A DNA stretch of 64,000 nt from Streptomyces actinomycinicus. Lineage in GTDB: Bacteria > Actinomycetota > Actinomycetes > Streptomycetales > Streptomycetaceae. The notes beneath the pieces are model-generated. The model saw nothing but the letters and a program-made list of their open reading frames with translations. It searched no databases and was not told where the DNA came from. The position numbers were made by a program, and so were the translations under genes. The first letter of the stretch is position 1; the number at the start of each line of letters is the position of its first letter. This document shows positions 1 to 64,000 of this stretch, one piece after another. Where the stretch lies: assembly GCF_016741775.1 (NCBI RefSeq), contig NZ_JAERRK010000012.1, positions 62,001 to 126,000 of the forward strand. Direction: 5' to 3'.

Positions 1-2976
1 CTGGAGCTGATGGACCACGGCATCGAGATCGAGCGCCGGGTCCGTGACGGCCTGCTGGAGATCGGCAAGAAGCTCGGCATCCCCCCGCTGGTCACCAACG
101 ACTCGCACTACACGTACGCGCACGAGGCGGGCGCCCACGACGCCCTGCTGTGCATCCAGACCGGCAAGAACCTCTCCGACCCGGACCGCTTCAAGTTCGA
201 CGGCACCGGCTACTACCTGAAGTCCACGGACGAGATGTACGCCATCGACTCCTCGGACGCCTGGCAGGAGGGCTGCGCCAACACGCTCCTCGTCGCCGAG
301 ATGGTGGACACCGACGGCATGTTCGAGAAGCGCGACCTCATGCCCAAGTTCGACATCCCCGAGGGGTACACCGAGGTCACCTGGTTCAAGGAGGAGGTCC
401 GCCGCGGCATGGAGCGCCGCTACCCGGGCGGCGTCCCCGAGGACCGCCAGAAGCAGGCCGACTACGAGATGGACACCATCATCTCGATGGGCTTCCCCGG
501 ATACTTCCTCGTGGTCGCCGACTTCATCATGTGGGCCAAGAAGCAGGGCATCGCGGTCGGCCCCGGCCGAGGCTCCGCGGCCGGCTCGATCGTGGCCTAC
601 GCCATGGGCATCACCGACCTCGACCCCATCCCGCACGGCCTGATCTTCGAGCGGTTCCTCAACCCCGAGCGCATCTCGATGCCCGATGTCGACATCGACT
701 TCGACGAGCGCAGGCGCGTCGAGGTGATCCGGTACGTGACCGAGAAGTACGGCGCCGACAAGGTCGCCATGATCGGCACGTACGGCACCATCAAGGCCAA
801 GAACGCGATCAAGGACTCCGCGCGCGTGCTGGGCTACCCGTACGCGATGGGCGACCGCATCACCAAGGCCATGCCCGCCGACGTCCTCGGCAAGGGCATC
901 CCGCTCTCCGGCATCACCGACTCCAGCCATCCCCGCTACAGCGAGGCCGGCGAGGTCCGCGGGATGTACGAGAACGAGCCGGACGTGAAGAAGGTCATCG
1001 ACACCGCCCGCGGTGTGGAGGGCCTGGTCCGGCAGATGGGTGTGCACGCGGCCGGCGTGATCATGTCCAGCGAGACCATCACCGAGCACGTCCCGGTCTG
1101 GGTCCGGCACACCGACGGCGTGACCATCACGCAGTGGGACTACCCGAGCTGCGAGTCGCTCGGCCTGCTGAAGATGGACTTCCTGGGCCTGCGCAACCTC
1201 ACGATCATGGACGACGCGGTCAAGATGGTGAAGGCCAACAAGGGCCTCGACATCGACCTGCTGTCGCTCCCGCTCGACGACCCCACGACCTTCGAACTGC
1301 TCCAGCGCGGCGACACCCTCGGCGTCTTCCAGTTCGACGGCGGCCCCATGCGGTCCCTGCTGCGGCTGATGAAGCCCGACAACTTCGAAGACATCTCCGC
1401 CGTGTCGGCCCTGTACCGCCCGGGCCCGATGGGCATGAACTCCCACACGAACTACGCGCTGCGCAAGAACGGGCAGCAGGAGATCACGCCGATCCACAAG
1501 GAGCTGGAAGAGCCCCTCAGGGAGGTCCTGGACGTCACCTACGGCCTGATCGTCTACCAGGAGCAGGTGCAGAAGGCCGCCCAGATCATCGCCGGCTACT
1601 CGCTCGGCGAGGCCGACATCCTCCGGCGCGTGATGGGCAAGAAGAAGCCCGAGGAGCTGGAGAAGAACTTCGTCATCTTCCAGGCCGGCGCCCGCAAGAA
1701 CGGCTACAGCGACGAGGCGATCCAGGCGCTCTGGGACGTGCTGGTCCCCTTCGCCGGCTACGCCTTCAACAAGGCGCACTCGGCCGCGTACGGCCTCGTC
1801 TCCTACTGGACGGCGTACCTCAAGGCGAACCACCCCGCCGAGTACATGGCCGCGCTGCTGACCTCCGTCAAGGACGACAAGGACAAGTCCGCGGTCTACC
1901 TCAACGAGTGCCGCCGCATGGGCATCCGGGTGCTCCCGCCGAACGTCAACGAGTCCGAGGCGAACTTCGCCGCCCAGGGCGACGACGTGATCCTCTTCGG
2001 CCTCTCCGCCGTCCGCAACGTCGGCACCAACGTCGTCGAGTCGATCATCAAGTGCCGCAAGGCCAAGGGGAAGTACACCTCCTTCCCCGACTACCTCGAC
2101 AAGGTCGACGCGGTGGTCTGCAACAAGCGCACCACGGAGTCGCTGATCAAGGCCGGCGCCTTCGACGAGATGGGCCACACCCGCAAGGGGCTCACCGCGC
2201 AGTACGAGCCGATGATCGACAACGTGGTCGCGGTCAAGCGCAAGGAGGCCGAGGGCCAGTTCGACCTCTTCGGCGGAATGGGCGAGGAGACCAGCAGCGA
2301 GCCCGGCTTCGGACTCGACGTGCAGTTCACCGACGAGGAGTGGGACAAGACGTATCTGCTCGCCCAGGAGCGGGAGATGCTCGGTCTGTACGTCTCCGAC
2401 CACCCGCTGTTCGGCCTGGAGCACGTGCTGTCCGACAAGGCCGACGCGGGCATCGCGCAGCTCACCGGCGGCGAGCACGCGGACGGCGCGGTCGTCACGA
2501 TCGGCGGCATCATCTCGGGCCTCCAGCGCAAGATGACCAAGCAGGGCAACGCCTGGGCGATCGCCACCGTCGAGGACCTGGCCGGCTCCATCGAGTGCAT
2601 GTTCTTCCCGGCGACCTACCAGCTGGTGTCGACCCAACTGGTCGAGGACGCCGTCGTGTTCGTCAAGGGGCGCCTGGACAAGCGCGAGGACGTGCCGCGC
2701 CTGGTGGCGATGGAACTGATGGTCCCGGACCTGTCCAACGCGGGCACCAACGCACCGGTGATCCTCACCATCCCGGCCACCCGGGTCACCCCGCCCATGG
2801 TCAGCCGGCTCGGCGAGATCCTCAGCCACCACAAGGGCGACAGCGAGGTCCGGATCAAGCTCCAGGGCCCGCGCAAGACGACCGTACTGCGCCTGGACCG
2901 GCACCGGGTCAAGCCCGACCCGGCGCTCTTCGGCGACCTGAAGGTGCTGCTCGGCCCGTCCTGTCTGGCCGGCTGA
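1..2976 (+). CDS. dnaE: DNA polymerase III alpha subunit, 3' part (5' end outside window)
   Basis: Catalytic subunit of the replicative polymerase. About 991 residues are visible. Full actinobacterial DnaE1 is near 1180, so roughly 190 N-terminal residues (most of the PHP domain) lie upstream. Seen: the palm aspartates in PDVDIDF (codons from about 682), the GRGSAAGS motif shortly before it, the tau-binding/fingers region, and a C-terminal OB fold (VVTIGGIISGLQRK, near residues 835-900). The frame is open from base 1 to the TGA at 2974-2976. Codon use matches its neighbours. The length and DnaE1 features argue against the mutagenic DnaE2 paralogue. A tandem repeat and a strong hairpin follow the stop. 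Confidence 0.97.
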   Translation: MELMDHGIEIERRVRDGLLEIGKKLGIPPLVTNDSHYTYAHEAGAHDALLCIQTGKNLSDPDRFKFDGTGYYLKSTDEMYAIDSSDAWQEGCANTLLVAEMVDTDGMFEKRDLMPKFDIPEGYTEVTWFKEEVRRGMERRYPGGVPEDRQKQADYEMDTIISMGFPGYFLVVADFIMWAKKQGIAVGPGRGSAAGSIVAYAMGITDLDPIPHGLIFERFLNPERISMPDVDIDFDERRRVEVIRYVTEKYGADKVAMIGTYGTIKAKNAIKDSARVLGYPYAMGDRITKAMPADVLGKGIPLSGITDSSHPRYSEAGEVRGMYENEPDVKKVIDTARGVEGLVRQMGVHAAGVIMSSETITEHVPVWVRHTDGVTITQWDYPSCESLGLLKMDFLGLRNLTIMDDAVKMVKANKGLDIDLLSLPLDDPTTFELLQRGDTLGVFQFDGGPMRSLLRLMKPDNFEDISAVSALYRPGPMGMNSHTNYALRKNGQQEITPIHKELEEPLREVLDVTYGLIVYQEQVQKAAQIIAGYSLGEADILRRVMGKKKPEELEKNFVIFQAGARKNGYSDEAIQALWDVLVPFAGYAFNKAHSAAYGLVSYWTAYLKANHPAEYMAALLTSVKDDKDKSAVYLNECRRMGIRVLPPNVNESEANFAAQGDDVILFGLSAVRNVGTNVVESIIKCRKAKGKYTSFPDYLDKVDAVVCNKRTTESLIKAGAFDEMGHTRKGLTAQYEPMIDNVVAVKRKEAEGQFDLFGGMGEETSSEPGFGLDVQFTDEEWDKTYLLAQEREMLGLYVSDHPLFGLEHVLSDKADAGIAQLTGGEHADGAVVTIGGIISGLQRKMTKQGNAWAIATVEDLAGSIECMFFPATYQLVSTQLVEDAVVFVKGRLDKREDVPRLVAMELMVPDLSNAGTNAPVILTIPATRVTPPMVSRLGEILSHHKGDSEVRIKLQGPRKTTVLRLDRHRVKPDPALFGDLKVLLGPSCLAG

Positions 2977-2997
2977 GACCCCGCGGCACGCGGCGCC

Positions 2998-3065
2998 GAG
3001 AGCAGTACCGAGGGCAACGGCGAGAGCAGTACCGGGGCAACGGCGAGAGCAGCGCCGGAAACGGC
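2998..3065. repeat. Three degenerate 21-24 bp tandem repeats after dnaE
   Basis: Units start at 2998 (24 bp), 3022 (23 bp) and 3045 (21 bp). Each begins GAGAGCAG and ends AACGGC. They lie between the dnaE stop and its terminator and code for nothing I recognise. Unequal unit lengths suggest slippage with small deletions. Confidence 0.8.
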
Positions 3066-3071
3066 AGCGAG

Positions 3072-3102
3072 AAGGGGCGCACCCATGGCGGGTGCGCCCC
3101 TT
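3072..3102. terminator. Terminator between dnaE and the 57-aa gene
   Basis: Perfect 13-bp inverted repeat: arms 3072-3084 and 3090-3102, 5-nt loop ATGGC, ending in TT. It lies between the ends of the converging dnaE and the minus-strand mini-gene at 3129-3302, so it probably works in both directions. Confidence 0.85.
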
Positions 3103-3128
3103 CCGTGTGCCTGGGCTACAACTGCCCG

Positions 3129-3302
3129 TTAGTTGTGGCCGAAGCTCTTCTGCTTCTTGCCACGCGCAACTTCAGACGGGCTGCCCGGAGTGTGCGCCAT
3201 CGGCGGCTCGTGCTCCTCGGCCGAGGAGCGCTGTGCGTGCTCGTTCTGCTGAGCGCGGTTCTGCGGGCCGGCCTGCTTGCGGTTGTTCTTGTTCTTGGCC
3301 AT
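3129..3302 (-). CDS. 57-aa basic, low-complexity mini-protein
   Basis: Short reading frame: ATG at 3302, TAA at 3129-3131. The N-terminus is very basic and Asn-rich (MAKNKNNRKQAGPQNRAQQ), then a Gln/Glu-rich middle, and a basic end (GKKQKSFGHN). AGGAG, read on the minus strand, sits about 8 nt before the ATG. The stop lies next to a bidirectional terminator. Codon bias and the clean start support a real gene. There is no domain or membrane segment. I know similar tiny basic proteins beside dnaE in streptomycetes but no function; nucleic-acid binding is only a guess from charge. Confidence 0.7.
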   Translation of the reverse strand: MAKNKNNRKQAGPQNRAQQNEHAQRSSAEEHEPPMAHTPGSPSEVARGKKQKSFGHN

Positions 3303-3527
3303 GGTGATCTGCCTCCTGTGGGGGATCTAGGGGCCAGGGCCGGGACCAGATTCACATAAGCTGACATCAAGCGCATGTCGGATAATTACCGTGTGTGACA
3401 GGGCAGCTGGGCGGACGGGATCCGCAAACGCCACGCCGAAGATCGAGTTCGGGCCGTTAACCCCCGCGCGGTCGGGCAGACTCGAAGGAAGTCCGAAGCA
3501 AAACCTCCCGGGAAGAGGGTGAGTCGC

Positions 3528-4751
3528 GTGGACCGTTGCATCGTCCTGGTGGACGCCGGGTATCTGCTGGGTGCCGCCGCCAGCCTCCTCGCCGGTGAGC
3601 CCTCGCGGTCCCGGATCACCGTCGACCATGCCGCACTGATCCAGGCGCTGCGCGAACGCGCGGAGTCCGACACCGAGCGACCGCTGCTACGGATCTACTG
3701 GTTCGACGGCGCCCCCGACCGGGTCCCCCAGCCGGAGCACCGCCGGCTGCGCGTGATGCCCCGGGTCACCGTCCGGCTTGGCGCCCTGACCCGCAGCGAC
3801 GGACGCTGGGCCCAGAAGGGCGTCGACGCGGCCATGCACGCCGAGCTGACCGAGCTGGCCCGTAACCGCGCCTGCTCCGACGTCGTCCTCGTCACCGGCG
3901 ACGGCGACCTGCTGCCCGGCATGATGGCCGCCAAGGAGCACGGCGTCGCCGTCCATCTGTGGGCCGTCCAGGCCGCCGACGGCGACTACAACCAGTCCGA
4001 GGACCTGGTCGCCGAGGCCGACGAACGGCGCGTGCTGGACCGCGCCTGGATCACCAAGGCCGTCCGCGCCAAGGAACTGACCGGCGTCTGCGCGCCGCCG
4101 CCGGCCCCCCGCCCCGAGATCGCCGCGATCCTCTCCGCGCCGCTGCCCGAGTCCGCGCTCGCCACCACCGCCGAGCGGCCCGCCGAGCAGCCCGGGCACC
4201 CGCCGGCCGCCACGGCGGCGGGGACCGGCACGCCCGAGCGGGTCCCCGCGCCCAAGGGTGTCCCCACCCCCAAGGACCTCGCCGCGCTGCGCGCACCCGG
4301 CGCCCAGCCCGCGCAGCACCCGGCGTCCGCGACCCTGCGCTGGTCCTCGGACAAGGGCTGGGTCGACCGGCCGGGCGTGGTCGCCGAGCCGCCCGACGTC
4401 GCCTCCATGCCGACGCTCGCCCAGCTCACCACCGCCGAGCAGCGGTGGGCCGACCGCGAGGAGGACATCACCACCGTCGGCGGCGACCCGTACGAGGTGG
4501 GACAGGTCTTCGCCCGCCGCTGGATCTCCCGGCTCGGCGACCAGGTCCACCTGCAGAAGCTCGCGCAGCTCTACCCGCGCATCCCGCACCGCATCGACGG
4601 GGAGCTGCTGCGGTACGCGGCCCGGTTCGGGCTGCTGGCCCACAAGGACGACCAGATCGACGAGCACGACCGTTACGCCATTCGGGCGGGGTTCTGGCGT
4701 GAGATCGATGTTCCGGCCGCCGGCGAACAGCACGCGCCCGCCGCCGATTGA
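3528..4751 (+). CDS. NYN (PIN-like) domain protein
   Basis: About 407 aa. The N-terminal 160 residues form an NYN/LabA-like PIN fold: CIVLVDAGYL with the first acidic residue at the N-terminus, KGVDAAMHAEL in the middle, and VVLVTGDGDLLPGM with the later aspartates. This acid set is typical of metal-dependent RNases of the family. A Pro/Ala-rich linker (about 190-270) leads to a C-terminal region near 310-395 that may be winged-helix/OST-HTH-like. Start: GTG at 3528 is 9 nt after GGAAGAGG (3511-3518). A GTG at 3519 in the same frame touches that site and is less likely. RNA cleavage is inferred from the family. Confidence 0.85.
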   Translation: MDRCIVLVDAGYLLGAAASLLAGEPSRSRITVDHAALIQALRERAESDTERPLLRIYWFDGAPDRVPQPEHRRLRVMPRVTVRLGALTRSDGRWAQKGVDAAMHAELTELARNRACSDVVLVTGDGDLLPGMMAAKEHGVAVHLWAVQAADGDYNQSEDLVAEADERRVLDRAWITKAVRAKELTGVCAPPPAPRPEIAAILSAPLPESALATTAERPAEQPGHPPAATAAGTGTPERVPAPKGVPTPKDLAALRAPGAQPAQHPASATLRWSSDKGWVDRPGVVAEPPDVASMPTLAQLTTAEQRWADREEDITTVGGDPYEVGQVFARRWISRLGDQVHLQKLAQLYPRIPHRIDGELLRYAARFGLLAHKDDQIDEHDRYAIRAGFWREIDVPAAGEQHAPAAD

Positions 4752-4795
4752 ACCGGGTAGCCGCCCCCGAGGGCGAGCAAGGCCCCGGGACCCCG

Positions 4796-4801
4796 TAGGC
4801 T
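4796..4801 (+). promoter_or_regulatory. -10 element of a probable leaderless ABC ATPase transcript
   Basis: TAGGCT ends 8 nt before the GTG at 4810, and there is no Shine-Dalgarno sequence. The spacing puts the transcription start on the start codon. Confidence 0.5.
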
Positions 4802-4809
4802 CGTCCCTT

Positions 4810-5823
4810 GTGAGTACGCGCGCGGGACAGGCACTTCGGTACGACGAGGTCGTACGCGTGCGCGGACTCGGCAAGACCTATCCGGCCGTGAAGGGCCGCC
4901 GGGGCACGCCCGGGACGCCCGAGGTGCGGGCCACCGACGACGTCGGGCTGGAGGTGCGGCGCGGGGAGGTCTTCGGGCTGCTCGGGCCGAACGGCGCCGG
5001 CAAGTCCACCCTCGTACGGCAGCTCACCGGGCTGCTGCGGCCGGACACGGGCAGCGTCGAGATCCTCGGCCACGACATCGTGAAGCATCCCGAGCGGGCC
5101 GCGCGGATCCTCGCCTACCTGGGCCAGGAGTCCTCCGCCCTGGACGAGCTGACCGTGTCGCTCGCCGTCGAGACCACCGGACGCCTGCGCGGCCTGGACG
5201 TACGGCGGGCGCGGGCCGAGCGGGACGCCGTACTGGAGGAGCTGGGACTCACCCCGCTCGCCGGACGGGCCCTGAAGAAGCTGTCCGGCGGGCAGCGGCG
5301 GCTCGCCTGTTTCGCCGCCGCCCTCGTCGGGGAGCGGCCGCTGCTCGTGCTGGACGAGCCGACCACCGGCATGGACCCGGTGGCCCGGCGCGCCGTGTGG
5401 GCCGCCGTCGACCGGCGGCGGGCCGAGCGCGGCACGACCGTGCTGCTGGTCACCCACAACGTCATCGAGGCCGAGACCGTGCTCGACCGGGTCGCCGTGC
5501 TCGACCAGGGCCGGGTCATCGCCTGCGACACCCCGGCCGGGCTCAAGGCGCAGGTCGCCGGCGAGGTGCGGGTGGAGCTGGTGTGGCGGGAGCGGGCGCC
5601 GCTGGAGGTGCCCGAGGTCGCGGCGCTGCGCGAGCGGGCCGTGGAGTCCGGCCGGCGCTGGACGCTCCGGCTCGCGCCCGAGGAGGCCCGCGCCGTCGTC
5701 GCCACGGTGACCGGCGGGACCGCCTTCGCCGCCCTGGACGACTTCACGCTCGCCACGCCCAGCCTGGAGGACGTCTATCTGGCGCTCGGCGGCGCGGCCC
5801 GGCAGGGTCTGGTGAAGGCATGA
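4810..5823 (+). CDS. ABC transporter ATP-binding protein (drug-exporter type)
   Basis: 337 aa. Single nucleotide-binding domain: Walker A GPNGAGKST near residue 60, signature LSGGQRR near 160, Walker B LLVLDEPTTGMDP near 180, switch His in VTHNV. A C-terminal region follows, as in DrrA/CcmA-type exporter ATPases. The start is GTG 4810, where a TAGGCT hexamer gives a leaderless start; the open frame further upstream is a shadow of the NYN gene. The permease follows 82 bp later. Substrate unknown. Confidence 0.93.
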   Translation: MSTRAGQALRYDEVVRVRGLGKTYPAVKGRRGTPGTPEVRATDDVGLEVRRGEVFGLLGPNGAGKSTLVRQLTGLLRPDTGSVEILGHDIVKHPERAARILAYLGQESSALDELTVSLAVETTGRLRGLDVRRARAERDAVLEELGLTPLAGRALKKLSGGQRRLACFAAALVGERPLLVLDEPTTGMDPVARRAVWAAVDRRRAERGTTVLLVTHNVIEAETVLDRVAVLDQGRVIACDTPAGLKAQVAGEVRVELVWRERAPLEVPEVAALRERAVESGRRWTLRLAPEEARAVVATVTGGTAFAALDDFTLATPSLEDVYLALGGAARQGLVKA

Positions 5824-5905
5824 GCACGCGGGCCGCCGTACGCCTGAGGATGTGCACGACTGCCGTGGGGAACGCGACTGCCGTAGGGAAGAGGAGCAGC
5901 TCGTC

Positions 5906-6727
5906 GTGAGTGTCGTACCCGCCGAGGTTCTGCCGGGCGGCGCCCGGGCCGTTCCGCAGACGGCGCCCGGCGCGGCCGAGCTGGGGCCGCCCGCGCGGCT
6001 GTGGCCGTCGCTGGTGGCCGTCTACCGGGCGCAGTTGTCCCGGGCCCGGGTGGCCAGGATCCCGCTGCTGTTCGTGGCGACCTTCCAGTCCGTCGGCATC
6101 ACCGTGATGATGCGGGGCGTCGTCGACAGCGGCGGCGAGGCACAGTCCGTGGTGGCGGGCTCCTCGGTGCTCGTGGTGGCGTACGTCGCACTGAACCTGC
6201 TCTCCCAGTACTTCGGGCAGCTGCGGGCCAGCGGCGGCCTCGACCACTACGCCACCCTGCCGGTGCCGCCGGCGGCGGTGGTGCTCGGCGCGGCGGCGGC
6301 GTACGCCTCCTTCACCGTGCCGGGGACGCTGGTGACCGCCGTCTTCGGCTGCGTGCTGTTCGGGCTGCCGCTGTCCAACCTGTGGATCCTGGTGGCCGTC
6401 ATCCCGCTCGCGGGGGCCGCGCTCGCCGGGCTCGGTGCCGCCTGCGGGCTGCTCGCGCCCCGGCCCGAGCTGGCCACCCTGCTCGGCCAGCTGGGCATGT
6501 CGGCGGCGCTGCTGCTGGGTGTGCTGCCGGCCGACCGGATGCCGGGGGTCGTACGGCTGGCCCGTGATCTGCTGCCGTCCACCTACGGCGTGGAGGCGTA
6601 CGCGCGCACGTTCGGGGCACACCCGGACTGGGCAGTCGTCCTTGCCGACCTGGGGGTGTGCGCGGGTGTCGGAGTCATCTCGCTGGCGGTGGCGACCCGG
6701 GCGTACCGCAGGGCCGCCGTCCGGTGA
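5906..6727 (+). CDS. ABC-2 type transporter permease
   Basis: 273 aa with about six hydrophobic segments (from about residue 50 to the C-terminus), as in DrrB-like ABC-2 permeases. Start GTG 5906 has GAGGAG at 5891-5896, a 9-nt gap. Partner of the ATPase upstream; together they form a two-component exporter. Substrate unknown. No other catalytic motif seen. Confidence 0.9.
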   Translation: MSVVPAEVLPGGARAVPQTAPGAAELGPPARLWPSLVAVYRAQLSRARVARIPLLFVATFQSVGITVMMRGVVDSGGEAQSVVAGSSVLVVAYVALNLLSQYFGQLRASGGLDHYATLPVPPAAVVLGAAAAYASFTVPGTLVTAVFGCVLFGLPLSNLWILVAVIPLAGAALAGLGAACGLLAPRPELATLLGQLGMSAALLLGVLPADRMPGVVRLARDLLPSTYGVEAYARTFGAHPDWAVVLADLGVCAGVGVISLAVATRAYRRAAVR

Positions 6728-6761
6728 CGCGGCCCACAGGGCGACCTGGCACGATGTCAGG

Positions 6762-7400
6762 GTGACCGCACCGCTGACTCCGCCGACGCCACCGCACGAC
6801 CACTCCCCGCACCAGGTCTGGGAGGCCCCGCCGCCCGCCGGGACGCCGGGCGCGGGCTTGTACGAACAGGACGGCCCCGGGATGAAGACCGAAGTGCGGG
6901 AGGCCGCCGTCATCACGGTGGTGGTGGCGCTCGGCGGGGTGCTGCTGGGGCTGCTGTGGTGGTGGCTGGCGCCGCACGTGCCGCTGGTCGGTGACGAGAT
7001 CGACAAGAGCTGGGTGGTCTACTTCAAGGACACCGAGGGGGAGCAGGCGGCCGGGGTGGACGGCACGTTCGCCCTGCTGGGGCTGGCCTTCGGGCTGGTC
7101 AGTGCGGTGGCCGTGTTCCTGCTGCGGCGGCGTGGCGGGGTGCCGCTGGCCGTTGCGCTGGGCGTCGGCGGGCTGCTCGGGTCGCTGCTGGCGTGGCGGC
7201 TCGGGGTGTGGCTCGGACCGGAGTCCGACGTGCTCGCGCGTGCGCAGGCCGTGGGCAAGGGGGTGACGTTCTCGGCGCCGCTGAAGCTGTCGGCGAAAGG
7301 GGCGTTGCTGGCGTGGCCGTTCGCCGGGTTGCTGGTGCACCTCGGACTGACCGCGCTGTTCGGGCCCCGGGATCCCGAGCCGCCGTACCCGCAGCAGTAG
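6762..7400 (+). CDS. DUF2567-like membrane protein
   Basis: 212 aa. A Pro/His-rich cytoplasmic N-terminus (about 1-45) is followed by four hydrophobic segments; the loop after the first has WVVYFKDTEGEQAAG. This layout fits the actinobacterial DUF2567 family, of unknown function. Start GTG 6762 is preceded by CACGAT (6750-6755), 6 nt away, so it is likely leaderless and separate from the ABC genes. Confidence 0.8.
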   Translation: MTAPLTPPTPPHDHSPHQVWEAPPPAGTPGAGLYEQDGPGMKTEVREAAVITVVVALGGVLLGLLWWWLAPHVPLVGDEIDKSWVVYFKDTEGEQAAGVDGTFALLGLAFGLVSAVAVFLLRRRGGVPLAVALGVGGLLGSLLAWRLGVWLGPESDVLARAQAVGKGVTFSAPLKLSAKGALLAWPFAGLLVHLGLTALFGPRDPEPPYPQQ

Positions 7401-7509
7401 CTTTCCGGGCCGCCCGCCCGGTTCGGCCGGCCGGGTGGCGCACGGAGAGACCGCCCCGGCCACCCGCACGTACAAGGCGCCGGCCCCTGGCGGGAGGCGG
7501 CGTGCTGTG

Positions 7510-8013
7510 TCAACCCCTGCCGATGGGGGCCAGTACCGCGTTCGTCAGTACCGCCAGGTCCCCGGGGGACAGTTCGACCTCCAGGCCCCGGCGGCCCGCC
7601 GAGACGCAGATCGTCCCGTGCGAGTCCGCGGAGTCGTCGATGACCGTGCGGAGCTTCTTGCGCTGGCCCAGGGGGGAGATGCCGCCGCGGACGTAGCCCG
7701 TGGTGCGTTCGGCGAGGGCCGGGTCGGCCATGGCGGCGCGCTTGCCGCCCACGGCCGCCGCGAGGGCTTTGAGGTCGAGGGAGCCGGCCACCGGGACCAC
7801 GCCGACCACCAGGGAGCCGTCCACGTCGGCCACCAGGGTCTTGAAGACGCGGTCGGGGGAGACGCCCATCGCCTCGGCCGCCTCCTCGCCGTAGGACGGG
7901 TGGGACGGGTCGTGGTCGTAGGCGTGGACCATGAAGTCCACGCCCGCCGCGCTCAGGGCCACCGTCGCCGGCGTGCCCCCGGACTGCTGCTGCTTCTTCG
8001 GCTTCTTCGCCAT
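7510..8013 (-). CDS. ybaK: Cys-tRNA(Pro) deacylase, YbaK/EbsC family
   Basis: 167 aa, the usual length. YbaK-type proteins hydrolyse Cys-tRNA(Pro) made by prolyl-tRNA synthetase. Seen: the basic start MAKKPKKQQQ, the conserved HDPSHPSYGEEAAEAMG, VFKTLVAD, the Lys in LDLKALAAAVGGKRA, and TTGYVRGGISPLGQRKK, which carries the family glycines. Its start is 16 bp after the LON-domain gene upstream, so co-transcription is likely. Confidence 0.93.
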   Translation of the reverse strand: MAKKPKKQQQSGGTPATVALSAAGVDFMVHAYDHDPSHPSYGEEAAEAMGVSPDRVFKTLVADVDGSLVVGVVPVAGSLDLKALAAAVGGKRAAMADPALAERTTGYVRGGISPLGQRKKLRTVIDDSADSHGTICVSAGRRGLEVELSPGDLAVLTNAVLAPIGRG

Positions 8014-8029
8014 CAGGAGTGCGGTTCCC

Positions 8030-8770
8030 TCAGTTCATGCTGGTCGGCGTCCGCGTCAGCTCGAACGCGGGCAACGACGGCAGACTACGGATGATGGCCG
8101 TCTCGGCGCGCAGGAGTTTCAGCTCGTCCCGGAGCCGGGAGGCGGTGTCCGGGGCCTGGAGCAGCCGCTGCTTCGTCGGCGTGTCCAGCACCATCGCCGC
8201 CGCCACCAGGTACGACACCACGCTCGGATCGTCCGGCAGCTCCGTACTCGAGGACAGGGAGCGCTCCCGGGCACCGGCGAGGCGCTTCTGGTACTGGCGG
8301 AAGGAGCGCAGCACGCCCTCGGCCAGTGTGCCGGCCTCGTCGCCGGGCTCCTCCGGCAGCTCCTCCAGCTCCGCCGTCAGGAAGGGGCCCGAGGCGTCCA
8401 CGGAGAGCAGGCGGACCCGGGTCGTGCCCGTCGCCAGCACCTCGAACGTGCCGTCGGCCCGCTCCCGGATGGTCGCCGCGTCCGCCACGCACCCCACCCC
8501 GTGCAAGGCACGGACCGGGTCGGGGCCGAAGCCGGCGGCCGGGCCGCGTTCGGGCTGGGCGGTGGGATCCGGCATGCCGGGGGCGCTCGGCGCGACCTCG
8601 TGGCCGTCGCGGATGGCCACGACGGCGAACCGGCGCGGCTCGTCCTCGGGGGTCTTCAGCAGCTCGCGCATCATGGCGCGATAACGCTCCTCGAAGACGT
8701 TCAGCGGCAGCACGAGCCCCGGGTACAGCACCGAGTTCAGCGGAAAGAGCGGGAGACGGACGGTGGTCAC
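8030..8770 (-). CDS. LON substrate-binding domain protein
   Basis: 246 aa. The N-terminal LON domain is clear: PLFPLNSVLYPGLVLPLNVFE, then RRFAVVAI and GCVADA. There is no AAA+ or Ser/Lys protease domain, so this is the stand-alone LonN type, of unknown role. GTG start at 8770. TAGGCT at 8784-8779 ends 8 nt before it and contains the stop codon of the gene before, so this gene may have its own leaderless transcript as well as read-through. Confidence 0.9.
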   Translation of the reverse strand: MTTVRLPLFPLNSVLYPGLVLPLNVFEERYRAMMRELLKTPEDEPRRFAVVAIRDGHEVAPSAPGMPDPTAQPERGPAAGFGPDPVRALHGVGCVADAATIRERADGTFEVLATGTTRVRLLSVDASGPFLTAELEELPEEPGDEAGTLAEGVLRSFRQYQKRLAGARERSLSSSTELPDDPSVVSYLVAAAMVLDTPTKQRLLQAPDTASRLRDELKLLRAETAIIRSLPSLPAFELTRTPTSMN

Positions 8771-8778
8771 GGCGCCCC

Positions 8779-8784
8779 AGCCTA
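8779..8784 (-). promoter_or_regulatory. -10 hexamer that includes the preceding gene's stop codon
   Basis: Read on the minus strand, the upstream gene ends ...CAT TAG and continues GCT. TAGGCT is the common actinobacterial -10 form, 8 nt before the GTG of the LON gene. Confidence 0.45.
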
Positions 8785-9834
8785 ATGGTCACCGGCGGCG
8801 ACGTGTCCGCCGTGCTCACGCAGCGGGACCGGCGGCTGGGGTATCAGCCCGGCCGGGACCGGCCGCGGGCCCGCCGCCAGCAGGTGCTCGCGCAGCCGCA
8901 GGAAGTGGCCGAGCGGGTCGTCCGAGAACCGCTCCCAGGGGAACGACGTGGCGTACGGGCCGATCAGGCGTAGCTGGGCGCGGGCGTCGTCCCGGCGGTC
9001 CAGCCGCAGCAGGACGTACAGCAGCTTGTTGCGGACCTCGGCGGGCCACGGGTCGGCCGCCGGGAACCGTCCGGACAGGGCGATGGCGCGGTCGGCCGCC
9101 GCGTCCAGGCGGGCGCGGGGCACCTCGGGACCGCAGCCGTCGGTCAGATAGCCGAAGGCCGCCCGGGCGGGCAGGGCCTGCACGAGCGAGTCGGCCGGGG
9201 CGTCCTGGGCCGCGGTGTCGGCGAAGTCGAAGCACGCGTGGTGTGAGCCGTGCCAGGAGGCGGCGAGGTAGCGCAGGGCGGCGACGTGGCAGCCGTAGTG
9301 GTGCGGGGCGCGCCGGACGGCCGCCTCCCACAGCTCCTCGAAGTAGCGGTGCCCGGCCCGGGAGCCGCGCGCGTGGTCCAGCGCGATGCGCCAGGGGACG
9401 GGGTCGCGGTCGTCGGCGCGGGCGGCGGCGGTGATGTGCGGGCTGACCTCGCGCAGCAGCTCGGCGCGGGCCGGTGAGGGCCAGGCGTGGTCCACCGCCA
9501 GCTGGGCCCCGACGAGCAGCGCGTCGGGGTCGTCGGGGGCGGCCGCGCGCCAGGACTGGAACCACTCCGGGCGCGAGCGGGCGAAGGCGGCCAGGCGCCG
9601 TGCGTACCGGTCCCGGTTCTCCCACTCGGCCGCGGTGCGGGTGGTGGCCAGCAGGCCGGCCGCGGCGGTGTGCTCGCCCCGGCCGGCCGCGACCAGCGCG
9701 GGCGAGAGCCGGTCGTCGGGCGCGTCGAGCACGGCCTCGTCCCCGGCCGGCGGTCGGCCGGCCGGGGACGCGGAGCGTTTGGTCATCCGGGTGGGGCGGA
9801 TGAACGAGGGCAGCAGAGCCATGGTGTCGACCAT
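8782..9834 (-). CDS. Helical-repeat (TPR-like) hypothetical protein
   Basis: 350 aa from ATG 9834 (MVDTMALLPSF); an ATG 12 nt later (9822) is equally possible. The frame opens 24 codons further upstream without a better start. Predicted all-helical with repeated blocks of 35-50 residues rich in Ala, Arg and Trp (WENRDRYARRLAAF, WFQSWRAAAPDDPDALL, PWRIALDHARG, YFEELWEAAVRR). This fits the 'DUF4034-like/TPR' scaffolds of streptomycetes. No catalytic motif. It ends 11 bp before the LON gene. Confidence 0.75.
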   Translation of the reverse strand: MVDTMALLPSFIRPTRMTKRSASPAGRPPAGDEAVLDAPDDRLSPALVAAGRGEHTAAAGLLATTRTAAEWENRDRYARRLAAFARSRPEWFQSWRAAAPDDPDALLVGAQLAVDHAWPSPARAELLREVSPHITAAARADDRDPVPWRIALDHARGSRAGHRYFEELWEAAVRRAPHHYGCHVAALRYLAASWHGSHHACFDFADTAAQDAPADSLVQALPARAAFGYLTDGCGPEVPRARLDAAADRAIALSGRFPAADPWPAEVRNKLLYVLLRLDRRDDARAQLRLIGPYATSFPWERFSDDPLGHFLRLREHLLAAGPRPVPAGLIPQPPVPLREHGGHVAAGDH

Positions 9835-9954
9835 TGAAAGTCCGCAGCTCGGGAGCGCGCCAGAGGGCCCGCGGAAGTCGCGGAAGGTTGTACGGCACAA
9901 GGTCAAGGACGGGTAAAAGGTGATGTCCGGCCTTTTGGTGACTCAGCGTGGCGA

Positions 9955-10069
9955 ACCAGCTCCGGCGCCGCGGCCGGATCAGCTCCGGCGCCGCAGGCGG
10001 ATCAGCTGCGGCGCGGCAGGCGGATCAGCTATGGGGCAGCAGCCGGATCAGCTCCGGCGCAGCAGGCGG
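9955..10069. repeat. Five 23-bp tandem repeats spanning the stop codon of the gene at 10048
   Basis: Units at 9955, 9978, 10001, 10024 and 10047, each exactly 23 bp, consensus ATCAGCTCCGGCGCCGCAGG + CGG. On the minus strand each copy carries the sequence that encodes the last residues (RLLRRS) and TGA of the membrane protein. Only the rightmost unit is the real gene end; the other four lie in its 3' flank. Confidence 0.92.
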
Positions 10070-11625
10070 GTCGCGCCCGCCGCGACCGTGGTGGCCAGGA
10101 CCCAGCCGAGCAGGATCATCGCGGCCGCCAGCCACTGCCACGCGCCGCGCAGCTGCCACTGGCCGGCCTGGCCGAGATCGATCACCGGCAGCAGCAGGTC
10201 CAGCGTGAACAGCGCCGGGCTCCAGGCCTGATGCCCGCCGGGGTTCACCGGTGGATGGTCCGCGTGGGCGAACGCCAGGGTGCCGGCCGCCCACAGCACC
10301 GCCATCCACACCGCGGCCCGGCCCGGCCGGTAGCCGTAGGCCACGGTCCAGTCCTGCACGAACCCCCAGACCTTGCCGGCCGGCGGCAGCGTCTCGCGCC
10401 GCCGGCGCTGCTTGGCGAGCAGCACCTCGCGCGCGTCCTCGTCCTCGCCGGCGGCGCGCAGCACCGCGGCCAGCCGCTCGTACGGCTCCGGGGCGTACTC
10501 GGCGGTGGCCGCCGCCACCCAGTCCAGGCGCCGGGCCAGCGGGAACGGTCCCTGCGGCACCAGGTTCTCGTAGGCGAAGCCGCCCATGTGCAGGTTGCCC
10601 GGGTCCGGCCAGCTGTTCGCCCGGTCCACCAGGGTCACGATCCGGGCTCCGGACAGCACCACCTTGCCGCGCTGCGGCTTGTCCCCGAGGAAGCGCAGCT
10701 CGGGCGTCTGCACCCGGCGCAGCGACAGCTCCTGGCCGTCGCCGAGGACGAACCGCGCCCGCTCCAGGTCGACGGCGTCCCCGAACCGCCCGTCGTCCAG
10801 CCGGATCCCGCCCCGGCACTCGAACCGCTGGATGCGTGTCCCGCGGGCGGGTGTCGTGCCGCTCAGCAGCGGGCTGCCGACACCGGCCGGGGTCAGGTAC
10901 AGGGTGCGTTCGACGGTCAGCTGGGGGGCGTTCAGGGCGAGCCGGGCGTACGGATTGGCGAGCTTGGCGCCGCGCAGGCTCAGCGAGACGCCGACCTTGG
11001 CGCCGCGCAGACTCAGCTCGCCGTGCGACTCCAGCATCTCCGCCTGCAGGTCCTGCCCGACGGTCATGCCGTCCCCCGCGATCGACCGGCCGCCGCGGTC
11101 CCGGCCCACGATCGCCTGGTTGAGCAGCAGATCGGTGCCGATGTGCGCGTCGGTCAGCCGGATGCCGCCCGGGAAGCGGCAGCGGGGCAGGTGCAGATCG
11201 CCCTCGGTGTGCACCCGGGCCGCCTCCAGGCGCGGGGCCGAGCAGTCCACCAGGCGCACGGTCGTGAAGCCGGCCTCCGGCAGCCGGATCTCCTCGTCGA
11301 AACGGCAGCCGCGCAGCTCCACGTACGGGGTGACCTGGCCGCCCGCCAGGTCCAGCGCGCCGGTGACGCGCACGCCGACGAGCTTCAGCGCGGACACCCG
11401 TCCCGCCAGCGCCGGCGGGCCGTCCAGCAGCAGCCAGCAGACCATGCGTGCCCGCACGGTCCGCTCGGGACCCCAGGGATGACCGCCGTGCGGATCGTCC
11501 ACGACGGCGTCGCCGCTGCTCAGGTCGTACAGGCTGCCGTTGCGGAAGGCCTGCCACATGCCCGCCTCGGCCGCGGTCAGGTCGTCCGGCAGGTCCCCGG
11601 CGCGGATGCCGGCCCCCTCGGTCAC
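10048..11625 (-). CDS. Pentapeptide-like beta-helix protein with C-terminal membrane region
   Basis: 525 aa. Residues about 60-370 are a run of short strand-like repeats ([53 protein letters not shown]), like a pentapeptide or right-handed beta-helix. After a helical, basic region (about 390-430) come two hydrophobic segments (about 435-455 and 490-515). Streptomyces annotations often call this family 'membrane-associated oxidoreductase', but I see no nucleotide-binding or redox motif. ATG 11625 follows AGGAG. The last codons sit in a 23-bp tandem repeat. Divergent from hisD. Confidence 0.78.
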
Positions 11626-11731
11626 CGCACTCCTCTCCCGGTTCAGTCGTTTTCGTACAGCCGTTCATGCCCGCTGCGTGACCCCCGGAACACCACACGT
11701 GAAGGTGATCTTCCGGGTTCCGGCCAGCCTA

Positions 11732-11773
11732 TGTACCAGGCATTGGCCCACGTTCTGTATCAGCCATTGATAC
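11732..11773. promoter_or_regulatory. Repeated operator-like sequence upstream of hisD
   Basis: A 15-nt direct repeat, TGTACCAGGCATTGG (11732-11746) and TGTATCAGCCATTGA (11756-11770), matches at 12 of 15 positions, 24 bp apart. The second copy contains the perfect inverted repeat GTATCA-GCCAT-TGATAC (11757-11773). It lies 42-83 nt before the hisD start, in the divergent gap 11626-11814. A his-operon regulator site is an inference. Confidence 0.45.
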
Positions 11774-11814
11774 GCGCGGACGGCCGCGGACACCGGTCTG
11801 AGAGAATTGGGACT

Positions 11815-13140
11815 GTGATTTCCCGAATCGATCTGCGCGGCGACGCCCTCCCCGAGGGCCCCGCCCTGCGCGACCTGCTGCCCCGAGCCGACTTCGACGT
11901 CTCGGCCGCCCTGGAGAAGGTGCGTCCGATCTGCGAAGCCGTGCATCATCGTGGCGACGCGGCGCTGATCGACTTCGCCGAGAAATTCGACGGAGTACGG
12001 CTGGAATCCGTCCGTGTGCCGGCCCAGGCGCTCTCCGACGCGCTGGCGGCCCTCGACCCGGCCGTGCGCGCCGCGCTGGAGGAGTCCATCCGCCGCGCCC
12101 GTCTGGTCCACCGCGCGCAGCGCCGTACGACGCACACCACGCAGGTCGTGCCCGGCGGCTCGGTGACCGAGAAGTGGGTGCCGGTGGAGCGCGTCGGTCT
12201 GTACGCGCCCGGCGGCCGCTCGGTCTACCCCTCGTCCGTGATCATGAACGCCGTACCGGCCCAGGAGGCCGGGGTCGAGTCCATCGCGCTGGCCTCGCCG
12301 CCGCAGGCCGAGTTCGGCGGTCTGCCGCACCCCACCATCCTCGCCGCGTGCGCACTGCTCGGCGTGGACGAGGTGTACGCGGCCGGCGGGGCCACCGCCG
12401 TCGCGATGTTCGCGCACGGGACCGAGTCCTGCCCGCCCGCCAACATGGTCACCGGCCCCGGCAACATCTGGGTCGCCGCCGCCAAGCGCTACTTCACCGG
12501 CAAGATCGGCATCGACGCCGAGGCCGGCCCCACGGAGATCGCGGTCCTCGCGGACTCCACCGCCGACCCGGTGCACGTCGCCTCGGACCTGATCAGCCAG
12601 GCCGAGCACGACCCGCTCGCGGCGGCCGTCCTGGTCACCGACTCCGTCGAGCTGGCGGACGCCGTGGAACAGGAGCTGCAGCCGCAGGTCGCCGCCACCA
12701 AGCACGTCGAGGACCGGATCGTGCCCGCGCTGAAGGGCCCGCAGTCCGCGATCGTCCTCGTGGACGGCATCGAGGAGGGTCTGAGGGTGGTCGACGCGTA
12801 CGGCGCCGAGCACCTGGAGATCCAGACCGCCGACGCCGCCGCCGTCGCCGACCGGGTGAAGAACGCCGGCGCGGTCTTCATCGGCCCCTGGGCCCCCGTC
12901 TCGCTCGGCGACTACGCGGCCGGGTCCAACCACGTCCTGCCCACCGGCGGCTGCGCCTGCCACTCCTCCGGCCTGTCCGTCCAGTCCTTCCTGCGCGGCA
13001 TCCACATCGTCGACTACACGAAGGACGCGCTGGCCGAGGTCGCGCACCACGTGGTCACGCTGGCGGAGGCGGAGGACCTGCCCGCGCACGGCGCGGCGAT
13101 CAAGGCGAGGTTCGGCTGGAAGGTACCCGAGAGCAAGTGA
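11815..13140 (+). CDS. hisD: Histidinol dehydrogenase
   Basis: 441 aa. Last two steps of histidine synthesis: histidinol to histidine with 2 NAD+. Conserved blocks: [53 protein letters not shown] with the zinc-ligand Gln and His, EHLEI, and [21 protein letters not shown] with the later Asp and His ligands. GTG 11815 is 7 nt after GAGAAT (11802-11807), a likely leaderless start and head of the his operon. Reading upstream of this point is a shadow of the minus-strand gene. Its TGA overlaps the hisC GTG. Confidence 0.97.
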
Positions 13141-14273
13141 CCCGCATCGACGATCTCCCCGTACGGGACGAGCTGCGCGGCAAGTCCCCTTACGGCGCGC
13201 CCCAGTTGGACGTCCCCGTACGGCTGAACACGAACGAGAACCCCTACCCCCTGCCGGAGCCGCTGGTCGAGCGGATCGCGGAGCGGGTGCGGGAGGCCGC
13301 CCGCGACCTGAACCGCTACCCCGACCGGGACGCGGTGCAGCTGCGCACCGAGCTGGCCGCTTACCTGACGAAGACCGGCAAGCACCCGCTCGGCACCGAG
13401 AACGTGTGGGCCGCCAACGGTTCCAACGAGGTCATCCAGCAGCTGCTGCAGACCTTCGGCGGACCGGGCCGCACGGCCCTCGGCTTCGAGCCGTCGTACT
13501 CGATGCACGCGCTCATCGCGCGCGGCACCGGCACCGGCTGGATCTCCGGTCCGCGCGGCGCGGACTTCACGATCGACCTCGCCGCCGCCGAGCGTGCCAT
13601 CGCCGAGCACAGGCCCGACGTCGTCTTCATCACCACCCCCAACAACCCCACCGGCAACGCCGTCCCGCCGGAGACGGTCCTCGCGCTGTACGAGGCGGCC
13701 CAGGCCGCGAAGCCGTCGATGGTGGTCGTGGACGAGGCGTACGTCGAGTTCAGCCACGGCGACTCGCTGCTGCCGCTGCTGGCGGGCCGCCCGCACCTGG
13801 TCGTCTCCCGCACCATGTCGAAGGCGTTCGGGGCCGCCGGGCTCCGCCTCGGCTACCTGGCCGCCGACCCGGCGGTCGTGGACGCCGTACAGCTGGTCCG
13901 GCTGCCCTACCACCTGTCGGCGATCACCCAGGCGACCGCCCTGGCCGCGCTGGAGCACACCGACACGCTGCTGGGCTACGTGGAGCAGCTGAAGGCGGAA
14001 CGGGACCGGCTGGTCGCCGAGCTGCGCGCGATCGGCTTCGAGGTCACGGAGTCCGACGCGAACTTCGTGCAGTTCGGCCGGTTCGCCGACGCCCACGAGG
14101 CCTGGCAGAAGATCCTGGAGCGGGGCGTCCTGGTCCGGGACAACGGCGTACCGGGATGGCTGCGGGTCTCCGCGGGCACGCCGGCCGAGAACGACGCGTT
14201 CCTGGACGCGGTCCGTGACGTGCAGAGTTTTGTGGGGGACACCCCCACGCCCCCGAAGGAGCTTGAGGCATGA
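13137..14273 (+). CDS. hisC: Histidinol-phosphate aminotransferase
   Basis: 378 aa, PLP fold type I. It transfers the amino group from glutamate to imidazole-acetol phosphate. Seen: [36 protein letters not shown] with the PLP-ring Asp, SRTMSKAFG with the Schiff-base Lys near residue 230, and the Arg in GLRLGYL. GTG start overlaps the hisD stop by 4 nt, so translation is coupled. Confidence 0.97.
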
Positions 14274-14863
14274 GCCGCGTAGGACGCGTGGAGCGCACCA
14301 CCAAGGAGACCTCGGTCCTGGTCGAGATAGACCTCGACGGCACCGGGCGGACCGACATCGCCACCGGCGTCGGCTTCTACGACCACATGCTCGACCAGCT
14401 CGGCCGGCACGGTCTGTTCGACCTGACCGTGAAGACCGACGGCGACCTGCACATCGACTCCCACCACACCATCGAGGACACCGCCCTCGCGCTGGGCGCC
14501 GCCTTCAAGCAGGCGCTCGGGGACAAGGTGGGCATCTACCGCTTCGGCAACTGCACGGTCCCGCTGGACGAGTCCCTCGCCCAGGTCACCGTCGACCTGT
14601 CCGGCCGCCCCTACCTCGTGCACACCGAGCCCGAGAAGATGGCGCCGATGATCGGCGAGTACGACACGACGATGACGCGGCACATCCTGGAGTCCTTCGT
14701 CGCCCAGGCGCAGATCGCGCTGCACGTGCACGTGCCGTACGGGCGCAACGCGCACCACATCGTGGAGTGCCAGTTCAAGGCGCTCGCCCGGGCGCTCCGT
14801 TACGCCTCCGAGCGCGACCCGCGCGCGGCCGGCATCCTCCCCTCCACGAAGGGCGCGCTCTAA
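14270..14863 (+). CDS. hisB: Imidazoleglycerol-phosphate dehydratase
   Basis: 197 aa. Monofunctional IGPD without the phosphatase domain found in E. coli HisB. Manganese-binding motifs [20 protein letters not shown] and [11 protein letters not shown] are all intact. ATG overlaps the hisC stop by 4 nt. Followed at once by a 54-aa membrane peptide gene. Confidence 0.97.
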
Positions 14864-14866
14864 CCC

Positions 14867-15031
14867 ATGAACGGTCTGTCGACCCTCCTGATCGTCGTCG
14901 GCCTCTTCCTGGTCGGCGGCATCGTCTCCTTCGTGAAGCAGAAGATGCCCACGAGCCTCATCGTGCTGCTCTCCATCGGCGCGGGCATGTGCCTGGTCGC
15001 GGGCGTCCTGCGGCTGGAGGTGTGGAATTGA
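14867..15031 (+). CDS. 54-aa membrane peptide inside the his operon
   Basis: ATG 14867 lies 3 nt after the hisB stop; the TGA (15029-15031) overlaps the TTG start of hisH. Two hydrophobic helices (about residues 4-20 and 30-46) flank a short basic loop, FVKQKMPTS. The Met-rich end reads LRLEVWN. There is no Shine-Dalgarno of its own; coupling to hisB is likely. I know of no assigned function. Its precise fit between two his genes argues that it is a real gene. Confidence 0.75.
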
Positions 15032-15666
15032 GCACCAAGAAGGTCGTGGTCTTCGACTACGGCTTCGGCAACGTCCGGTCCGCCGAGCGCGCCCTCGCGC
15101 GGGTGGGCGCCGAGGTCGAGATCACGCGCGACTTCGACAAGGCGATGGACGCCGACGGCCTGCTGGTGCCGGGCGTCGGCGCCTTCGCGGCCTGCATGGA
15201 CGGCCTGCGTGCCGCCCGCGGTGACTGGGTCGTGGACCGCCGGCTGTCCGGCGGACGCCCGGTCATGGGCATCTGCGTCGGCATGCAGATCCTGTTCGCG
15301 CGCGGCATCGAGCACGGCGTGGAGGCCGAGGGCCTGGACGAGTGGCCCGGCACGGTCGAGCCGCTCCAGGCCGACGTCGTGCCCCACATGGGCTGGAACA
15401 CCGTCGACGCCCCGGCCGGCTCCCAGCTGTTCGCGGGCCTGGACACCGACGCCCGCTTCTACTTCGTGCACTCCTACGCGGTCCACGACTGGACCCTGGA
15501 GACCCACAATCCGCTGATCGAGGCCCCCAAGGTCACCTGGTCCACGCACGGCAAGCCGTTCGTGGCCGCCGTGGAGAACGGCGCCCTGTGGGCCACCCAG
15601 TTCCACCCCGAGAAGTCCGGCGACGCCGGCGCCCAGCTCCTCACCAACTGGATCGGAAGCCTGTAG
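15028..15666 (+). CDS. hisH: Imidazole glycerol phosphate synthase, glutaminase subunit
   Basis: 212 aa. Class I glutamine amidotransferase that feeds ammonia to HisF. Catalytic triad: Cys in [10 protein letters not shown] (near residue 88), His and Glu in [10 protein letters not shown] (near 195). [12 protein letters not shown] is also typical. The start is a rare TTG at 15028, preceded by GGAGG at 15016-15020 (7-nt gap); no better start exists before the conserved [13 protein letters not shown]. It overlaps the upstream peptide gene by 4 nt. Confidence 0.95.
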
Positions 15667-15669
15667 ACC

Positions 15670-16395
15670 ATGGCCAAGCTCGAACTCCTCCCCGCCGTCG
15701 ACGTCCGCGACGGCCAGGCCGTACGCCTCGTCCACGGCGAGTCCGGGACCGAGACCTCCTACGGCTCCCCGCTGGAGGCCGCCCTCGCCTGGCAGCGTTC
15801 CGGCGCGGAGTGGCTGCACCTGGTCGACCTGGACGCCGCGTTCGGCACCGGTGACAACCGGGAGCTGATCGCCGAGGTGGCACGCGCGATGGACATCAAG
15901 GTGGAGCTGTCCGGCGGTATCCGCGACGACGCCTCCCTGGCGGCCGCCCTCGCCACCGGCTGCACGCGCGTGAACCTCGGCACGGCCGCCCTGGAGACCC
16001 CGGAGTGGGTCGCCAAGGTCATCGCCGAGCACGGTGACAAGATCGCGGTCGGCCTGGACGTGCGCGGCACCACCCTGCGCGGGCGCGGCTGGACCCGCGA
16101 CGGCGGTGACCTGTACGAGACGCTGGAGCGGCTGAACAAGGAGGGCTGCGCCCGCTACGTCGTCACCGACATCGCCAAGGACGGCACGCTCCAGGGCCCG
16201 AACCTGGAGCTGCTCAGGAACGTCTGCGCCGCGACGGACCGCCCGGTCGTGGCCTCCGGCGGCGTGTCGTCGCTGGACGACCTGCGGGCCATCGCCGAGC
16301 TGGTACCCCTCGGTGTCGAGGGCTCCATCGTCGGGAAGGCCCTTTACGCGAAGGCGTTCACCCTGGAAGAGGCCTTGGAGGCTGTGTCGTCATGA
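15670..16395 (+). CDS. priA: Bifunctional HisA/TrpF isomerase
   Basis: 241 aa TIM barrel. In streptomycetes and mycobacteria PriA isomerises both ProFAR (histidine) and PRA (tryptophan). Seen: [13 protein letters not shown] with the first catalytic Asp (about 11), [32 protein letters not shown]-like block [10 protein letters not shown] with the second Asp (about 130-175), and [10 protein letters not shown] phosphate binding. No trpF occurs with the trp genes here, as expected if PriA serves both pathways. ATG 15670, 3 nt after hisH. Confidence 0.95.
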
Positions 16396-16784
16396 GTGGT
16401 GCCGTACGGCGCGAGCAGAGCGGAAGTCCCTGGGAAGAGAGTTTCGGTTTCGCGCGCGCCGTCGCGGCGGGCGACCGCGTCCTGGTGGCGGGCACGACGT
16501 CCTTCAGGGGCACCGTGCTGTACGGGGAGGGCGACCCGTACGAACAGGCCAAGGTGGCCTTCACGAGCGCCCTGGAGGCGATCGCCGAGTTCGGGCTCGG
16601 CATCGGGTCCGTGATCCGTACGCGGATGTACCTGAGCCATGTGCGGGACGTGGACGCCGTGGGCCGGGCGCACAAGGAGATGTTCGACTCGGTGCGCCCC
16701 GTCTCGACCCTGCTGGTCGTGGAGGGGTTCGTGGATCCCCGCATCCTGGTCGAAGTAGAACTCGAAGCATTCAGAGGAGCCTGA
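16392..16784 (+). CDS. RidA-family (YjgF) enamine deaminase-like protein
   Basis: 130 aa. The Rid fold is shown by [41 protein letters not shown] with the substrate-binding Arg, [22 protein letters not shown]. The family clears reactive imines and enamines. It overlaps priA by 4 nt and sits 6 bp before hisF, so it is part of the his operon. Exact substrate unknown; it belongs to a Rid subgroup rather than the archetype. Confidence 0.9.
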
Positions 16785-16790
16785 GCAGTC

Positions 16791-17546
16791 ATGACCCTGG
16801 CGGTCCGAGTCATCCCCTGCCTGGACGTGGACGACGGCCGGGTCGTCAAGGGCGTCAACTTCCAGAACCTGCGCGACGCGGGCGACCCCGTCGAGATGGC
16901 CAAGGTGTACGACGCCGAGGGCGCCGACGAGCTGACGTTCCTGGACATCACCGCGTCCTCCGGCAACCGGGAGACGACCTACGACGTGGTGCGCCGCACC
17001 GCCGAGCAGGTCTTCATCCCGCTGACGGTCGGCGGGGGTGTCCGTACCGCGGAGGACGTGGACAAGCTGCTGCGGGCGGGCGCCGACAAGGTCGGCGTGA
17101 ACACCGCGGCCATCGCCCGCCCCGACCTGATCCGCGAGATCGCCGAGCGGTTCGGCCGGCAGGTGCTGGTGCTGTCGGTGGACGCCCGGCGCACCGAGTC
17201 GGGTTCGTTCGAGGTGACCACCCACGGCGGCCGGCGCGGCACCGGCATCGACGCGGTGGAGTGGGCGCACCGGGCGGCGGAGCTGGGCGCGGGGGAGATC
17301 CTGCTGAACTCCATGGACGCGGACGGCACGAAGGACGGCTACGACCTGGAGATGATCGCGGCGGTCCGCAAGCACGTGACCGTCCCGGTGATCGCGTCGG
17401 GCGGAGCCGGCGAGCTGGCCCACTTCCCGCCGGCCGTCACGGCGGGCGCGGACGCGGTGCTGGCCGCGTCGGTGTTCCACTTCGGTGACCTGCGGATCGG
17501 CGAGGTCAAGCAGACACTGCGGGAAGCCGGCCACCCGGTGCGGTGA
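16791..17546 (+). CDS. hisF: Imidazole glycerol phosphate synthase, cyclase subunit
   Basis: 251 aa TIM barrel. It closes the imidazole ring and releases AICAR, using ammonia from HisH. Motifs: [19 protein letters not shown] with the catalytic Asp near residue 11, [36 protein letters not shown] with the second Asp near 130-180, and [11 protein letters not shown]. Last gene of the operon; a hairpin follows. Confidence 0.97.
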
Positions 17547-17563
17547 CGCGCCGCCGAGTTTCG

Positions 17564-17593
17564 GCCCCGGCCGCCCCTGCGGGCGACCGGGGC
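17564..17593 (+). terminator. Terminator of the his operon
   Basis: Arms 17564-17576 and 17581-17593 pair over 13 bp with one mismatch and a CTGC loop, followed by TTTCTC. Confidence 0.75.
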
Positions 17594-17636
17594 TTTCTCG
17601 TGCCCGGACGCCCGCCCCACGCCCAGATGCAAAAGG

Positions 17637-17666
17637 AAAGTTGCGCAAAATTTGTTGCGCAACTTT
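17637..17666. promoter_or_regulatory. Palindromic operator of the ArsR-type regulator
   Basis: Perfect 12-bp arms AAAGTTGCGCAA (17637-17648) and TTGCGCAACTTT (17655-17666) around AATTTG. Each arm contains the palindrome TTGCGCAA. The site lies just upstream of a -10 (TAGGCT, 17678-17683) and a leaderless ATG at 17690, so it would cover the -35 region. This is an arrangement typical of autorepression. Confidence 0.75.
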
Positions 17667-17689
17667 TCTTTCGTATCTAGGCTGGAGTC

Positions 17690-18277
17690 ATGCCGAGCGA
17701 AGAGAACCGCAGGATCACGGACGTGGGCACCCTCAAGGCCCTCGCCCACCCCTTGCGCGCCGACCTGTACCGCCTGCTGTGCCTCGAGGGCGTCGCCACG
17801 GCGTCCCAGCTCGCCGAGCACGTCGACGAGGCCGTGTCCCTGGTCAGCTACCACCTGCGCAAGCTCGCCCAGCACGGGCTGATCGAGGAGGCGCAGCCGC
17901 AGACCGGGGACGCCCGGGAACGCTGGTGGCAGCCCGCATCGGACGGCGTGTCCATCCGGGACGCCGACTTCCGCGGGGAGCCGGGCAAGGCCGCGGCCCA
18001 TCTGGCGGCCACCCGCCTCTTCCACGACCAGCGAGCCCGCCACTACAGCCGCTACCTGGACGAACGCCCCACGTGGAGCGCCGAGTGGAACGCCGCGGTG
18101 ATGGACAACGAGTCCTGGATGCGACTGACCCCGGCGGAACTCACCGCACTGAAGGAAGAACTGGTGGCGCTGCTGCGCCGGTACGACGAGCAGGGCCGGG
18201 CCGCCGAAGCCGAGGGCGGGACCGAGGAGCGCGAACACGTCGCGCTGTACATGTACGGCTTCCCCTTCCGCGTCTGA
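17690..18277 (+). CDS. ArsR-family winged-helix regulator
   Basis: 195 aa. Residues about 10-85 form a winged helix: DVGTLKALAHPLRADLYRLL, ATASQLAEHVDEAVSLVSYHLRKLAQHGLIEEA. The C-terminal part (about 100-195) is helical and Arg/Trp-rich with no Cys metal site, so it is not a classic metal sensor. ATG 17690 is 6 nt after the TAGGCT hexamer (leaderless). The MFS gene starts 22 bp later. It most likely represses itself and the transporter. Ligand unknown. Confidence 0.9.
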   Translation: MPSEENRRITDVGTLKALAHPLRADLYRLLCLEGVATASQLAEHVDEAVSLVSYHLRKLAQHGLIEEAQPQTGDARERWWQPASDGVSIRDADFRGEPGKAAAHLAATRLFHDQRARHYSRYLDERPTWSAEWNAAVMDNESWMRLTPAELTALKEELVALLRRYDEQGRAAEAEGGTEEREHVALYMYGFPFRV

Positions 18278-18299
18278 CCCGAGCCCGAGAGGCCCCGCC

Positions 18300-19553
18300 A
18301 TGACCGTCACCGCCACAGCCCCGGCCACCGCCGTCACCGACGGCCCCGCCGCCCACCGCGACCCCAACGTCCTGCGCTGGCTCGGCGCCTACACCTCCTC
18401 GATGCTCGGCGACAGCGTCTACTACATCGCCCTGTCCTGGGCCGCCGTCCAGGCCGGAAGCCCCGCGCAGGCCGGCCTGGTGATGTCGGTCAGCGCGGTG
18501 CCGAGAGCCGTCCTGCTGCTGGGCGGGGGAGTGATCGCCGACCGGCTGGGGCCGCGCCGGGTGGTCATCGGCAGCGACGCCGTGCGCTGCGCCGCGGTCC
18601 TCGCCGTGGCCGCCCTGCTGTTCCTCACCAGCCCCGGACTGTGGCCGCTCGCCGGGCTGGCCCTGGTCTTCGGCACCGTCGACGCCGTCTTCATGCCCGC
18701 CGTCGGAGCCCTCCCGGCCCGCATCACCGGTAAGGACCAGCTCGCCCGCGTCCAGGGCATGCGCGGCCTCGCCATCCGGTTCTCCAACGTGGCCGGCGCC
18801 CCGCTCGGCGGCCTCGGTGTGGCGGTCGGCGGAGCACCCACCGCCTTCGCCGTCGCCGGCCTGCTCATCGCCGTCTCCGTACCGCTGCTGATATCCGTGC
18901 GCGTCAAAGAGCTGCCCGCGGACTCCGGGACGGCCACGCCCGGCACCGCCTGGGCCGATCTGACGGCCGGTCTGCGGCACATCCGGCGCCACCGGGTCCT
19001 CGCCCCGCTGATGGTGGCCATCGCCCTCGGCGACCTCGGCTTCGTCGGCCCGCTGAACGTCGGTCTGACCCTGCTCGCCGACCGGCGCGGCTGGGGCGCC
19101 TCCGGAATGGGCTGGGTGCTCGCCGGCTTCGGCGTCGGTGCGGGTGCCGCCTCCCTGCTGCTGACCGTGCGTGGCCGGATGCCCCGGGCGGGTCTGGTCA
19201 CCGGCTGCGCCTGCGTCGCGGGTTCCGTCGCCGTCGGCGCCCTCGCCTTCGTCCCCGCGCTCCCCGCCGCCGTCGGCGTGGCCCTGCTCGTCGGCCTGCT
19301 GGCCGGCCTCAGCGGCGCCCTGTGCGGGGCCCTGCTGCAGACCCAGTCCGACCCCGCCTACCTCGGCCGGGTCAGCGCCGTCGCCAGCCTGGTCAGCCTC
19401 GGTCTGGCCCCCCTGAGCATGCCGTTCGCGGCTGCCGCGATCGGCGCCTGGGGCCTCGCGCCGGTCTTCGTCGCCAGCGCGGCCGTCTGCGGCCTCGGCG
19501 GGGTCGTCGCCCTCCTCGTGCCGGCCCTGCGCCACGCCGAACTCCCCCGCTGA
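18300..19553 (+). CDS. MFS transporter
   Basis: 417 aa with about 12 hydrophobic segments. Starts VLRWLGAYTSSMLGDSVYYIALSW. Loop 2-3 carries the MFS motif-A remnant ADRLGPRRVV. Resembles MefA/tetracycline-type drug exporters. It follows an ArsR-type regulator, so it is probably induced by its own unknown substrate. Converges with the VOC gene, 3 bp apart. Confidence 0.9.
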   Translation: MTVTATAPATAVTDGPAAHRDPNVLRWLGAYTSSMLGDSVYYIALSWAAVQAGSPAQAGLVMSVSAVPRAVLLLGGGVIADRLGPRRVVIGSDAVRCAAVLAVAALLFLTSPGLWPLAGLALVFGTVDAVFMPAVGALPARITGKDQLARVQGMRGLAIRFSNVAGAPLGGLGVAVGGAPTAFAVAGLLIAVSVPLLISVRVKELPADSGTATPGTAWADLTAGLRHIRRHRVLAPLMVAIALGDLGFVGPLNVGLTLLADRRGWGASGMGWVLAGFGVGAGAASLLLTVRGRMPRAGLVTGCACVAGSVAVGALAFVPALPAAVGVALLVGLLAGLSGALCGALLQTQSDPAYLGRVSAVASLVSLGLAPLSMPFAAAAIGAWGLAPVFVASAAVCGLGGVVALLVPALRHAELPR

Positions 19554-19556
19554 CCC

Positions 19557-19955
19557 TCACCCCACCGGCTGCAGCAGCTGCACCAGGTTGCCCACCGTGT
19601 CGTCGAACACCGCCGCCAGCATCGGCCCCTGCTCCTGCGGCGGATGCGTGAACCTGACGCCGAGCCCGGTCAGCCGCTCGTACTCGGCCCGGATGTCGTC
19701 CACCGAGAACACGATGCACGGCAGCCCCGCCTCGTGCAGCGCCCTGCGGTACGGCTCCGCGATCGGGCCCTCACCGGGCTCCAGCAGCAGCTGGAGATCC
19801 GGCTGGGCCCCCTCGCACGCCCCGACCGTGACGAAGAGCGTTCCGCCGCCGAGATCCATGTGCAGGCGGGTCTCGAAGCCCAGGACCTCCGTGTAGAAGG
19901 CGTGGGCCCGGGCCACGTCGTCCACGTACACGCTGGTCATCGCGACCTTGATCAT
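19557..19955 (-). CDS. VOC-family (glyoxalase/dioxygenase fold) protein
   Basis: 132 aa. Two beta-alpha-beta-beta-beta modules: VAMTSVYVDDVARAHAFYTEVLGFE, then CIVFSVDDIRAEYERLTGLGVRFTHPPQEQGPMLAAVFDDTVGNLVQL. The usual final metal Glu position reads Asp or is missing (VFDDTVGN), so an enzyme role is uncertain. Its end touches the MFS gene. Confidence 0.85.
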   Translation of the reverse strand: MIKVAMTSVYVDDVARAHAFYTEVLGFETRLHMDLGGGTLFVTVGACEGAQPDLQLLLEPGEGPIAEPYRRALHEAGLPCIVFSVDDIRAEYERLTGLGVRFTHPPQEQGPMLAAVFDDTVGNLVQLLQPVG

Positions 19956-19977
19956 GGATGAGACCCTCCCGGATGCG

Positions 19978-20613
19978 TCAGATGCCCAGCCGCTTGGACT
20001 CGTGCAGCCTGTCGATGGCCTCCGCGTCGCCCTCCACCTCGACCTTGGCCGCGCTCTGCCGGCCGAACGCGAACAGCAGCAGCTCCGACGGCTCGCCGGT
20101 CACCGTCACCACCGGCGTGCCGCGGTGCGCCACCACCGTCTGGCCGTCCGGACGGCGCAGCACCAGCCCCGTCGGCACCCCCCGGCCCATCAGCCGTGCG
20201 GTGCGCTCCAGCCGGGACCACAGCGCGTCCTGGAAGACCGGGTCCAGCTCGCGCCGGCTCCAGTCCGGCTGGGCGCGGCGGACGTCCTCCGTGTGGACGT
20301 AGAACTCGACGATGTTGGCCGCCTCGTCGACCTGTTTGAGCTGGAAGGGCGAGAAGCGCGGCGGGCCGGTACGGATGAGCTGGATCAGCTCGTCGTACGG
20401 CTTGGCGGCGTACTCGGCCATCACCTTCTCGAGGCGCGGCGCGAGCTGCTTGATCAGCGCGCCCCCCGCCGCGTCCGGGCGTCGCTCGCGCACGATCACG
20501 TGCGCGGCCAGGTCCCGGGTCCGCCAGCCCTCGCAGAGGGTCTCGGCGTCCGGACCGACGGTTTCCAAGAGGTCGGCGAGCAGCAGCCGTTCACGCTTGG
20601 CGAAGGTCGACAT
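19978..20613 (-). CDS. DinB-like metal-binding protein (TIGR03085 type)
   Basis: 211 aa. Mycothiol-S-transferase/maleylpyruvate isomerase-like four-helix bundle. Candidate metal ligands: His in [13 protein letters not shown], and Glu/His in [28 protein letters not shown] is the typical start block. Likely thiol-related, but no substrate is known. It starts 22 bp upstream of the VOC gene, same strand. Confidence 0.85.
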
Positions 20614-20732
20614 GGAGTCAGCCTACGACCCGGTACCGGCTCCGCCCAGCGGGCACCCGCCGAACAGCGTCCGACGGTCCGGCCCGTGGACACGGACCGT
20701 CGCCGCCGGGCCGGCGCGGCACAATGGCACCC

Positions 20733-21185
20733 ATGACCAGTCCGACCGGTATGCCCGCCCGTCACCCGGCCACCGCCCCCGATCGAGGCGCTTCGCACCA
20801 CCGTGTTCCCCCCAGCAGCCTCGACCCGGAGATCGCCGCGCGCCTGAAGCGCAGCGCCGACGGCCTCCTGCCCGCCATCGCCCAGCAGTACGACACCGGA
20901 GAGGTGCTCATGCTCGGCTGGATGGACGACGAGGCGCTGCACCGGACCCTGACCACCGGCCGCTGCACCTACTGGTCGCGCAGCCGCCGGGAGTACTGGG
21001 TCAAGGGCGACACCTCGGGCCACTTCCAGTGGGTGAAGTCGGTCGCACTGGACTGCGACGCCGACACCGTGCTCGTCAAGGTCGACCAGGTCGGCGCGGC
21101 CTGCCACACCGGCGCGCGCACCTGCTTCGACGAGGACGTGCTGGTCAAGGACGCCGGTTCCGGCCCGACCGGCTCCGATCAGTAA
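20733..21185 (+). CDS. hisI: Phosphoribosyl-AMP cyclohydrolase
   Basis: 150 aa; the core enzyme starts near residue 30, after a Pro-rich extension. Opens the adenine ring in histidine synthesis. Seen: [73 protein letters not shown] with the Asp and Cys metal ligands. No HisE domain. Of two ATGs, 20733 is preferred because CACAAT (20720-20725) lies 7 nt before it. A 10-bp inverted repeat (20672-20681 with 20693-20702) sits upstream. Confidence 0.94.
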
Positions 21186-21188
21186 GGT
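21183..21188 (+). promoter_or_regulatory. -10 of trpE, formed by the hisI stop codon
   Basis: TAAGGT begins with the TAA of hisI and ends 8 nt before the trpE ATG. With no Shine-Dalgarno, it suggests a leaderless trpE transcript. Confidence 0.45.
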
Positions 21189-21196
21189 CAGCGGGC

Positions 21197-22675
21197 ATGG
21201 ACCTCGAGACCTTCCGCAAGCTGGCCGCCGACCGGCGCGTCATCCCCGTCACGCGCAAGCTCCTCGCCGACGGCGACACCCCGGTCGCGCTCTACCGCAA
21301 GCTCGCCGCCGAGCGCCCCGGCACCTTCCTGCTGGAGTCCGCGGAGAACGGCCGGTCCTGGTCCCGGTACTCGTTCGTCGGCGTCCGCAGCGCCGCCACG
21401 CTCACCGCGCGGGACGGCCAGGCCCACTGGCTCGGCACCCCGCCCGTCGGCGTCCCCACGGACGGCGACCCCCTGCACGCCCTGCGCGCCACCCTCCAGA
21501 CCCTGCACACCCCGCACCAGGAGGGCATGCCGCCCTTCACCGGCGGCATGGTCGGCTACCTGGGCTACGACATCGTCCGCCGCCTGGAGAAGATCGGCCC
21601 CGGCGAGCGCGACGACCTCCGGCTGCCCGAGCTGACCATGCTGCTGACCAGCGACCTCGCGGTGATGGACCACTGGGAGGGCTCGGTCCTGCTGATCGCC
21701 AACGCGATCAACCACAACGACCTCGACACCGGCGTGGACGAGGCGTACGCGGACGCCGTGGCCCGGCTGGACGCCATGGAGGCGGACCTGTCCCGGCCGG
21801 TCGCCCAGCCCCCGGCCCACCTGCCGCCCTCCGAGCTGCCCGAGTACACCGCCCTGTGGGGCGGCCCCGACTTCCAGCGGGCCGTCGAGGACGTCAAGGA
21901 GCGCATCCGCGCGGGCGAGGCCTTCCAGGTCGTGCCCTCCCAGCGTTTCGAGACCCCGTGCACGGCGAGCGCCCTGGACGTCTACCGGGTCCTGCGGGCC
22001 ACCAACCCCTCGCCGTACATGTACCTCTTCCGCCTGGAGGGCTTCGACGTCGTCGGCTCGTCCCCGGAAGCCCTGGTCAAGGTCGAGGACGGGCGTGCGA
22101 TGGTCCACCCCATCGCCGGCACCCGGCACCGCGGCGCCACGCCGCAGGAGGACCAGGCCCTCGCCGAGGAACTGCTCGCCGACCCCAAGGAACGCGCCGA
22201 GCACCTGATGCTGGTCGACCTCGGCCGCAACGACCTGGGCCGGGTCTGCGAGCCCGGCTCGGTCGAGGTGGTCGACTTCATGTCCGTCGAGCGCTACTCG
22301 CACGTGATGCACATCGTCTCGACCGTCACCGGCAAGGTGGCCGCCGGCCGCACGGCCTTCGACGTGCTCACCGCGTGCTTCCCGGCGGGCACCCTGTCCG
22401 GCGCCCCCAAACCCCGGGCCATGCAGATCATCGACGAGCTGGAGCCGTCCCGGCGCGGGCTGTACGGCGGCTGCGTGGGCTACCTGGACTTCGCCGGAGA
22501 CTCCGACACCGCGATCGCCATCCGCACGGCCCTGCTCCGCGACGGCACGGCCTACGTCCAGGCGGGCGCCGGCATCGTCGCCGACTCCGACCCCGTCGCC
22601 GAGGACCAGGAGTGCCGCAACAAGGCGGCCGCGGTGCTGCGGGCGGTGCACACGGCGAACCGCCTGGCGCAATAG
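21197..22675 (+). CDS. trpE: Anthranilate synthase component I
   Basis: 492 aa. Makes anthranilate from chorismate. The N-terminal allosteric site has [18 protein letters not shown], the Trp-feedback motif. Catalytic domain: [73 protein letters not shown], and [12 protein letters not shown]. There is no fused glutaminase, so TrpG must be elsewhere. ATG 21197 is 11 nt after hisI. A hairpin follows the stop. Confidence 0.97.
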
Positions 22676-22699
22676 GGCGCTTCTCACGCCTCTCATCGG

Positions 22700-22727
22700 A
22701 ACCCCGGGTGACGGTTCGCCCGGGGTT
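22700..22727 (+). terminator. Hairpin after trpE
   Basis: Arms AACCCCGGG (22700-22708) and CCCGGGGTT (22719-22727), 10-nt loop. It lies directly before the next gene's -10 (GATAGT, 22733-22738). Confidence 0.65.
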
Positions 22728-22745
22728 CAGGCGATAGTGGACTAC

Positions 22746-23375
22746 GTGACTGCTGCACCTCACCCCCGTTCCGAAGCCGCCGCACCCGCCCGGTCCGGCC
22801 GGCGGAGCCTCGCCGTGGCCCTCCTGTGCGGTGCCCTCGGCGCGGCCGTGGCGCTGCTCGCGAGCCGGCAGCGCTGGGCGGAGGGCACCGCGACGGTGGC
22901 CGGCGGCGCGTTCCCGCTCACCGTCAAGGGCAGCGACGTCACGGGCGTGCCCGCGGCCCTCGCCGTAGTGGGCCTCGCCGCGCTCGTCGCCGTCTTCGCC
23001 GTCCGCAGGGCCGGCCGCCTCGTCGTCTCCGGGCTGCTCGCGCTGTCCGGCGCCGGGATCGTCGCCGCGGCCCTCGGGGCCGCCTCCGACAGCTCCGCCC
23101 TGGACGAGAAGGCCGCCCAGGCCAGCGGTGACACCTCCGCCACGGTCGACGCGCTCAGCCACACCGGCTGGCCCTACGTCGCGGCCGCCGGCGGCCTGCT
23201 GATCCTGCTCGCCGGCCTGCTGGCCCTGCGCTACGGCAGCCTGTGGCCCGCCATGTCCGGACGCTACGAACGCGGCACCGCCCGCCCGCGGCGCACGGCC
23301 CGGCCGGCCGACCCGGAGCGGCCCGAGGAGATCTGGAAGGCCCTGGACCGCGGCGAGGACCCGACCGGCGCCTGA
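22746..23375 (+). CDS. Trp-biosynthesis-associated membrane protein (TIGR02234 type)
   Basis: 209 aa with four hydrophobic segments (about 20-40, 70-90, 95-115, 145-165). The basic C-terminus has EEIWKALDRGEDPT. The family sits in actinobacterial trp regions and has no known function. GTG 22746 is 7 nt after GATAGT, so probably leaderless; the open frame extends one more ATG upstream with no support. Confidence 0.85.
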   Translation: MTAAPHPRSEAAAPARSGRRSLAVALLCGALGAAVALLASRQRWAEGTATVAGGAFPLTVKGSDVTGVPAALAVVGLAALVAVFAVRRAGRLVVSGLLALSGAGIVAAALGAASDSSALDEKAAQASGDTSATVDALSHTGWPYVAAAGGLLILLAGLLALRYGSLWPAMSGRYERGTARPRRTARPADPERPEEIWKALDRGEDPTGA

Positions 23376-23580
23376 ACCGGAGCCGGGCACACCCCCGACG
23401 TCCGCCGGACGTCCGCCGGATGTGGCGTAACAGACCCCACCCCAGCGTCCGGCACACCCGTGCGTACGGGACAATGGAGGACGAGCGTCCGGCTCGGACA
23501 GTGACGGGCGGGCTCAGCACCGTACGGGACACGACGTACGACGCGTACCACGACACGTACACAGCAACGAGGAGCAAGTC

Positions 23581-23838
23581 ATGGCGGGCAGCAGCCACGG
23601 TCACACCCCGGCCGCCTGGACCGGTGTCATCATCGCCTTCATCGGTTTCTGCGTCTCGGGCGCCTTCATGGTGATGGCCCAGCCGCTCGGCTTCTGGGCC
23701 GGCATGGTGATCGTGGTGCTCGGCGGCGTGGTCGGCGCCGTCATGCGCGCGATGGGCCTCGGCCAGCCCAGGCAGGCCCGTGCGCTCCCGCACACCGCTC
23801 CCGCCGTGACCCGGGAGCCGGCCGGCGCCGAGAGCTGA
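23581..23838 (+). CDS. HGxxPAAW-type small membrane protein
   Basis: 85 aa. MAGSSHGHTPAAWTG carries the HGxxPAAW signature, followed by two membrane helices (about 15-32 and 36-55) and a basic tail. GAGGAG lies 6 nt before the ATG. The 205-bp gap upstream (23376-23580) holds a GACAAT -10-like hexamer near 23470. Function unknown; conserved in trp regions of streptomycetes. Confidence 0.85.
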   Translation: MAGSSHGHTPAAWTGVIIAFIGFCVSGAFMVMAQPLGFWAGMVIVVLGGVVGAVMRAMGLGQPRQARALPHTAPAVTREPAGAES

Positions 23839-23850
23839 ACCGGGGTTTTC

Positions 23851-23898
23851 CGCGAGGGGCGGTCCGTCACCCGGAGAGGGGACGGACCGCCCCTCGCG
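23851..23898 (+). terminator. Long hairpin terminator
   Basis: Perfect 18-bp arms 23851-23868 and 23881-23898 with a 12-nt loop. It closes the HGxxPAAW gene. Confidence 0.88.
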
Positions 23899-23948
23899 TT
23901 CGGGGCGGCGGGCGCGCGGGCCGGCGGCCGGCAGGTCACAATGCCCGC

Positions 23949-24416
23949 GTGAACGCCGACAGCCCCACGGTCCCGCCCCAGGCCCGGCGGGCCCTCCCGC
24001 AGCCGGAGCCGCCCCGCCCGCCCCTCTGGCGGCGGCTCGCGCTCCCCGCAGCGGCGTTCACGGCCGTGGCCGGGGCCTTCGCCTACGTCGGCGCGGTCGA
24101 CCCCAACGAGCCCGGCCACTACCCGGCCTGCCCCCTGTACCGGCTCACCGGCCTGTACTGCCCCGGCTGCGGCGGACTGCGCAGCGCGCACGCCTTCGTC
24201 CACGGCGACCTGCTCGCCGCCCTGCGCGACAACGCGCCGGGCGTCGCCGCCTACCTCGGCTTCGCCCTGCTGTGGGCCGTCTGGGTGGTCCGTTCGGTCC
24301 GCGGCCGGCCGTTGCGGATCGCCGTCACCCCGGCCCGGCTGTGGGCCGCCGGCGCGCTGCTCACGATGTTCACGGTGGTCCGGAACCTGCCGGCCGGGGG
24401 CTGGCTCCACCCTTGA
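23949..24416 (+). CDS. DUF2752 membrane protein
   Basis: 155 aa, three hydrophobic segments. The DUF2752 signature is CPLYRLTGLYCPGCGGLRSAHAFVHGD, with CPGCGG between the first two helices. Function unknown. GTG 23949 lies 6 nt after CACAAT (23937-23942), so likely leaderless. It ends 134 bp before trpC. Confidence 0.88.
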   Translation: MNADSPTVPPQARRALPQPEPPRPPLWRRLALPAAAFTAVAGAFAYVGAVDPNEPGHYPACPLYRLTGLYCPGCGGLRSAHAFVHGDLLAALRDNAPGVAAYLGFALLWAVWVVRSVRGRPLRIAVTPARLWAAGALLTMFTVVRNLPAGGWLHP

Positions 24417-24550
24417 TCGAAGAGGGAACGTCCAGGTAGTGGGACCGTGGTCCACCGGATGCGAGGCCTCGGCTCTGCTGCGGATACCATCGCAGTGACC
24501 AGAGGTTTTCAGAACCTGAAGGAACCACCGTCCGGAAGGGGGCCGCTCGC
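24417..24550 (+). promoter_or_regulatory. trpC upstream region
   Basis: 134 bp. Contains a near-palindrome GTGGGACCGTGGTCCAC (about 24439-24455) and a small hairpin AGGTT-TTCAG-AACCT (about 24503-24517) shortly before trpC. No Trp-rich leader peptide was found, so classic attenuation is not supported. Confidence 0.35.
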
Positions 24551-25360
24551 GTGAGTGTGCTCGACGAGATCATCGACGGAGTCCGTGCCGACCTCGCAGA
24601 GCGGCAGGCACGCGTCAGCCTCGACGAGCTCAAGGAGCGCGCGGCCAAGGCTCCCGCCGCCAAGGACGGGGTGGCCGCGCTCAAGGGCGACGGCGTCAAG
24701 GTGATCTGCGAGGTCAAGCGCTCCAGCCCCTCCAAGGGCGCGCTGGCCGCGATCGCCGACCCGGCAGGGCTGGCCGCGGACTACGAGGCGGGCGGCGCGG
24801 CCGTCATCTCCGTCCTCACCGAACAGCGCCGCTTCGGCGGCTCGCTCGCGGACCTGGAGGCCGTCCGCGCGCGCGTGGACATCCCGGTGCTGCGCAAGGA
24901 CTTCATCGTCACCTCGTACCAGCTCTGGGAGGCCCGGGCCTACGGCGCCGACCTGGCGCTGCTGATCGTGGCCGCCCTGGACCAGCCGGCCCTGGAGTCA
25001 CTGATCGAGCGTGCGGTGTCCATCGGCCTGACCCCCCTCGTCGAGGTGCACGACGAGGACGAGGTCGAGCGTGCGGTGGACGCGGGCGCCAAGATCATCG
25101 GCGTCAACGCGCGCAACCTGAAGACGCTCGAGGTCGACCGCGGCACGTTCGAGCGGGTCGCCCCGGAGATCCCCGGCCACCTGGTGAAGGTCGCCGAGTC
25201 CGGCGTCCGCGGCCCGCACGACCTGATCGCCTACGCCAACGCCGGCGCCGACGCGGTCCTGGTCGGCGAGTCCCTGGTGACCGGCCGCGACCCGAAGGCC
25301 GCCGTCGCGGACCTGGTCGCCGCCGGCGAGCACCCCGCGCTGCGGCACGGCCGGAGCTAG
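24551..25360 (+). CDS. trpC: Indole-3-glycerol phosphate synthase
   Basis: 269 aa TIM barrel that closes the indole ring. Motifs: [13 protein letters not shown] with the catalytic Lys near residue 58, [52 protein letters not shown], and AVLVGESLV. Monofunctional, no fused TrpF. GTG 24551 is chosen; an in-frame GTG two codons later is possible. First of the trpC-M-B-A group. Confidence 0.96.
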
Positions 25361-25382
25361 ATCACCCGCTAGGCTGACACCG

Positions 25383-25583
25383 ATGACTCTCACCGTGACG
25401 ACCGTGGACCGGTACGCCCGCCTGGCGCGCGGCTGCCGTCCGAGGGGCTGTCGTGCCCCGGCCCGGCGTGTCCACGGCCGCAGGGTGCGCTACGTCATCG
25501 GTGACGAGCCCGGGCAGGTGAACGGCATGCGATGGCAGCGGCCGACCTTCAGGGGCGCGGGGAACAGCGCGCGCACCCGCTGA
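25383..25583 (+). CDS. trpM: TrpM-like small basic protein of the trp operon
   Basis: 66 aa, very basic (about one third Arg), with CRPRGCR, GDEPGQVNGMRWQRP near the C-terminus. Position between trpC and trpB matches the Streptomyces gene called trpX or trpM, reported to modulate tryptophan synthesis. ATG 25383 lies 7 nt after TAGGCT (25370-25375), so it may have its own leaderless start. Mechanism unknown. Confidence 0.75.
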   Translation: MTLTVTTVDRYARLARGCRPRGCRAPARRVHGRRVRYVIGDEPGQVNGMRWQRPTFRGAGNSARTR

Positions 25584-25652
25584 CGGCCCGCAGCGAATCC
25601 CCGCCCCCACGGCGAACAGTGTCTTTCCACGCACTCACCGTGAGGTTTCGGT

Positions 25653-26932
<1,280 letters not shown>

Positions 26933-26936
<4 letters not shown>

Positions 26937-27769
26937 GCGGGACCGCATTCAGCGGCGGCAGGGCACAGCTGCTGTCGGACACCCTCGCGGGTGCCAAGGC
27001 CGAGGGCCGCTCGGCGCTCATCGCCTACCTCCCGGCCGGCTTCCCGACCGTGGACGGCGGCATCGAGGCGATCAAGGCCGTGTTCGACGGCGGTGCCGAC
27101 ATCGTCGAGGTCGGTCTGCCGCACAGCGACCCGGTGCTCGACGGCCCGGTCATCCAGACCGCCGACGACATCGCCCTGCGCGGCGGTGTGAAGATCGCCG
27201 ACGTCATGCGGACGGTCCGCGAGGCGCACCTGGCCACCGGGAAGCCCGTGCTGGTCATGACCTACTGGAACCCGATCGACCGGTACGGCGTGGAGCGCTT
27301 CACCGCCGAGCTGGCCGAGGCGGGCGGCGCGGGCTGCATCCTGCCCGACCTGCCGGTCCAGGAGTCGGCGCTGTGGCGCGAGCACGCCACCAAGCACGGC
27401 CTGGCGACGGTCTTCGTCGTGGCGCCGAGCAGCAAGGACGAGCGGCTCACCGAGATCACCGCGGCGGGCAGCGGCTTCGTCTACGCGGCCTCCCTGATGG
27501 GCGTCACCGGCACCCGCGAGTCCGTCGGCACGCAGGCCCAGAACCTGGTCGAGCGCACGCGTGCGACCGGTACCCCGCTGCCCGTCTGCGTCGGACTCGG
27601 CGTCTCCAACGCGGCCCAGGCCGCCGAGGTCGCCGGCTTCGCCGACGGGGTCATCGTCGGCTCGGCGTTCGTGAAGCGGATGCTGGACGCCCCGGACCAC
27701 GCGTCCGGCCTCGAGGCGGTCCGTGAGCTGGCCGGTGAGCTGGCGAAGGGCGTGCGCGGCCGGGCGTGA
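26933..27769 (+). CDS. trpA: Tryptophan synthase alpha chain
   Basis: 278 aa. Cleaves indole-3-glycerol phosphate and passes indole to TrpB. Catalytic Glu in [20 protein letters not shown] and Asp in [11 protein letters not shown]; phosphate site [11 protein letters not shown] and [12 protein letters not shown] overlaps the trpB stop by 4 nt. Upstream in-frame codons are inside trpB. Confidence 0.96.
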
Positions 27770-27824
27770 CCGCCGGTGATGTCCCCCGTGGTTGATTCGA
27801 TCACCCGATCGGGTGGACCTGGGG

Positions 27825-27851
27825 CCGGGGAGGCACGCTGCGCCTCCCCGG
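27825..27851 (+). terminator. Hairpin after trpBA
   Basis: Arms CCGGGGAGGC (27825-27834) and GCCTCCCCGG (27842-27851). A separate 14-bp palindrome CACCCGATCGGGTG lies at 27802-27815, between trpA and this hairpin. Confidence 0.75.
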
Positions 27852-27865
27852 TTCGTTCTGGGGGT

Positions 27866-28645
27866 GTGAGCGAGAAGAACCGTGACGGAAAGCGCACCGC
27901 CCGGGAGCGGCTGGCGGTCGAGCGCGAGAAGCAGAAGTCCGCGGAGAAGCGGCGGCGCACGCTGATCGTGGGCGCCGGTGTCGTCTGCGTCCTCGGCCTC
28001 GCGGCGGTGATCGGCGTGCTCGCCGCGAACGCCGGCAAGGACAAGAAGGGAAGCGAGGAGGCGGGCCCGGTCGTGGCGCCTTCGGGCGCGCAGGGCAAGG
28101 ACAGCCTCGCCATCCCGGTCGGCAAGGACGGCGCCAAGTCGACGCTCACCGTCTGGGAGGACTTCCGCTGCCCGGCCTGCCAGGCCTTCGAGGCGGCGTA
28201 CCGGCCGACGCTCCACGAACTGGCCGACGCCGGCAAGCTCAGAGTCGAGTACCACCTGGTCCGGCTGATCGACGGCAACCTCGGTGGCAGCGGCTCGCTG
28301 CGCGCGGCCAACGCCGCGGCCTGCGCCCAGGACGCCGGAAAGTTCCGCGAGTACCACGACGTGCTCTACGCGAACCAGCCCGAGGAGAGCGACGACGCCT
28401 TCGGCAGCGACGACCGGCTGATCGAACTCGCGGGCAAGGTGCAGGGCCTGGACACCCCCGCCTTCCGCAAGTGCGTCAAGGACGGCACCCACAACAGCTG
28501 GGTGAACAAATCGCACCAGGCCTTCGAGGCCGGGCACTTCGGCGGCACGCCCACGGTCCTGTTCGGCGGCAAGAACATCTACCAGGACCAGTCGATGACC
28601 CCGGCCAAGCTCAAGGAGATGGTGGAGGCGGCCAACCGCGGGTAA
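27866..28645 (+). CDS. Membrane-anchored DsbA-like thioredoxin-fold protein
   Basis: 259 aa from GTG 27866. Basic N-terminus (residues 1-35), one membrane helix (about 36-58) as signal anchor, and an extracytoplasmic DsbA/DSBA-like domain. Active site CPAC in WEDFRCPACQAF; cis-Pro in GGTPTVLFGG. Extra cysteines (AAACAQDAG, FRKCVKDG) could form a pair. Likely thiol oxidation or isomerisation of exported proteins. The longer frame from 27776 has no support. Confidence 0.9.
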   Translation: MSEKNRDGKRTARERLAVEREKQKSAEKRRRTLIVGAGVVCVLGLAAVIGVLAANAGKDKKGSEEAGPVVAPSGAQGKDSLAIPVGKDGAKSTLTVWEDFRCPACQAFEAAYRPTLHELADAGKLRVEYHLVRLIDGNLGGSGSLRAANAAACAQDAGKFREYHDVLYANQPEESDDAFGSDDRLIELAGKVQGLDTPAFRKCVKDGTHNSWVNKSHQAFEAGHFGGTPTVLFGGKNIYQDQSMTPAKLKEMVEAANRG

Positions 28646-28729
28646 GGGGGATTCTCACGCCCCCGTTATGGACCCGTAGCCGGGCTGCTTGCCGTCCCCG
28701 CGGCCCGGCACGGTAGCGTCGGACTTGCC

Positions 28730-29719
28730 ATGAACCTTGCCTACATCCCCAGCCCGTCGCACGGGGTGCTGTATCTCGGCCCCATCCCGCTGCGCGGCTA
28801 CGCCTTCTGCATCATCATCGGCGTCTTCGTCGCCGTCTGGTTCGGCAACAAGCGCTGGATCGCCCGCGGCGGGCAGTCCGGCACGGTTGCCGACATCGCC
28901 GTCTGGGCCGTCCCGTTCGGCCTCGTCGGCGGCCGGCTCTACCACGTGATCACGGACTACGAGCTGTACTTCAGCGAGGGCCGTGACTGGGTGGACGCCT
29001 TCAAGGTGTGGGAGGGCGGCCTGGGCATCTGGGGCGCCATCGCGCTCGGCGCGCTCGGCGCGTGGATCGGTGCGCGGCGCCGGGGCATCCCGATGCCGGC
29101 GTACGCCGACGCCGTCGCGCCCGGCATCGCCTTCGCACAGGCCATCGGCCGCTGGGGCAACTGGTTCAACCAGGAGCTGTACGGCCGTGAGACGCATGTG
29201 CCGTGGGCGCTGCACATCACCTCCTCCGAGGGCGGCCGGGTACCGGGCTACTACCACCCGACGTTCCTCTACGAGTCCCTGTGGTGCGTCGGTGTCGCCC
29301 TGCTCGTCGTCTGGGCCGACCGCCGCTTCAGGCTGGGCCACGGCCGGGCGTTCGCCCTGTACGTCGCCGCGTACTGCCTGGGCCGCGGCTGGATCGAGTA
29401 CCTGCGGGTGGACGACGCCCACCACATCCTGGGCCTCCGCCTCAACGTCTGGACCGCGCTGATCGTCTTCCTGCTCGCCGTCGCGTACATCGTGGTGTCG
29501 GCGAAGAAGCGTCCGGGCCGGGAAGAGGTCGTCGAGCCGGGAGCCCCCGGCGGTCCGGCCGACGGCGCGGAGGCTGTCGCCGAGGGCGTGGAGCCCGCCG
29601 CGGAGAGCGCGGAGACCGCCCCCGAGGACGAGGAGAAGGCCACGGAGCCGGACCCGGGCGGAGCCGACGCCGAGGCCGGGACGAAGAACGAGGCCGAGTC
29701 GGCGACGAAGAAGAGCTGA
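28730..29719 (+). CDS. lgt: Prolipoprotein diacylglyceryl transferase
   Basis: 329 aa, seven membrane segments. It adds diacylglycerol to the lipobox Cys of exported lipoproteins. Signature GRWGNWFNQELYG and the YHPTFLYES block are present. The HGG of E. coli reads WEGGLGIWGAI, usual in actinobacteria. The last 60 residues are an acidic, Ala/Glu-rich cytoplasmic tail with no counterpart in E. coli. TAGCGT (28714-28719) lies 10 nt before the ATG. Confidence 0.95.
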   Translation: MNLAYIPSPSHGVLYLGPIPLRGYAFCIIIGVFVAVWFGNKRWIARGGQSGTVADIAVWAVPFGLVGGRLYHVITDYELYFSEGRDWVDAFKVWEGGLGIWGAIALGALGAWIGARRRGIPMPAYADAVAPGIAFAQAIGRWGNWFNQELYGRETHVPWALHITSSEGGRVPGYYHPTFLYESLWCVGVALLVVWADRRFRLGHGRAFALYVAAYCLGRGWIEYLRVDDAHHILGLRLNVWTALIVFLLAVAYIVVSAKKRPGREEVVEPGAPGGPADGAEAVAEGVEPAAESAETAPEDEEKATEPDPGGADAEAGTKNEAESATKKS

Positions 29720-29733
29720 CCGCCGCTTCCACG

Positions 29734-29773
29734 ACGCCGAGGGCGCCCGGATCACTCCGGGCGCCCTCGGCGT
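29734..29773. terminator. Bidirectional terminator, lgt and lyase operon
   Basis: Perfect 18-bp arms 29734-29751 and 29756-29773, loop TCAC. It sits in the gap between lgt (+) and the CitE-like gene (-). Confidence 0.9.
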
Positions 29774-29889
29774 GTACGGAGGTGCGTGCCCCGCCGGCTT
29801 CGGCACCGCCCCACCGAGCTGATCTACACCACCGACGGCAGGATCACCTCGTACGCCGGCGCCCTCTCGGCGACCGTCACGGGCGCGGC

Positions 29890-30702
29890 TCAGTCCCTGG
29901 CGGTCAGGGAGAGGGTCCGCCGGGCCAGGGCCACCACCGCCGCGTCGATGAAGCGGCCGTCGGGGAGGGCCTGGGCGCCCTCGTTCGTCGAGGCCGCCTT
30001 GATGATCGTCTCGGCGTGCTCGATCTCCGCTTCCGTGGGCAGGTAGGCCCGTTCGATCACCGGCAGCTGGCGCGGGTGGATCGCGGCGCGGCCCAGGAAG
30101 CCCAGGGCGCGGCCGTGGGCGCAGGAAGAGGACAGGCCGTCGAGGTCACGGATGTCCGGGTAGACCGTCTGCGGGGGTGGGGCCAGGCCCGCCGCCCGCG
30201 CGGCGACGATCACCCGGGAGCGCGGCCAGTCGAGGCCCGTCTCGGCCCGCACCCCCAGGTCGGCCCTGAGGTCCGCCTCGCCGAGGGCGATGCCCCGCAG
30301 CGACGGGTGGGCGGTCGCGATGGTGTAGGCGAATTCGATGCCCACCGCCGACTCCAGCAGGGCGTACAGGGGGAGGGGGGTCGCCGCGGCGACCTGCCTG
30401 ATCTCGCGCGGGGACGTCACCTTCGGAAGCCGCAGTCCGGACACGCCCGGCAGGGCCGCCAGCATGGTCAGGTCCGCGGCCGCCCAGTCGGTGTCCAGGG
30501 CGTTGACGCGGACGTGCACCGGAACCGGCTGCGGCTCGGCGAGGAGTTCCGCGGTGGCCGCGCGGGCGTACTCCTTGCGGTCCGGGGCGACCGCGTCCTC
30601 CAGGTCGACCACCACCACGTCGGCGCCCGCCACCAGCGCCTTGGCCACCACGTGCGGGCGGTCGCCGGGGACGTAGAGCCAGGTCAGCGGGAACCGGGTC
30701 AC
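29890..30702 (-). CDS. CitE-like (HpcH/HpaI family) CoA-ester lyase
   Basis: 270 aa TIM barrel. CitE/malyl-CoA/citramalyl-CoA lyase type: LYVPGDRPHVVAKAL, VVVDLEDAVAPDRK, RVNALDTDW with the substrate Arg, LPKVTSPREI, LLESAVGIEFAY with a metal Glu, ALGEADLRADLG with a metal Asp, GFLGRAAIHP. GTG 30702 overlaps the CoA-transferase stop by 4 nt. Paired with the CoA-transferase, it could split a hydroxyacyl-CoA such as citramalyl- or malyl-CoA. Substrate unknown. The last gene of a seven-gene minus-strand set. Confidence 0.88.
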   Translation of the reverse strand: MTRFPLTWLYVPGDRPHVVAKALVAGADVVVVDLEDAVAPDRKEYARAATAELLAEPQPVPVHVRVNALDTDWAAADLTMLAALPGVSGLRLPKVTSPREIRQVAAATPLPLYALLESAVGIEFAYTIATAHPSLRGIALGEADLRADLGVRAETGLDWPRSRVIVAARAAGLAPPPQTVYPDIRDLDGLSSSCAHGRALGFLGRAAIHPRQLPVIERAYLPTEAEIEHAETIIKAASTNEGAQALPDGRFIDAAVVALARRTLSLTARD

Positions 30703-31904
30703 AGGGCACCCTCCGCGCGCAGCGCCGCGATGTCGGCCGGGGTCAGGCCCAGCTCGGTGAGCACGGCCTCCGTGTCGGCACCGTGCGGCCGGCCGGCCCA
30801 GCGGATCGCGCCGGGCGTCGAGGAGAGCCGGAAGAGGACGTTCTGCATGCGCACCGGGCCCAGCTCCGGGTCGGCGACCGTGGTGACCGTGCCCAGCGCC
30901 CGGTACTGCGGATCCGCCAGCACGCCCCGGACGTCCTGGACCGGAGCCACCGCTGCCTCCGCCTTCTCGAAGGCCGCGAGCACCTCGGTCCGGTCGCGGG
31001 CGGCGATCCAGGAGCCGACGGCCTCGTCCAGCACATCGGCGTGGGCGGCCCGGTCCGCGCCGGTGGCGAACCACGGCTCCTCGACCAGATCGGGGCGGCC
31101 CACGAGCCGCAGCACTCGTTCGGCGACCGACTGCGCCGAGGTGGAGACGGCGACCCAGCAGCCGTCGGCAGTGCGGTAGGTGTTGCGCGGGGCGTTGTTC
31201 GCGGACCGGTTCCCGGTGCGTTCCTGGACGTGGCCGAGCTGGTCGTACCAGGTCGGGTGCGGGCCGAGGACGGCGAGGATCGGCTCGATGATCGCCATGT
31301 CGACGACCTGCCCCCGGCCGGTGTGCTCGCGCGCGGCCAGCGCCGTCAGCACGGCGTACGCGGTCGCCAGGCCGGCGACCGAGTCGGCGAGACCGAAGGG
31401 TGGCAGCGTCGGGGGCGCGTCCGGTTCGCCGGTGACCGCGGCGAAGCCGCTCATCGCCTCGGCGAGGGTGCCGAAGCCGGGCCGGTGCGCGTAGGGGCCG
31501 AACTGGCCGAACGCGGTGACCCGGGCGAGCACCAGCCGGGCGTTGGCCGCCGACAGCTCCGGCCAGCCGAGGTCCCACTTCTCCAGGGTGCCCGGGCGGA
31601 AGTTCTCGATCACCACGTCGGCGGTGGCGGCGAGCCGGAGCAGGGTGGTCCGGCCGCCGGCGGTGGACAGGTCGAGGGTGACGGTCCGCTTGTTGCGGCC
31701 GAGCACCTTCCACCACAGGCCGACGCCGTGCTTCGCCGGGCCGTGGCCCCGGGACGGGTCGGGACGCCGGGGATGCTCGACCTTGATCACCTCGGCGCCG
31801 AAGTCACCGAGCAGGGTGGCGGCCATCGGGCCGGCGAAGAGAGTGGCGAGGTCCAGCACGCGCAGGCCGTCCAGGGCGGGGCGCGTCCGTGTCGTCGTAC
31901 TCAT
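30699..31904 (-). CDS. Class III (CaiB/BaiF/Frc) CoA-transferase
   Basis: 401 aa. Conserved start LRVLDLATLFAGPMAATLLGDFGAEVIKVEHP, VIENFRPGTLEKWDLG, GFGTLAEAMSGFAAVTGEPD, and GQVVDMAIIEP. In Frc and Mcr the eighth residue after GQ is the catalytic Asp; here it is Glu207. The ATG at 31904 overlaps the kinase stop by 4 nt; upstream in-frame codons lie in that gene. It probably activates the acid cleaved by the CitE-like lyase. Confidence 0.88.
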   Translation of the reverse strand: MSTTTRTRPALDGLRVLDLATLFAGPMAATLLGDFGAEVIKVEHPRRPDPSRGHGPAKHGVGLWWKVLGRNKRTVTLDLSTAGGRTTLLRLAATADVVIENFRPGTLEKWDLGWPELSAANARLVLARVTAFGQFGPYAHRPGFGTLAEAMSGFAAVTGEPDAPPTLPPFGLADSVAGLATAYAVLTALAAREHTGRGQVVDMAIIEPILAVLGPHPTWYDQLGHVQERTGNRSANNAPRNTYRTADGCWVAVSTSAQSVAERVLRLVGRPDLVEEPWFATGADRAAHADVLDEAVGSWIAARDRTEVLAAFEKAEAAVAPVQDVRGVLADPQYRALGTVTTVADPELGPVRMQNVLFRLSSTPGAIRWAGRPHGADTEAVLTELGLTPADIAALRAEGAL

Positions 31905-32794
31905 GCGGTGAACTGCGCGTCGATCTCCGGGCGGTACGGCATCGACGCCGATGCCCCGGCCCGCTGGACGGAGATCGCCGCGGCGGCGGCCGCCCACGAC
32001 AGGGCCTCGCGTACCGGTTTCTCCTCGGCGAGGGCCACGGCGAGCGCGCCGGCGAAGGTGTCGCCCGCCCCGGTGGAGTCGACGGCGGTCACCCGGGGTG
32101 CGGGAACCACGAGCGGTTCGGTGCCCCGGGCCAGGTACAGGCAGCCCGTCGCGCCGAGGGTGACGACGACCTCCGGTACCAGGTCCACCAGGGCGGCTGC
32201 CGCCTCGCGCGGGTCGGTCCGTCCGGTGAGGGTGACCGCCTCGTACTCGTTCGGCACCAACAGGTCGGTGGCGGCGAGGAGTTCGGGTGGGAGTGGCTGG
32301 GCAGGGGCCGGGGTGAGGATCGTACGGACGCCGTGCCGGCGGGCGGCCTCGGCGCCCGCGACGACCGCGGCCGTCGGGATCTCCAGCTGCAGCAGCAGGG
32401 CGTCGGCGGAGGCGATCACGCCTTCGTCACCGGGCGATAGGTGGTCGACGGTGCCGTTGGCGCCGGGGACGACGACGATCGCGTTGCCGCCCTCGTCGTC
32501 CACCACGATGTGCGCGGTACCGGTGGGGCCCTCGACCGTGCGCAGGAAGTCGGTGTCCACGCCGGAGTGTTCGAGGGTGTCACGCAGCCGCACACCGAAG
32601 GCGTCGTTGCCGACCGCGCCGATCATCGAGACGGTGGCGCCCGCGCGGGCCGCGGCGATCGCCTGGTTGGCGCCCTTGCCGCCGGGAATCGTACGGAACT
32701 CCCGTCCCGTCACCGTCTCCCCGCGCTGCGGGGCCTTGCCGACGTAGGCGACGAGGTCCATGTTCGTGCTGCCGAGGACGGCGATGTGGGTCAT
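31901..32794 (-). CDS. PfkB-family sugar kinase, ribokinase-like
   Basis: 297 aa. Ribokinase features: GSTNMDLVAYV, PGGKGANQAIAAARAG near 37-52, GNDAFG, IVVVPGANGTVD, LLVPNEYEA, and STGAGDTFAGALAVAL with the catalytic Asp near residue 250. Phosphorylates ribose or a ribose-like sugar by ATP. It directly follows four ADP-ribosylglycohydrolases with 4-nt overlaps, so it may use ribose or ADP-ribose products they release. Substrate not proved. Confidence 0.9.
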   Translation of the reverse strand: MTHIAVLGSTNMDLVAYVGKAPQRGETVTGREFRTIPGGKGANQAIAAARAGATVSMIGAVGNDAFGVRLRDTLEHSGVDTDFLRTVEGPTGTAHIVVDDEGGNAIVVVPGANGTVDHLSPGDEGVIASADALLLQLEIPTAAVVAGAEAARRHGVRTILTPAPAQPLPPELLAATDLLVPNEYEAVTLTGRTDPREAAAALVDLVPEVVVTLGATGCLYLARGTEPLVVPAPRVTAVDSTGAGDTFAGALAVALAEEKPVREALSWAAAAAAISVQRAGASASMPYRPEIDAQFTA

Positions 32795-34152
32795 GAGCGG
32801 GTCGCCTCCAGGTGGGTGAGGTGGGCGAGGGTGTCGAAGCCGCTGCCGTCGAAGTCGGCGACGGTGCTGGCGAGCCGGTTCTTCAGCGGGGTCCGCCAGC
32901 GGTCGGGGATCGCGGTGGGGGTGCCGGCGAGGAGGCCGGCGACGCTGCCCGCGGTCGCCCCGTTCGAGTCGGTGTCCCAGCCGCCGGAGACGGCACGGCA
33001 GACGGAGCCGGTGAAGTCGCCGTCGGCGTGGGTCAGGGCGGCGGCGATCAGGGCGGTGTTGGGCAGGGCGTGCACCCAGTGGTGGGTGGGGCCGTAGCGG
33101 GCGTGGAGCTGGTCCACGACGTCGTCGAAGTTCTCCTCGGCCCGGGCCAGCCGGACGGCGTGGTCGATTGCCTGCGCCAGGCGGGAGCGGGGCGGTACCA
33201 CGGTGCGGCCGGCGCGGAGGCAGTCGTGGATGTCGTGGCGTCCCGTGGCGGCGGTGGCGATCACGGCGGCCGTGAACATCGCCGCGTAGACGCCGTTGGC
33301 GGTGTGGGTGAGGACCGCGTCGCGGTGCGCCTGTGAGGCGGCGGCGGCCGGGTCGCCCGGGTTGGTCCAGCCGTGCACGTCGGCACGGATCAGGGCGCCG
33401 ATCCACTCGCGGAACGGGTTGCGGTGGCGGGCCGTGAGCGGGGGCTCGATGCCGGCGAGGAGGTTGCGGTGGGCGAGGCGCTCGGCGGTGAAGGTGCGGC
33501 CGGGCGGGAGTTCCTCCAGCCACAGCCGGGCGACGTCGTCGGTGCTGAAGGACCTGCCGTGGCGCTGGAGCAGGAGGAGGTTCAGGAGCGGGTAGTCGAG
33601 GTCGTCGTCCTCGGGCATGCCGTCGATGTTCTCGGCGAGTGAAGTGGCGGCCGAGCGGCGGTTCCAGGGGTGGGCGTCGAGCAGCTCCCGCGGGACGCCC
33701 CGGGCGGTGAAGTAGCCGTTCAGCGGCCAGTTGCCGACGGCACGGGCCAGCGCGCGGATGCCGTCGAGGGGGAGTTTCTCGACGGGTTTGCCGAGCAGAC
33801 AGCCGATGGCCCGGCCCAGCCAGGCGGCCTCCAGGGCGCGCGCGGCGGGGGCCGGGGCGCCCGCCCGGGGCGGCCAGTCCGGGCAGAGGGCCCTGATCCC
33901 GGCCAGGTCCGTCGGCTCGTCGTCCGCCAGTCTGCTCGGCAGGTCCGCCAGTTCGTCCAGCAGGTCCTCGGCCAGGAGGCGGAGATAGCGCGACGCCGGG
34001 ACCGGTGAGGCGCCGGCTCGTTCCGGGGCCTCGGTCCCTCCGGCCGCCCGCCACCTGGCCTCGATCCGCGACGGCTCCCGGCCGTCCAGCCGGGCCTGGC
34101 GGATCTCGTGGCCCAGCAGGTCCTCCGGCTGCACCCAGGTCAGTCGGAGCAT
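32791..34152 (-). CDS. ADP-ribosylglycohydrolase family protein (copy C)
   Basis: 453 aa. Extra N-terminal helical domain of about 105 residues, then the ARH fold. Motifs: GCLLGKPVEK (Cys118, Glu125) where others have GDALG; EDDDLDY (181-187); and GGWDTDSNG with Asp393, Asp395, Ser396. The metal set seems complete, in the 'GCLLGKP' subfamily. It overlaps the next ARH by 13 bp and the kinase by 4. A reversal of ADP-ribosylation or hydrolysis of an ADP-ribose-like compound is inferred from the fold. Confidence 0.88.
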   Translation of the reverse strand: MLRLTWVQPEDLLGHEIRQARLDGREPSRIEARWRAAGGTEAPERAGASPVPASRYLRLLAEDLLDELADLPSRLADDEPTDLAGIRALCPDWPPRAGAPAPAARALEAAWLGRAIGCLLGKPVEKLPLDGIRALARAVGNWPLNGYFTARGVPRELLDAHPWNRRSAATSLAENIDGMPEDDDLDYPLLNLLLLQRHGRSFSTDDVARLWLEELPPGRTFTAERLAHRNLLAGIEPPLTARHRNPFREWIGALIRADVHGWTNPGDPAAAASQAHRDAVLTHTANGVYAAMFTAAVIATAATGRHDIHDCLRAGRTVVPPRSRLAQAIDHAVRLARAEENFDDVVDQLHARYGPTHHWVHALPNTALIAAALTHADGDFTGSVCRAVSGGWDTDSNGATAGSVAGLLAGTPTAIPDRWRTPLKNRLASTVADFDGSGFDTLAHLTHLEATRS

Positions 34153-35342
34153 GGGCCGCCTCCGAGTGCGGTGAAGGCCCGCTCGTGGGCGCGCCGGCGG
34201 CGCACGTCCCGGGCGAAGATCTCACCGGTGACCTCGGTGAGCGCGCGGGCCGGCGCCCACAGGTCCAGGCGGCTGGCGTCCGCGACCGTCTTGGCCCACT
34301 CCTCGGGCACGGGCGAGCCGAGCGCGCCCGCGAGGGCACCGGCCATGGTGGCGATCGAGTCGCAGTCCCGGCCGTAGTTGACCGCGCCGAGGACGGCGTG
34401 CCGGTAGTCGCCCCCGGAGACGACCAGCATGCCCAGGGCGACGGGGAGTTCCTCGATGCTGTGCAGCCGGGAGGGGCGGCGGGCGTCGAGGGAGGGGGCG
34501 CGGTAGTCGGGTCCGACCGTGTCGTACGGGGCCACCGCCGTACGCAGCGGACCGAGCGCCGACTCGAAGTCCCGGTGCCGGGAGGCGACTTCGCAGACCT
34601 TCTCGATCGCCGTGCGGGTGCCGTCCCGCGCCAGGGACAGACAGGCGGCCACGACCGAGTCGGGGGTCGCGCCGGGCGTGGCCGCGGCGGCGACGGCCGC
34701 GGCCAGGACACCGGCCGCCTCACGGCCGTACGACGACTGGTGCGCGCCGGCGACGTCCAGCGCCTCCGCGTAGGCGGCGGCCGGGTTCGCCGCGTTGACC
34801 AGCCCGACCGGGGCCATGTACATCGCCGCGCCGCAGTTGACGATGTTGCCGACGCCCGCTTCCCGGGGGTCGGCGTGTCCGTAGGCCAGCCGGGCCACGA
34901 GCCACTTCTCGGCGAGGAAGACCCGGTGCAGCGGCAGCGCCTCGGCCTCCAGCTCCGGGATCCAGCGCGGGTTGGTCATCAGGTCCGGGACCAGGTGGTC
35001 GGCGATCGCGTACGCGTCGAGGTGGTCGCGGACCCGTTCGTAGACCCGGACCAGGGCGTGGGTCATCAAGGTGTCGTCGGTGACGTGGCCGTCGCCCTTG
35101 TGGTACGGCGCGAGGGGGCGGGCGGTGCGCCAGGCGTCGCCGTGCCAGGGGCCGACGACGCCGCGGACGCGGCCGCCGTGGCGCTCGGCGATCTGGTCGG
35201 GGGAGTAGCCCTCGACCGGGCCGCCGAGGGCGTCCCCGACGGCGGCGCCGACCAGGGCGCCGGTGATGCGGTCGGCGAGACCGTGCGGGGAGGGCCCACC
35301 GTTTTCTTCTTCTTCGAGTCCTTTGGGCTCCTTGGGCGTCAT
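34140..35342 (-). CDS. ADP-ribosylglycohydrolase family protein (copy A)
   Basis: 400 aa. Canonical ligands: GDALGGPVEG (Asp37, Glu44), VTDDTLMT (Thr88-Asp89-Asp90-Thr91), and GRDCDSIATMAGAL (Asp326, Asp328, Ser329). The acidic leader MTPKEPKGLEEEEN is unusual. Start ATG 35342; an ATG at 35354 touches AGGAGG and is less likely. It ends 13 nt inside copy C. Confidence 0.9.
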   Translation of the reverse strand: MTPKEPKGLEEEENGGPSPHGLADRITGALVGAAVGDALGGPVEGYSPDQIAERHGGRVRGVVGPWHGDAWRTARPLAPYHKGDGHVTDDTLMTHALVRVYERVRDHLDAYAIADHLVPDLMTNPRWIPELEAEALPLHRVFLAEKWLVARLAYGHADPREAGVGNIVNCGAAMYMAPVGLVNAANPAAAYAEALDVAGAHQSSYGREAAGVLAAAVAAAATPGATPDSVVAACLSLARDGTRTAIEKVCEVASRHRDFESALGPLRTAVAPYDTVGPDYRAPSLDARRPSRLHSIEELPVALGMLVVSGGDYRHAVLGAVNYGRDCDSIATMAGALAGALGSPVPEEWAKTVADASRLDLWAPARALTEVTGEIFARDVRRRRAHERAFTALGGGPCSD

Positions 35343-35350
35343 GCCCCGAA

Positions 35351-36469
35351 TCATCCTCCTGGACGGGCCGGTTGCGCGGCTTCCAGGAGTCCGGCGAGTT
35401 CCACCAGGTCGGTGCCGGTGAGCCGGGGCAGGGCGCAGCCCGACAGGGTGCGGCAGGCTTCCCGCCAGGGCTGCGGGACGGCCGCGCCGCCGCTGAGGGC
35501 TCCGGTCAGTGCGCCGGCGAGGGCCGGGGCGGAGTCGGCGACCCGGGACAGGCAGGCGGCGGCGGGCACGGCCTCGGCGATACGGCCCCGGGCGGCGGTC
35601 GCGAGGGCCAGGGCGACGGGAACGGTCTCGGCGGCGGCGATGCCGTAGCTGTAGACGTGGTCGACGATCTGGTGTTCCAGCAGGGGTACGAGGGCGAAGG
35701 CGGAGTCGCTGTCCTCGGCGAGGGCGAGCGCGTGCCGGGCGTTGCGGCCGATCTCCGTGTCCGGGGGAAGCTCGGCGAGCGCGGCCGTCACACAGGTGTC
35801 CGTGTCCGCGTCCGCGAGGGCCAGCGAGAGGGCGGCGGCCATGGCACGGGCGCCGTGCACGCCGTCGCCGTCCTGGGTGTACCGGGCGTCGAACTCGGCC
35901 AGCGCCGCGGCCTCGCGGTGGTCGCCGGGGTGGGCCACGGCGAGGACACAGGCGCGGACGCAGGCGGCGTCGTCGAAGTAGTGCGGGTTGTCGTGGCCGG
36001 TGGCGGGCGGGCGCAGACCGGTGGCGAGGTTGCCGAGTCCGGCGCGGACGGAGATCCGGGCGCGCAGCGGGAGCACGGCCGACTCGACCTCCGGGGCGCG
36101 GTCCGCCGCGGCGGCGACCTCGGAGGCCACGGCGGTCCAGGTGAGGTCGATGGCGGCGCGTACCCGGCGGGCCCGGCTCAGGTCGCCCAGGACGTCGTCG
36201 TCGCCGGCGCGCAGGACCGCCTCGGCGGCGAACACCGCCCACTCGGCGTCGTCGGAGGGGCCGAGGCGCAGGGGTTCGGGCGGCTGGTTGAGCGCGATCG
36301 GCACCGGGAGGGTGGTGGTGGCGTTCTGCTCCGCGAAGGTGTCCAGCTCGCGGGTGAGCCTGCGGGTCCACTCGGGCATGCGGGCGGCGCGGTGCCGGGC
36401 CGCGGGCCAGCCGGCGGCGTCCCCGGCGGCGAGGCCGAGGAGGAGGCCCTCGATACGGCGCCGTGTCAT
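35351..36469 (-). CDS. ADP-ribosylglycohydrolase-like protein with degraded active site (copy D)
   Basis: 372 aa. The ARH fold is recognisable (IEGLLLGLAAGDAAG; DDAEWAVFAAEA), but key residues differ: the Glu of GDxxGxPxE is Ala24 (GDAAGWPAAR), the TDDT motif is SDDA (72-75), and the D-x-D-(S/T) motif is VADS (Val310, Asp312). It may be an inactive partner or bind a different ligand. ATG 36469 overlaps the upstream gene by 4 nt; it ends 8 bp before copy A. Confidence 0.85.
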   Translation of the reverse strand: MTRRRIEGLLLGLAAGDAAGWPAARHRAARMPEWTRRLTRELDTFAEQNATTTLPVPIALNQPPEPLRLGPSDDAEWAVFAAEAVLRAGDDDVLGDLSRARRVRAAIDLTWTAVASEVAAAADRAPEVESAVLPLRARISVRAGLGNLATGLRPPATGHDNPHYFDDAACVRACVLAVAHPGDHREAAALAEFDARYTQDGDGVHGARAMAAALSLALADADTDTCVTAALAELPPDTEIGRNARHALALAEDSDSAFALVPLLEHQIVDHVYSYGIAAAETVPVALALATAARGRIAEAVPAAACLSRVADSAPALAGALTGALSGGAAVPQPWREACRTLSGCALPRLTGTDLVELAGLLEAAQPARPGG

Positions 36470-37854
36470 GGCCGCCCCTCGCTCTCCTGGTGCCCGGCGT
36501 TCCCGGCCCCGACCAGGGAACTCCGCCCCCTGGACCCCCGGCCCTCCGCCCACCCCTCACCCGACTCGCCGGGTCGAGCGGTGGCGGCCGGGAGCGGGGC
36601 CGGCTCGGCCGGCTGCGGGGCTGGGGGTTGGAGGGGTGGTTGGAGGGCGGGTGGTTCGGTGGGGTGAGGGGTGGCGGCGGGCGGGAGCGGGGCCGGTTCG
36701 GCCGGCTCGGGAACCGGGGGGTGGAGTGCGGGTGGTTCGGCCGGCTGGGGGGTGCTGGTGTCGGGGTGGGCGGGGGGCGGGGGCAGGGCCGTTTCCGTCG
36801 TTCGGAGCAGTTCCCGCAGCGGATCCGGCATCGCCACGTCCGCCCCCCACTTCCCGCCCTCCTCCGGCACGAGCAGTTCCGCGACGTCCAGGACGTGGTG
36901 GCCCGCCATGGACGGCAGGCAACGCCCCCGGGCCGGTCCGATCGCCGCCGCCCAGGACGCGGGGATCGCGGAGATGCCCTGGGACGCTCCGGACAGTGCA
37001 CCGGCCACCGCCGCCGTCGTGTCGGCGTCACGGCCCATGTTGACGGCCGTCAGGACCGCTTCCCGGAAGTCGCCGTCGGCCGCCGCGTACGCGCCGAACG
37101 CGAGGGCGACGGCTTCCGGCGCGAGGTCGGTCCAGGGATAGCCGCCGATGACGACCGCGCGGCGGACCGCACGTTCGCCGTGGTGGGCCGCGGCCACCGC
37201 GCGCCGCAGGGAGCGGGCCGTCCAGGAGTCCTCCGGGACCACCGCGAGGGCGGCGGCGATCACCACCGGCACCGGCGCGCCCGTCATCGCCGCGGCCACG
37301 CCCGCCGCGACCGCCTGGCCGCCGTAGATGCCCTCGCCCTCGTGGCTGACCGAGCCGTCGACGGCGACCAGGCGGGCCGCCTCGGCGGGGCGCCCGGCGG
37401 CGAAGACCCCGAAGGGCGCCGCCCGCATCGCCAGCCCGTCGCTCCAGGCGTGCCGGTGCTGGGCCGAGATGGGCGCCGCGAGACCCCGGCGGAGGTTCTC
37501 CAGGGTGCCGCGTTCACTGAAACCGGCGCCCCGGAAGGGGCCCTCGGCCCGGTCGGCGATCCACTTGTGCCAGGCTGCCTCCACCTGCGCCGGGGTGAGC
37601 GCCGAGCCGTGCCGGGCGAGCAGCAGACCGGAGAAGATCGCGTACTCGGTGTCGTCCGTGCCGCAGGGCCGCTCGGCCACGTACCCGGTGATCCGCCCCC
37701 AGCGGGCCCGGATCTCGGAGGGTTTGAGGTTCTCCGCCGGTGCCCCCAGCGCGTCGCCGACGGCCAGGCCGAGCAGCGCACCCCGGGCCCGCTCGCGGAG
37801 GCCTGGGGCGTCCCCGGGTGCCGGGACCGGGGGAGTGCAGGCGATCGATGCCAT
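36466..37854 (-). CDS. ADP-ribosylglycohydrolase family protein with Pro-rich tail (copy B)
   Basis: 462 aa. Canonical ARH: GDALGAPAEN (Asp34, Glu41), GTDDTEYA (Thr66-Asp68), NMGRDADTTAAVAGAL (Asp276, Asp278, Thr279). After about residue 345 comes a disordered tail with repeated PAEPAPLP and TPHPTEPPAL. First gene of the minus-strand set: AAGGAGG lies 8 nt before ATG 37854. The longer frame starting at 37947 has no support. The gene has a repeat-rich 3' third. Confidence 0.9.
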   Translation of the reverse strand: MASIACTPPVPAPGDAPGLRERARGALLGLAVGDALGAPAENLKPSEIRARWGRITGYVAERPCGTDDTEYAIFSGLLLARHGSALTPAQVEAAWHKWIADRAEGPFRGAGFSERGTLENLRRGLAAPISAQHRHAWSDGLAMRAAPFGVFAAGRPAEAARLVAVDGSVSHEGEGIYGGQAVAAGVAAAMTGAPVPVVIAAALAVVPEDSWTARSLRRAVAAAHHGERAVRRAVVIGGYPWTDLAPEAVALAFGAYAAADGDFREAVLTAVNMGRDADTTAAVAGALSGASQGISAIPASWAAAIGPARGRCLPSMAGHHVLDVAELLVPEEGGKWGADVAMPDPLRELLRTTETALPPPPAHPDTSTPQPAEPPALHPPVPEPAEPAPLPPAATPHPTEPPALQPPLQPPAPQPAEPAPLPAATARPGESGEGWAEGRGSRGRSSLVGAGNAGHQESEGRP

Positions 37855-38002
37855 GGGCGGGCCTCCTTCGCGCGGGCCGCTCGGGACCCCTTTGCGGATG
37901 TGTCCCACGGGAGGTGCGCGCGCGTACGCGGCGCGGGCCGGTGTCACCCGCTCGGCATCTGAGCCAGCATTCGCACATGTGAGCTTCTACTGGCAAAGGT
38001 GC

Positions 38003-38017
38003 AGGTTAGCCCAGCCT
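38003..38017. promoter_or_regulatory. Possible iron box (DmdR/IdeR type) before the VIT gene
   Basis: AGGTTAGCCCAGCCT matches the core of the consensus TTAGGTTAGGCTAACCTAA at 12 of 15 positions. Two TTAGCTT copies follow at 38087-38093 and 38098-38104. All lie in the divergent gap 37855-38119 between the ARH operon and the metal transporter. Confidence 0.4.
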
Positions 38018-38119
38018 TTCCTTGCTGGCGGGACGGGAATTATCGGCGTAGATTCTGCACTGTCGAAAAGTAGAACGGATCCAAAGTTAGCTTTGGCTTA
38101 GCTTCCCTGGGGGGCCCGC

Positions 38120-38851
38120 ATGGCCATCATCGAGACCGAGGCCGCGCTGCACGAGGCGCACCGCGACAACCACACCCACCGGGACGTGAACGGCGGCTGG
38201 CTGCGGCCCGCCGTCTTCGGCGCGATGGACGGACTGGTCTCCAACCTCGCCCTGATGACGGGCGTGGCCGGCGGAGCGGTGAGCCAGCACACCATTGTCA
38301 TCACCGGGCTCGCGGGCCTCGCCGCCGGTGCCTTCTCCATGGCGGCCGGCGAGTACACCTCCGTCGCCTCGCAGCGCGAACTCGTCGAGGCCGAGCTGGA
38401 CGTCGAGCGCCGTGAGCTGCGCAGACATCCCCAGGACGAGGAGAACGAGCTGGCCGCGCTGTACGTGGCGCGCGGGGTCGAGCCGGAGCTGGCCCGCGAG
38501 GTCGCCCGGCAGCTGTCCAGGGATCCCGAGCAGGCCCTGGAGATACACGCCCGCGAAGAGCTGGGCATCGACCCCGGAGACCTGCCGTCGCCGCTGGTCG
38601 CCGCCGTGTCGTCCTTCGGGTCGTTCGCACTCGGCGCGCTGCTTCCCGTCCTGCCGTACCTGCTCGGCGCGACCGCGCTGTGGCCCGCGGTGCTTCTCGC
38701 CCTCGCCGGACTCTTCGGATGCGGTGCCGTCGTGGCCAAGGTGACCGCACGCAGCTGGTGGTACAGCGGTCTCCGTCAGCTCGCGCTGGGCGGTGCGGCG
38801 GCCGGTGTGACGTACGCCCTGGGCAGCCTGTTCGGAACGGCCGTAGGATAG
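38120..38851 (+). CDS. VIT1/CCC1-family iron or manganese transporter
   Basis: 243 aa. Starts HRDVNGGWLRPAVFGAMDGLVSNLALMTGVAG, typical of VIT proteins. Five hydrophobic segments; the cytoplasmic region (about 85-150) is rich in Glu and contains the metal-binding ELVEAELDVERRELRRHPQDEENELAALY. In plants and yeast VIT moves Fe2+ or Mn2+ out of the cytosol; here efflux is inferred. A possible iron box lies about 100 bp upstream. Confidence 0.92.
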   Translation: MAIIETEAALHEAHRDNHTHRDVNGGWLRPAVFGAMDGLVSNLALMTGVAGGAVSQHTIVITGLAGLAAGAFSMAAGEYTSVASQRELVEAELDVERRELRRHPQDEENELAALYVARGVEPELAREVARQLSRDPEQALEIHAREELGIDPGDLPSPLVAAVSSFGSFALGALLPVLPYLLGATALWPAVLLALAGLFGCGAVVAKVTARSWWYSGLRQLALGGAAAGVTYALGSLFGTAVG

Positions 38852-39369
38852 CCCGACTGGTACCTATGCGATGGGCCGCATAAGTAGCCGTTACTCGCTG
38901 GTTTCGAGTGCGTGACCACCGGGCATGAGCCGTAAGCGCTGTGGGCAACGACGCCCGCCGCACCCCTGCGGGGTGGGCGATGACGCTCTCCCCGGCCCCC
39001 CGGGCCGACGGACACCGATCCGACCGATCTTGTCCGCCACGCCCCCCAGAACGTTGGCCGCCACCGCGTGGCACCCGCCGTCACCGCACGGCACCCCCTG
39101 CCGTCACCCGCACGGCGCCGCCGCAACCACGCGGCATCGCCGCACCCGTACGGCGCCGCCGCACCCGTACGGTGCCGCCGTCGTCGCACGGCACCCGCCG
39201 CGTTCGCGCGGCGCTCCGTCGCCACCGCGGCGTCCGCATGATGGAACGGAGTATCCGGTTCCCGGGGATCGCCCCATCATGTAATCTGCACGAAATTTTG
39301 ATCTCCGCAGAGGGCCAACGTCGTCCCTCGGCACCTGCCACATGCCACATGACGACGACGGGAGAGCCG
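38852..39369. other. 518-bp gap before gltB
   Basis: No convincing gene. 38900-39060 is unremarkable GC-rich DNA. About 39060-39240 is a degenerate repeat of 17-20 bp. A shift to AT-rich DNA at 39275-39305 contains TAATCT (39282-39287), the most likely -10 for gltB. The open plus frame from 38941 is not coding in the first 430 bp. Confidence 0.6.
39063..39238. repeat. Degenerate 17-20 bp repeat before gltB
   Basis: About eight units of the type CCGCCGCACCCGTACGGCG, best kept at 39130-39175, then decaying in both directions. Each unit can form a small hairpin, because CCGTACGG is self-complementary. Confidence 0.7.
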
Positions 39370-43954
<4,585 letters not shown>

Positions 43955-43962
<8 letters not shown>

Positions 43963-45418
43963 CCCGAAGGGCTTCCTGAACCACGGCCGTGAGGTCGCCA
44001 AGACCCGTCCCGTCGGTGAGCGCGTCAAGGACTGGAACGAGGTCTACGTCCCCGGCTCGCTGCTGCCGATCATCAGCAAGCAGGCCAGCCGGTGCATGGA
44101 CTGCGGCATCCCGTTCTGCCACAACGGCTGTCCGCTGGGGAACCTGATCCCCGAGTGGAACGACTACGCCTACCGCGAGGACTGGGCCGCGGCCCAGGAG
44201 CGGCTGCACGCGACCAACAACTTCCCGGAGTTCACCGGCCGCCTCTGCCCGGCTCCCTGTGAGTCGGCGTGTGTGCTGGGCATCAACCAGCAGCCGGTCA
44301 CCATCAAGAACGTCGAGGTCTCGATCATCGACAAGGCGTGGGAGACCGGGGACGTGGCCCCGCAGATCCCCGAGCGCCTGTCCGGCAAGACGGTCGCGGT
44401 CATCGGCTCCGGCCCGGCGGGTCTCGCCGCCGCCCAGCAGCTGACCCGGGCCGGCCACACGGTCGCCGTCTACGAGCGCGCGGACCGCATCGGAGGCCTC
44501 CTCCGCTACGGCATCCCCGAGTTCAAGATGGAGAAGCGGCACATCAACCGCCGTATCGAGCAGATGCGCGCGGAGGGCACCCGCTTCCGCACCGGTGTCG
44601 AGGTCGGCCGGGACATCAACGCCCGCGACCTGAAGAAGCGGTACGACGCCATCGTGATCGCCGCCGGTGCCACGACGGCCCGCGACCTGCCGGTGCCGGG
44701 CCGCGAGCTGAAGGGCATCCACCAGGCGATGGAGTACCTGCCGCTGGCCAACAAGGTCCAGGAGGGCGACTACGTCACCACTCCGATCTCGGCCGAGGGC
44801 AAGCACGTCGTCGTCATCGGCGGCGGTGACACCGGCGCGGACTGCGTGGGCACCGCCCACCGCCAGGGCGCGGCCTCCGTCACCCAGCTGGAGATCATGC
44901 CCCGCCCGAACGACGAGCGGCACGCGACGAACCAGCCCTGGCCGACCTTCCCGCTCCTCTACAAGGTCACCTCGGCCCACGAGGAGGGCGGCGAGCGGAT
45001 CTACTCCGCCTCGACCACCCACTTCGAGGGCGACGAGGACGGCAACGTGCAGTGGCTGCACCTGGCCGAGGTGGAGTTCGTCGACGGCAAGCTGACCTCG
45101 AAGCCGGGCACCGAGCGCAAGATCCCGGCCCAGCTGGTGACCCTGGCCATGGGCTTCACCGGCACCGACCGGGAGAACGGCCTGGTGGAGCAGTTTGGTC
45201 TAGACCTCGACGAGCGCGGTAACATCGCCCGCGACGCCGACTTCCAGACCAACGTGCCGGGTGTGTTCGTCGCCGGTGACGCCGGCCGCGGCCAGTCCCT
45301 CATCGTCTGGGCGATCGCGGAGGGCCGCTCGGCCGCCCGCGGGGTCGACCGCCACCTGATCGGAGCCAGCGACCTGCCGGCCCCGATCCGCCCGACGGAC
45401 CGCGCCCTGGCGGTCTGA
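43955..45418 (+). CDS. gltD: Glutamate synthase, small subunit
   Basis: 487 aa. NADPH-dependent flavoprotein that feeds electrons to GltB. N-terminal Fe-S cluster cysteines in [17 protein letters not shown] and [15 protein letters not shown]-binding [15 protein letters not shown] near residue 150; NADPH-binding [13 protein letters not shown] near 290; and [22 protein letters not shown] at the C-terminus. Starts inside the last 8 nt of gltB. Confidence 0.97.
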
Positions 45419-45481
45419 CGCGCACACCGGGGACCTGGGGTCCCCCGACAGACGTCCCGTACAAAGGCGTGCGGAACACTG

Positions 45482-45529
45482 ACGACGCCTGCCCGCCTGT
45501 CCCCGACCGGACGCCTGGGCAGGCGTCGT
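45482..45529 (+). terminator. Terminator of gltBD
   Basis: Perfect 13-bp arms ACGACGCCTGCCC (45482-45494) and GGGCAGGCGTCGT (45517-45529), 22-nt loop that itself contains another GACGCCTG-type copy. Confidence 0.8.
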
Positions 45530-45569
45530 TGCATGTACGCTCGGGCGCCTGAACAGCCAAGGGGGGACC

Positions 45570-46295
45570 ATGGCCGCCATCAGCCTGCACAAGGTGGAGG
45601 AGACCGCACCCGCGCTCGTCGGCGCCTACCGGGCGGCGGGCGTGTCACTGCGCAAACGCGGCCTGGACGACCTCCGTGCCGCCGTCTACCTCGTCGTCGA
45701 CCACTCGGGCTCCATGAAGCCGTACTACAAGGACGGCAGCGTGCAGGCGCTCGCCGACCGGGTGCTGGGCCTGTCGGCACACCTGGACGACGACGGCCGC
45801 GTGCCCGTGGTGTTCTTCTCCACCGACGTCGACGCGGTCACCGACATCGCCCTCGACGGCCACCAGGGCCGTATCGAGCGGATCGCGGCCGGGCTCGGGC
45901 ACATGGGCAGGACCAGCTACCACCTGGCCATGGACGCCGTCATCGACCACTACCTGGACAGCGGCGCCACCGCCCCCGCCCTCGTCGTCTTCCAGACCGA
46001 CGGCGGCCCGATCAACAAGCTCGCCGCCGAGCGCTACCTGTGCAAGGCCGCGAAGCTCCCGCTGTTCTGGCAATTCGTCGGCTTCGGCGACCCGGGCAGC
46101 CGGCAGTTCGAGTTCCTGCGGAAGCTGGACGAACTGGCGGTACCCGGCAAGCGGGCCGTGGACAACGCCGGCTTCTTCCACGCTGGCCAGGACCCCCGGC
46201 AGGTGACCGACGCCGAGCTGTACGACCGTCTCGTCGGCGAGTTCCCGAGGTGGCTGTCGGCCGCACGAGCGGCGGGCGTGGTACGGCCCGGCTGA
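45570..46295 (+). CDS. von Willebrand factor A domain protein
   Basis: 241 aa. Single vWA domain with MIDAS motif DHSGSM near residue 44-49, threonine/Ser in GRTSYHLAM and Asp in FQTDGGP. It resembles the TerF-like vWA proteins of tellurite/stress gene sets, but no ter gene is adjacent. ATG 45570 is preceded by GGGGGG-type ribosome site. Cytosolic; partner unknown. Confidence 0.85.
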   Translation: MAAISLHKVEETAPALVGAYRAAGVSLRKRGLDDLRAAVYLVVDHSGSMKPYYKDGSVQALADRVLGLSAHLDDDGRVPVVFFSTDVDAVTDIALDGHQGRIERIAAGLGHMGRTSYHLAMDAVIDHYLDSGATAPALVVFQTDGGPINKLAAERYLCKAAKLPLFWQFVGFGDPGSRQFEFLRKLDELAVPGKRAVDNAGFFHAGQDPRQVTDAELYDRLVGEFPRWLSAARAAGVVRPG

Positions 46296-46339
46296 GCCAC
46301 CGTCCGGCACCGGGCGCGGTGCGCCGGCCGGGCCGTCTC

Positions 46340-47293
46340 CTAGAGCCCTTCCGCCAGTACCAGGTCCCGGCACTCCTCCGGCGTCCCCCAGGCCGAGCGC
46401 AGCGCCCGTGCCTTGGTCAGCCACAGGGACAGGTCGTACTCCGCCGTGTAGCCGATGGCTCCGTGCAGGTGCAGCGCCGTGCGGGCCGTGGAGTACGCCG
46501 CCTCGCAGGCCGTGAGTTCGGCCGCGGCCACCTCCGCGGGGCGCAGCGAGACCGCCGCGCCGAAGAGGAGGGGGCGGGCGAACTCCAGGGCCGTCTTCGC
46601 GTCGGCCAGACGGTGTTTGACGGCCTGGAAGGAGCCGACGCAGACCCCGAACTGGGTGCGCTGCCTCACATGGGCCACGGTCCGGTCGAGCAGGGCGAGT
46701 CCGACCCCGAGGGCCTGGGCGGCGGTGGCCAGCCGGATCCAGGTGAGCGCCTCGGCGTACGGCGGGCGGGGGGTGAGGAGTTCGCCGCCCGGGGCGAGCC
46801 GGGCCAGCCGGCGGGCCGGGTCAAGGGACCGGCGCACCGGGCCGGCGGCCGCCGTGGACAGGTACAGGCCCTCGGGCGCAGGGGCCAGACGCACGGAGGC
46901 CGCGTCGCCGTCGACGGCGTGACCGCAGGGCGCGGCCACGGTCGCCAGGTCCTTTCCCGCCGCCAGCGCGGGCAGGAAGCGTTCGGCGAGCGGGGGTTCG
47001 CCGAGGAGCACGGCCGCTCCGACGGTCTCCGCGAGCGGCCCCGGCACCGCGTGCCGGCCCAGTTCCACGAACGCCACCGCCAGTTCCACCGGGTGCGGCC
47101 CCAGCCCGCCGTACTCCTCGGGCACCGCGAGACCGAAGACGCCCGCCTCGGCGATCCGCGCCCACAGCGCCCGCCCGCCCGCGTGCTCGCCCCGGCCCCA
47201 GTCCCGGATCACCGCCGGAGTGCCCGCGGCGGTCAGCATCGCACGCAGCGACTCCGCGAAGGAACGCTGCTCGGCGTCGAGGAGGAAGCGCAT
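46340..47293 (-). CDS. Acyl-CoA dehydrogenase, short subunit (FadE33-like)
   Basis: 317 aa, shorter than a usual acyl-CoA dehydrogenase and lacking the C-terminal YEGT motif. Seen: FGLAVPEEYGGLGPHPVELAV, RTQFGVCVGSFQAVKHRLADAK, and ALHLHGAIGYTAEYDLSLWL. This size and form match the partner subunits of the alpha2-beta2 steroid dehydrogenases. ATG overlaps the stop of the next gene by one base, so the two subunits are coupled. Confidence 0.85.
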   Translation of the reverse strand: MRFLLDAEQRSFAESLRAMLTAAGTPAVIRDWGRGEHAGGRALWARIAEAGVFGLAVPEEYGGLGPHPVELAVAFVELGRHAVPGPLAETVGAAVLLGEPPLAERFLPALAAGKDLATVAAPCGHAVDGDAASVRLAPAPEGLYLSTAAAGPVRRSLDPARRLARLAPGGELLTPRPPYAEALTWIRLATAAQALGVGLALLDRTVAHVRQRTQFGVCVGSFQAVKHRLADAKTALEFARPLLFGAAVSLRPAEVAAAELTACEAAYSTARTALHLHGAIGYTAEYDLSLWLTKARALRSAWGTPEECRDLVLAEGL

Positions 47294-48432
47294 CAGCGGC
47301 GTCCCTTCGGCAGGCCGAGCAGCCGCTCGGCGACGATGTCCCGCTGGATCTCGTTCGTGCCCGCGTAGATCGGTCCGGCCAGGGAGAAGACGTACCCCTC
47401 GGACCAGGCGCCGTCGGCCAGTTCGCCCTCCGCGCCGAGCAGGTCGAGCGCCGTCTCGTGCAGGGCGAGGTCCAGCTCGGACCAGAACACCTTGTTCATG
47501 CTGGACTCCGGGCCGAGCCGGGCGCCGTCCAGGACCCGGGAAGCGGCGGAGTACGTGAACAGCTGGTAGGCCCGGGCCGCGATCAGGGCGTCGGCCACCC
47601 GGGCGCGGGCGTGCTCCGGGGACCCCTGCGCCCGCCACAGATCCCGCAGCCGGGCGGCGGAGGCGAGGAAGCGGCCCGGCGAGCGCAGGGTGAGCCCGCG
47701 CTCGTTGCCCGCGGCGGACATCGCGATCCGCCAGCCGTCGCCGGGCGCGCCGATCACGTCCTCGTCCGGCACGAACACGTCGTCCAGGAACAGTTCCGCG
47801 AAGGCCGGCCTGCCGTCCAGCCGGCCGATCGGGCGGACGGTGACGCCCGGGGCCCGCAGGTCGAACATCAGGTACGTCAGGCCCTGGTGCGGCTCGGCCG
47901 CCGCCGGGTCGCTGCGGAACAGGCCGAAGGCCCGGTCCGCGAAGGCCGCCCGCGACGACCAGGTCTTCTGCCCGCGCAGCCGCCAGCCGCCGTCCGCGCG
48001 GACCGCCCGGGAGGTGAGCGCGGCCAGGTCCGAGCCGGCCTCCGGCTCCGACCAGGCCTGCGCCCAGACCACCTCGCCCGTGGCCATCGGCGGCAGCACG
48101 CGTGCGCGTTGCTCCTCCGTGCCGTGCTCGAAGAGCGTCGGCGCCAGCAGGCTGACGCCGTTCTGCCCGACCCGGCCCGGCGCGCCCGCCGCCCAGTACT
48201 CCTCCTCGAACACCAGCCACCTCGGCAGCCCGGCGTCCCGCCCCCCGAACCGCTCCGGCCACGACACCACCGACCAGCGGTCCGCCGCCAGTTCGGCCTC
48301 CCACGAGCGGTGCGCGGCGAAGCCCTCCTCCGTCTCCAGGGACGGCAGCGGCGTGCGCGGGACGTGCGCCCGCAGCCAGGCCCGGGCCTCGGCGCGGAAC
48401 TCCTCGTCGGCCGGTGAGTGGGTCAGGTCCAC
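47293..48432 (-). CDS. Acyl-CoA dehydrogenase, long subunit (FadE30/31-like)
   Basis: 379 aa. FAD-binding blocks WAQAWSEPEAGSDLAALTSRA, GQKTWSS, RPIGRLDGRPAFAELFLDDVFVP, and the end PIYAGTNEIQRDIVAERLLGLP. The usual catalytic Glu of YEGT is Ala in YAGT, which is odd for a homotetrameric enzyme and consistent with a heteromer. GTG 48432. Divergent from the reductase gene, with a candidate regulator site between. Confidence 0.87.
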   Translation of the reverse strand: MDLTHSPADEEFRAEARAWLRAHVPRTPLPSLETEEGFAAHRSWEAELAADRWSVVSWPERFGGRDAGLPRWLVFEEEYWAAGAPGRVGQNGVSLLAPTLFEHGTEEQRARVLPPMATGEVVWAQAWSEPEAGSDLAALTSRAVRADGGWRLRGQKTWSSRAAFADRAFGLFRSDPAAAEPHQGLTYLMFDLRAPGVTVRPIGRLDGRPAFAELFLDDVFVPDEDVIGAPGDGWRIAMSAAGNERGLTLRSPGRFLASAARLRDLWRAQGSPEHARARVADALIAARAYQLFTYSAASRVLDGARLGPESSMNKVFWSELDLALHETALDLLGAEGELADGAWSEGYVFSLAGPIYAGTNEIQRDIVAERLLGLPKGRR

Positions 48433-48458
48433 GGGCGCCGCCTTCCTTCCGCACCTTC

Positions 48459-48478
48459 CCTAACAAGTGTTTGGTAGG
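48459..48478. promoter_or_regulatory. KstR2-like operator, site 1
   Basis: CCTAACAAGTGTTTGGTAGG, a 20-bp pseudo-palindrome. Its middle (AACAAGTGTTTGGT) agrees with the mycobacterial KstR2 motif AnCAAGnnCTTGnT at all but one fixed position. It lies between divergent dehydrogenase and reductase genes, 14 nt before the ATG at 48492. Confidence 0.65.
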
Positions 48479-48491
48479 TTAGCGTGGGCCT

Positions 48492-49277
48492 ATGACAGGC
48501 GTCGAGAGCCCGGCCTACGTCCCCGGGCACGGACTGCTCCGGGGCCGCACCGCCGTCATCACCGCGGCGGCCGGCGCCGGCATCGGCGGGGCCACCGCGC
48601 GCCGCTTCCTGGAGGAGGGCGCGCGGGTGCTGATCAGCGACGCCCACACGCGCCGGCTGAAGCAGCACGAGACCGAACTGACCCGGGAGTTCCCGGGCGC
48701 GGTCACGGCGATACCGTGCGACGTCACCGACGAGACACAGGTGCAGGCGCTGTTCGACGCCGCCGTGGCCGCCCACGGCCGGCTGGACGTCATCGTCAAC
48801 AACGCCGGGCTAGGGGGGACTTCCGCACTGGTCGACATGACCGACGAACAGTGGTCCCGGGTCCTGGACGTCACCCTGAACGGCACCTTCCGGTGCACCC
48901 GCGCCGCCCTGCGCGCCCTGCGCGGGACCGGCGGCGGGGTGATCGTCAACAACGCCTCCGTCATCGGCTGGCGCGCCCAGGCCGGCCAGGCCCACTACGC
49001 CGCCGCCAAGGCCGGCGTGATGGCGCTGACCCGGTGCGCGGCGATCGAGGCCGCCGCGTACGGCGTACGGGTCAACGCGGTCGCCCCCAGCCTCGCCATG
49101 CATCCGCACCTGGCGAAGGTCACCTCCGCCGAACTGCTCGCCGAACTGACCGGACGGGAGGCCTACGGACGGTACGCGGAGCCCTGGGAGGTCGCCAACG
49201 TGATCGTCTTCCTGGCCTCCGGCTACTCCTCCTACATGACCGGCGAGGTCGTCGCCGTCAGCAGCCAGCACGCCTGA
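48492..49277 (+). CDS. SDR-family reductase, IpdF-like
   Basis: 261 aa, a length like mycobacterial IpdF (Rv3559c, about 262). Rossmann motif TAAAGAGIGGATA, NNAG, catalytic Tyr-x3-Lys in YAAAKAG, and Ser in NNASVIG. In HIP degradation IpdF oxidises/reduces a hydroxy group on the ring C/D CoA ester. Identity is from family and context. 26 bp before tetR. Confidence 0.8.
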   Translation: MTGVESPAYVPGHGLLRGRTAVITAAAGAGIGGATARRFLEEGARVLISDAHTRRLKQHETELTREFPGAVTAIPCDVTDETQVQALFDAAVAAHGRLDVIVNNAGLGGTSALVDMTDEQWSRVLDVTLNGTFRCTRAALRALRGTGGGVIVNNASVIGWRAQAGQAHYAAAKAGVMALTRCAAIEAAAYGVRVNAVAPSLAMHPHLAKVTSAELLAELTGREAYGRYAEPWEVANVIVFLASGYSSYMTGEVVAVSSQHA

Positions 49278-49303
49278 CGAGCGGAGCAGACCACAATGGG
49301 TGC

Positions 49304-49960
49304 GTGCCGACCAAGAAGAAGCCCCAGGTGACCGCGGCTGCGGCCCGGCGCGGCGAACTCCTCCACACCGCTGCCGAGGTGTTCGCCGAGCACGGCTACA
49401 ACGCCACCACCGTCCGCAGGATCGCCGACCACGCCGGGATGCTCGCGGGCAGCCTCTACTACCACTTCGACTCCAAGGAGTCGATGCTCGAGGAGATCCT
49501 GCGGACCTTCCTCGACGAACTGTGGGACGGCTACGACACCGTCCTCGCCTCCGGACTCGGTCCCCGCGAGACGCTGGAGGCCCTGGTCACCGAGTCCTTC
49601 CGGGAGATCGACCGGCACCGCGCCGCCGTCGCCATCTACCAGAAGGAGAGCAGGCAACTCGCCGCCCAGGACCGGTTCGCGTTCCTCGCCGAGTCCCAGC
49701 GCCGGTTCGAGAAGGCCTGGCTCAGCACCCTGGAACGCGGGGTCGCCGAGGACGTCTTGCGCGCGGACCTGGACGTCCGGCTCACCTACCGGTTCGTCCG
49801 GGACACCGTGTGGGTCGCCGCCTCCTGGTACCGGCCCGGCGGCCGGCACACCCCCGAGGAGATCGCCCGCCAGTACCTGTCGATGGTGCTGGACGGGATC
49901 GCCGTGCGCGACGAGCGGCACGGCCGAGCCGAACAGAGCGGACCGGAAGAGCACCGATAA
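49304..49960 (+). CDS. TetR-family repressor, KstR2-like
   Basis: 218 aa. N-terminal HTH (RRGELLHTAAEVFAEHGYNATTVRRIADHAGMLAGSLYYHFDSKESML), C-terminal ligand domain. GTG 49304 is 6 nt after CACAAT (49292-49297), probable leaderless transcript. Gene neighbourhood is that of KstR2, which senses HIP-CoA in mycobacteria. The two matching palindromes in this island are the expected targets. Confidence 0.82.
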   Translation: MPTKKKPQVTAAAARRGELLHTAAEVFAEHGYNATTVRRIADHAGMLAGSLYYHFDSKESMLEEILRTFLDELWDGYDTVLASGLGPRETLEALVTESFREIDRHRAAVAIYQKESRQLAAQDRFAFLAESQRRFEKAWLSTLERGVAEDVLRADLDVRLTYRFVRDTVWVAASWYRPGGRHTPEEIARQYLSMVLDGIAVRDERHGRAEQSGPEEHR

Positions 49961-49989
49961 CACCCCCCTTCTCCGTCGAGGGAGTCGCC

Positions 49990-51147
49990 ATGGCCGAGGC
50001 CTACATCGTCGAAGCGGTCCGCACGCCCGTCGGGCGGCGCGGGGGAGGGCTCGCCGGGGTCCACCCGGCCGACCTGGGCGCGCACGTCCTCACGGCGCTG
50101 GTCGAGCGCTCCGGGATCGACCCGGCCGCCGTCGAGGACGTGGTCTTCGGCTGCCTGGACACGGTGGGGCCGCAGGCCGGGGACATCGCCCGCACCTGCT
50201 GGCTGGCCGCCGGCCTTCCCGAGGAGGTGCCGGGCGTGACCGTCGACCGGCAGTGCGGCTCCTCGCAGCAGGCCGTCCACTTCGCCGCGCAGGCCGTGCT
50301 CTCCGGCACCCAGGACCTGGTGGTCGCCGGCGGGGTGCAGAACATGTCCCAGGTCCCCATCGCCTTCGCCTCCCGGCAGGCGGCCGTCCCGCTCGGCCTC
50401 ACCGACGGTCCCTTCCTCGGCAGCACCGGCTGGCGCGCCCGCTACGGCGACCAGCCCGTCAACCAGTTCGCCGGCGCCGAGATGATCGCCGCCCAGTGGG
50501 GCATCGGCCGTGAGGAACAGGAGGAGTTCGCCCTGCGCTCGCACCGGCGCGCGATCTGGGCGATCGACACCGGCCGCTTCGACCGCGAGACCGTCCCCCA
50601 CGGTGAGGTCACTGTGGACGAGGGCCCGCGCCGGGACACCTCCGCGGAGAAGATGGCCGCACTGCGGCCCGTCCTCGACGGCGGCACCATCACCGCCGCC
50701 TGCTCCTCCCAGGTCTCCGACGGGGCAGCGGCGCTGCTGCTCGCCTCCGAGCGGGCCGTCCGGCAGCACGGGCTGCGCCCCCGCGCCCGCGTCCACCACC
50801 TCTCGGCGCGCGGCGAGGACCCTATCCGCATGCTCTCCGCGCCCATCCCGGCCACCGCGCACGCCCTGAAGAAGACCGGCCTGACCCTCGACGACATCGA
50901 CCTCGTCGAGATCAACGAGGCGTTCGCCCCGGTCGTCCTCGCCTGGCTGAAGGAGACCGGCGCCGACCCCGGCAAGGTCAACGTCAACGGCGGAGCGATC
51001 GCCCTCGGCCACCCCCTCGGCGCGACCGGCGCCCGCCTGATGACGACCCTCCTGCACGAACTGGAGCGCACCGGCGGCCGGTACGGCCTCCAGACCATGT
51101 GCGAAGGCGGCGGCCAGGCCAACGTGACCGTCATCGAACGCCTCTGA
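49990..51147 (+). CDS. Thiolase, FadA6-like
   Basis: 385 aa, like FadA6 (about 386). Nucleophilic Cys in DRQCGSSQQ near 91, His in GHPLGATGA near 340-350, and second Cys in MCEGGGQAN near 375. EAVRTPVGRRGG start. It cleaves a 3-keto-acyl-CoA in the last part of ring C/D breakdown (inferred). GAGGGAG lies before ATG 49990. The 3' end lies in a 28-bp repeat. Confidence 0.87.
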   Translation: MAEAYIVEAVRTPVGRRGGGLAGVHPADLGAHVLTALVERSGIDPAAVEDVVFGCLDTVGPQAGDIARTCWLAAGLPEEVPGVTVDRQCGSSQQAVHFAAQAVLSGTQDLVVAGGVQNMSQVPIAFASRQAAVPLGLTDGPFLGSTGWRARYGDQPVNQFAGAEMIAAQWGIGREEQEEFALRSHRRAIWAIDTGRFDRETVPHGEVTVDEGPRRDTSAEKMAALRPVLDGGTITAACSSQVSDGAAALLLASERAVRQHGLRPRARVHHLSARGEDPIRMLSAPIPATAHALKKTGLTLDDIDLVEINEAFAPVVLAWLKETGADPGKVNVNGGAIALGHPLGATGARLMTTLLHELERTGGRYGLQTMCEGGGQANVTVIERL

Positions 51148-51235
51148 CGGAGACCCGTTTCACCGAACGCCGGTGACGGTGACGCGTTCGTCGAACGCCG
51201 GTGACGGGGAGGCGTTCGTCGAACGCCGGTGACCG
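51135..51235. repeat. 28-bp tandem repeats that begin in the thiolase stop region
   Basis: Units at 51164-51191 and 51192-51219 (CGAACGCCGGTGACGG...GCGTTCGT), and a partial one from 51220. The thiolase end itself (51135-51163, ATC GAA CGC CTC TGA CGG) is a diverged copy. The gap 51148-51340 is convergent and otherwise empty. Confidence 0.8.
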
Positions 51236-51340
51236 GTGCGAAGGGTGGCCGGACGGCGGGGACCGCGCCGCGGCCGTCCGCCGCCCCGACCGGGGATCGG
51301 AAACCGGCGCCGCTGACGACGCCGCCGACCACGGTGACGG

Positions 51341-52399
51341 TCAACGGACCGGTCCGAGCCCCGCCAGTCCGGTCAGCACATCCTCCGCCTCCTTCATGAT
51401 CCGTTCCACCAGCTCCGCGCAGGACGGCAGGTCGTCGATCACCCCGGCGACCTGCCCGGCCGCCATCACCCCGAGGTCCGTACGGCCGTCCACCATCGCC
51501 GACCTCAGCAGCATCGGCGTGTTCGCGGCGAGCAGGACCTGGCTCCAGGACAGCTCCTTGCCGTGCCGGAGGGCGAGACCGTCACGGACCAGCTGCCGCC
51601 AGGTCAGCCCCGACAGCCGCCGGAAGCCGGCCGCCCGCCGCACCGCGTGCCCGAAGGCACGTATCCGGCCCGACCGCTCCAGGGCGTCCACCAGGTCCGT
51701 GCGCAGCATCCGGTGCGGCAGGCCGTCCACCGCCCGGGTCAGCGTGACGTCCCGGACCGTCGCCGCCAGGTATCGGGCCTTCACCGCGTCCGGCACCGTC
51801 GAGTCGGAGGTGAGCAGGAACCGCGTGCCCATCGCCACCCCGGCCGCCCCGTACGCCAGCGCCGCCACCAGGCCCCGCCCGTCGAAGAAACCGCCCGCAG
51901 CCACCACCGGTATCCGCACCGCGTCCACCACCTGCGGCAGCAGCACGCTCGTCGCCACCTCGCCGGTGTGCCCGCCGCCCTCGCCTCCCTGCACGAGCAC
52001 CGCGTCCGCGCCCCAGGCCGCCACCTTCTCGGCATGCCGCCGGGCACCGACGGACGGGATCACCACCACCCCCGCCGCCTTCAGTTCGGCGATCAGCTCG
52101 GCGGACGGGGCCAGGGCGAACGACGCCACCCGCACGCCCTCCTCCACCAGGATCCGCACCCGGTCGCCCGCGTCGCCCGCGTCCGCGCGCAGGTTCACCC
52201 CGAACGGCGCGTCCGTACGCGAGCGCACCTCCCGTATCGCGTCGCGCAGCCGGTCGAGCGGCATCGTCGCGGAGGCCAGGACACCGAGCGCGCCCGCGTT
52301 CGCCGCCGCCGAGACCAGGCGGGGACCGGCCACCCAGCCCATCCCGGTCTGCACGACCGGATGGCGGACCCCGACCAGCCGGGTCAGCGCGGTCTCCAT
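51341..52399 (-). CDS. Nitronate monooxygenase-like flavoprotein, IpdC-like
   Basis: 352 aa, close to IpdC (355). FMN TIM barrel: HPVVQTGMGWVAGPRLVSAAANAG, VLVQGGEGGGHTGEV, PVVAAGGFFDGRGLVAALAYGAAGVAMGTRFLLTSDS. In the KstR2 pathway IpdC is an unusual enoyl reductase. Start ATG 52399 shares one base with the ipdB-like stop. A plain nitronate monooxygenase is the alternative, but the context favours IpdC. Confidence 0.82.
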   Translation of the reverse strand: METALTRLVGVRHPVVQTGMGWVAGPRLVSAAANAGALGVLASATMPLDRLRDAIREVRSRTDAPFGVNLRADAGDAGDRVRILVEEGVRVASFALAPSAELIAELKAAGVVVIPSVGARRHAEKVAAWGADAVLVQGGEGGGHTGEVATSVLLPQVVDAVRIPVVAAGGFFDGRGLVAALAYGAAGVAMGTRFLLTSDSTVPDAVKARYLAATVRDVTLTRAVDGLPHRMLRTDLVDALERSGRIRAFGHAVRRAAGFRRLSGLTWRQLVRDGLALRHGKELSWSQVLLAANTPMLLRSAMVDGRTDLGVMAAGQVAGVIDDLPSCAELVERIMKEAEDVLTGLAGLGPVR

Positions 52400-53157
52400 C
52401 AGCCCCTCGCCCCCTCCGCCGGCACCTCGCGCATGCGGGCGCCCTCCGGATCCAGCACGGTACGGATCAGCCGCAGCTCCTCCGCCCCGGGCTCCCGCGT
52501 GCGCGGCACCTCGTCCGGCACCGCCAGCGGGAACCCCGTCGCCGCCCGGACCTGCTCCACGCTCACCCCGGGGTGCAACGAGACCAGCCGCATCGAGTGG
52601 TCCGGCGTGGCGAAGTCGAACACCCCGAGATCGGAGACGACCCCGGCGATGCGGTGGAAGCGGGCCGTGTCCCCGAGGGCCGCCGCCCGGTCGTACCCCA
52701 CTCCGCAGACCATGTCGACCCGCTCCACGAACACCCGTACCGAATGCCGTGGGACCCAGTAACTCGTCGCGTTGTTCAGTGTGTTCAGCGGCGCGCCACG
52801 CACCCCGAGCAGCTGCCTGCGGGGGCGGGACCAGTCGCCGATGCAGGAGATGTTCTGGTTGCCGTACCGGTCGAGCTGGCTCGCGCCCATCATCACGTGC
52901 CGGCGCCCGCCCGCCACCAGCGCCAGGTGCTGCCGGTAGGGCAGCCAGCCCTCCGGGGTGCCGTCCGGGCGGACCAGCAGGGCCTCGCCGTCGGTCAGCA
53001 GCAGGTCGGGCGCGAAGGTCAGCCGGGCCAGCCGCGCGCCCAGCGCGGGGATCAGCCCCATCGGACTGGCCAGCACCTCCCCGGCGCCCCGCCAGGCCTC
53101 GGCGCACGCGATCACGCAGTACTCGGCGCGGGTGACCGCCGTCCCCACCGTGCTCAT
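52399..53157 (-). CDS. CoA-transferase beta-like subunit, IpdB-like
   Basis: 252 aa from ATG 53157. Family I CoA-transferase beta fold: YCVIACAEAWRGAGEVLASPMGLIPALGARLARLTFAPDLLLTDGEA, MMGASQLDRYGNQNISCIG, VYHPGVSVEQV-like block LVSLHPGVSVEQV. IpdAB of mycobacteria is not a transferase but a hydrolase that opens ring C of COCHEA-CoA. Overlaps ipdA-like by 4 nt. Confidence 0.83.
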   Translation of the reverse strand: MSTVGTAVTRAEYCVIACAEAWRGAGEVLASPMGLIPALGARLARLTFAPDLLLTDGEALLVRPDGTPEGWLPYRQHLALVAGGRRHVMMGASQLDRYGNQNISCIGDWSRPRRQLLGVRGAPLNTLNNATSYWVPRHSVRVFVERVDMVCGVGYDRAAALGDTARFHRIAGVVSDLGVFDFATPDHSMRLVSLHPGVSVEQVRAATGFPLAVPDEVPRTREPGAEELRLIRTVLDPEGARMREVPAEGARG

Positions 53158-54005
53158 CCCTCCCGCTCCTTCCGCCACCGCCGCACCGCCTCCCCGTACG
53201 CCGCCTCGTCCGCGCCGGTGAACCGCTCGGCGAACTCCGCCCAGGGTGTGGTGGCGTACCACCGCTGGAACTCCTCGTCCCTGCCGTACTCCGGCGCGCA
53301 GGACGTGAAGTGCGCGCCGTTCGGCGCCTCCACCACGCCGGTCACCGCGAGCCGCTTGAGGAGCAGCGACTGCGGGGGCGCCTCCTTGGTCAGCTCGGCC
53401 GTGTCCACGATCCGCTCGCAGGACACGAAGGCCGCGTCCGCCGCTTCGCAGAACAGGTCGTCAAAGTACGGGTCGGGGCCCAGGCACTGGCCGTTGCCCA
53501 GCCGGTCGGCGCGGTTGACGTGCACCAGGGCCGCGTCCATCCGCAGGGCCGGCATGGCCACCAGCGTCTCCCCGTCCGCGTACGGCGACGTCACCGTCCG
53601 CAGCTGCGGGTTGACCCGCATGACGTCCGAGCCGGCTCCCGCACGCACCGGCAGGAACGGCAGCCGGTGCGCCGCCGCCTGCAGCCCCGACAGGAACATC
53701 CCCTCGTCCACCTCGGTCAGTTCGAGGCCGCCGCGCTCGCGCGCCGCCCGGTAGTGCGGCTCCAGCGGAACGGAGTCGAGGGTGACGAAGGCCGTGACGA
53801 GCCTGCGGATCCGGCCGGCGGCGGCCAGCATGCCGACGTCCGGGCCGCCGTACGACACGACGGTGAGATCACCGATCCCGGACCGCAGCAGCGCCCGGAC
53901 CAGCGCCATCGGCTTGCGCCGGGAACCCCAGCCGCCGATGCCGAGGGTCATCCCGCTCGCCAGCCGGGAGACCACCTCCTCGGCGGTCATCGTCTTGTCG
54001 CCCAT
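53154..54005 (-). CDS. CoA-transferase alpha-like subunit, IpdA-like
   Basis: 283 aa. Strong blocks shared with mycobacterial IpdA: SGMTLGIGGWGSRRKPMALVRALLRS, DLTVVSYGGPDVGML, EVDEGMFLSGLQAAAHRLPFLPVRAG, VTSPYADGETLVAMPAL, GPDPYFDDLF, VEAPNGAHFTSCAPEYGRDEEFQRWY. I recall these as diagnostic of IpdA. Starts immediately after the echA20-like stop. Confidence 0.87.
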   Translation of the reverse strand: MGDKTMTAEEVVSRLASGMTLGIGGWGSRRKPMALVRALLRSGIGDLTVVSYGGPDVGMLAAAGRIRRLVTAFVTLDSVPLEPHYRAARERGGLELTEVDEGMFLSGLQAAAHRLPFLPVRAGAGSDVMRVNPQLRTVTSPYADGETLVAMPALRMDAALVHVNRADRLGNGQCLGPDPYFDDLFCEAADAAFVSCERIVDTAELTKEAPPQSLLLKRLAVTGVVEAPNGAHFTSCAPEYGRDEEFQRWYATTPWAEFAERFTGADEAAYGEAVRRWRKEREG

Positions 54006-54749
54006 CTACGCGCCCTCCTTCCCGAACGTGTCGCGGACCCGGTCGGCCAGCCCGCTGAGGTTGGCCTCGAAGGTGAAGCCCTGCTCGAAGCGGTAGCTGC
54101 GGCGCACGTCGACCGGATCGATGCCGTTGATGGCGGACTTGGCCATCCGCACCAGCCGTCCGTCCTTGGCGGCGATCTCCCGGGCCAGCTCCAGCGCCGC
54201 CGCCCGCAGTTCACCGGGCGGCACCACGCGCCAGACCGAGCCGTGCCGGTGCAGCTCGGCGGCGCTCGCCGTGCGCCCCGTGAAGTACAGGGCGCGCATC
54301 AGGTGCTGCGGGACCAGCCGGGCCAGGTGGGTCGCCGCGCCCAGCGCGCCCCGGTCCAGCTCGGGCAGCCCGAAGGTGGCGTCCTCGCTCGCCACGATCG
54401 CGTCCGCACTGCCCACCAGGCCGATCCCGCCGCCCAGACAGAACCCGTGCACCGCCGCGACGACCGGTGTCTCGCACTCGTACACCGCCGCGAACGCCTC
54501 CGCGCAGCCGTGGTTGGCGCCGATCAGGGCCGCCTGTCCGGCCGCCTGTATCTCCTTGATGTCGACGCCCGCGTTGAACCCGCGCCCCTCGGCGGCCAGC
54601 ACGACGCACCGGACCTCCGGATCGCCGCCCGCCGCCCGCACCGCCCGGGCGAGCGCGAACCATCCGGTCACCGGCAGCGCGTTGACCGGCGGGAAGTCGA
54701 CCGTGACCAACGAAATCCCCTTTTCCGGGGACGAGGTGGAGACACCCAT
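54006..54749 (-). CDS. Enoyl-CoA hydratase/isomerase, EchA20-like
   Basis: 247 aa from ATG 54749, the exact length of EchA20. Crotonase blocks: GFNAGVDIKEIQAAG oxyanion hole, HGFCLGGGIGLVGSADAIVAS second oxyanion Gly, FGLPELDRGALGAATHL. In the pathway EchA20 is a ring D hydrolase/hydratase. TAGCTG (54763-54758) lies 8 nt before this ATG. A start at 54794 would run the frame through the operator. Confidence 0.85.
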   Translation of the reverse strand: MGVSTSSPEKGISLVTVDFPPVNALPVTGWFALARAVRAAGGDPEVRCVVLAAEGRGFNAGVDIKEIQAAGQAALIGANHGCAEAFAAVYECETPVVAAVHGFCLGGGIGLVGSADAIVASEDATFGLPELDRGALGAATHLARLVPQHLMRALYFTGRTASAAELHRHGSVWRVVPPGELRAAALELAREIAAKDGRLVRMAKSAINGIDPVDVRRSYRFEQGFTFEANLSGLADRVRDTFGKEGA

Positions 54750-54782
54750 GGAGACATCAGCTACCTTCGCACTCAACGCCTT

Positions 54783-54802
54783 TCCACCAAACATTTGTTA
54801 GG
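54783..54802. promoter_or_regulatory. KstR2-like operator, site 2
   Basis: TCCACCAAACATTTGTTAGG. Half-sites ACCAAAC and AACAAAT match those of site 1 (AACAAGT and ACCAAAC) to the shared form AMCAARY. It lies between the divergent echA20-like gene and the SDR gene at 54851. Confidence 0.65.
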
Positions 54803-54850
54803 TGTGACGGCTTCGACGCTAGCAGTCGGCGCAGACAAGCGGGAGGCCCT

Positions 54851-55687
54851 GTGGATAACTCACTGCGCGGCAGCACCGTCGTCGTCACGGGCGGCACCCG
54901 AGGGGTCGGGGCCGGTATCGCACGGGCCTTCGCCGCGGCCGGCGCCCACGTCCTGGCCTGCGCCCGCAGACCACCGCAGGAGCGTCTGGACGGTGTGGAG
55001 TTCACCCCGCTCGACCTGCGCGACCCACCCGCCGTCCGGGCCTTCTTCGCCGCGCTGCCCCGGCTCGACGTACTCGTCAACAACGCGGGCGGCACGCCGT
55101 ACCGGAGACTGGCCGACGCCGACGCCGAACGGCACGCCCGGGTCGTCGAGTTGAATCTGATCACCCCGCTGACCGCGTCCCTCGCCGCCTACGAGCACCT
55201 CAGGCGCAGCAGGGGCTCCGTCGTGATGGTCGGCAGTGTCAGCGGCGGCCGCCCCTCGCCCGGCTCGGCCGCCTACGGCGCCGCCAAGGCCGGACTGGCG
55301 AACCTGGCCGCCTCCATGGCCGTCGAGTGGGCGCCGGAGGTGCGCGTGAACACGCTGGTGGTCGGCATGGTCCGCACCGAACGCTCCGCTGCGCACTACG
55401 GCGGCCCGGACGGTATCGCCGCCGTCGCCCGCACCGTCCCGCTCGGCCGGCTGGCCGTCCCGGCCGATGTCGGCGCCGCCGCCGTCTTCCTGGCGTCCTC
55501 GGCCGCCGGCTACATCAGCGGGGCGAGCCTGCACGTACACGGCGGCGGCGAGCGCCCCGCGTTCCTGGACGCCGCGACCGCCGGAGCCGACGCCCCGGAG
55601 GCCGTGACAGCGGGACCCGACGCTCCGGTCACCGGGACCGCCGGAGCCGACGCCCCGGACGCACCGACTGCCGTCAAGGAGAGCTGA
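54851..55687 (+). CDS. SDR oxidoreductase with repeated Ala/Asp-rich tail
   Basis: 278 aa. TGGTRGVGAGIARAF, NNAGGTPY, catalytic YGAAKAG, and ISGASLHVHGGGE end of the SDR fold near residue 235. The last 40 residues repeat TAGADAPEA-type units; the DNA repeats with a 60-bp period. Position matches mycobacterial Rv3549c. GGGAGG precedes the GTG 54851. Ends one base inside the next gene. Confidence 0.82.
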   Translation: MDNSLRGSTVVVTGGTRGVGAGIARAFAAAGAHVLACARRPPQERLDGVEFTPLDLRDPPAVRAFFAALPRLDVLVNNAGGTPYRRLADADAERHARVVELNLITPLTASLAAYEHLRRSRGSVVMVGSVSGGRPSPGSAAYGAAKAGLANLAASMAVEWAPEVRVNTLVVGMVRTERSAAHYGGPDGIAAVARTVPLGRLAVPADVGAAAVFLASSAAGYISGASLHVHGGGERPAFLDAATAGADAPEAVTAGPDAPVTGTAGADAPDAPTAVKES

Positions 55688-56619
55688 TGAGCGGAATCTG
55701 CGCAGGCCGGGTGGTGGCCGTCACCGGAGCCGGCCGCGGGCTCGGCCGGGCCCATGCGCTGGCCTTCGCCGCCGAGGGCGCCCGGGTCGTCGTCAACGAC
55801 CTCGGTGTCGGACCGGACGGCACGCCGGGCGGTGCCGGACCGGACGGAGAGCCGGGCGGTGCGAGCCCGGCGGACGCCGTCGTGGCCGAGATCCGCGCCG
55901 CGGGCGGCGAGGCGGTCGCACACGCCGGTGACATCGCCACGAGCGACGGCGCCGCCTCCCTCGTAGCGACCGCCGTCGAGACGTACGGCCGGCTCGACAC
56001 CCTCGTCAACAACGCCGGCTTCCTGCGCGACCGCATGCTGGTCAACCTCACCGAGGACGACTGGGACGCCGTGGTACGCGTCCACCTCAAGGGTCACTTC
56101 CTGCCGCTGAAGCACGCCGCCGCGCACTGGCGGGCCGAGGCCAAAGCGGGGCGCACCCCGGTGGCCCGGGTCGTGAACACCAGTAGCGGGGCCGGCCTGC
56201 TGGGCTCGGTGGGGCAGGGCGGCTACAGCGCCGCCAAGGCCGGGATCGTCGGGCTGACCCTGGTCGCGGCGGCCGAACTGGGCCGCTACGGCATTCAGGT
56301 CAACGCCGTGGCACCGGCCGCTCGTACCCGCATGACGGAAGGCGCCTTCGCCGCCGCCATGGCCGCCCCGGCCACCGGTTTCGACGCGATGGCCCCCGAG
56401 AACGTCTCCCCCCTCGTGGTCTGGCTCGGCTCGGCCGCGAGCGCGGGCGTGACCGGGCGGGTGTTCGAGGCGGAGGGCGGCCGGATCACCGTCATGGAGG
56501 GCTGGCGGCCCGGGCCCACGGCCGACAAGGGAGCCCGCTGGACACCGGCGGAAGCGGGGGAGAGGGCACGCGAACTGCTGTCGGAGGCCGAGCCGCCGGG
56601 CGCGGTGTACGGGGCGTGA
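55687..56619 (+). CDS. SDR oxidoreductase, Rv3548c-like
   Basis: 310 aa. TGAGRGLGRAHALAFAAEGARVVVNDLG is typical of the HSD17B4/peroxisomal-type SDR. It also has NNAGFLRDRML, YSAAKAG, a Gly/Pro-rich insert after NDLGVGPDG. Together with the gene before, it pairs like Rv3548c-Rv3549c in the KstR2 regulon. Reaction probably oxidation of a 3-hydroxyacyl-CoA. Confidence 0.83.
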   Translation: MSGICAGRVVAVTGAGRGLGRAHALAFAAEGARVVVNDLGVGPDGTPGGAGPDGEPGGASPADAVVAEIRAAGGEAVAHAGDIATSDGAASLVATAVETYGRLDTLVNNAGFLRDRMLVNLTEDDWDAVVRVHLKGHFLPLKHAAAHWRAEAKAGRTPVARVVNTSSGAGLLGSVGQGGYSAAKAGIVGLTLVAAAELGRYGIQVNAVAPAARTRMTEGAFAAAMAAPATGFDAMAPENVSPLVVWLGSAASAGVTGRVFEAEGGRITVMEGWRPGPTADKGARWTPAEAGERARELLSEAEPPGAVYGA

Positions 56620-56833
56620 CGCGGCGGCCCTCCGCCCGGCGGCACCATGACGGACGGGAAGCGGACCGCCGTTCGCAGTTCCTCCGTGCTGAACTCCTCG
56701 CACGCCGACGATGTTGCGCTGCTGATGGCGGGCGGCTTCGGCTGGGTGTGGGCCGTGGTCGACGGCGCACCGGCCGGGCACGCGGGAGCGTGGCCGCTGG
56801 TGCCGGGGCTTTCGGTCGCCGGGGCGGGGCGGC

Positions 56834-57715
56834 TCAGGTGTCGCAGTCCAGTACCGTCCGGCACAACCCGCACCGCGCGCGGACGCGCCCGCGAACCGGG
56901 ACCCGGATCCGCTGGTGGCAGGTCGGACAGGGGAACGAGACACGGAGCCGCCCGGCGGGGTCGGAGGTGAACGCGTAGGGAGCGCTCGGCGGTGCTCCGG
57001 GCGCGTGCCGGCGGTCGTGGGCGTAGCGGCGGCGGCCCGCCCAGCCGGCCCCGGTCAGCGGCGGCTGCTGCCCGTCCTGGCGGGCCAGGGCCATGCCCTT
57101 GACGTACGCGCTGTAGGCCTGCGGGCTGGTGAACCACACGGACGGGTCCTCGCGGAAGAGCAGGGCACGCTTGGCGAGGACGTAGCCGAACTCCTCCGGG
57201 GTGAGGTAGCCCAGCTTCTGCGAGGAGACGCCGTCCTCCCGGTACGCGTCCAGCAGCAGCCAGCCCGCGCCCAGGTAGGCCGTCACCGTGTCCGTGAGGA
57301 TCTCGTTCTCGGCCGTGGTGGGGAAGGCGAGGTCCAGCCGGTGCAGGTAGACGTGCGCCACCTCGTGCGCGAGTGCCGCGCCGATGTCCCTGCGATGGGT
57401 ACGGAAGCGGTCGTTCAGCTCGACGAAGTACTCGGGGCCCGCAGCCAGTTCGACGTTCGCCGCGTGGGTCATCTCCCGGAAACCGACGATCAGCCGCGCA
57501 TCCGGCAGCCTGAAGTGCCGCACCATCTCCCGGGCCACGCGCTGCGCGCCCAGGTGCAGGTCGTCGGTGTCGCAGAACGCCACGTCGGCGGGGGCCACGC
57601 TGACCGAGAACGTCTGCACGGTGTCGGGGGACAGGCGCCGGTACAGCGCGGTGACGGCGGCCCGCACCGTCTCCAGATGCGGGTAGCCGTGCTCGACCGG
57701 TCCGCCGTTCGCCAC
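56834..57715 (-). CDS. Zincin-like protein with C-terminal zinc ribbon
   Basis: 293 aa from GTG 57715. Residues 117-121 are HEVAH, the zinc site of gluzincin peptidases; ENEILTDTVTAYLG (136-149) offers the third Glu ligand. The C-terminus ends in a zinc ribbon CPTCHQRIRVP...RARCGLC. No signal peptide or membrane helix, so cytosolic. The ribbon resembles that of replication or ribosome-linked proteins, so it may be a regulated protease. Function unknown. The 214-bp gap before it (56620-56833) holds no supported gene. Confidence 0.8.
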   Translation of the reverse strand: MANGGPVEHGYPHLETVRAAVTALYRRLSPDTVQTFSVSVAPADVAFCDTDDLHLGAQRVAREMVRHFRLPDARLIVGFREMTHAANVELAAGPEYFVELNDRFRTHRRDIGAALAHEVAHVYLHRLDLAFPTTAENEILTDTVTAYLGAGWLLLDAYREDGVSSQKLGYLTPEEFGYVLAKRALLFREDPSVWFTSPQAYSAYVKGMALARQDGQQPPLTGAGWAGRRRYAHDRRHAPGAPPSAPYAFTSDPAGRLRVSFPCPTCHQRIRVPVRGRVRARCGLCRTVLDCDT

Positions 57716-57795
57716 GTCCGCACCCCCAAAGACGCCGGAACTCCACTCCACTGTAGGCGGAGAGAGCCCCGGTGGGCGCGGGTGCGCACGGCGGG

Positions 57796-59703
57796 TCACA
57801 CGGGCAGGAGGCGCAGCACGGACCGACCCGATGCACCCACGCCCACCCCCGCGTCCACCCCCGCGCCCGTCTCCTCGTCCACGCCCCCGCCGCCCTGCTC
57901 GCCCGCGCACGCGTACGTGCCCGCGCCCGTCTCCTCGTCCACGCCCCCGCCGCCCTGCCGGCCCGCGCACGCGTACGCGTCCTCGCTCCCCTCCAGCTCC
58001 AGCACCCACACCTCGTTCTCGCCCTCGCGCAGTACCGGGCCGGGGACGTACAGGGACCGCTGGGGGCCGACCGACCAGTAGCGGCCCAGGGCGAAACCGT
58101 TGATCCAGACGAAACCGCGCGTACGGCCGGACAGCTCCAGCCGGGCGTCCCCGGCGCCGCGCACCGTGACCGTGCCCCGGTACAGCCCCGGCTCCCCCCG
58201 CCCGGTCGGCGCACCGAACGGCACCTCCGCCACGCCGCCGGTGAACGCGTCGAGGTCCAGCCCGCGCGCGCGTACCCCGTGCAGATACTGCCGCTCGTGC
58301 AGGACACCGCCGGTGATGCCCTTCGCCTCGCCGAACCGCGGCCCGTAGTTCACCCGCCCCAGGGACTCCACCCACAGCTCCACCCGCGCGGGACCCGCCA
58401 CGGGCTCCTCGAGCCGCGGGTCCTCCTCGGTGAGCACCCCGGCCCGCTCGCCGTCGACGTACACCACCGCGAGGTCCCGCAGCCCGCGCACGGTCAGCGG
58501 GTACGGCCGCCGCGGGCCCGGCACCTCGACCGCGTAGCGGACCAGGCCCCGGGTGATCCCGAGTTCCTCGAAGGTGGGCGGCACGGGCGTGACCGTCTCG
58601 GTGCCGCCCAGCGTCTCCAGGACGGCGGACAGCGGTGCCCAGCCGGTGAGCGTGACTTCGGCCGGGGCGGCCAGCACGGCGGGCTGCGGCGGCAGGCCGG
58701 GCAGCGGGCCGGGGCGGCACTCGGCGAGCACCTCGCGGAAGCGCCAGAACTTCTCGGTGGGGCGGCCGTACTCGTCCACGGGCGCGTCGTAGTCGTACGA
58801 GGTCACGTCCGGCTCCAGCGGACCCTCGTGCAGCTCTCCGCCGCCCCGGTTGGCACCCGCCCAGCCCCCGAAACTCGTGCCGCCGTGCGCCATGTACAGG
58901 TTCACGGAGGCCCCGCACTCCAGGATCTCGCGCAGCGCCCCCGCGGCCTCCGCAGGGTCGCGTACGACGTGCTCGCCGGCCCAGTGGTCGAACCAGCCGC
59001 ACCAGAACTCCATGCACATCAGCGGGCCTTCGGGCCGGTGCCGGCGCAGCGTCTCGAAGGCCTCGCGCGCGTGGGAGCCGAAATTCACCGTGGCGAGCAC
59101 CCCGGGCAGCGAGCCGCCGGTCAGCATGTGGTCCTCGGGGCCGTCCGAGGTGAACAGCGGCACCGTGACCCCCTCGGCCCGCAACAGCCCGGCCAGCTCC
59201 CGCAGGTAGCCGGCGTCACTGCCGTGGCTGCCGTACTCGTTCTCCACCTGGACCATGAGCACCGGGCCGCCGCGGCCGAGCTGGCGGGGCACGATCTCGC
59301 GCAGCAGTTCCCGGAACCAGTTCCGGACGTGGAACATGTAGCGTTCGTCGCCCGTACGCGCGCGCGTGCCCGTCTCGCCGGTCAGCCACGCCGGCAGGCC
59401 GCCGTTCTCCCACTCGGCACAGATGTAGGGCCCCGGCCGCACGACGGCCCACAGCCCCGCCTCCCGCACGGCGTCCAGGAACCGGCCGACCGCCTGCACG
59501 TCCCGGGAGGTGCCCGGCCGCGGCTGGTGCAGATTCCACGGGACGTACGTCTCCACGCAGTTCAGGCCCATCGCCCGGAGCATCGCCAGCCGGTGCCCCC
59601 ACTGCGCCTCGTGCACCCGGAAGTAGTGCAGCGCGCCGGACAGCAGCCGTACCGGACGCCCGTCCAGCAGGAAGCCGGATTCCCCCACCCCGAACTCGTT
59701 CAT
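57796..59703 (-). CDS. GH35 beta-galactosidase
   Basis: 635 aa. Family 35 TIM barrel: SGALHYFRVHEAQWGHRLAMLRAMGLNCVETYVPWNLH, RPGPYICAEWENGGLPAWL, VQVENEYGS with the acid/base Glu, and CMEFWCGWFDHWAG with the nucleophile Glu. Followed by beta domains and GRYWSVGPQRSLYVPG. Near the C-terminus a 20-residue block (GGGGVDEETGAG core) is duplicated and interrupts the jelly roll. No signal peptide, so probably intracellular. ATG 59703 chosen; a GTG at 59718 lacks space for a ribosome site. Confidence 0.93.
   Translation of the reverse strand: MNEFGVGESGFLLDGRPVRLLSGALHYFRVHEAQWGHRLAMLRAMGLNCVETYVPWNLHQPRPGTSRDVQAVGRFLDAVREAGLWAVVRPGPYICAEWENGGLPAWLTGETGTRARTGDERYMFHVRNWFRELLREIVPRQLGRGGPVLMVQVENEYGSHGSDAGYLRELAGLLRAEGVTVPLFTSDGPEDHMLTGGSLPGVLATVNFGSHAREAFETLRRHRPEGPLMCMEFWCGWFDHWAGEHVVRDPAEAAGALREILECGASVNLYMAHGGTSFGGWAGANRGGGELHEGPLEPDVTSYDYDAPVDEYGRPTEKFWRFREVLAECRPGPLPGLPPQPAVLAAPAEVTLTGWAPLSAVLETLGGTETVTPVPPTFEELGITRGLVRYAVEVPGPRRPYPLTVRGLRDLAVVYVDGERAGVLTEEDPRLEEPVAGPARVELWVESLGRVNYGPRFGEAKGITGGVLHERQYLHGVRARGLDLDAFTGGVAEVPFGAPTGRGEPGLYRGTVTVRGAGDARLELSGRTRGFVWINGFALGRYWSVGPQRSLYVPGPVLREGENEVWVLELEGSEDAYACAGRQGGGGVDEETGAGTYACAGEQGGGGVDEETGAGVDAGVGVGASGRSVLRLLPV
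57861..57980. repeat. 60-bp tandem duplication inside the GH35 gene
   Basis: 57861-57920 and 57921-57980 match at 56 of 60 positions. The unit is 20 codons, so the frame is kept. Confidence 0.95.
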
Positions 59704-59787
59704 GCTCCTCAGCCTCACCTCTTCCGGCGATCGGCACCATGGACGAAGATCGGCGCTGCTTGGACAAAAGTCCCTGCGTACGTCCGT

Positions 59788-59886
59788 GACAGGCGGACAG
59801 TCGGACAGGCGGACGGACGGACGGACGGGCAGGCAGTCAGGTGGACGGGCAGGCAGGCAGTCAGGCGGACGGGCAGGCAGGCCGCC
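59788..59886. repeat. GGAC/AGGC microsatellite-like repeat before the AraC gene
   Basis: Runs of GGAC and AGGC; larger units of 20, 24 and 20 bp start at 59823, 59843 and 59867 (GGACGGGCAGGCAG...). It fills most of the divergent gap between the GH35 and AraC genes. Confidence 0.88.
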
Positions 59887-59906
59887 GGCGCCGGGGAGGA
59901 GCGCGG

Positions 59907-60797
59907 ATGTACCAGACCTGGATGCGGTTCTTCAGCCCCGGCCCCGTCCACCACCGCCTCGGCCTGGTCTGCCTCGGTGTCGGACTGCAGCACGGCACGC
60001 TGCCCACGGTCGGCCCGCGCACCCTCGACCACCACGTGGCCGTCGTGATCAGCTCCGGCGGCGGCTGGTACCGGGGCGCCGACGGCCGCCGCACGACCGT
60101 GACCGCGCCCGCACTGCTGTGGCTCACCCCCGGCGTGCCCCACCACTACGCCCCCGACCGGGACACCGGCTGGGACGAGGGCTTCGTCGACTTCACCGGC
60201 CCCGCAACGGCGGCCTACACCGAACTCGGCCACATCGAGCCCGACCGGCCCGTCGTCCCGCTCTCCGACGCCTCCGGACCCCGCACGGTCATCGCCCGCA
60301 TCGCCCGGGCAGCCCGCCGCGGCAACCCGCTGCTGGAGGTGGAGACCGGCGCCGCCGTCCACGAACTCCTCGTCGCCCTGCGCCGCGCCCGCGCCGACCT
60401 CGCCCCCGACGGCGACGAGCTGCTCCAGGCACTCGCCCGGGACGCCTGCACGCCGATGAGCGTCGCCGGCCACGCCGCCCGGCACGGGATGACCACCGCC
60501 GAGCTGCGCAGCGCGGTCCGCCGGGCCGCCGGGTGCAGCCCCAAGGACTACCTCCTGGGCATCCGCCTCGGCCGCGCCAAGGAACTGCTCGCCGCCACCG
60601 AGCTGCCCGTCGCGGCCGTCGCACGCCGCGTCGGGTACGACGACCCCGCCTACTTCTCCCGGCTGTTCACCCGCCGCGTGGGCCTCGCCCCCGTGCGCTT
60701 CCGCGCCCAGCAGGGCCGCAGCGTCCCCGGCGGCTGGAGCGACCGCGTCCCGGACCCGGACGATCCGCCGATGATCCAGTCCCCGGACACCCCGTGA
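59907..60797 (+). CDS. AraC-family transcription regulator
   Basis: 296 aa. N-terminal cupin-like ligand domain (TLDHHVAVVISSGGGWYRG; LLWLTPGVPHHYAPD), C-terminal two-HTH AraC domain from about 190 (MSVAGHAARHGMTTAELRSAVRRAAGCSPKDYLLGIRLGRAKELL and VAAVARRVGYDDPAYFSRLFTRRVGLAPVRFR). GGGGAGGA lies 6 nt before ATG 59907. Divergent from the beta-galactosidase, so it is probably its sugar-responsive regulator. Confidence 0.92.
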   Translation: MYQTWMRFFSPGPVHHRLGLVCLGVGLQHGTLPTVGPRTLDHHVAVVISSGGGWYRGADGRRTTVTAPALLWLTPGVPHHYAPDRDTGWDEGFVDFTGPATAAYTELGHIEPDRPVVPLSDASGPRTVIARIARAARRGNPLLEVETGAAVHELLVALRRARADLAPDGDELLQALARDACTPMSVAGHAARHGMTTAELRSAVRRAAGCSPKDYLLGIRLGRAKELLAATELPVAAVARRVGYDDPAYFSRLFTRRVGLAPVRFRAQQGRSVPGGWSDRVPDPDDPPMIQSPDTP

Positions 60798-60831
60798 GAC
60801 AGGGCCACCGCAGCGCATAGGGTTGACGGTC

Positions 60832-61182
60832 ATGACCACCAGCAACCCCGGCACCGGTTCCGTGGACCCCGACGTCCGCCAGGAACTGGATCGGCTGCGC
60901 GACAGCATCGACAACATCGACGCGGCCGTCGTCCACATGCTCGCCGAACGCTTCAAGTGCACCCAGCAGGTCGGCCGGCTCAAGGCGCTGCACAAGCTGC
61001 CGCCCGCCGACCCGGCCCGCGAGTCCCGGCAGATCGACCGGCTGCGCAGCCTCGCCGAGAACGCCAAGCTCGACCCGGCGTTCGCCGAGAAGTTCCTCAA
61101 CTTCATCATCGCCGAGGTGATCCGGCACCACGAGCGGATCGCCGAGGACACCCACAACGGGCAGCCCGCGCAGCAGGACTGA
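60832..61182 (+). CDS. Chorismate mutase, AroQ type
   Basis: 116 aa. All-helical chorismate to prephenate isomerase: DVRQELDRLRDSIDNIDAAVVHMLAERF, QVGRLKA with the active-site Arg and Lys, ESRQIDRL, and AEVIRHHERI. No signal peptide, so the cytosolic form. ATG 60832 lies 8 nt after TAGGGT (60818-60823), likely leaderless; the frame upstream adds only MTV. Confidence 0.93.
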   Translation: MTTSNPGTGSVDPDVRQELDRLRDSIDNIDAAVVHMLAERFKCTQQVGRLKALHKLPPADPARESRQIDRLRSLAENAKLDPAFAEKFLNFIIAEVIRHHERIAEDTHNGQPAQQD

Positions 61183-61261
61183 CCACCGGCGCGCAGGGGA
61201 CAAAAGCCGTAATCCGGCCCACCCCTGTGCGCTGTCGGTCCCATCAGGCAGCATGGCCTGC

Positions 61262-63772
61262 ATGTCCGTACTCACGCGCGACGAAGCGCAGCTCCGAGCA
61301 CAGTTCCTCGACGTCCACCGCTACACGGTCGAACTGGACCTCACGACCGGTGACGAGACCTTCGACTCCCGCACCGTGATCCGGTTCACCGCCCGGACCG
61401 ACGGGGACACGTTCGTCGAGCTGAAGCCCGCCCAGCTGCGCACGGTCACGCTCGACGGACAGCCGCTCGACCCCGAGTCGCTGGACGAGAACAGGCTGCC
61501 GCTGAAGAACCTCACCGCCGGCGAGCACGAACTGCGCGTCGACGCCGTCATGCGCTACTCCCGCACCGGCGAGGGCATGCACCGCTTCACCGACCCCAGC
61601 GACGGCGAGACGTACGTCTACACCCAGATGTTCATGGACGACGTCCAGCGCGTCTTCGCCGCCTTCGACCAGCCCGACCTCAAGGCCGTCTTCGAGGTCT
61701 CGGCCAAGGCGCCCGAGGGCTGGACCGTCCTCGCCAACGGCGTCACCGAGCACCGCGGCGACGGCCTCTGGCAGGCCGCGACCACCCCGCTGATCTCCAC
61801 CTACCTGGTCGCCGTCGCCGCCGGCCCCTGGCACTCGGTGCACAGCGAGCACCGCGGCCTGCCCTTCGGCATCCACTGCCGCCGCTCCCTCGCACCCCAC
61901 CTCGACACCGACGCCGACGAGATCCTCGACATCACGCGCGCGTGCTTCGACCGCTACCACGAGAAGTTCGAGGAGCCGTACCCCTTCGACTCCTACGACC
62001 AGGCCTTCGTCCCCGAGTTCAACGCGGGCGCCATGGAGAACCCCGGCCTCGTCACCTTCCGCGACGACTTCGTCTACCGCTCCGCCGTCACCGACACCGA
62101 GCGGCAGACCCGCGCTATGGTCATCGCGCACGAGATGGCCCACATGTGGTTCGGCGACCTCGTCACCCTCAAGTGGTGGGACGACATCTGGCTGAACGAG
62201 TCCTTCGCCGAGTACATGGGCTACCAGACCACCGCGGAGGCCACCCGCTTCACCGACCCCTGGACCGAGTTCGGCGTCACCCGCAAGGCCTGGGGCTACG
62301 ACGCCGACCAGCGGCCCACCACCCACCCGGTCGCCCCCGAGAACGTCGACGACACGGCCTCCGCCCTGCTCAACTTCGACGGCATCTCCTACGCCAAGGG
62401 CGCCTCCGCCCTGCGCCAGCTGGCCGTCTGGCTGGGCGAGAAGGACTTCCTCGCCGGCATCAACACCCACTTCGCCCGGCACAAGTTCGGCAACGCCACC
62501 CTCGCCGACTTCATCGACTCCCTCGCCTCCGCCACCGACCGCGACGTGCACGCCTGGGCCGACACCTGGCTGAGCACCACCGGCGTCGACACGCTCACCC
62601 CGGCCGTCGTCTCCGCCGAGGGCACCTGCAGCCTCACCGTCGACCACGCGGGCAGCCGCCCGCACCGCCTGAGCGCCGGACTGTACGACCACGACGTCGC
62701 CGACGCCGGCCGGCTGGTGCTGCGCGAGCGCATCTCCCTCGACATCCCGCAGACCGCCCCGCAGCCCATCGGCAAGCGCCCCGCCCTCGTCCTGCTCAAC
62801 GACGGCGACCTCACCTACGCCAAGGTCCGCTTCGACGCCGGCTCCTTCGAGACCCTGCGCACCGGCCTGTCCGGCCTGCCCGACCCGCTCACCCGCGCGG
62901 TCGTCTGGAACGCCCTCAGGGACGCCGTCCGCGACGGCGAACTGCCGCCCGCCGCCTACCTGGAGACGGCCCGCGCCCACCTGCCCCACGAGACCGACCT
63001 GGCCGTCGTCCAGGGCGTCCTCGCCTTCGCCGCCGGCCAGATCACCGACCAGTACCTCCCGCCGGAGGACCGTCCCGCCGCCCTGGCCACGCTCGCCTCC
63101 CTCTGCCGCGACCTGCTGCGGCGCACCGAGGACGGCGAGCACCCCGGCCTGCGGCTGATCGCCGTACGCCACCTGATCGGCGTGGCCGCCCACCCGGAGA
63201 CCATCGCCGCCTGGCTCGCCGACGGCACCGTGCCCGGCGGCCCGGAACTCGACCCCGAGCTGCGCTGGCGCATCCTCGCCCGGCTCGCCGTACTCGGCGC
63301 CACCGACGAGAGCGCCATCGCCGCAGAACTGGAGCGCGACCCGAGCGCCACCGGCCAGGAAGGCGCCGCCCGCTGCCGCGCCGCCCTGCCCGACCCGGCC
63401 GCCAAGCGCGCGGCCTGGGAGGCGATGTTCGCCGGCGACGACCTGTCCAACTACCTCTTCACCGCCACCGCCCAGGGCTTCTGGCAGCCCGAACAGGCCG
63501 AACTGGTACGGGAGTACGTCCCCCGCTTCTACGAGGACGCGGTCGCCGTCGCCGCCCGCCGCGGCCCCGCCATAGCGGTCGCCGCCGGCCGCTGGTGCTT
63601 CCCGGCCCACGCCGTCGACGCCGGCCACGTGCGGTCCGGCGAGGCCTGTCTGCGCGACGCCGACCTCACCCCGGCCCTGCGCCGCACCCTCGCCGACCGG
63701 CTGGACGACCTGTCCCGCGCCCTGAAGGTGCGCGACGGGCAGGGCGACCGGGCGGCCGCGCAGCGGGCGTAG
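61262..63772 (+). CDS. pepN: Aminopeptidase N (M1 family)
   Basis: 836 aa. Zinc peptidase that removes N-terminal residues. GAMENPG at 256-262 (substrate anchor), HEMAHMWFGD with His290, Glu291 and His294, and NESFAEY with Glu about 313. The C-terminal helical ERAP1-like domain is complete. ATG 61262 lies 7 nt after CAGCAT (61249-61254); the earlier ATG at 61253 overlaps that hexamer. Confidence 0.95.
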   Translation: MSVLTRDEAQLRAQFLDVHRYTVELDLTTGDETFDSRTVIRFTARTDGDTFVELKPAQLRTVTLDGQPLDPESLDENRLPLKNLTAGEHELRVDAVMRYSRTGEGMHRFTDPSDGETYVYTQMFMDDVQRVFAAFDQPDLKAVFEVSAKAPEGWTVLANGVTEHRGDGLWQAATTPLISTYLVAVAAGPWHSVHSEHRGLPFGIHCRRSLAPHLDTDADEILDITRACFDRYHEKFEEPYPFDSYDQAFVPEFNAGAMENPGLVTFRDDFVYRSAVTDTERQTRAMVIAHEMAHMWFGDLVTLKWWDDIWLNESFAEYMGYQTTAEATRFTDPWTEFGVTRKAWGYDADQRPTTHPVAPENVDDTASALLNFDGISYAKGASALRQLAVWLGEKDFLAGINTHFARHKFGNATLADFIDSLASATDRDVHAWADTWLSTTGVDTLTPAVVSAEGTCSLTVDHAGSRPHRLSAGLYDHDVADAGRLVLRERISLDIPQTAPQPIGKRPALVLLNDGDLTYAKVRFDAGSFETLRTGLSGLPDPLTRAVVWNALRDAVRDGELPPAAYLETARAHLPHETDLAVVQGVLAFAAGQITDQYLPPEDRPAALATLASLCRDLLRRTEDGEHPGLRLIAVRHLIGVAAHPETIAAWLADGTVPGGPELDPELRWRILARLAVLGATDESAIAAELERDPSATGQEGAARCRAALPDPAAKRAAWEAMFAGDDLSNYLFTATAQGFWQPEQAELVREYVPRFYEDAVAVAARRGPAIAVAAGRWCFPAHAVDAGHVRSGEACLRDADLTPALRRTLADRLDDLSRALKVRDGQGDRAAAQRA

Positions 63773-63880
63773 GACCGACGACGTAGGGCGCGGCTGGTCC
63801 CTGCCGACGATGCGCGGGGCCGGCCGCCCTTCCTAGGCTCGGACGGTCGACGACCAGACCGAGCCCCCGGAGGCAGCCCC

Positions 63881-64000
63881 GTGATCGTAGTGACCGGAGC
63901 GACCGGCAACGTCGCCCGTGCCCTCCTCGACCGTCTCCTCGCCGCGGGACAGCCCGTCCGGGCCCTGACCCGGGACCCGCAGCGGGCCGCGCTCCCCGAG
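63881..64000 (+). CDS. NmrA/NAD(P)-binding reductase, 5' part
   Basis: 40 residues visible; cut by the window end. VIVVTGATGNVARALLDRLLAAGQPVRALTRDP is the Rossmann start of NmrA-like or atypical SDR proteins. GTG 63881 has GGAGG about 8 nt before it, and TAGGCT at 63834-63839 is a likely -10 with a short leader. Function unknown. Confidence 0.82.
   Translation, partial: MIVVTGATGNVARALLDRLLAAGQPVRALTRDPQRAALPE

Follow-up and report, generated by a model that had tools for sequence, protein, structure and literature searches.

A 23-bp tandem array that runs across the stop codon of a Streptomyces gene is very probably an ordinary, lineage-specific, neutral minisatellite founded on the gene end. 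The array is recent, and comparison with orthologs supports a reading of its units as copies of the gene end, made in the direction from gene to spacer. It lies in the window, the whole 64,000-nt stretch of DNA analysed here, where it falls between two co-directional genes:

10048..11625, minus strand: host gene, 525 aa, probable membrane protein (ORF and codon-usage gene call)
9956..10070, minus strand: tandem array of five 23-bp units (TRF, shuffles and unit alignment)
10048..10070, minus strand: unit 0, the last seven codons and TGA of the host gene, with the true stop at 10050-10048
10025..10047, minus strand: unit 1, 5/23 mismatches to unit 0; TGA retained, out of frame
10002..10024, minus strand: unit 2, 3/23 mismatches to unit 0; TGA retained, out of frame
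9979..10001, minus strand: unit 3, 2/23 mismatches to unit 0; TGA retained, the first in-frame stop after read-through
9956..9978, minus strand: unit 4, 5/23 mismatches to unit 0; stop altered to TGG
9830..9935 (approximate), minus strand: conserved promoter-proximal half of the spacer, untouched by the array (alignment of 10 orthologs)
8782..9834, minus strand: next co-directional gene, 350 aa (start from the codon-usage call)

Results

The five units stand head to tail at 9956-10070 on the minus strand, the reading direction of the host gene. TRF calls the array at 9957-10069 with a period of 23, 4.9 copies, 85% matches, no indels and a score of 149, which none of 1000 dinucleotide shuffles of 9901-10300 reached (best 67). 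This confirms that the array described in an earlier note on this DNA is real and non-random. The same note placed the TGA of the gene end in all five units; units 0 to 3 do carry it, and unit 4 reads TGG (4/5). Outside the array, mismatches to unit 0 rise to 18/23 just past unit 4 and 11/23 just before unit 0. When the array was searched against the host genome, the other 41 matches were short and weak (best E 5.6e-4) and none covered it, the best partial match being 37 bp at 85% identity; a dispersed repeat family was rejected on these grounds.

The host protein has hydrophobic segments close to its C terminus, as judged by eye, and no Pfam or NCBIfam family matched the gene at 10048-11625. 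Likewise, no NCBIfam or Pfam family was found for the next gene at 8782-9834, with Pfam run on the longer ORF 8782-9906. These two conserved genes adjoin what we take to be a histidinol dehydrogenase-like gene. A 561-bp query that includes the end of the host gene matched 191 of 199 genus genomes, while the array alone matched only one of 392, the host's own; the earlier note had named an occurrence away from this gene in relatives as a refutation, and none was seen in these genomes. The host species is represented by one genome.

Gene ends were read at 111 loci, from which 10 duplicates were removed before counting to leave 101 distinct loci including the window's own, and later in 140 distinct orthologs excluding it. 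The gene end is conserved in all 140 of these other Streptomyces orthologs, and the 23-bp array occurs in none. The coding end in unit 0 is likewise conserved among relatives, for example as CTGCTGCGCCGGAGCTGA. Orthologs that lack the array share the conserved gene end, so the copying ran from gene to spacer, and in the host lineage. This bears out the proposal that the array grew from the stop of the gene, with unit 0 as the conserved end and units 1 to 4 as copies made from it.

The spacer that received these copies measures 216 bp against a median of 152 bp in 95 relatives, within their range of 100-284 bp. In an alignment of 10 orthologs, its conserved blocks start downstream of the array, which lies wholly within the variable half. 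On the minus strand of the conserved half (~9830-9935), a promoter-like region contains blocks around TTTTACC, CTTGACC, GTACAAC and TTTCAATGGTC that are strongly conserved across the ten aligned orthologs.

At the same place in other species, an array edge falls between -30 and +70 of the stop in 15/140 orthologs, with units that differ from the 23-bp one. The comparable figure for other gene ends at the same loci with at least 100 bp of room is 38/447 (Fisher p 0.40, in tests that assume independent positions and species, which related species and positions are not), and a locus-specific hotspot was rejected on this comparison. Stop-spanning arrays in other species have units of 31 bp (L018), 19 bp (L094), 30 bp (L028) and 37 bp (L085). 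Under the stricter rule, arrays span the stop in 4/140 orthologs; under a looser rule (any TRF row with a score of at least 60), a stop-spanning row is found in 6/100 other distinct orthologs (L014, L018, L028, L085, L094 and L118). Other arrays begin just past the ortholog stop, as in L011, L054, L133 and more. Separately, L077 carries a 20-bp repeat of 6.2 copies with 99% match, 46-169 bases past the ortholog stop; it is nearly perfect and looks much younger than the array in the window.

Both features expected of a bacterial minisatellite are found here. Head-to-tail units of about 10-100 bp are present beyond chance, and lineage-specific rapid turnover is seen in relatives that lack the array or carry other units at the same place. 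We propose that the 23-bp segment comprising the last seven codons and TGA was tandemly duplicated, most likely by replication slippage or unequal exchange, of which slippage is our inferred route. The duplicate would then have multiplied to five units, with later divergence by point mutation, and the array would have persisted because it was free of cost. Its presumed neutrality has two sources: the upstream copy holds the true stop, which leaves the protein unchanged at any unit length, and the array occupies the first half of the spacer, which changes quickly, and does not reach the conserved promoter-proximal half.

Several observations run against this minisatellite reading, among them the retention of TGA in 3/4 downstream copies and the occurrence of a stop in every frame within 69 nt, an unusual feature found in 8/100 other orthologs. 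These same all-frame stops favour the idea in the earlier note that the array buffers the gene end, with extra TGAs that catch read-through or slipped ribosomes and a non-triplet period that covers three frames. Repeats of TAACTGA at gene ends in Beggiatoaceae, which give stops in all frames, offer a precedent (PMC4679880). The note was right that 23 is not a multiple of three, which puts the TGAs of units 1 and 2 out of the host-gene frame; its claim of a frame shift at each copy does not hold, in that one frame, after read-through of the first TGA, runs past units 1 and 2 and is closed 69 nt downstream by the TGA of unit 3. A next in-frame stop at this distance is ordinary, being as near or nearer in 41/100 other orthologs. 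Copied stops were also compared across the host genome, where 27 of the 31 stop-spanning arrays offer one or more downstream copies for comparison. Positions of the copied stop are identical in 127/162 cases against 778/874 for the rest of the unit, and 33/54 copies still hold a stop; copied stop codons therefore decay faster than the remaining unit. If they served as spare stops, the triplet should be the best-preserved part, and over these 27 arrays it is preserved worse. The 23-bp array itself goes slightly the other way, its stop positions being better conserved than the remaining ones (0.92 against 0.87), which is a point against the minisatellite reading, though on tiny numbers that four copies leave undecided. 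The array is also missing from relatives, and we reject a buffering function as very unlikely. Having the array come first and the gene end recruited from it later has a probability close to nil. Some other arrays have mostly non-stop triplets where the stop would be copied, so a stop may arise inside an array, but at this locus the idea is refuted by the conserved gene end of orthologs without the array.

A role at the RNA level is likewise hard to reconcile with the data. A transcription terminator or mRNA 3′-end stabiliser made of repeated GC-rich hairpins would be well placed, as the array lies 0-92 nt past the stop, where Streptomyces 3′ ends fall (as in S. clavuligerus, PMC8269248), and array edges are concentrated in that zone genome-wide. 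The array is, however, missing from relatives and folds no better than expected (z -0.29, with 71/200 shuffles folding as well). Stop-spanning arrays likewise average a z of -0.29 (n=20), nearby arrays -0.95 (n=89), and a random quarter of the array-free 3′ flanks -1.00 (n=89); genome-wide, arrays fold like array-free 3′ flanks (p 0.87). A scan for terminator-like sites (a stable hairpin plus T run) found none within the array on either strand; Streptomyces terminators frequently have no U tract, and a simple scan could miss such sites. With no credible Rfam match in addition, a terminator or structured RNA was rejected, and the termination element suggested in the earlier note is improbable. 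The antisense element that it also suggested, or regulation of either the host gene or its downstream neighbour by the array, is highly improbable. The sole point for it is the position between two co-directional genes, with an analogy in M. tuberculosis, where expression correlates with the tandem repeats that lie upstream of fpg1 (PMC2734929). Against it, no promoter-like site was detected on either strand of 9700-10300, Rfam gave nothing credible, and the array leaves intact the conserved promoter-proximal half of the spacer, from which it is separate.

The earlier note had also called for a search for other stop-spanning arrays in Streptomyces, and these proved plentiful. In 1.264 Mb of the host genome with 1056 called genes, 31 arrays span a stop and 5 span a start; two other species, sampled at 400 kb each, gave 5 to 1 and 9 to 1. 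The asymmetry was not seen in 40 relatives' loci of 20 kb, where stop-spanning and start-spanning arrays number 3 to 2 among 728 genes, a smaller and array-poor set; this too counts against the minisatellite reading. Consensus units of the stop-spanning arrays in the host genome differ from one another. Overlapping TRF rows were merged by retaining the best-scoring row, and genes with a gene-call score below 30 were excluded from edge and gene-end counts. Gene calls came from a home-made codon-usage caller trained on the host genome, with fuzzy starts and some short genes missed.

Gene-proximal array edges show no peak at the stop itself. The last 30 coding bases hold 13-18 of them per 10 kb and the 70 bases that follow the stop 18-23; deeper inside genes the figure falls to 0.5-3 per 10 kb. 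This profile is what tolerance predicts, since a segment that includes the stop can be duplicated silently when the upstream copy preserves the end of the protein. The periods agree: 136/146 arrays inside genes have a period divisible by three, compared with 8/31 stop-spanning arrays, so a non-triplet length is normal for unconstrained arrays. Among arrays classed as intergenic, 71/153 have a triplet period, above one third, a sign of the short genes that the caller missed.

Of 485 gene ends with 100 bp or more of room in the host genome (C1 1-800000 and C19 1-400000), 121 have an array near the stop. This compares with 38/447 in relatives, whose loci all surround the array locus, so that the chromosome regions are unmatched; 400-kb samples elsewhere in the other two species gave 20/152 and 12/115. 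The host genome may be unusually rich in minisatellites, although the regions compared are not matched.

Discussion

Taken by itself, the array is of little importance. Selection on the protein cannot see a duplication that takes in the stop codon, however, and noncoding arrays can consequently begin inside a gene. The only part that deserves follow-up is the excess of arrays after stops, which goes beyond simple tolerance of all noncoding DNA and, as a zone excess, is a further point against a plain minisatellite account. Within 70-110 bp past a stop, array edges reach 3-4 times the density seen farther out, even where spacers are long and convergent. Convergent spacers of 250 bp or more have 30-43 per 10 kb in this zone against about 7-12 beyond; co-directional spacers are similar, and relatives show the same trend of denser arrays shortly after stops. 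The excess may reflect a transcription-linked source of duplications, or short genes missed farther out, as missed genes lower the apparent array density far from stops.

In S. clavuligerus, 3′ UTRs are most often 70-79 nt long (PMC8269248). The array-rich zone matches this typical length, and the process might therefore be tied to transcription termination. Such a link might take the form of a mutational hotspot at 3′ ends; alternatively, the arrays might tune 3′-end processing. That minisatellites arise preferentially in Streptomyces 3′ UTRs, with the stop-spanning array as one edge case, is a tentative suggestion that we think rather less probable than its opposite. Arrays crowding Streptomyces 3′ UTRs would be important if they mark a transcription-linked source of duplications, and 3′ UTR arrays across Streptomyces would supply ready strain-typing markers.

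The 23-bp array resembles several known systems in part. With bacterial minisatellites, VNTRs and the tandem repeats of Borg elements it shares head-to-tail units of tens of bases, lineage specificity, independent origins and a unit length that is divisible by three inside ORFs and not in intergenic DNA; Borg units are perfect and A-rich (PMC9879509), whereas those of the 23-bp array are diverged and GC-rich. The rnc-fpg1 repeat, a mycobacterial MIRU-VNTR, is similarly an actinobacterial intergenic tandem repeat of one clade that is absent from relatives, but it begins 40 bp past a stop, whereas the 23-bp array spans one. MIRUs are repeat structures of 40-100 bp scattered over 41 locations of one chromosome; the 23-bp unit, in contrast, occurs at one locus only, without such dispersal (MIRU and rnc-fpg1 details from PMC2734929). 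The TAACTGA direct repeats of Beggiatoaceae resemble the array in giving stops in all frames and overlap the stop of the upstream gene in 13 cases. They differ in that a single 7-bp unit recurs throughout the genome, usually pointing toward start codons (PMC4679880), whereas each stop-spanning locus of the host Streptomyces genome has its own unit rather than a shared one. A literature search returned no paper on stop-spanning arrays in Streptomyces, which is weak evidence of absence given that subscription journals were mostly uncovered.

A second stop-spanning array in the window, at 51134-51238, covers the end of the plus-strand gene 49990-51147 with 3.7 copies of a 28-bp unit.

Follow-up and report, generated by a model that had tools for sequence, protein, structure and literature searches.

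Why would a gene for a protein of the ADP-ribosylhydrolase (ARH) family be retained when part of its active site is gone? The window, that is, the whole stretch of 64,000 nucleotides analysed here, carries four ARH copies, A to D, all of which match PF03747, followed by a kinase gene. The second copy, B, was originally predicted to be an inactive protein between active-looking neighbours, perhaps a scaffold, an ADP-ribose sensor or a subunit. The features on which our analysis rests are as follows.

36466..37854, minus strand: A, ARH paralogue with the full catalytic equipment and a proline-rich tail at its C-terminus (PF03747, E 2.8e-59)
35351..36469, minus strand: B, putative pseudo-ADP-ribosylhydrolase of 372 aa (PF03747; AlphaFold2 model with the ARH fold)
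36398..36400, minus strand: Ala24 codon of B, at the place of the catalytic Glu, equivalent to ARH3 Glu41 (B translation, orthologue alignment)
36266..36310, minus strand: B-specific loop, residues 54-68 (LPVPIALNQPPEPLR), highly conserved, pLDDT <50
36245..36256, minus strand: Ser72-Asp73-Asp74-Ala75 of B, equivalent to TDDT, with the Mg A ligands retained (orthologue alignment)
35963..35995, minus strand: HDNPHYFDDAA, residues 159-169, a B-specific conserved motif with Asp166 and Asp167 invariant
35531..35542, minus strand: Val310-Ala-Asp312-Ser313 of B, equivalent to DxD(S/T), with the first Asp, a Mg B ligand, gone (orthologue alignment)
34140..35342, minus strand: C, ARH paralogue with intact motifs GDALGGPVE, TDDT and DCDS (PF03747)
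32791..34152, minus strand: D, divergent ARH paralogue with an N-terminal extension of about 100 aa (PF03747)
31901..32794, minus strand: ribokinase-like PfkB kinase (TIGR02152, E 1.2e-94, above its cut-off)

The neighbours of B do look active, as had been claimed, with GDxxGxPxE, TDDT and DxD(T/S) present in both A and C. The overlapping ends also ascribed to B are real on the side of A, where the two genes share the 4 nt ATGA, but not on the side of C, which is separated from B by 8 untranslated bases and has an AGGAGG upstream. The gene overlap, together with the conservation described below, suggests that B is expressed.

Fold and metal site of B

B matches PF03747 with an E value of 3.3e-34 over residues 8-333, covering positions 1-286 of the 287 in the profile, and its 119 bits (cut-off 26.2) make it the weakest match among the four copies. 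No match to the DraG equivalog TIGR02662 was obtained at E up to 1, and the score against the Tri1 model NF041672, 19 bits, lies below the curated cut-off of 490. An AlphaFold2 model built from 67 aligned sequences reached a mean pLDDT of 89.8 and a pTM of 0.92. When this model was used in a fold search, the best 37 entries were ARH proteins, DraG or ARH-like chains of larger complexes, with Z scores of 25-30 over about 270-320 residues. Human ARH3 was among the best matches (Z ~29-30), and superposition on it gave Z ~30 and an rmsd of 3.0 over 292 residues at 18-20% identity. DraG shares the same fold (Z 27-28), but B, unlike DraG, has lost active-site residues. By profile match and predicted structure, B is a true, all-helical ARH-fold protein. 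The sole stretch of at least three residues below pLDDT 50 is the loop at residues 54-68, which few parts of the B family surpass in conservation. Being conserved yet unsettled in the lone chain, this loop may be a candidate contact or ligand loop.

We then mapped B on ARH3, whose Mg A is held by the protein ligands Thr76, Asp77, Asp78 and Asp316, and whose Mg B is held by Asp314, Asp316 and Thr317 (PMC8141533); a review also counts Glu41 among the critical ARH3 residues (PMC9738213). The translation of B reads GDAAGWPAA (Ala24), PSDDAEW (Ser72-Asp-Asp-Ala75) and SRVADS (Val310, Asp312, Ser313). All Mg A protein ligands are therefore kept in the mapping, as Ser72, Asp73, Asp74 and Asp312, while the first Asp of Mg B is missing, its place (ARH3 Asp314) being taken by Val310, and the Glu is missing at Ala24. 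Both replacements had been proposed before, Ala24 for the Glu of GDxxGxPxE and Val310 for the first Asp of DxD(S/T), and both are borne out by the translation and by the orthologues. The original prediction went wrong in counting SDDA as a further loss. Active ARH1 carries 54-SDDT-57 with Ser as a metal ligand (PMC9738213), and the fourth residue of the TDDT motif is absent from the ARH3 ligand list (PMC8141533), so SDDA is not a loss of ligands. By alignment, B thus has two real losses, not three.

What such losses would do can be gauged from ARH3 mutants. ARH3 D314A, altered at the equivalent of Val310, loses Mg B only, keeps Mg A and is inactive; it binds ADP-ribose 44-fold more weakly in a nearly unchanged pose, and every metal-ligand mutant tested was inactive on serine-linked ADP-ribose (all PMC8141533). 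Compared with wild-type ARH3, an active enzyme, B is further missing the counterpart of Glu41. By homology, the expected state of B is a one-metal, inactive site. The residue losses and the published mutants thus lend good support to the view, already voiced in the original prediction, that ordinary ARH catalysis would be lost in B, which probably still holds one Mg.

Conservation and graded loss of the site

The losses are not peculiar to this genome. A survey of homologues, which the original prediction had suggested, finds the same changes throughout the 157 distinct sequences of B: V, L, Q or I stands at position 310, Asp never, and position 24 is A, G, V, R or L in 155, with Glu in the other 2. 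Changes fixed so widely are attributable neither to chance nor to sequencing error. Asp73, Asp74, Asp166, Asp167 and Asp312 are invariant (157/157), position 72 is Ser or Thr in 154 of the 157, and conservation reaches 97% or more at 100 of the 372 positions of B. None of 136 distinct A orthologues has lost any of the seven catalytic positions, and Asp34, Glu41, Thr66, Asp67, Asp68, Asp276, Asp278 and Thr279 (A numbering) are invariant. Median dN/dS values are 0.21 for B, 0.18 for A, 0.25 for C, 0.35 for D and 0.32 for the kinase; B is under strong purifying selection, about as strong as that on A.

B occurs in many, though not all, Streptomyces; two more genera of its family have it, as do further families within the class. 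Absence of B was not judged in two genomes (G189 and G372), in which A lies at a contig end. One further apparent loss of B (G010, locus L190) was rejected, the locus having an assembly gap.

A tree of 51 ARH sequences places A and B each in one clade (support 97/92 and 100/99, respectively), and the branching order of the lineages matches inside the two. Within the B clade the site is reduced to different degrees. In L176 and L177, B lacks only the first Asp of DxDS, with the Glu and TDDT kept; in L178 the Glu is lost as well; and in the main B group both are gone and the fourth TDDT residue is Ala. A distant B, L180, has lost all metal ligands and kept HDNxHYFDD and YSY, details that are less certain owing to its long branch and its placement by partial alignment. 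Loss of the first Asp is the single change common to every member of the clade.

A probable partnership of B with A

If the site is gone, the setting of the gene may tell what B is kept for. Of 73 loci with flanks of 5 kb to either side, every one has A adjoining B, and in L176, L177 and L178 the A-B pair occurs without adjoining C and D. In three loci a single open frame spans A and B (936 codons in L133, 1206 in L186 and 898 in L187); neither domain is truncated, and the 60 codons upstream of the B core contain no ATG, GTG or TTG. Since L186 and L187 are close relatives and L133 is distant from them in the B tree, these frames probably represent at least two independent fusions, judged from the sequences. 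Two genomes depart from the usual arrangement. In one (G012), a rearrangement puts A 1.7 Mb from B-C, with all of them retained, in favour of a partnership; in the other (G277, locus L191, 4444-7162), D comes straight after an intact A and both B and C are missing, through natural deletion or an assembly fault. Unless the latter applies, A can exist there without B, which speaks against the partnership.

Three other single-frame candidates were rejected. The apparent A-B fusion of S. misionensis (L110) is really an N-filled gap, and the B-C frame of L134 and the C-D frame of L081 have pieces in adjacent frames and seem to be frameshifts. An AlphaFold2 model of the L133 fusion had a pTM of 0.48 with its A half covered by three sequences only, MAFFT having put B rows there alongside A rows; it defines no interface, and we took it as evidence neither for contact nor against. 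The evolutionary rates of A and B correlate across deep branches (partial r 0.82, all loci), but at 0.26 within Streptomyces the correlation is unremarkable; we thus gave it little weight and rejected it as proof of contact.

Given the residue losses, the long retention beside A and the two fusions, B is more probably a non-catalytic partner of A than a broken gene, and we consider it probable that B is a pseudoenzyme kept for binding and for supporting or regulating its paralogue A. B would have lost one of the two catalytic Mg sites together with the catalytic Glu and would be unable to perform normal ADP-ribosyl hydrolysis; A and B, made from one gene cluster, would touch; and the effect would fall on A, through its activity, stability or substrate choice. 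The earlier idea of a subunit is thereby supported and narrowed to A by the conserved order, the pairs without C and D, and the two fusions.

The earlier notion of an ADP-ribose sensor is possible but not favoured. B could stand alone as a ligand sensor that uses one Mg, at Ser72, Asp73, Asp74 and Asp312, to bind, but not cleave, ADP-ribose or a similar nucleotide, and signals to other proteins. The invariance of Asp73, Asp74 and Asp312 despite lost catalysis would fit such a role, as would the Mg A and the ligand pose kept in ARH3 D314A. Yet ADP-ribose binding by that mutant is 44-fold weaker, L180 does without all of these ligands with other B motifs retained, and the fusions suggest work with A, although a sensor domain could also be fused. 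On balance we regard a stand-alone sensor as unlikely.

B might instead still be an enzyme, one that has switched substrate and works with a single metal or with substitute acids such as Asp166 and Asp167. These two are invariant in B, and an altered activity would be in keeping with the strongly conserved core. Against this, the graded losses from L176 and L177 to L180 look like relaxation of a metal site rather than its re-design, and no tested ARH3 metal-ligand mutant was active on serine-linked ADP-ribose (PMC8141533), which makes a changed enzyme quite unlikely in our judgement.

Similarly improbable, we think, is that B serves the whole A-B-C-D-kinase cassette, and not A alone, as the scaffold of a multi-enzyme complex that processes ADP-ribose or ribosyl groups. 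In favour of this, Streptomyces and other families of the class share the order A-B-C-D, mostly with the kinase after it, and neighbouring genes overlap or lie almost end to end. But the A-B pairs of L176-L178 lack C and D, the order in L180 is C-D-A-B, and the sound fusions join A and B alone. Finally, broken copies in some genomes (L139, L193) might suggest a decaying gene heading for loss, but a dN/dS about as low as that of A, the highly conserved positions across 157 sequences and the presence of B in several families make this very hard to believe.

Related proteins and neighbouring genes

An inactive ARH paralogue is already established in vertebrates. ARH2/ADPRHL1 resembles B in being an ARH paralogue whose metal-site residues are altered and for which no hydrolase activity is known (PMC9738213, PMC7390403), but it is eukaryotic and muscle-specific, whereas B is bacterial and paired with A; in the literature compared, we found no link or fusion of ARH2 with an active ARH. 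Nor did the open-access literature that we searched yield any account of an ARH pseudoenzyme from bacteria that is paired with an intact paralogue. The B fold is further shared by chains of the chloroplast Orf2971/Ycf2-FtsHi motor (8xks_Q and 8xqw_G, Z 25-27) and of trypanosome mitoribosome assembly (9hny_FP and 6sga_FP, Z ~19), which are eukaryotic or organellar and are likened to B by fold alone. As they sit in multi-protein machines, they set a precedent for the ARH fold as a building block. These chains may themselves be further non-catalytic ARH proteins.

Four consecutive DraG/ARH homologues of S. coelicolor, SCO2028-SCO2031, are listed as uncharacterised hydrolases (PMC9411070), three of them also in PMC5087735. 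From the gene order beside gltB (SCO2026), A is probably SCO2028, B SCO2029, C SCO2030 and D SCO2031. Purified SCO2028 and SCO2030 were inactive on uracil-ADP-ribose, and SCO2029 was absent from the set (PMC13036486). In Streptomyces, ADP-ribosylhydrolase-like genes far outnumber known transferases and have so far been counted as hydrolases. If B is a non-catalytic partner, assays on single proteins may have overlooked an activity for which A and B are both required; for SCO2028 by itself, the only reported substrate gave a negative result. The A-B pairing can be tested directly with the help of the graded losses and the natural fusions.

A broader proposal takes in the whole cassette. A-B-C-D-kinase could be an undescribed actinobacterial system for ADP-ribose or ribosyl processing, with an obligate A-B heterodimer of enzyme and pseudoenzyme, in which B has been shedding its metal site stepwise since duplication and D passes ribose to the ribokinase; this we offer tentatively, as rather doubtful. 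A PADLOC defence search gave no match for any of the four ARH genes.

C and D overlap by 13 nt, and D and the kinase by ATGA. Within Streptomyces, no partial rate correlation is higher than that between D and the ribokinase-like gene (0.47), which with their ATGA overlap hints that the product of D could feed the kinase. The motifs of D are unusual: GCLLGKPVE has Cys where GDxxG has Asp, PEDDDLDY stands at the place of TDDT, and DTDS is kept. D falls in a separate ARH clade that also holds another gene of the same genome (L008). The distant B homologue in the cassette ordered C-D-A-B lies at 5504-7606 of L180 (genome G526).

The tail of A (36466-36850) is a proline-rich, low-complexity stretch of about 120 residues that reaches the start codon of B. 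It is not conserved across species, and a similar stretch forms the linker in the natural A-B fusions. At the other end, the operon seems to extend beyond the kinase (window positions 30000-31904): a CoA-transferase-like gene that shares ATGA with the kinase gene starts at 31904, and the start of a CitE/HpcH-like gene lies near 30702, both named by eye from their translations.
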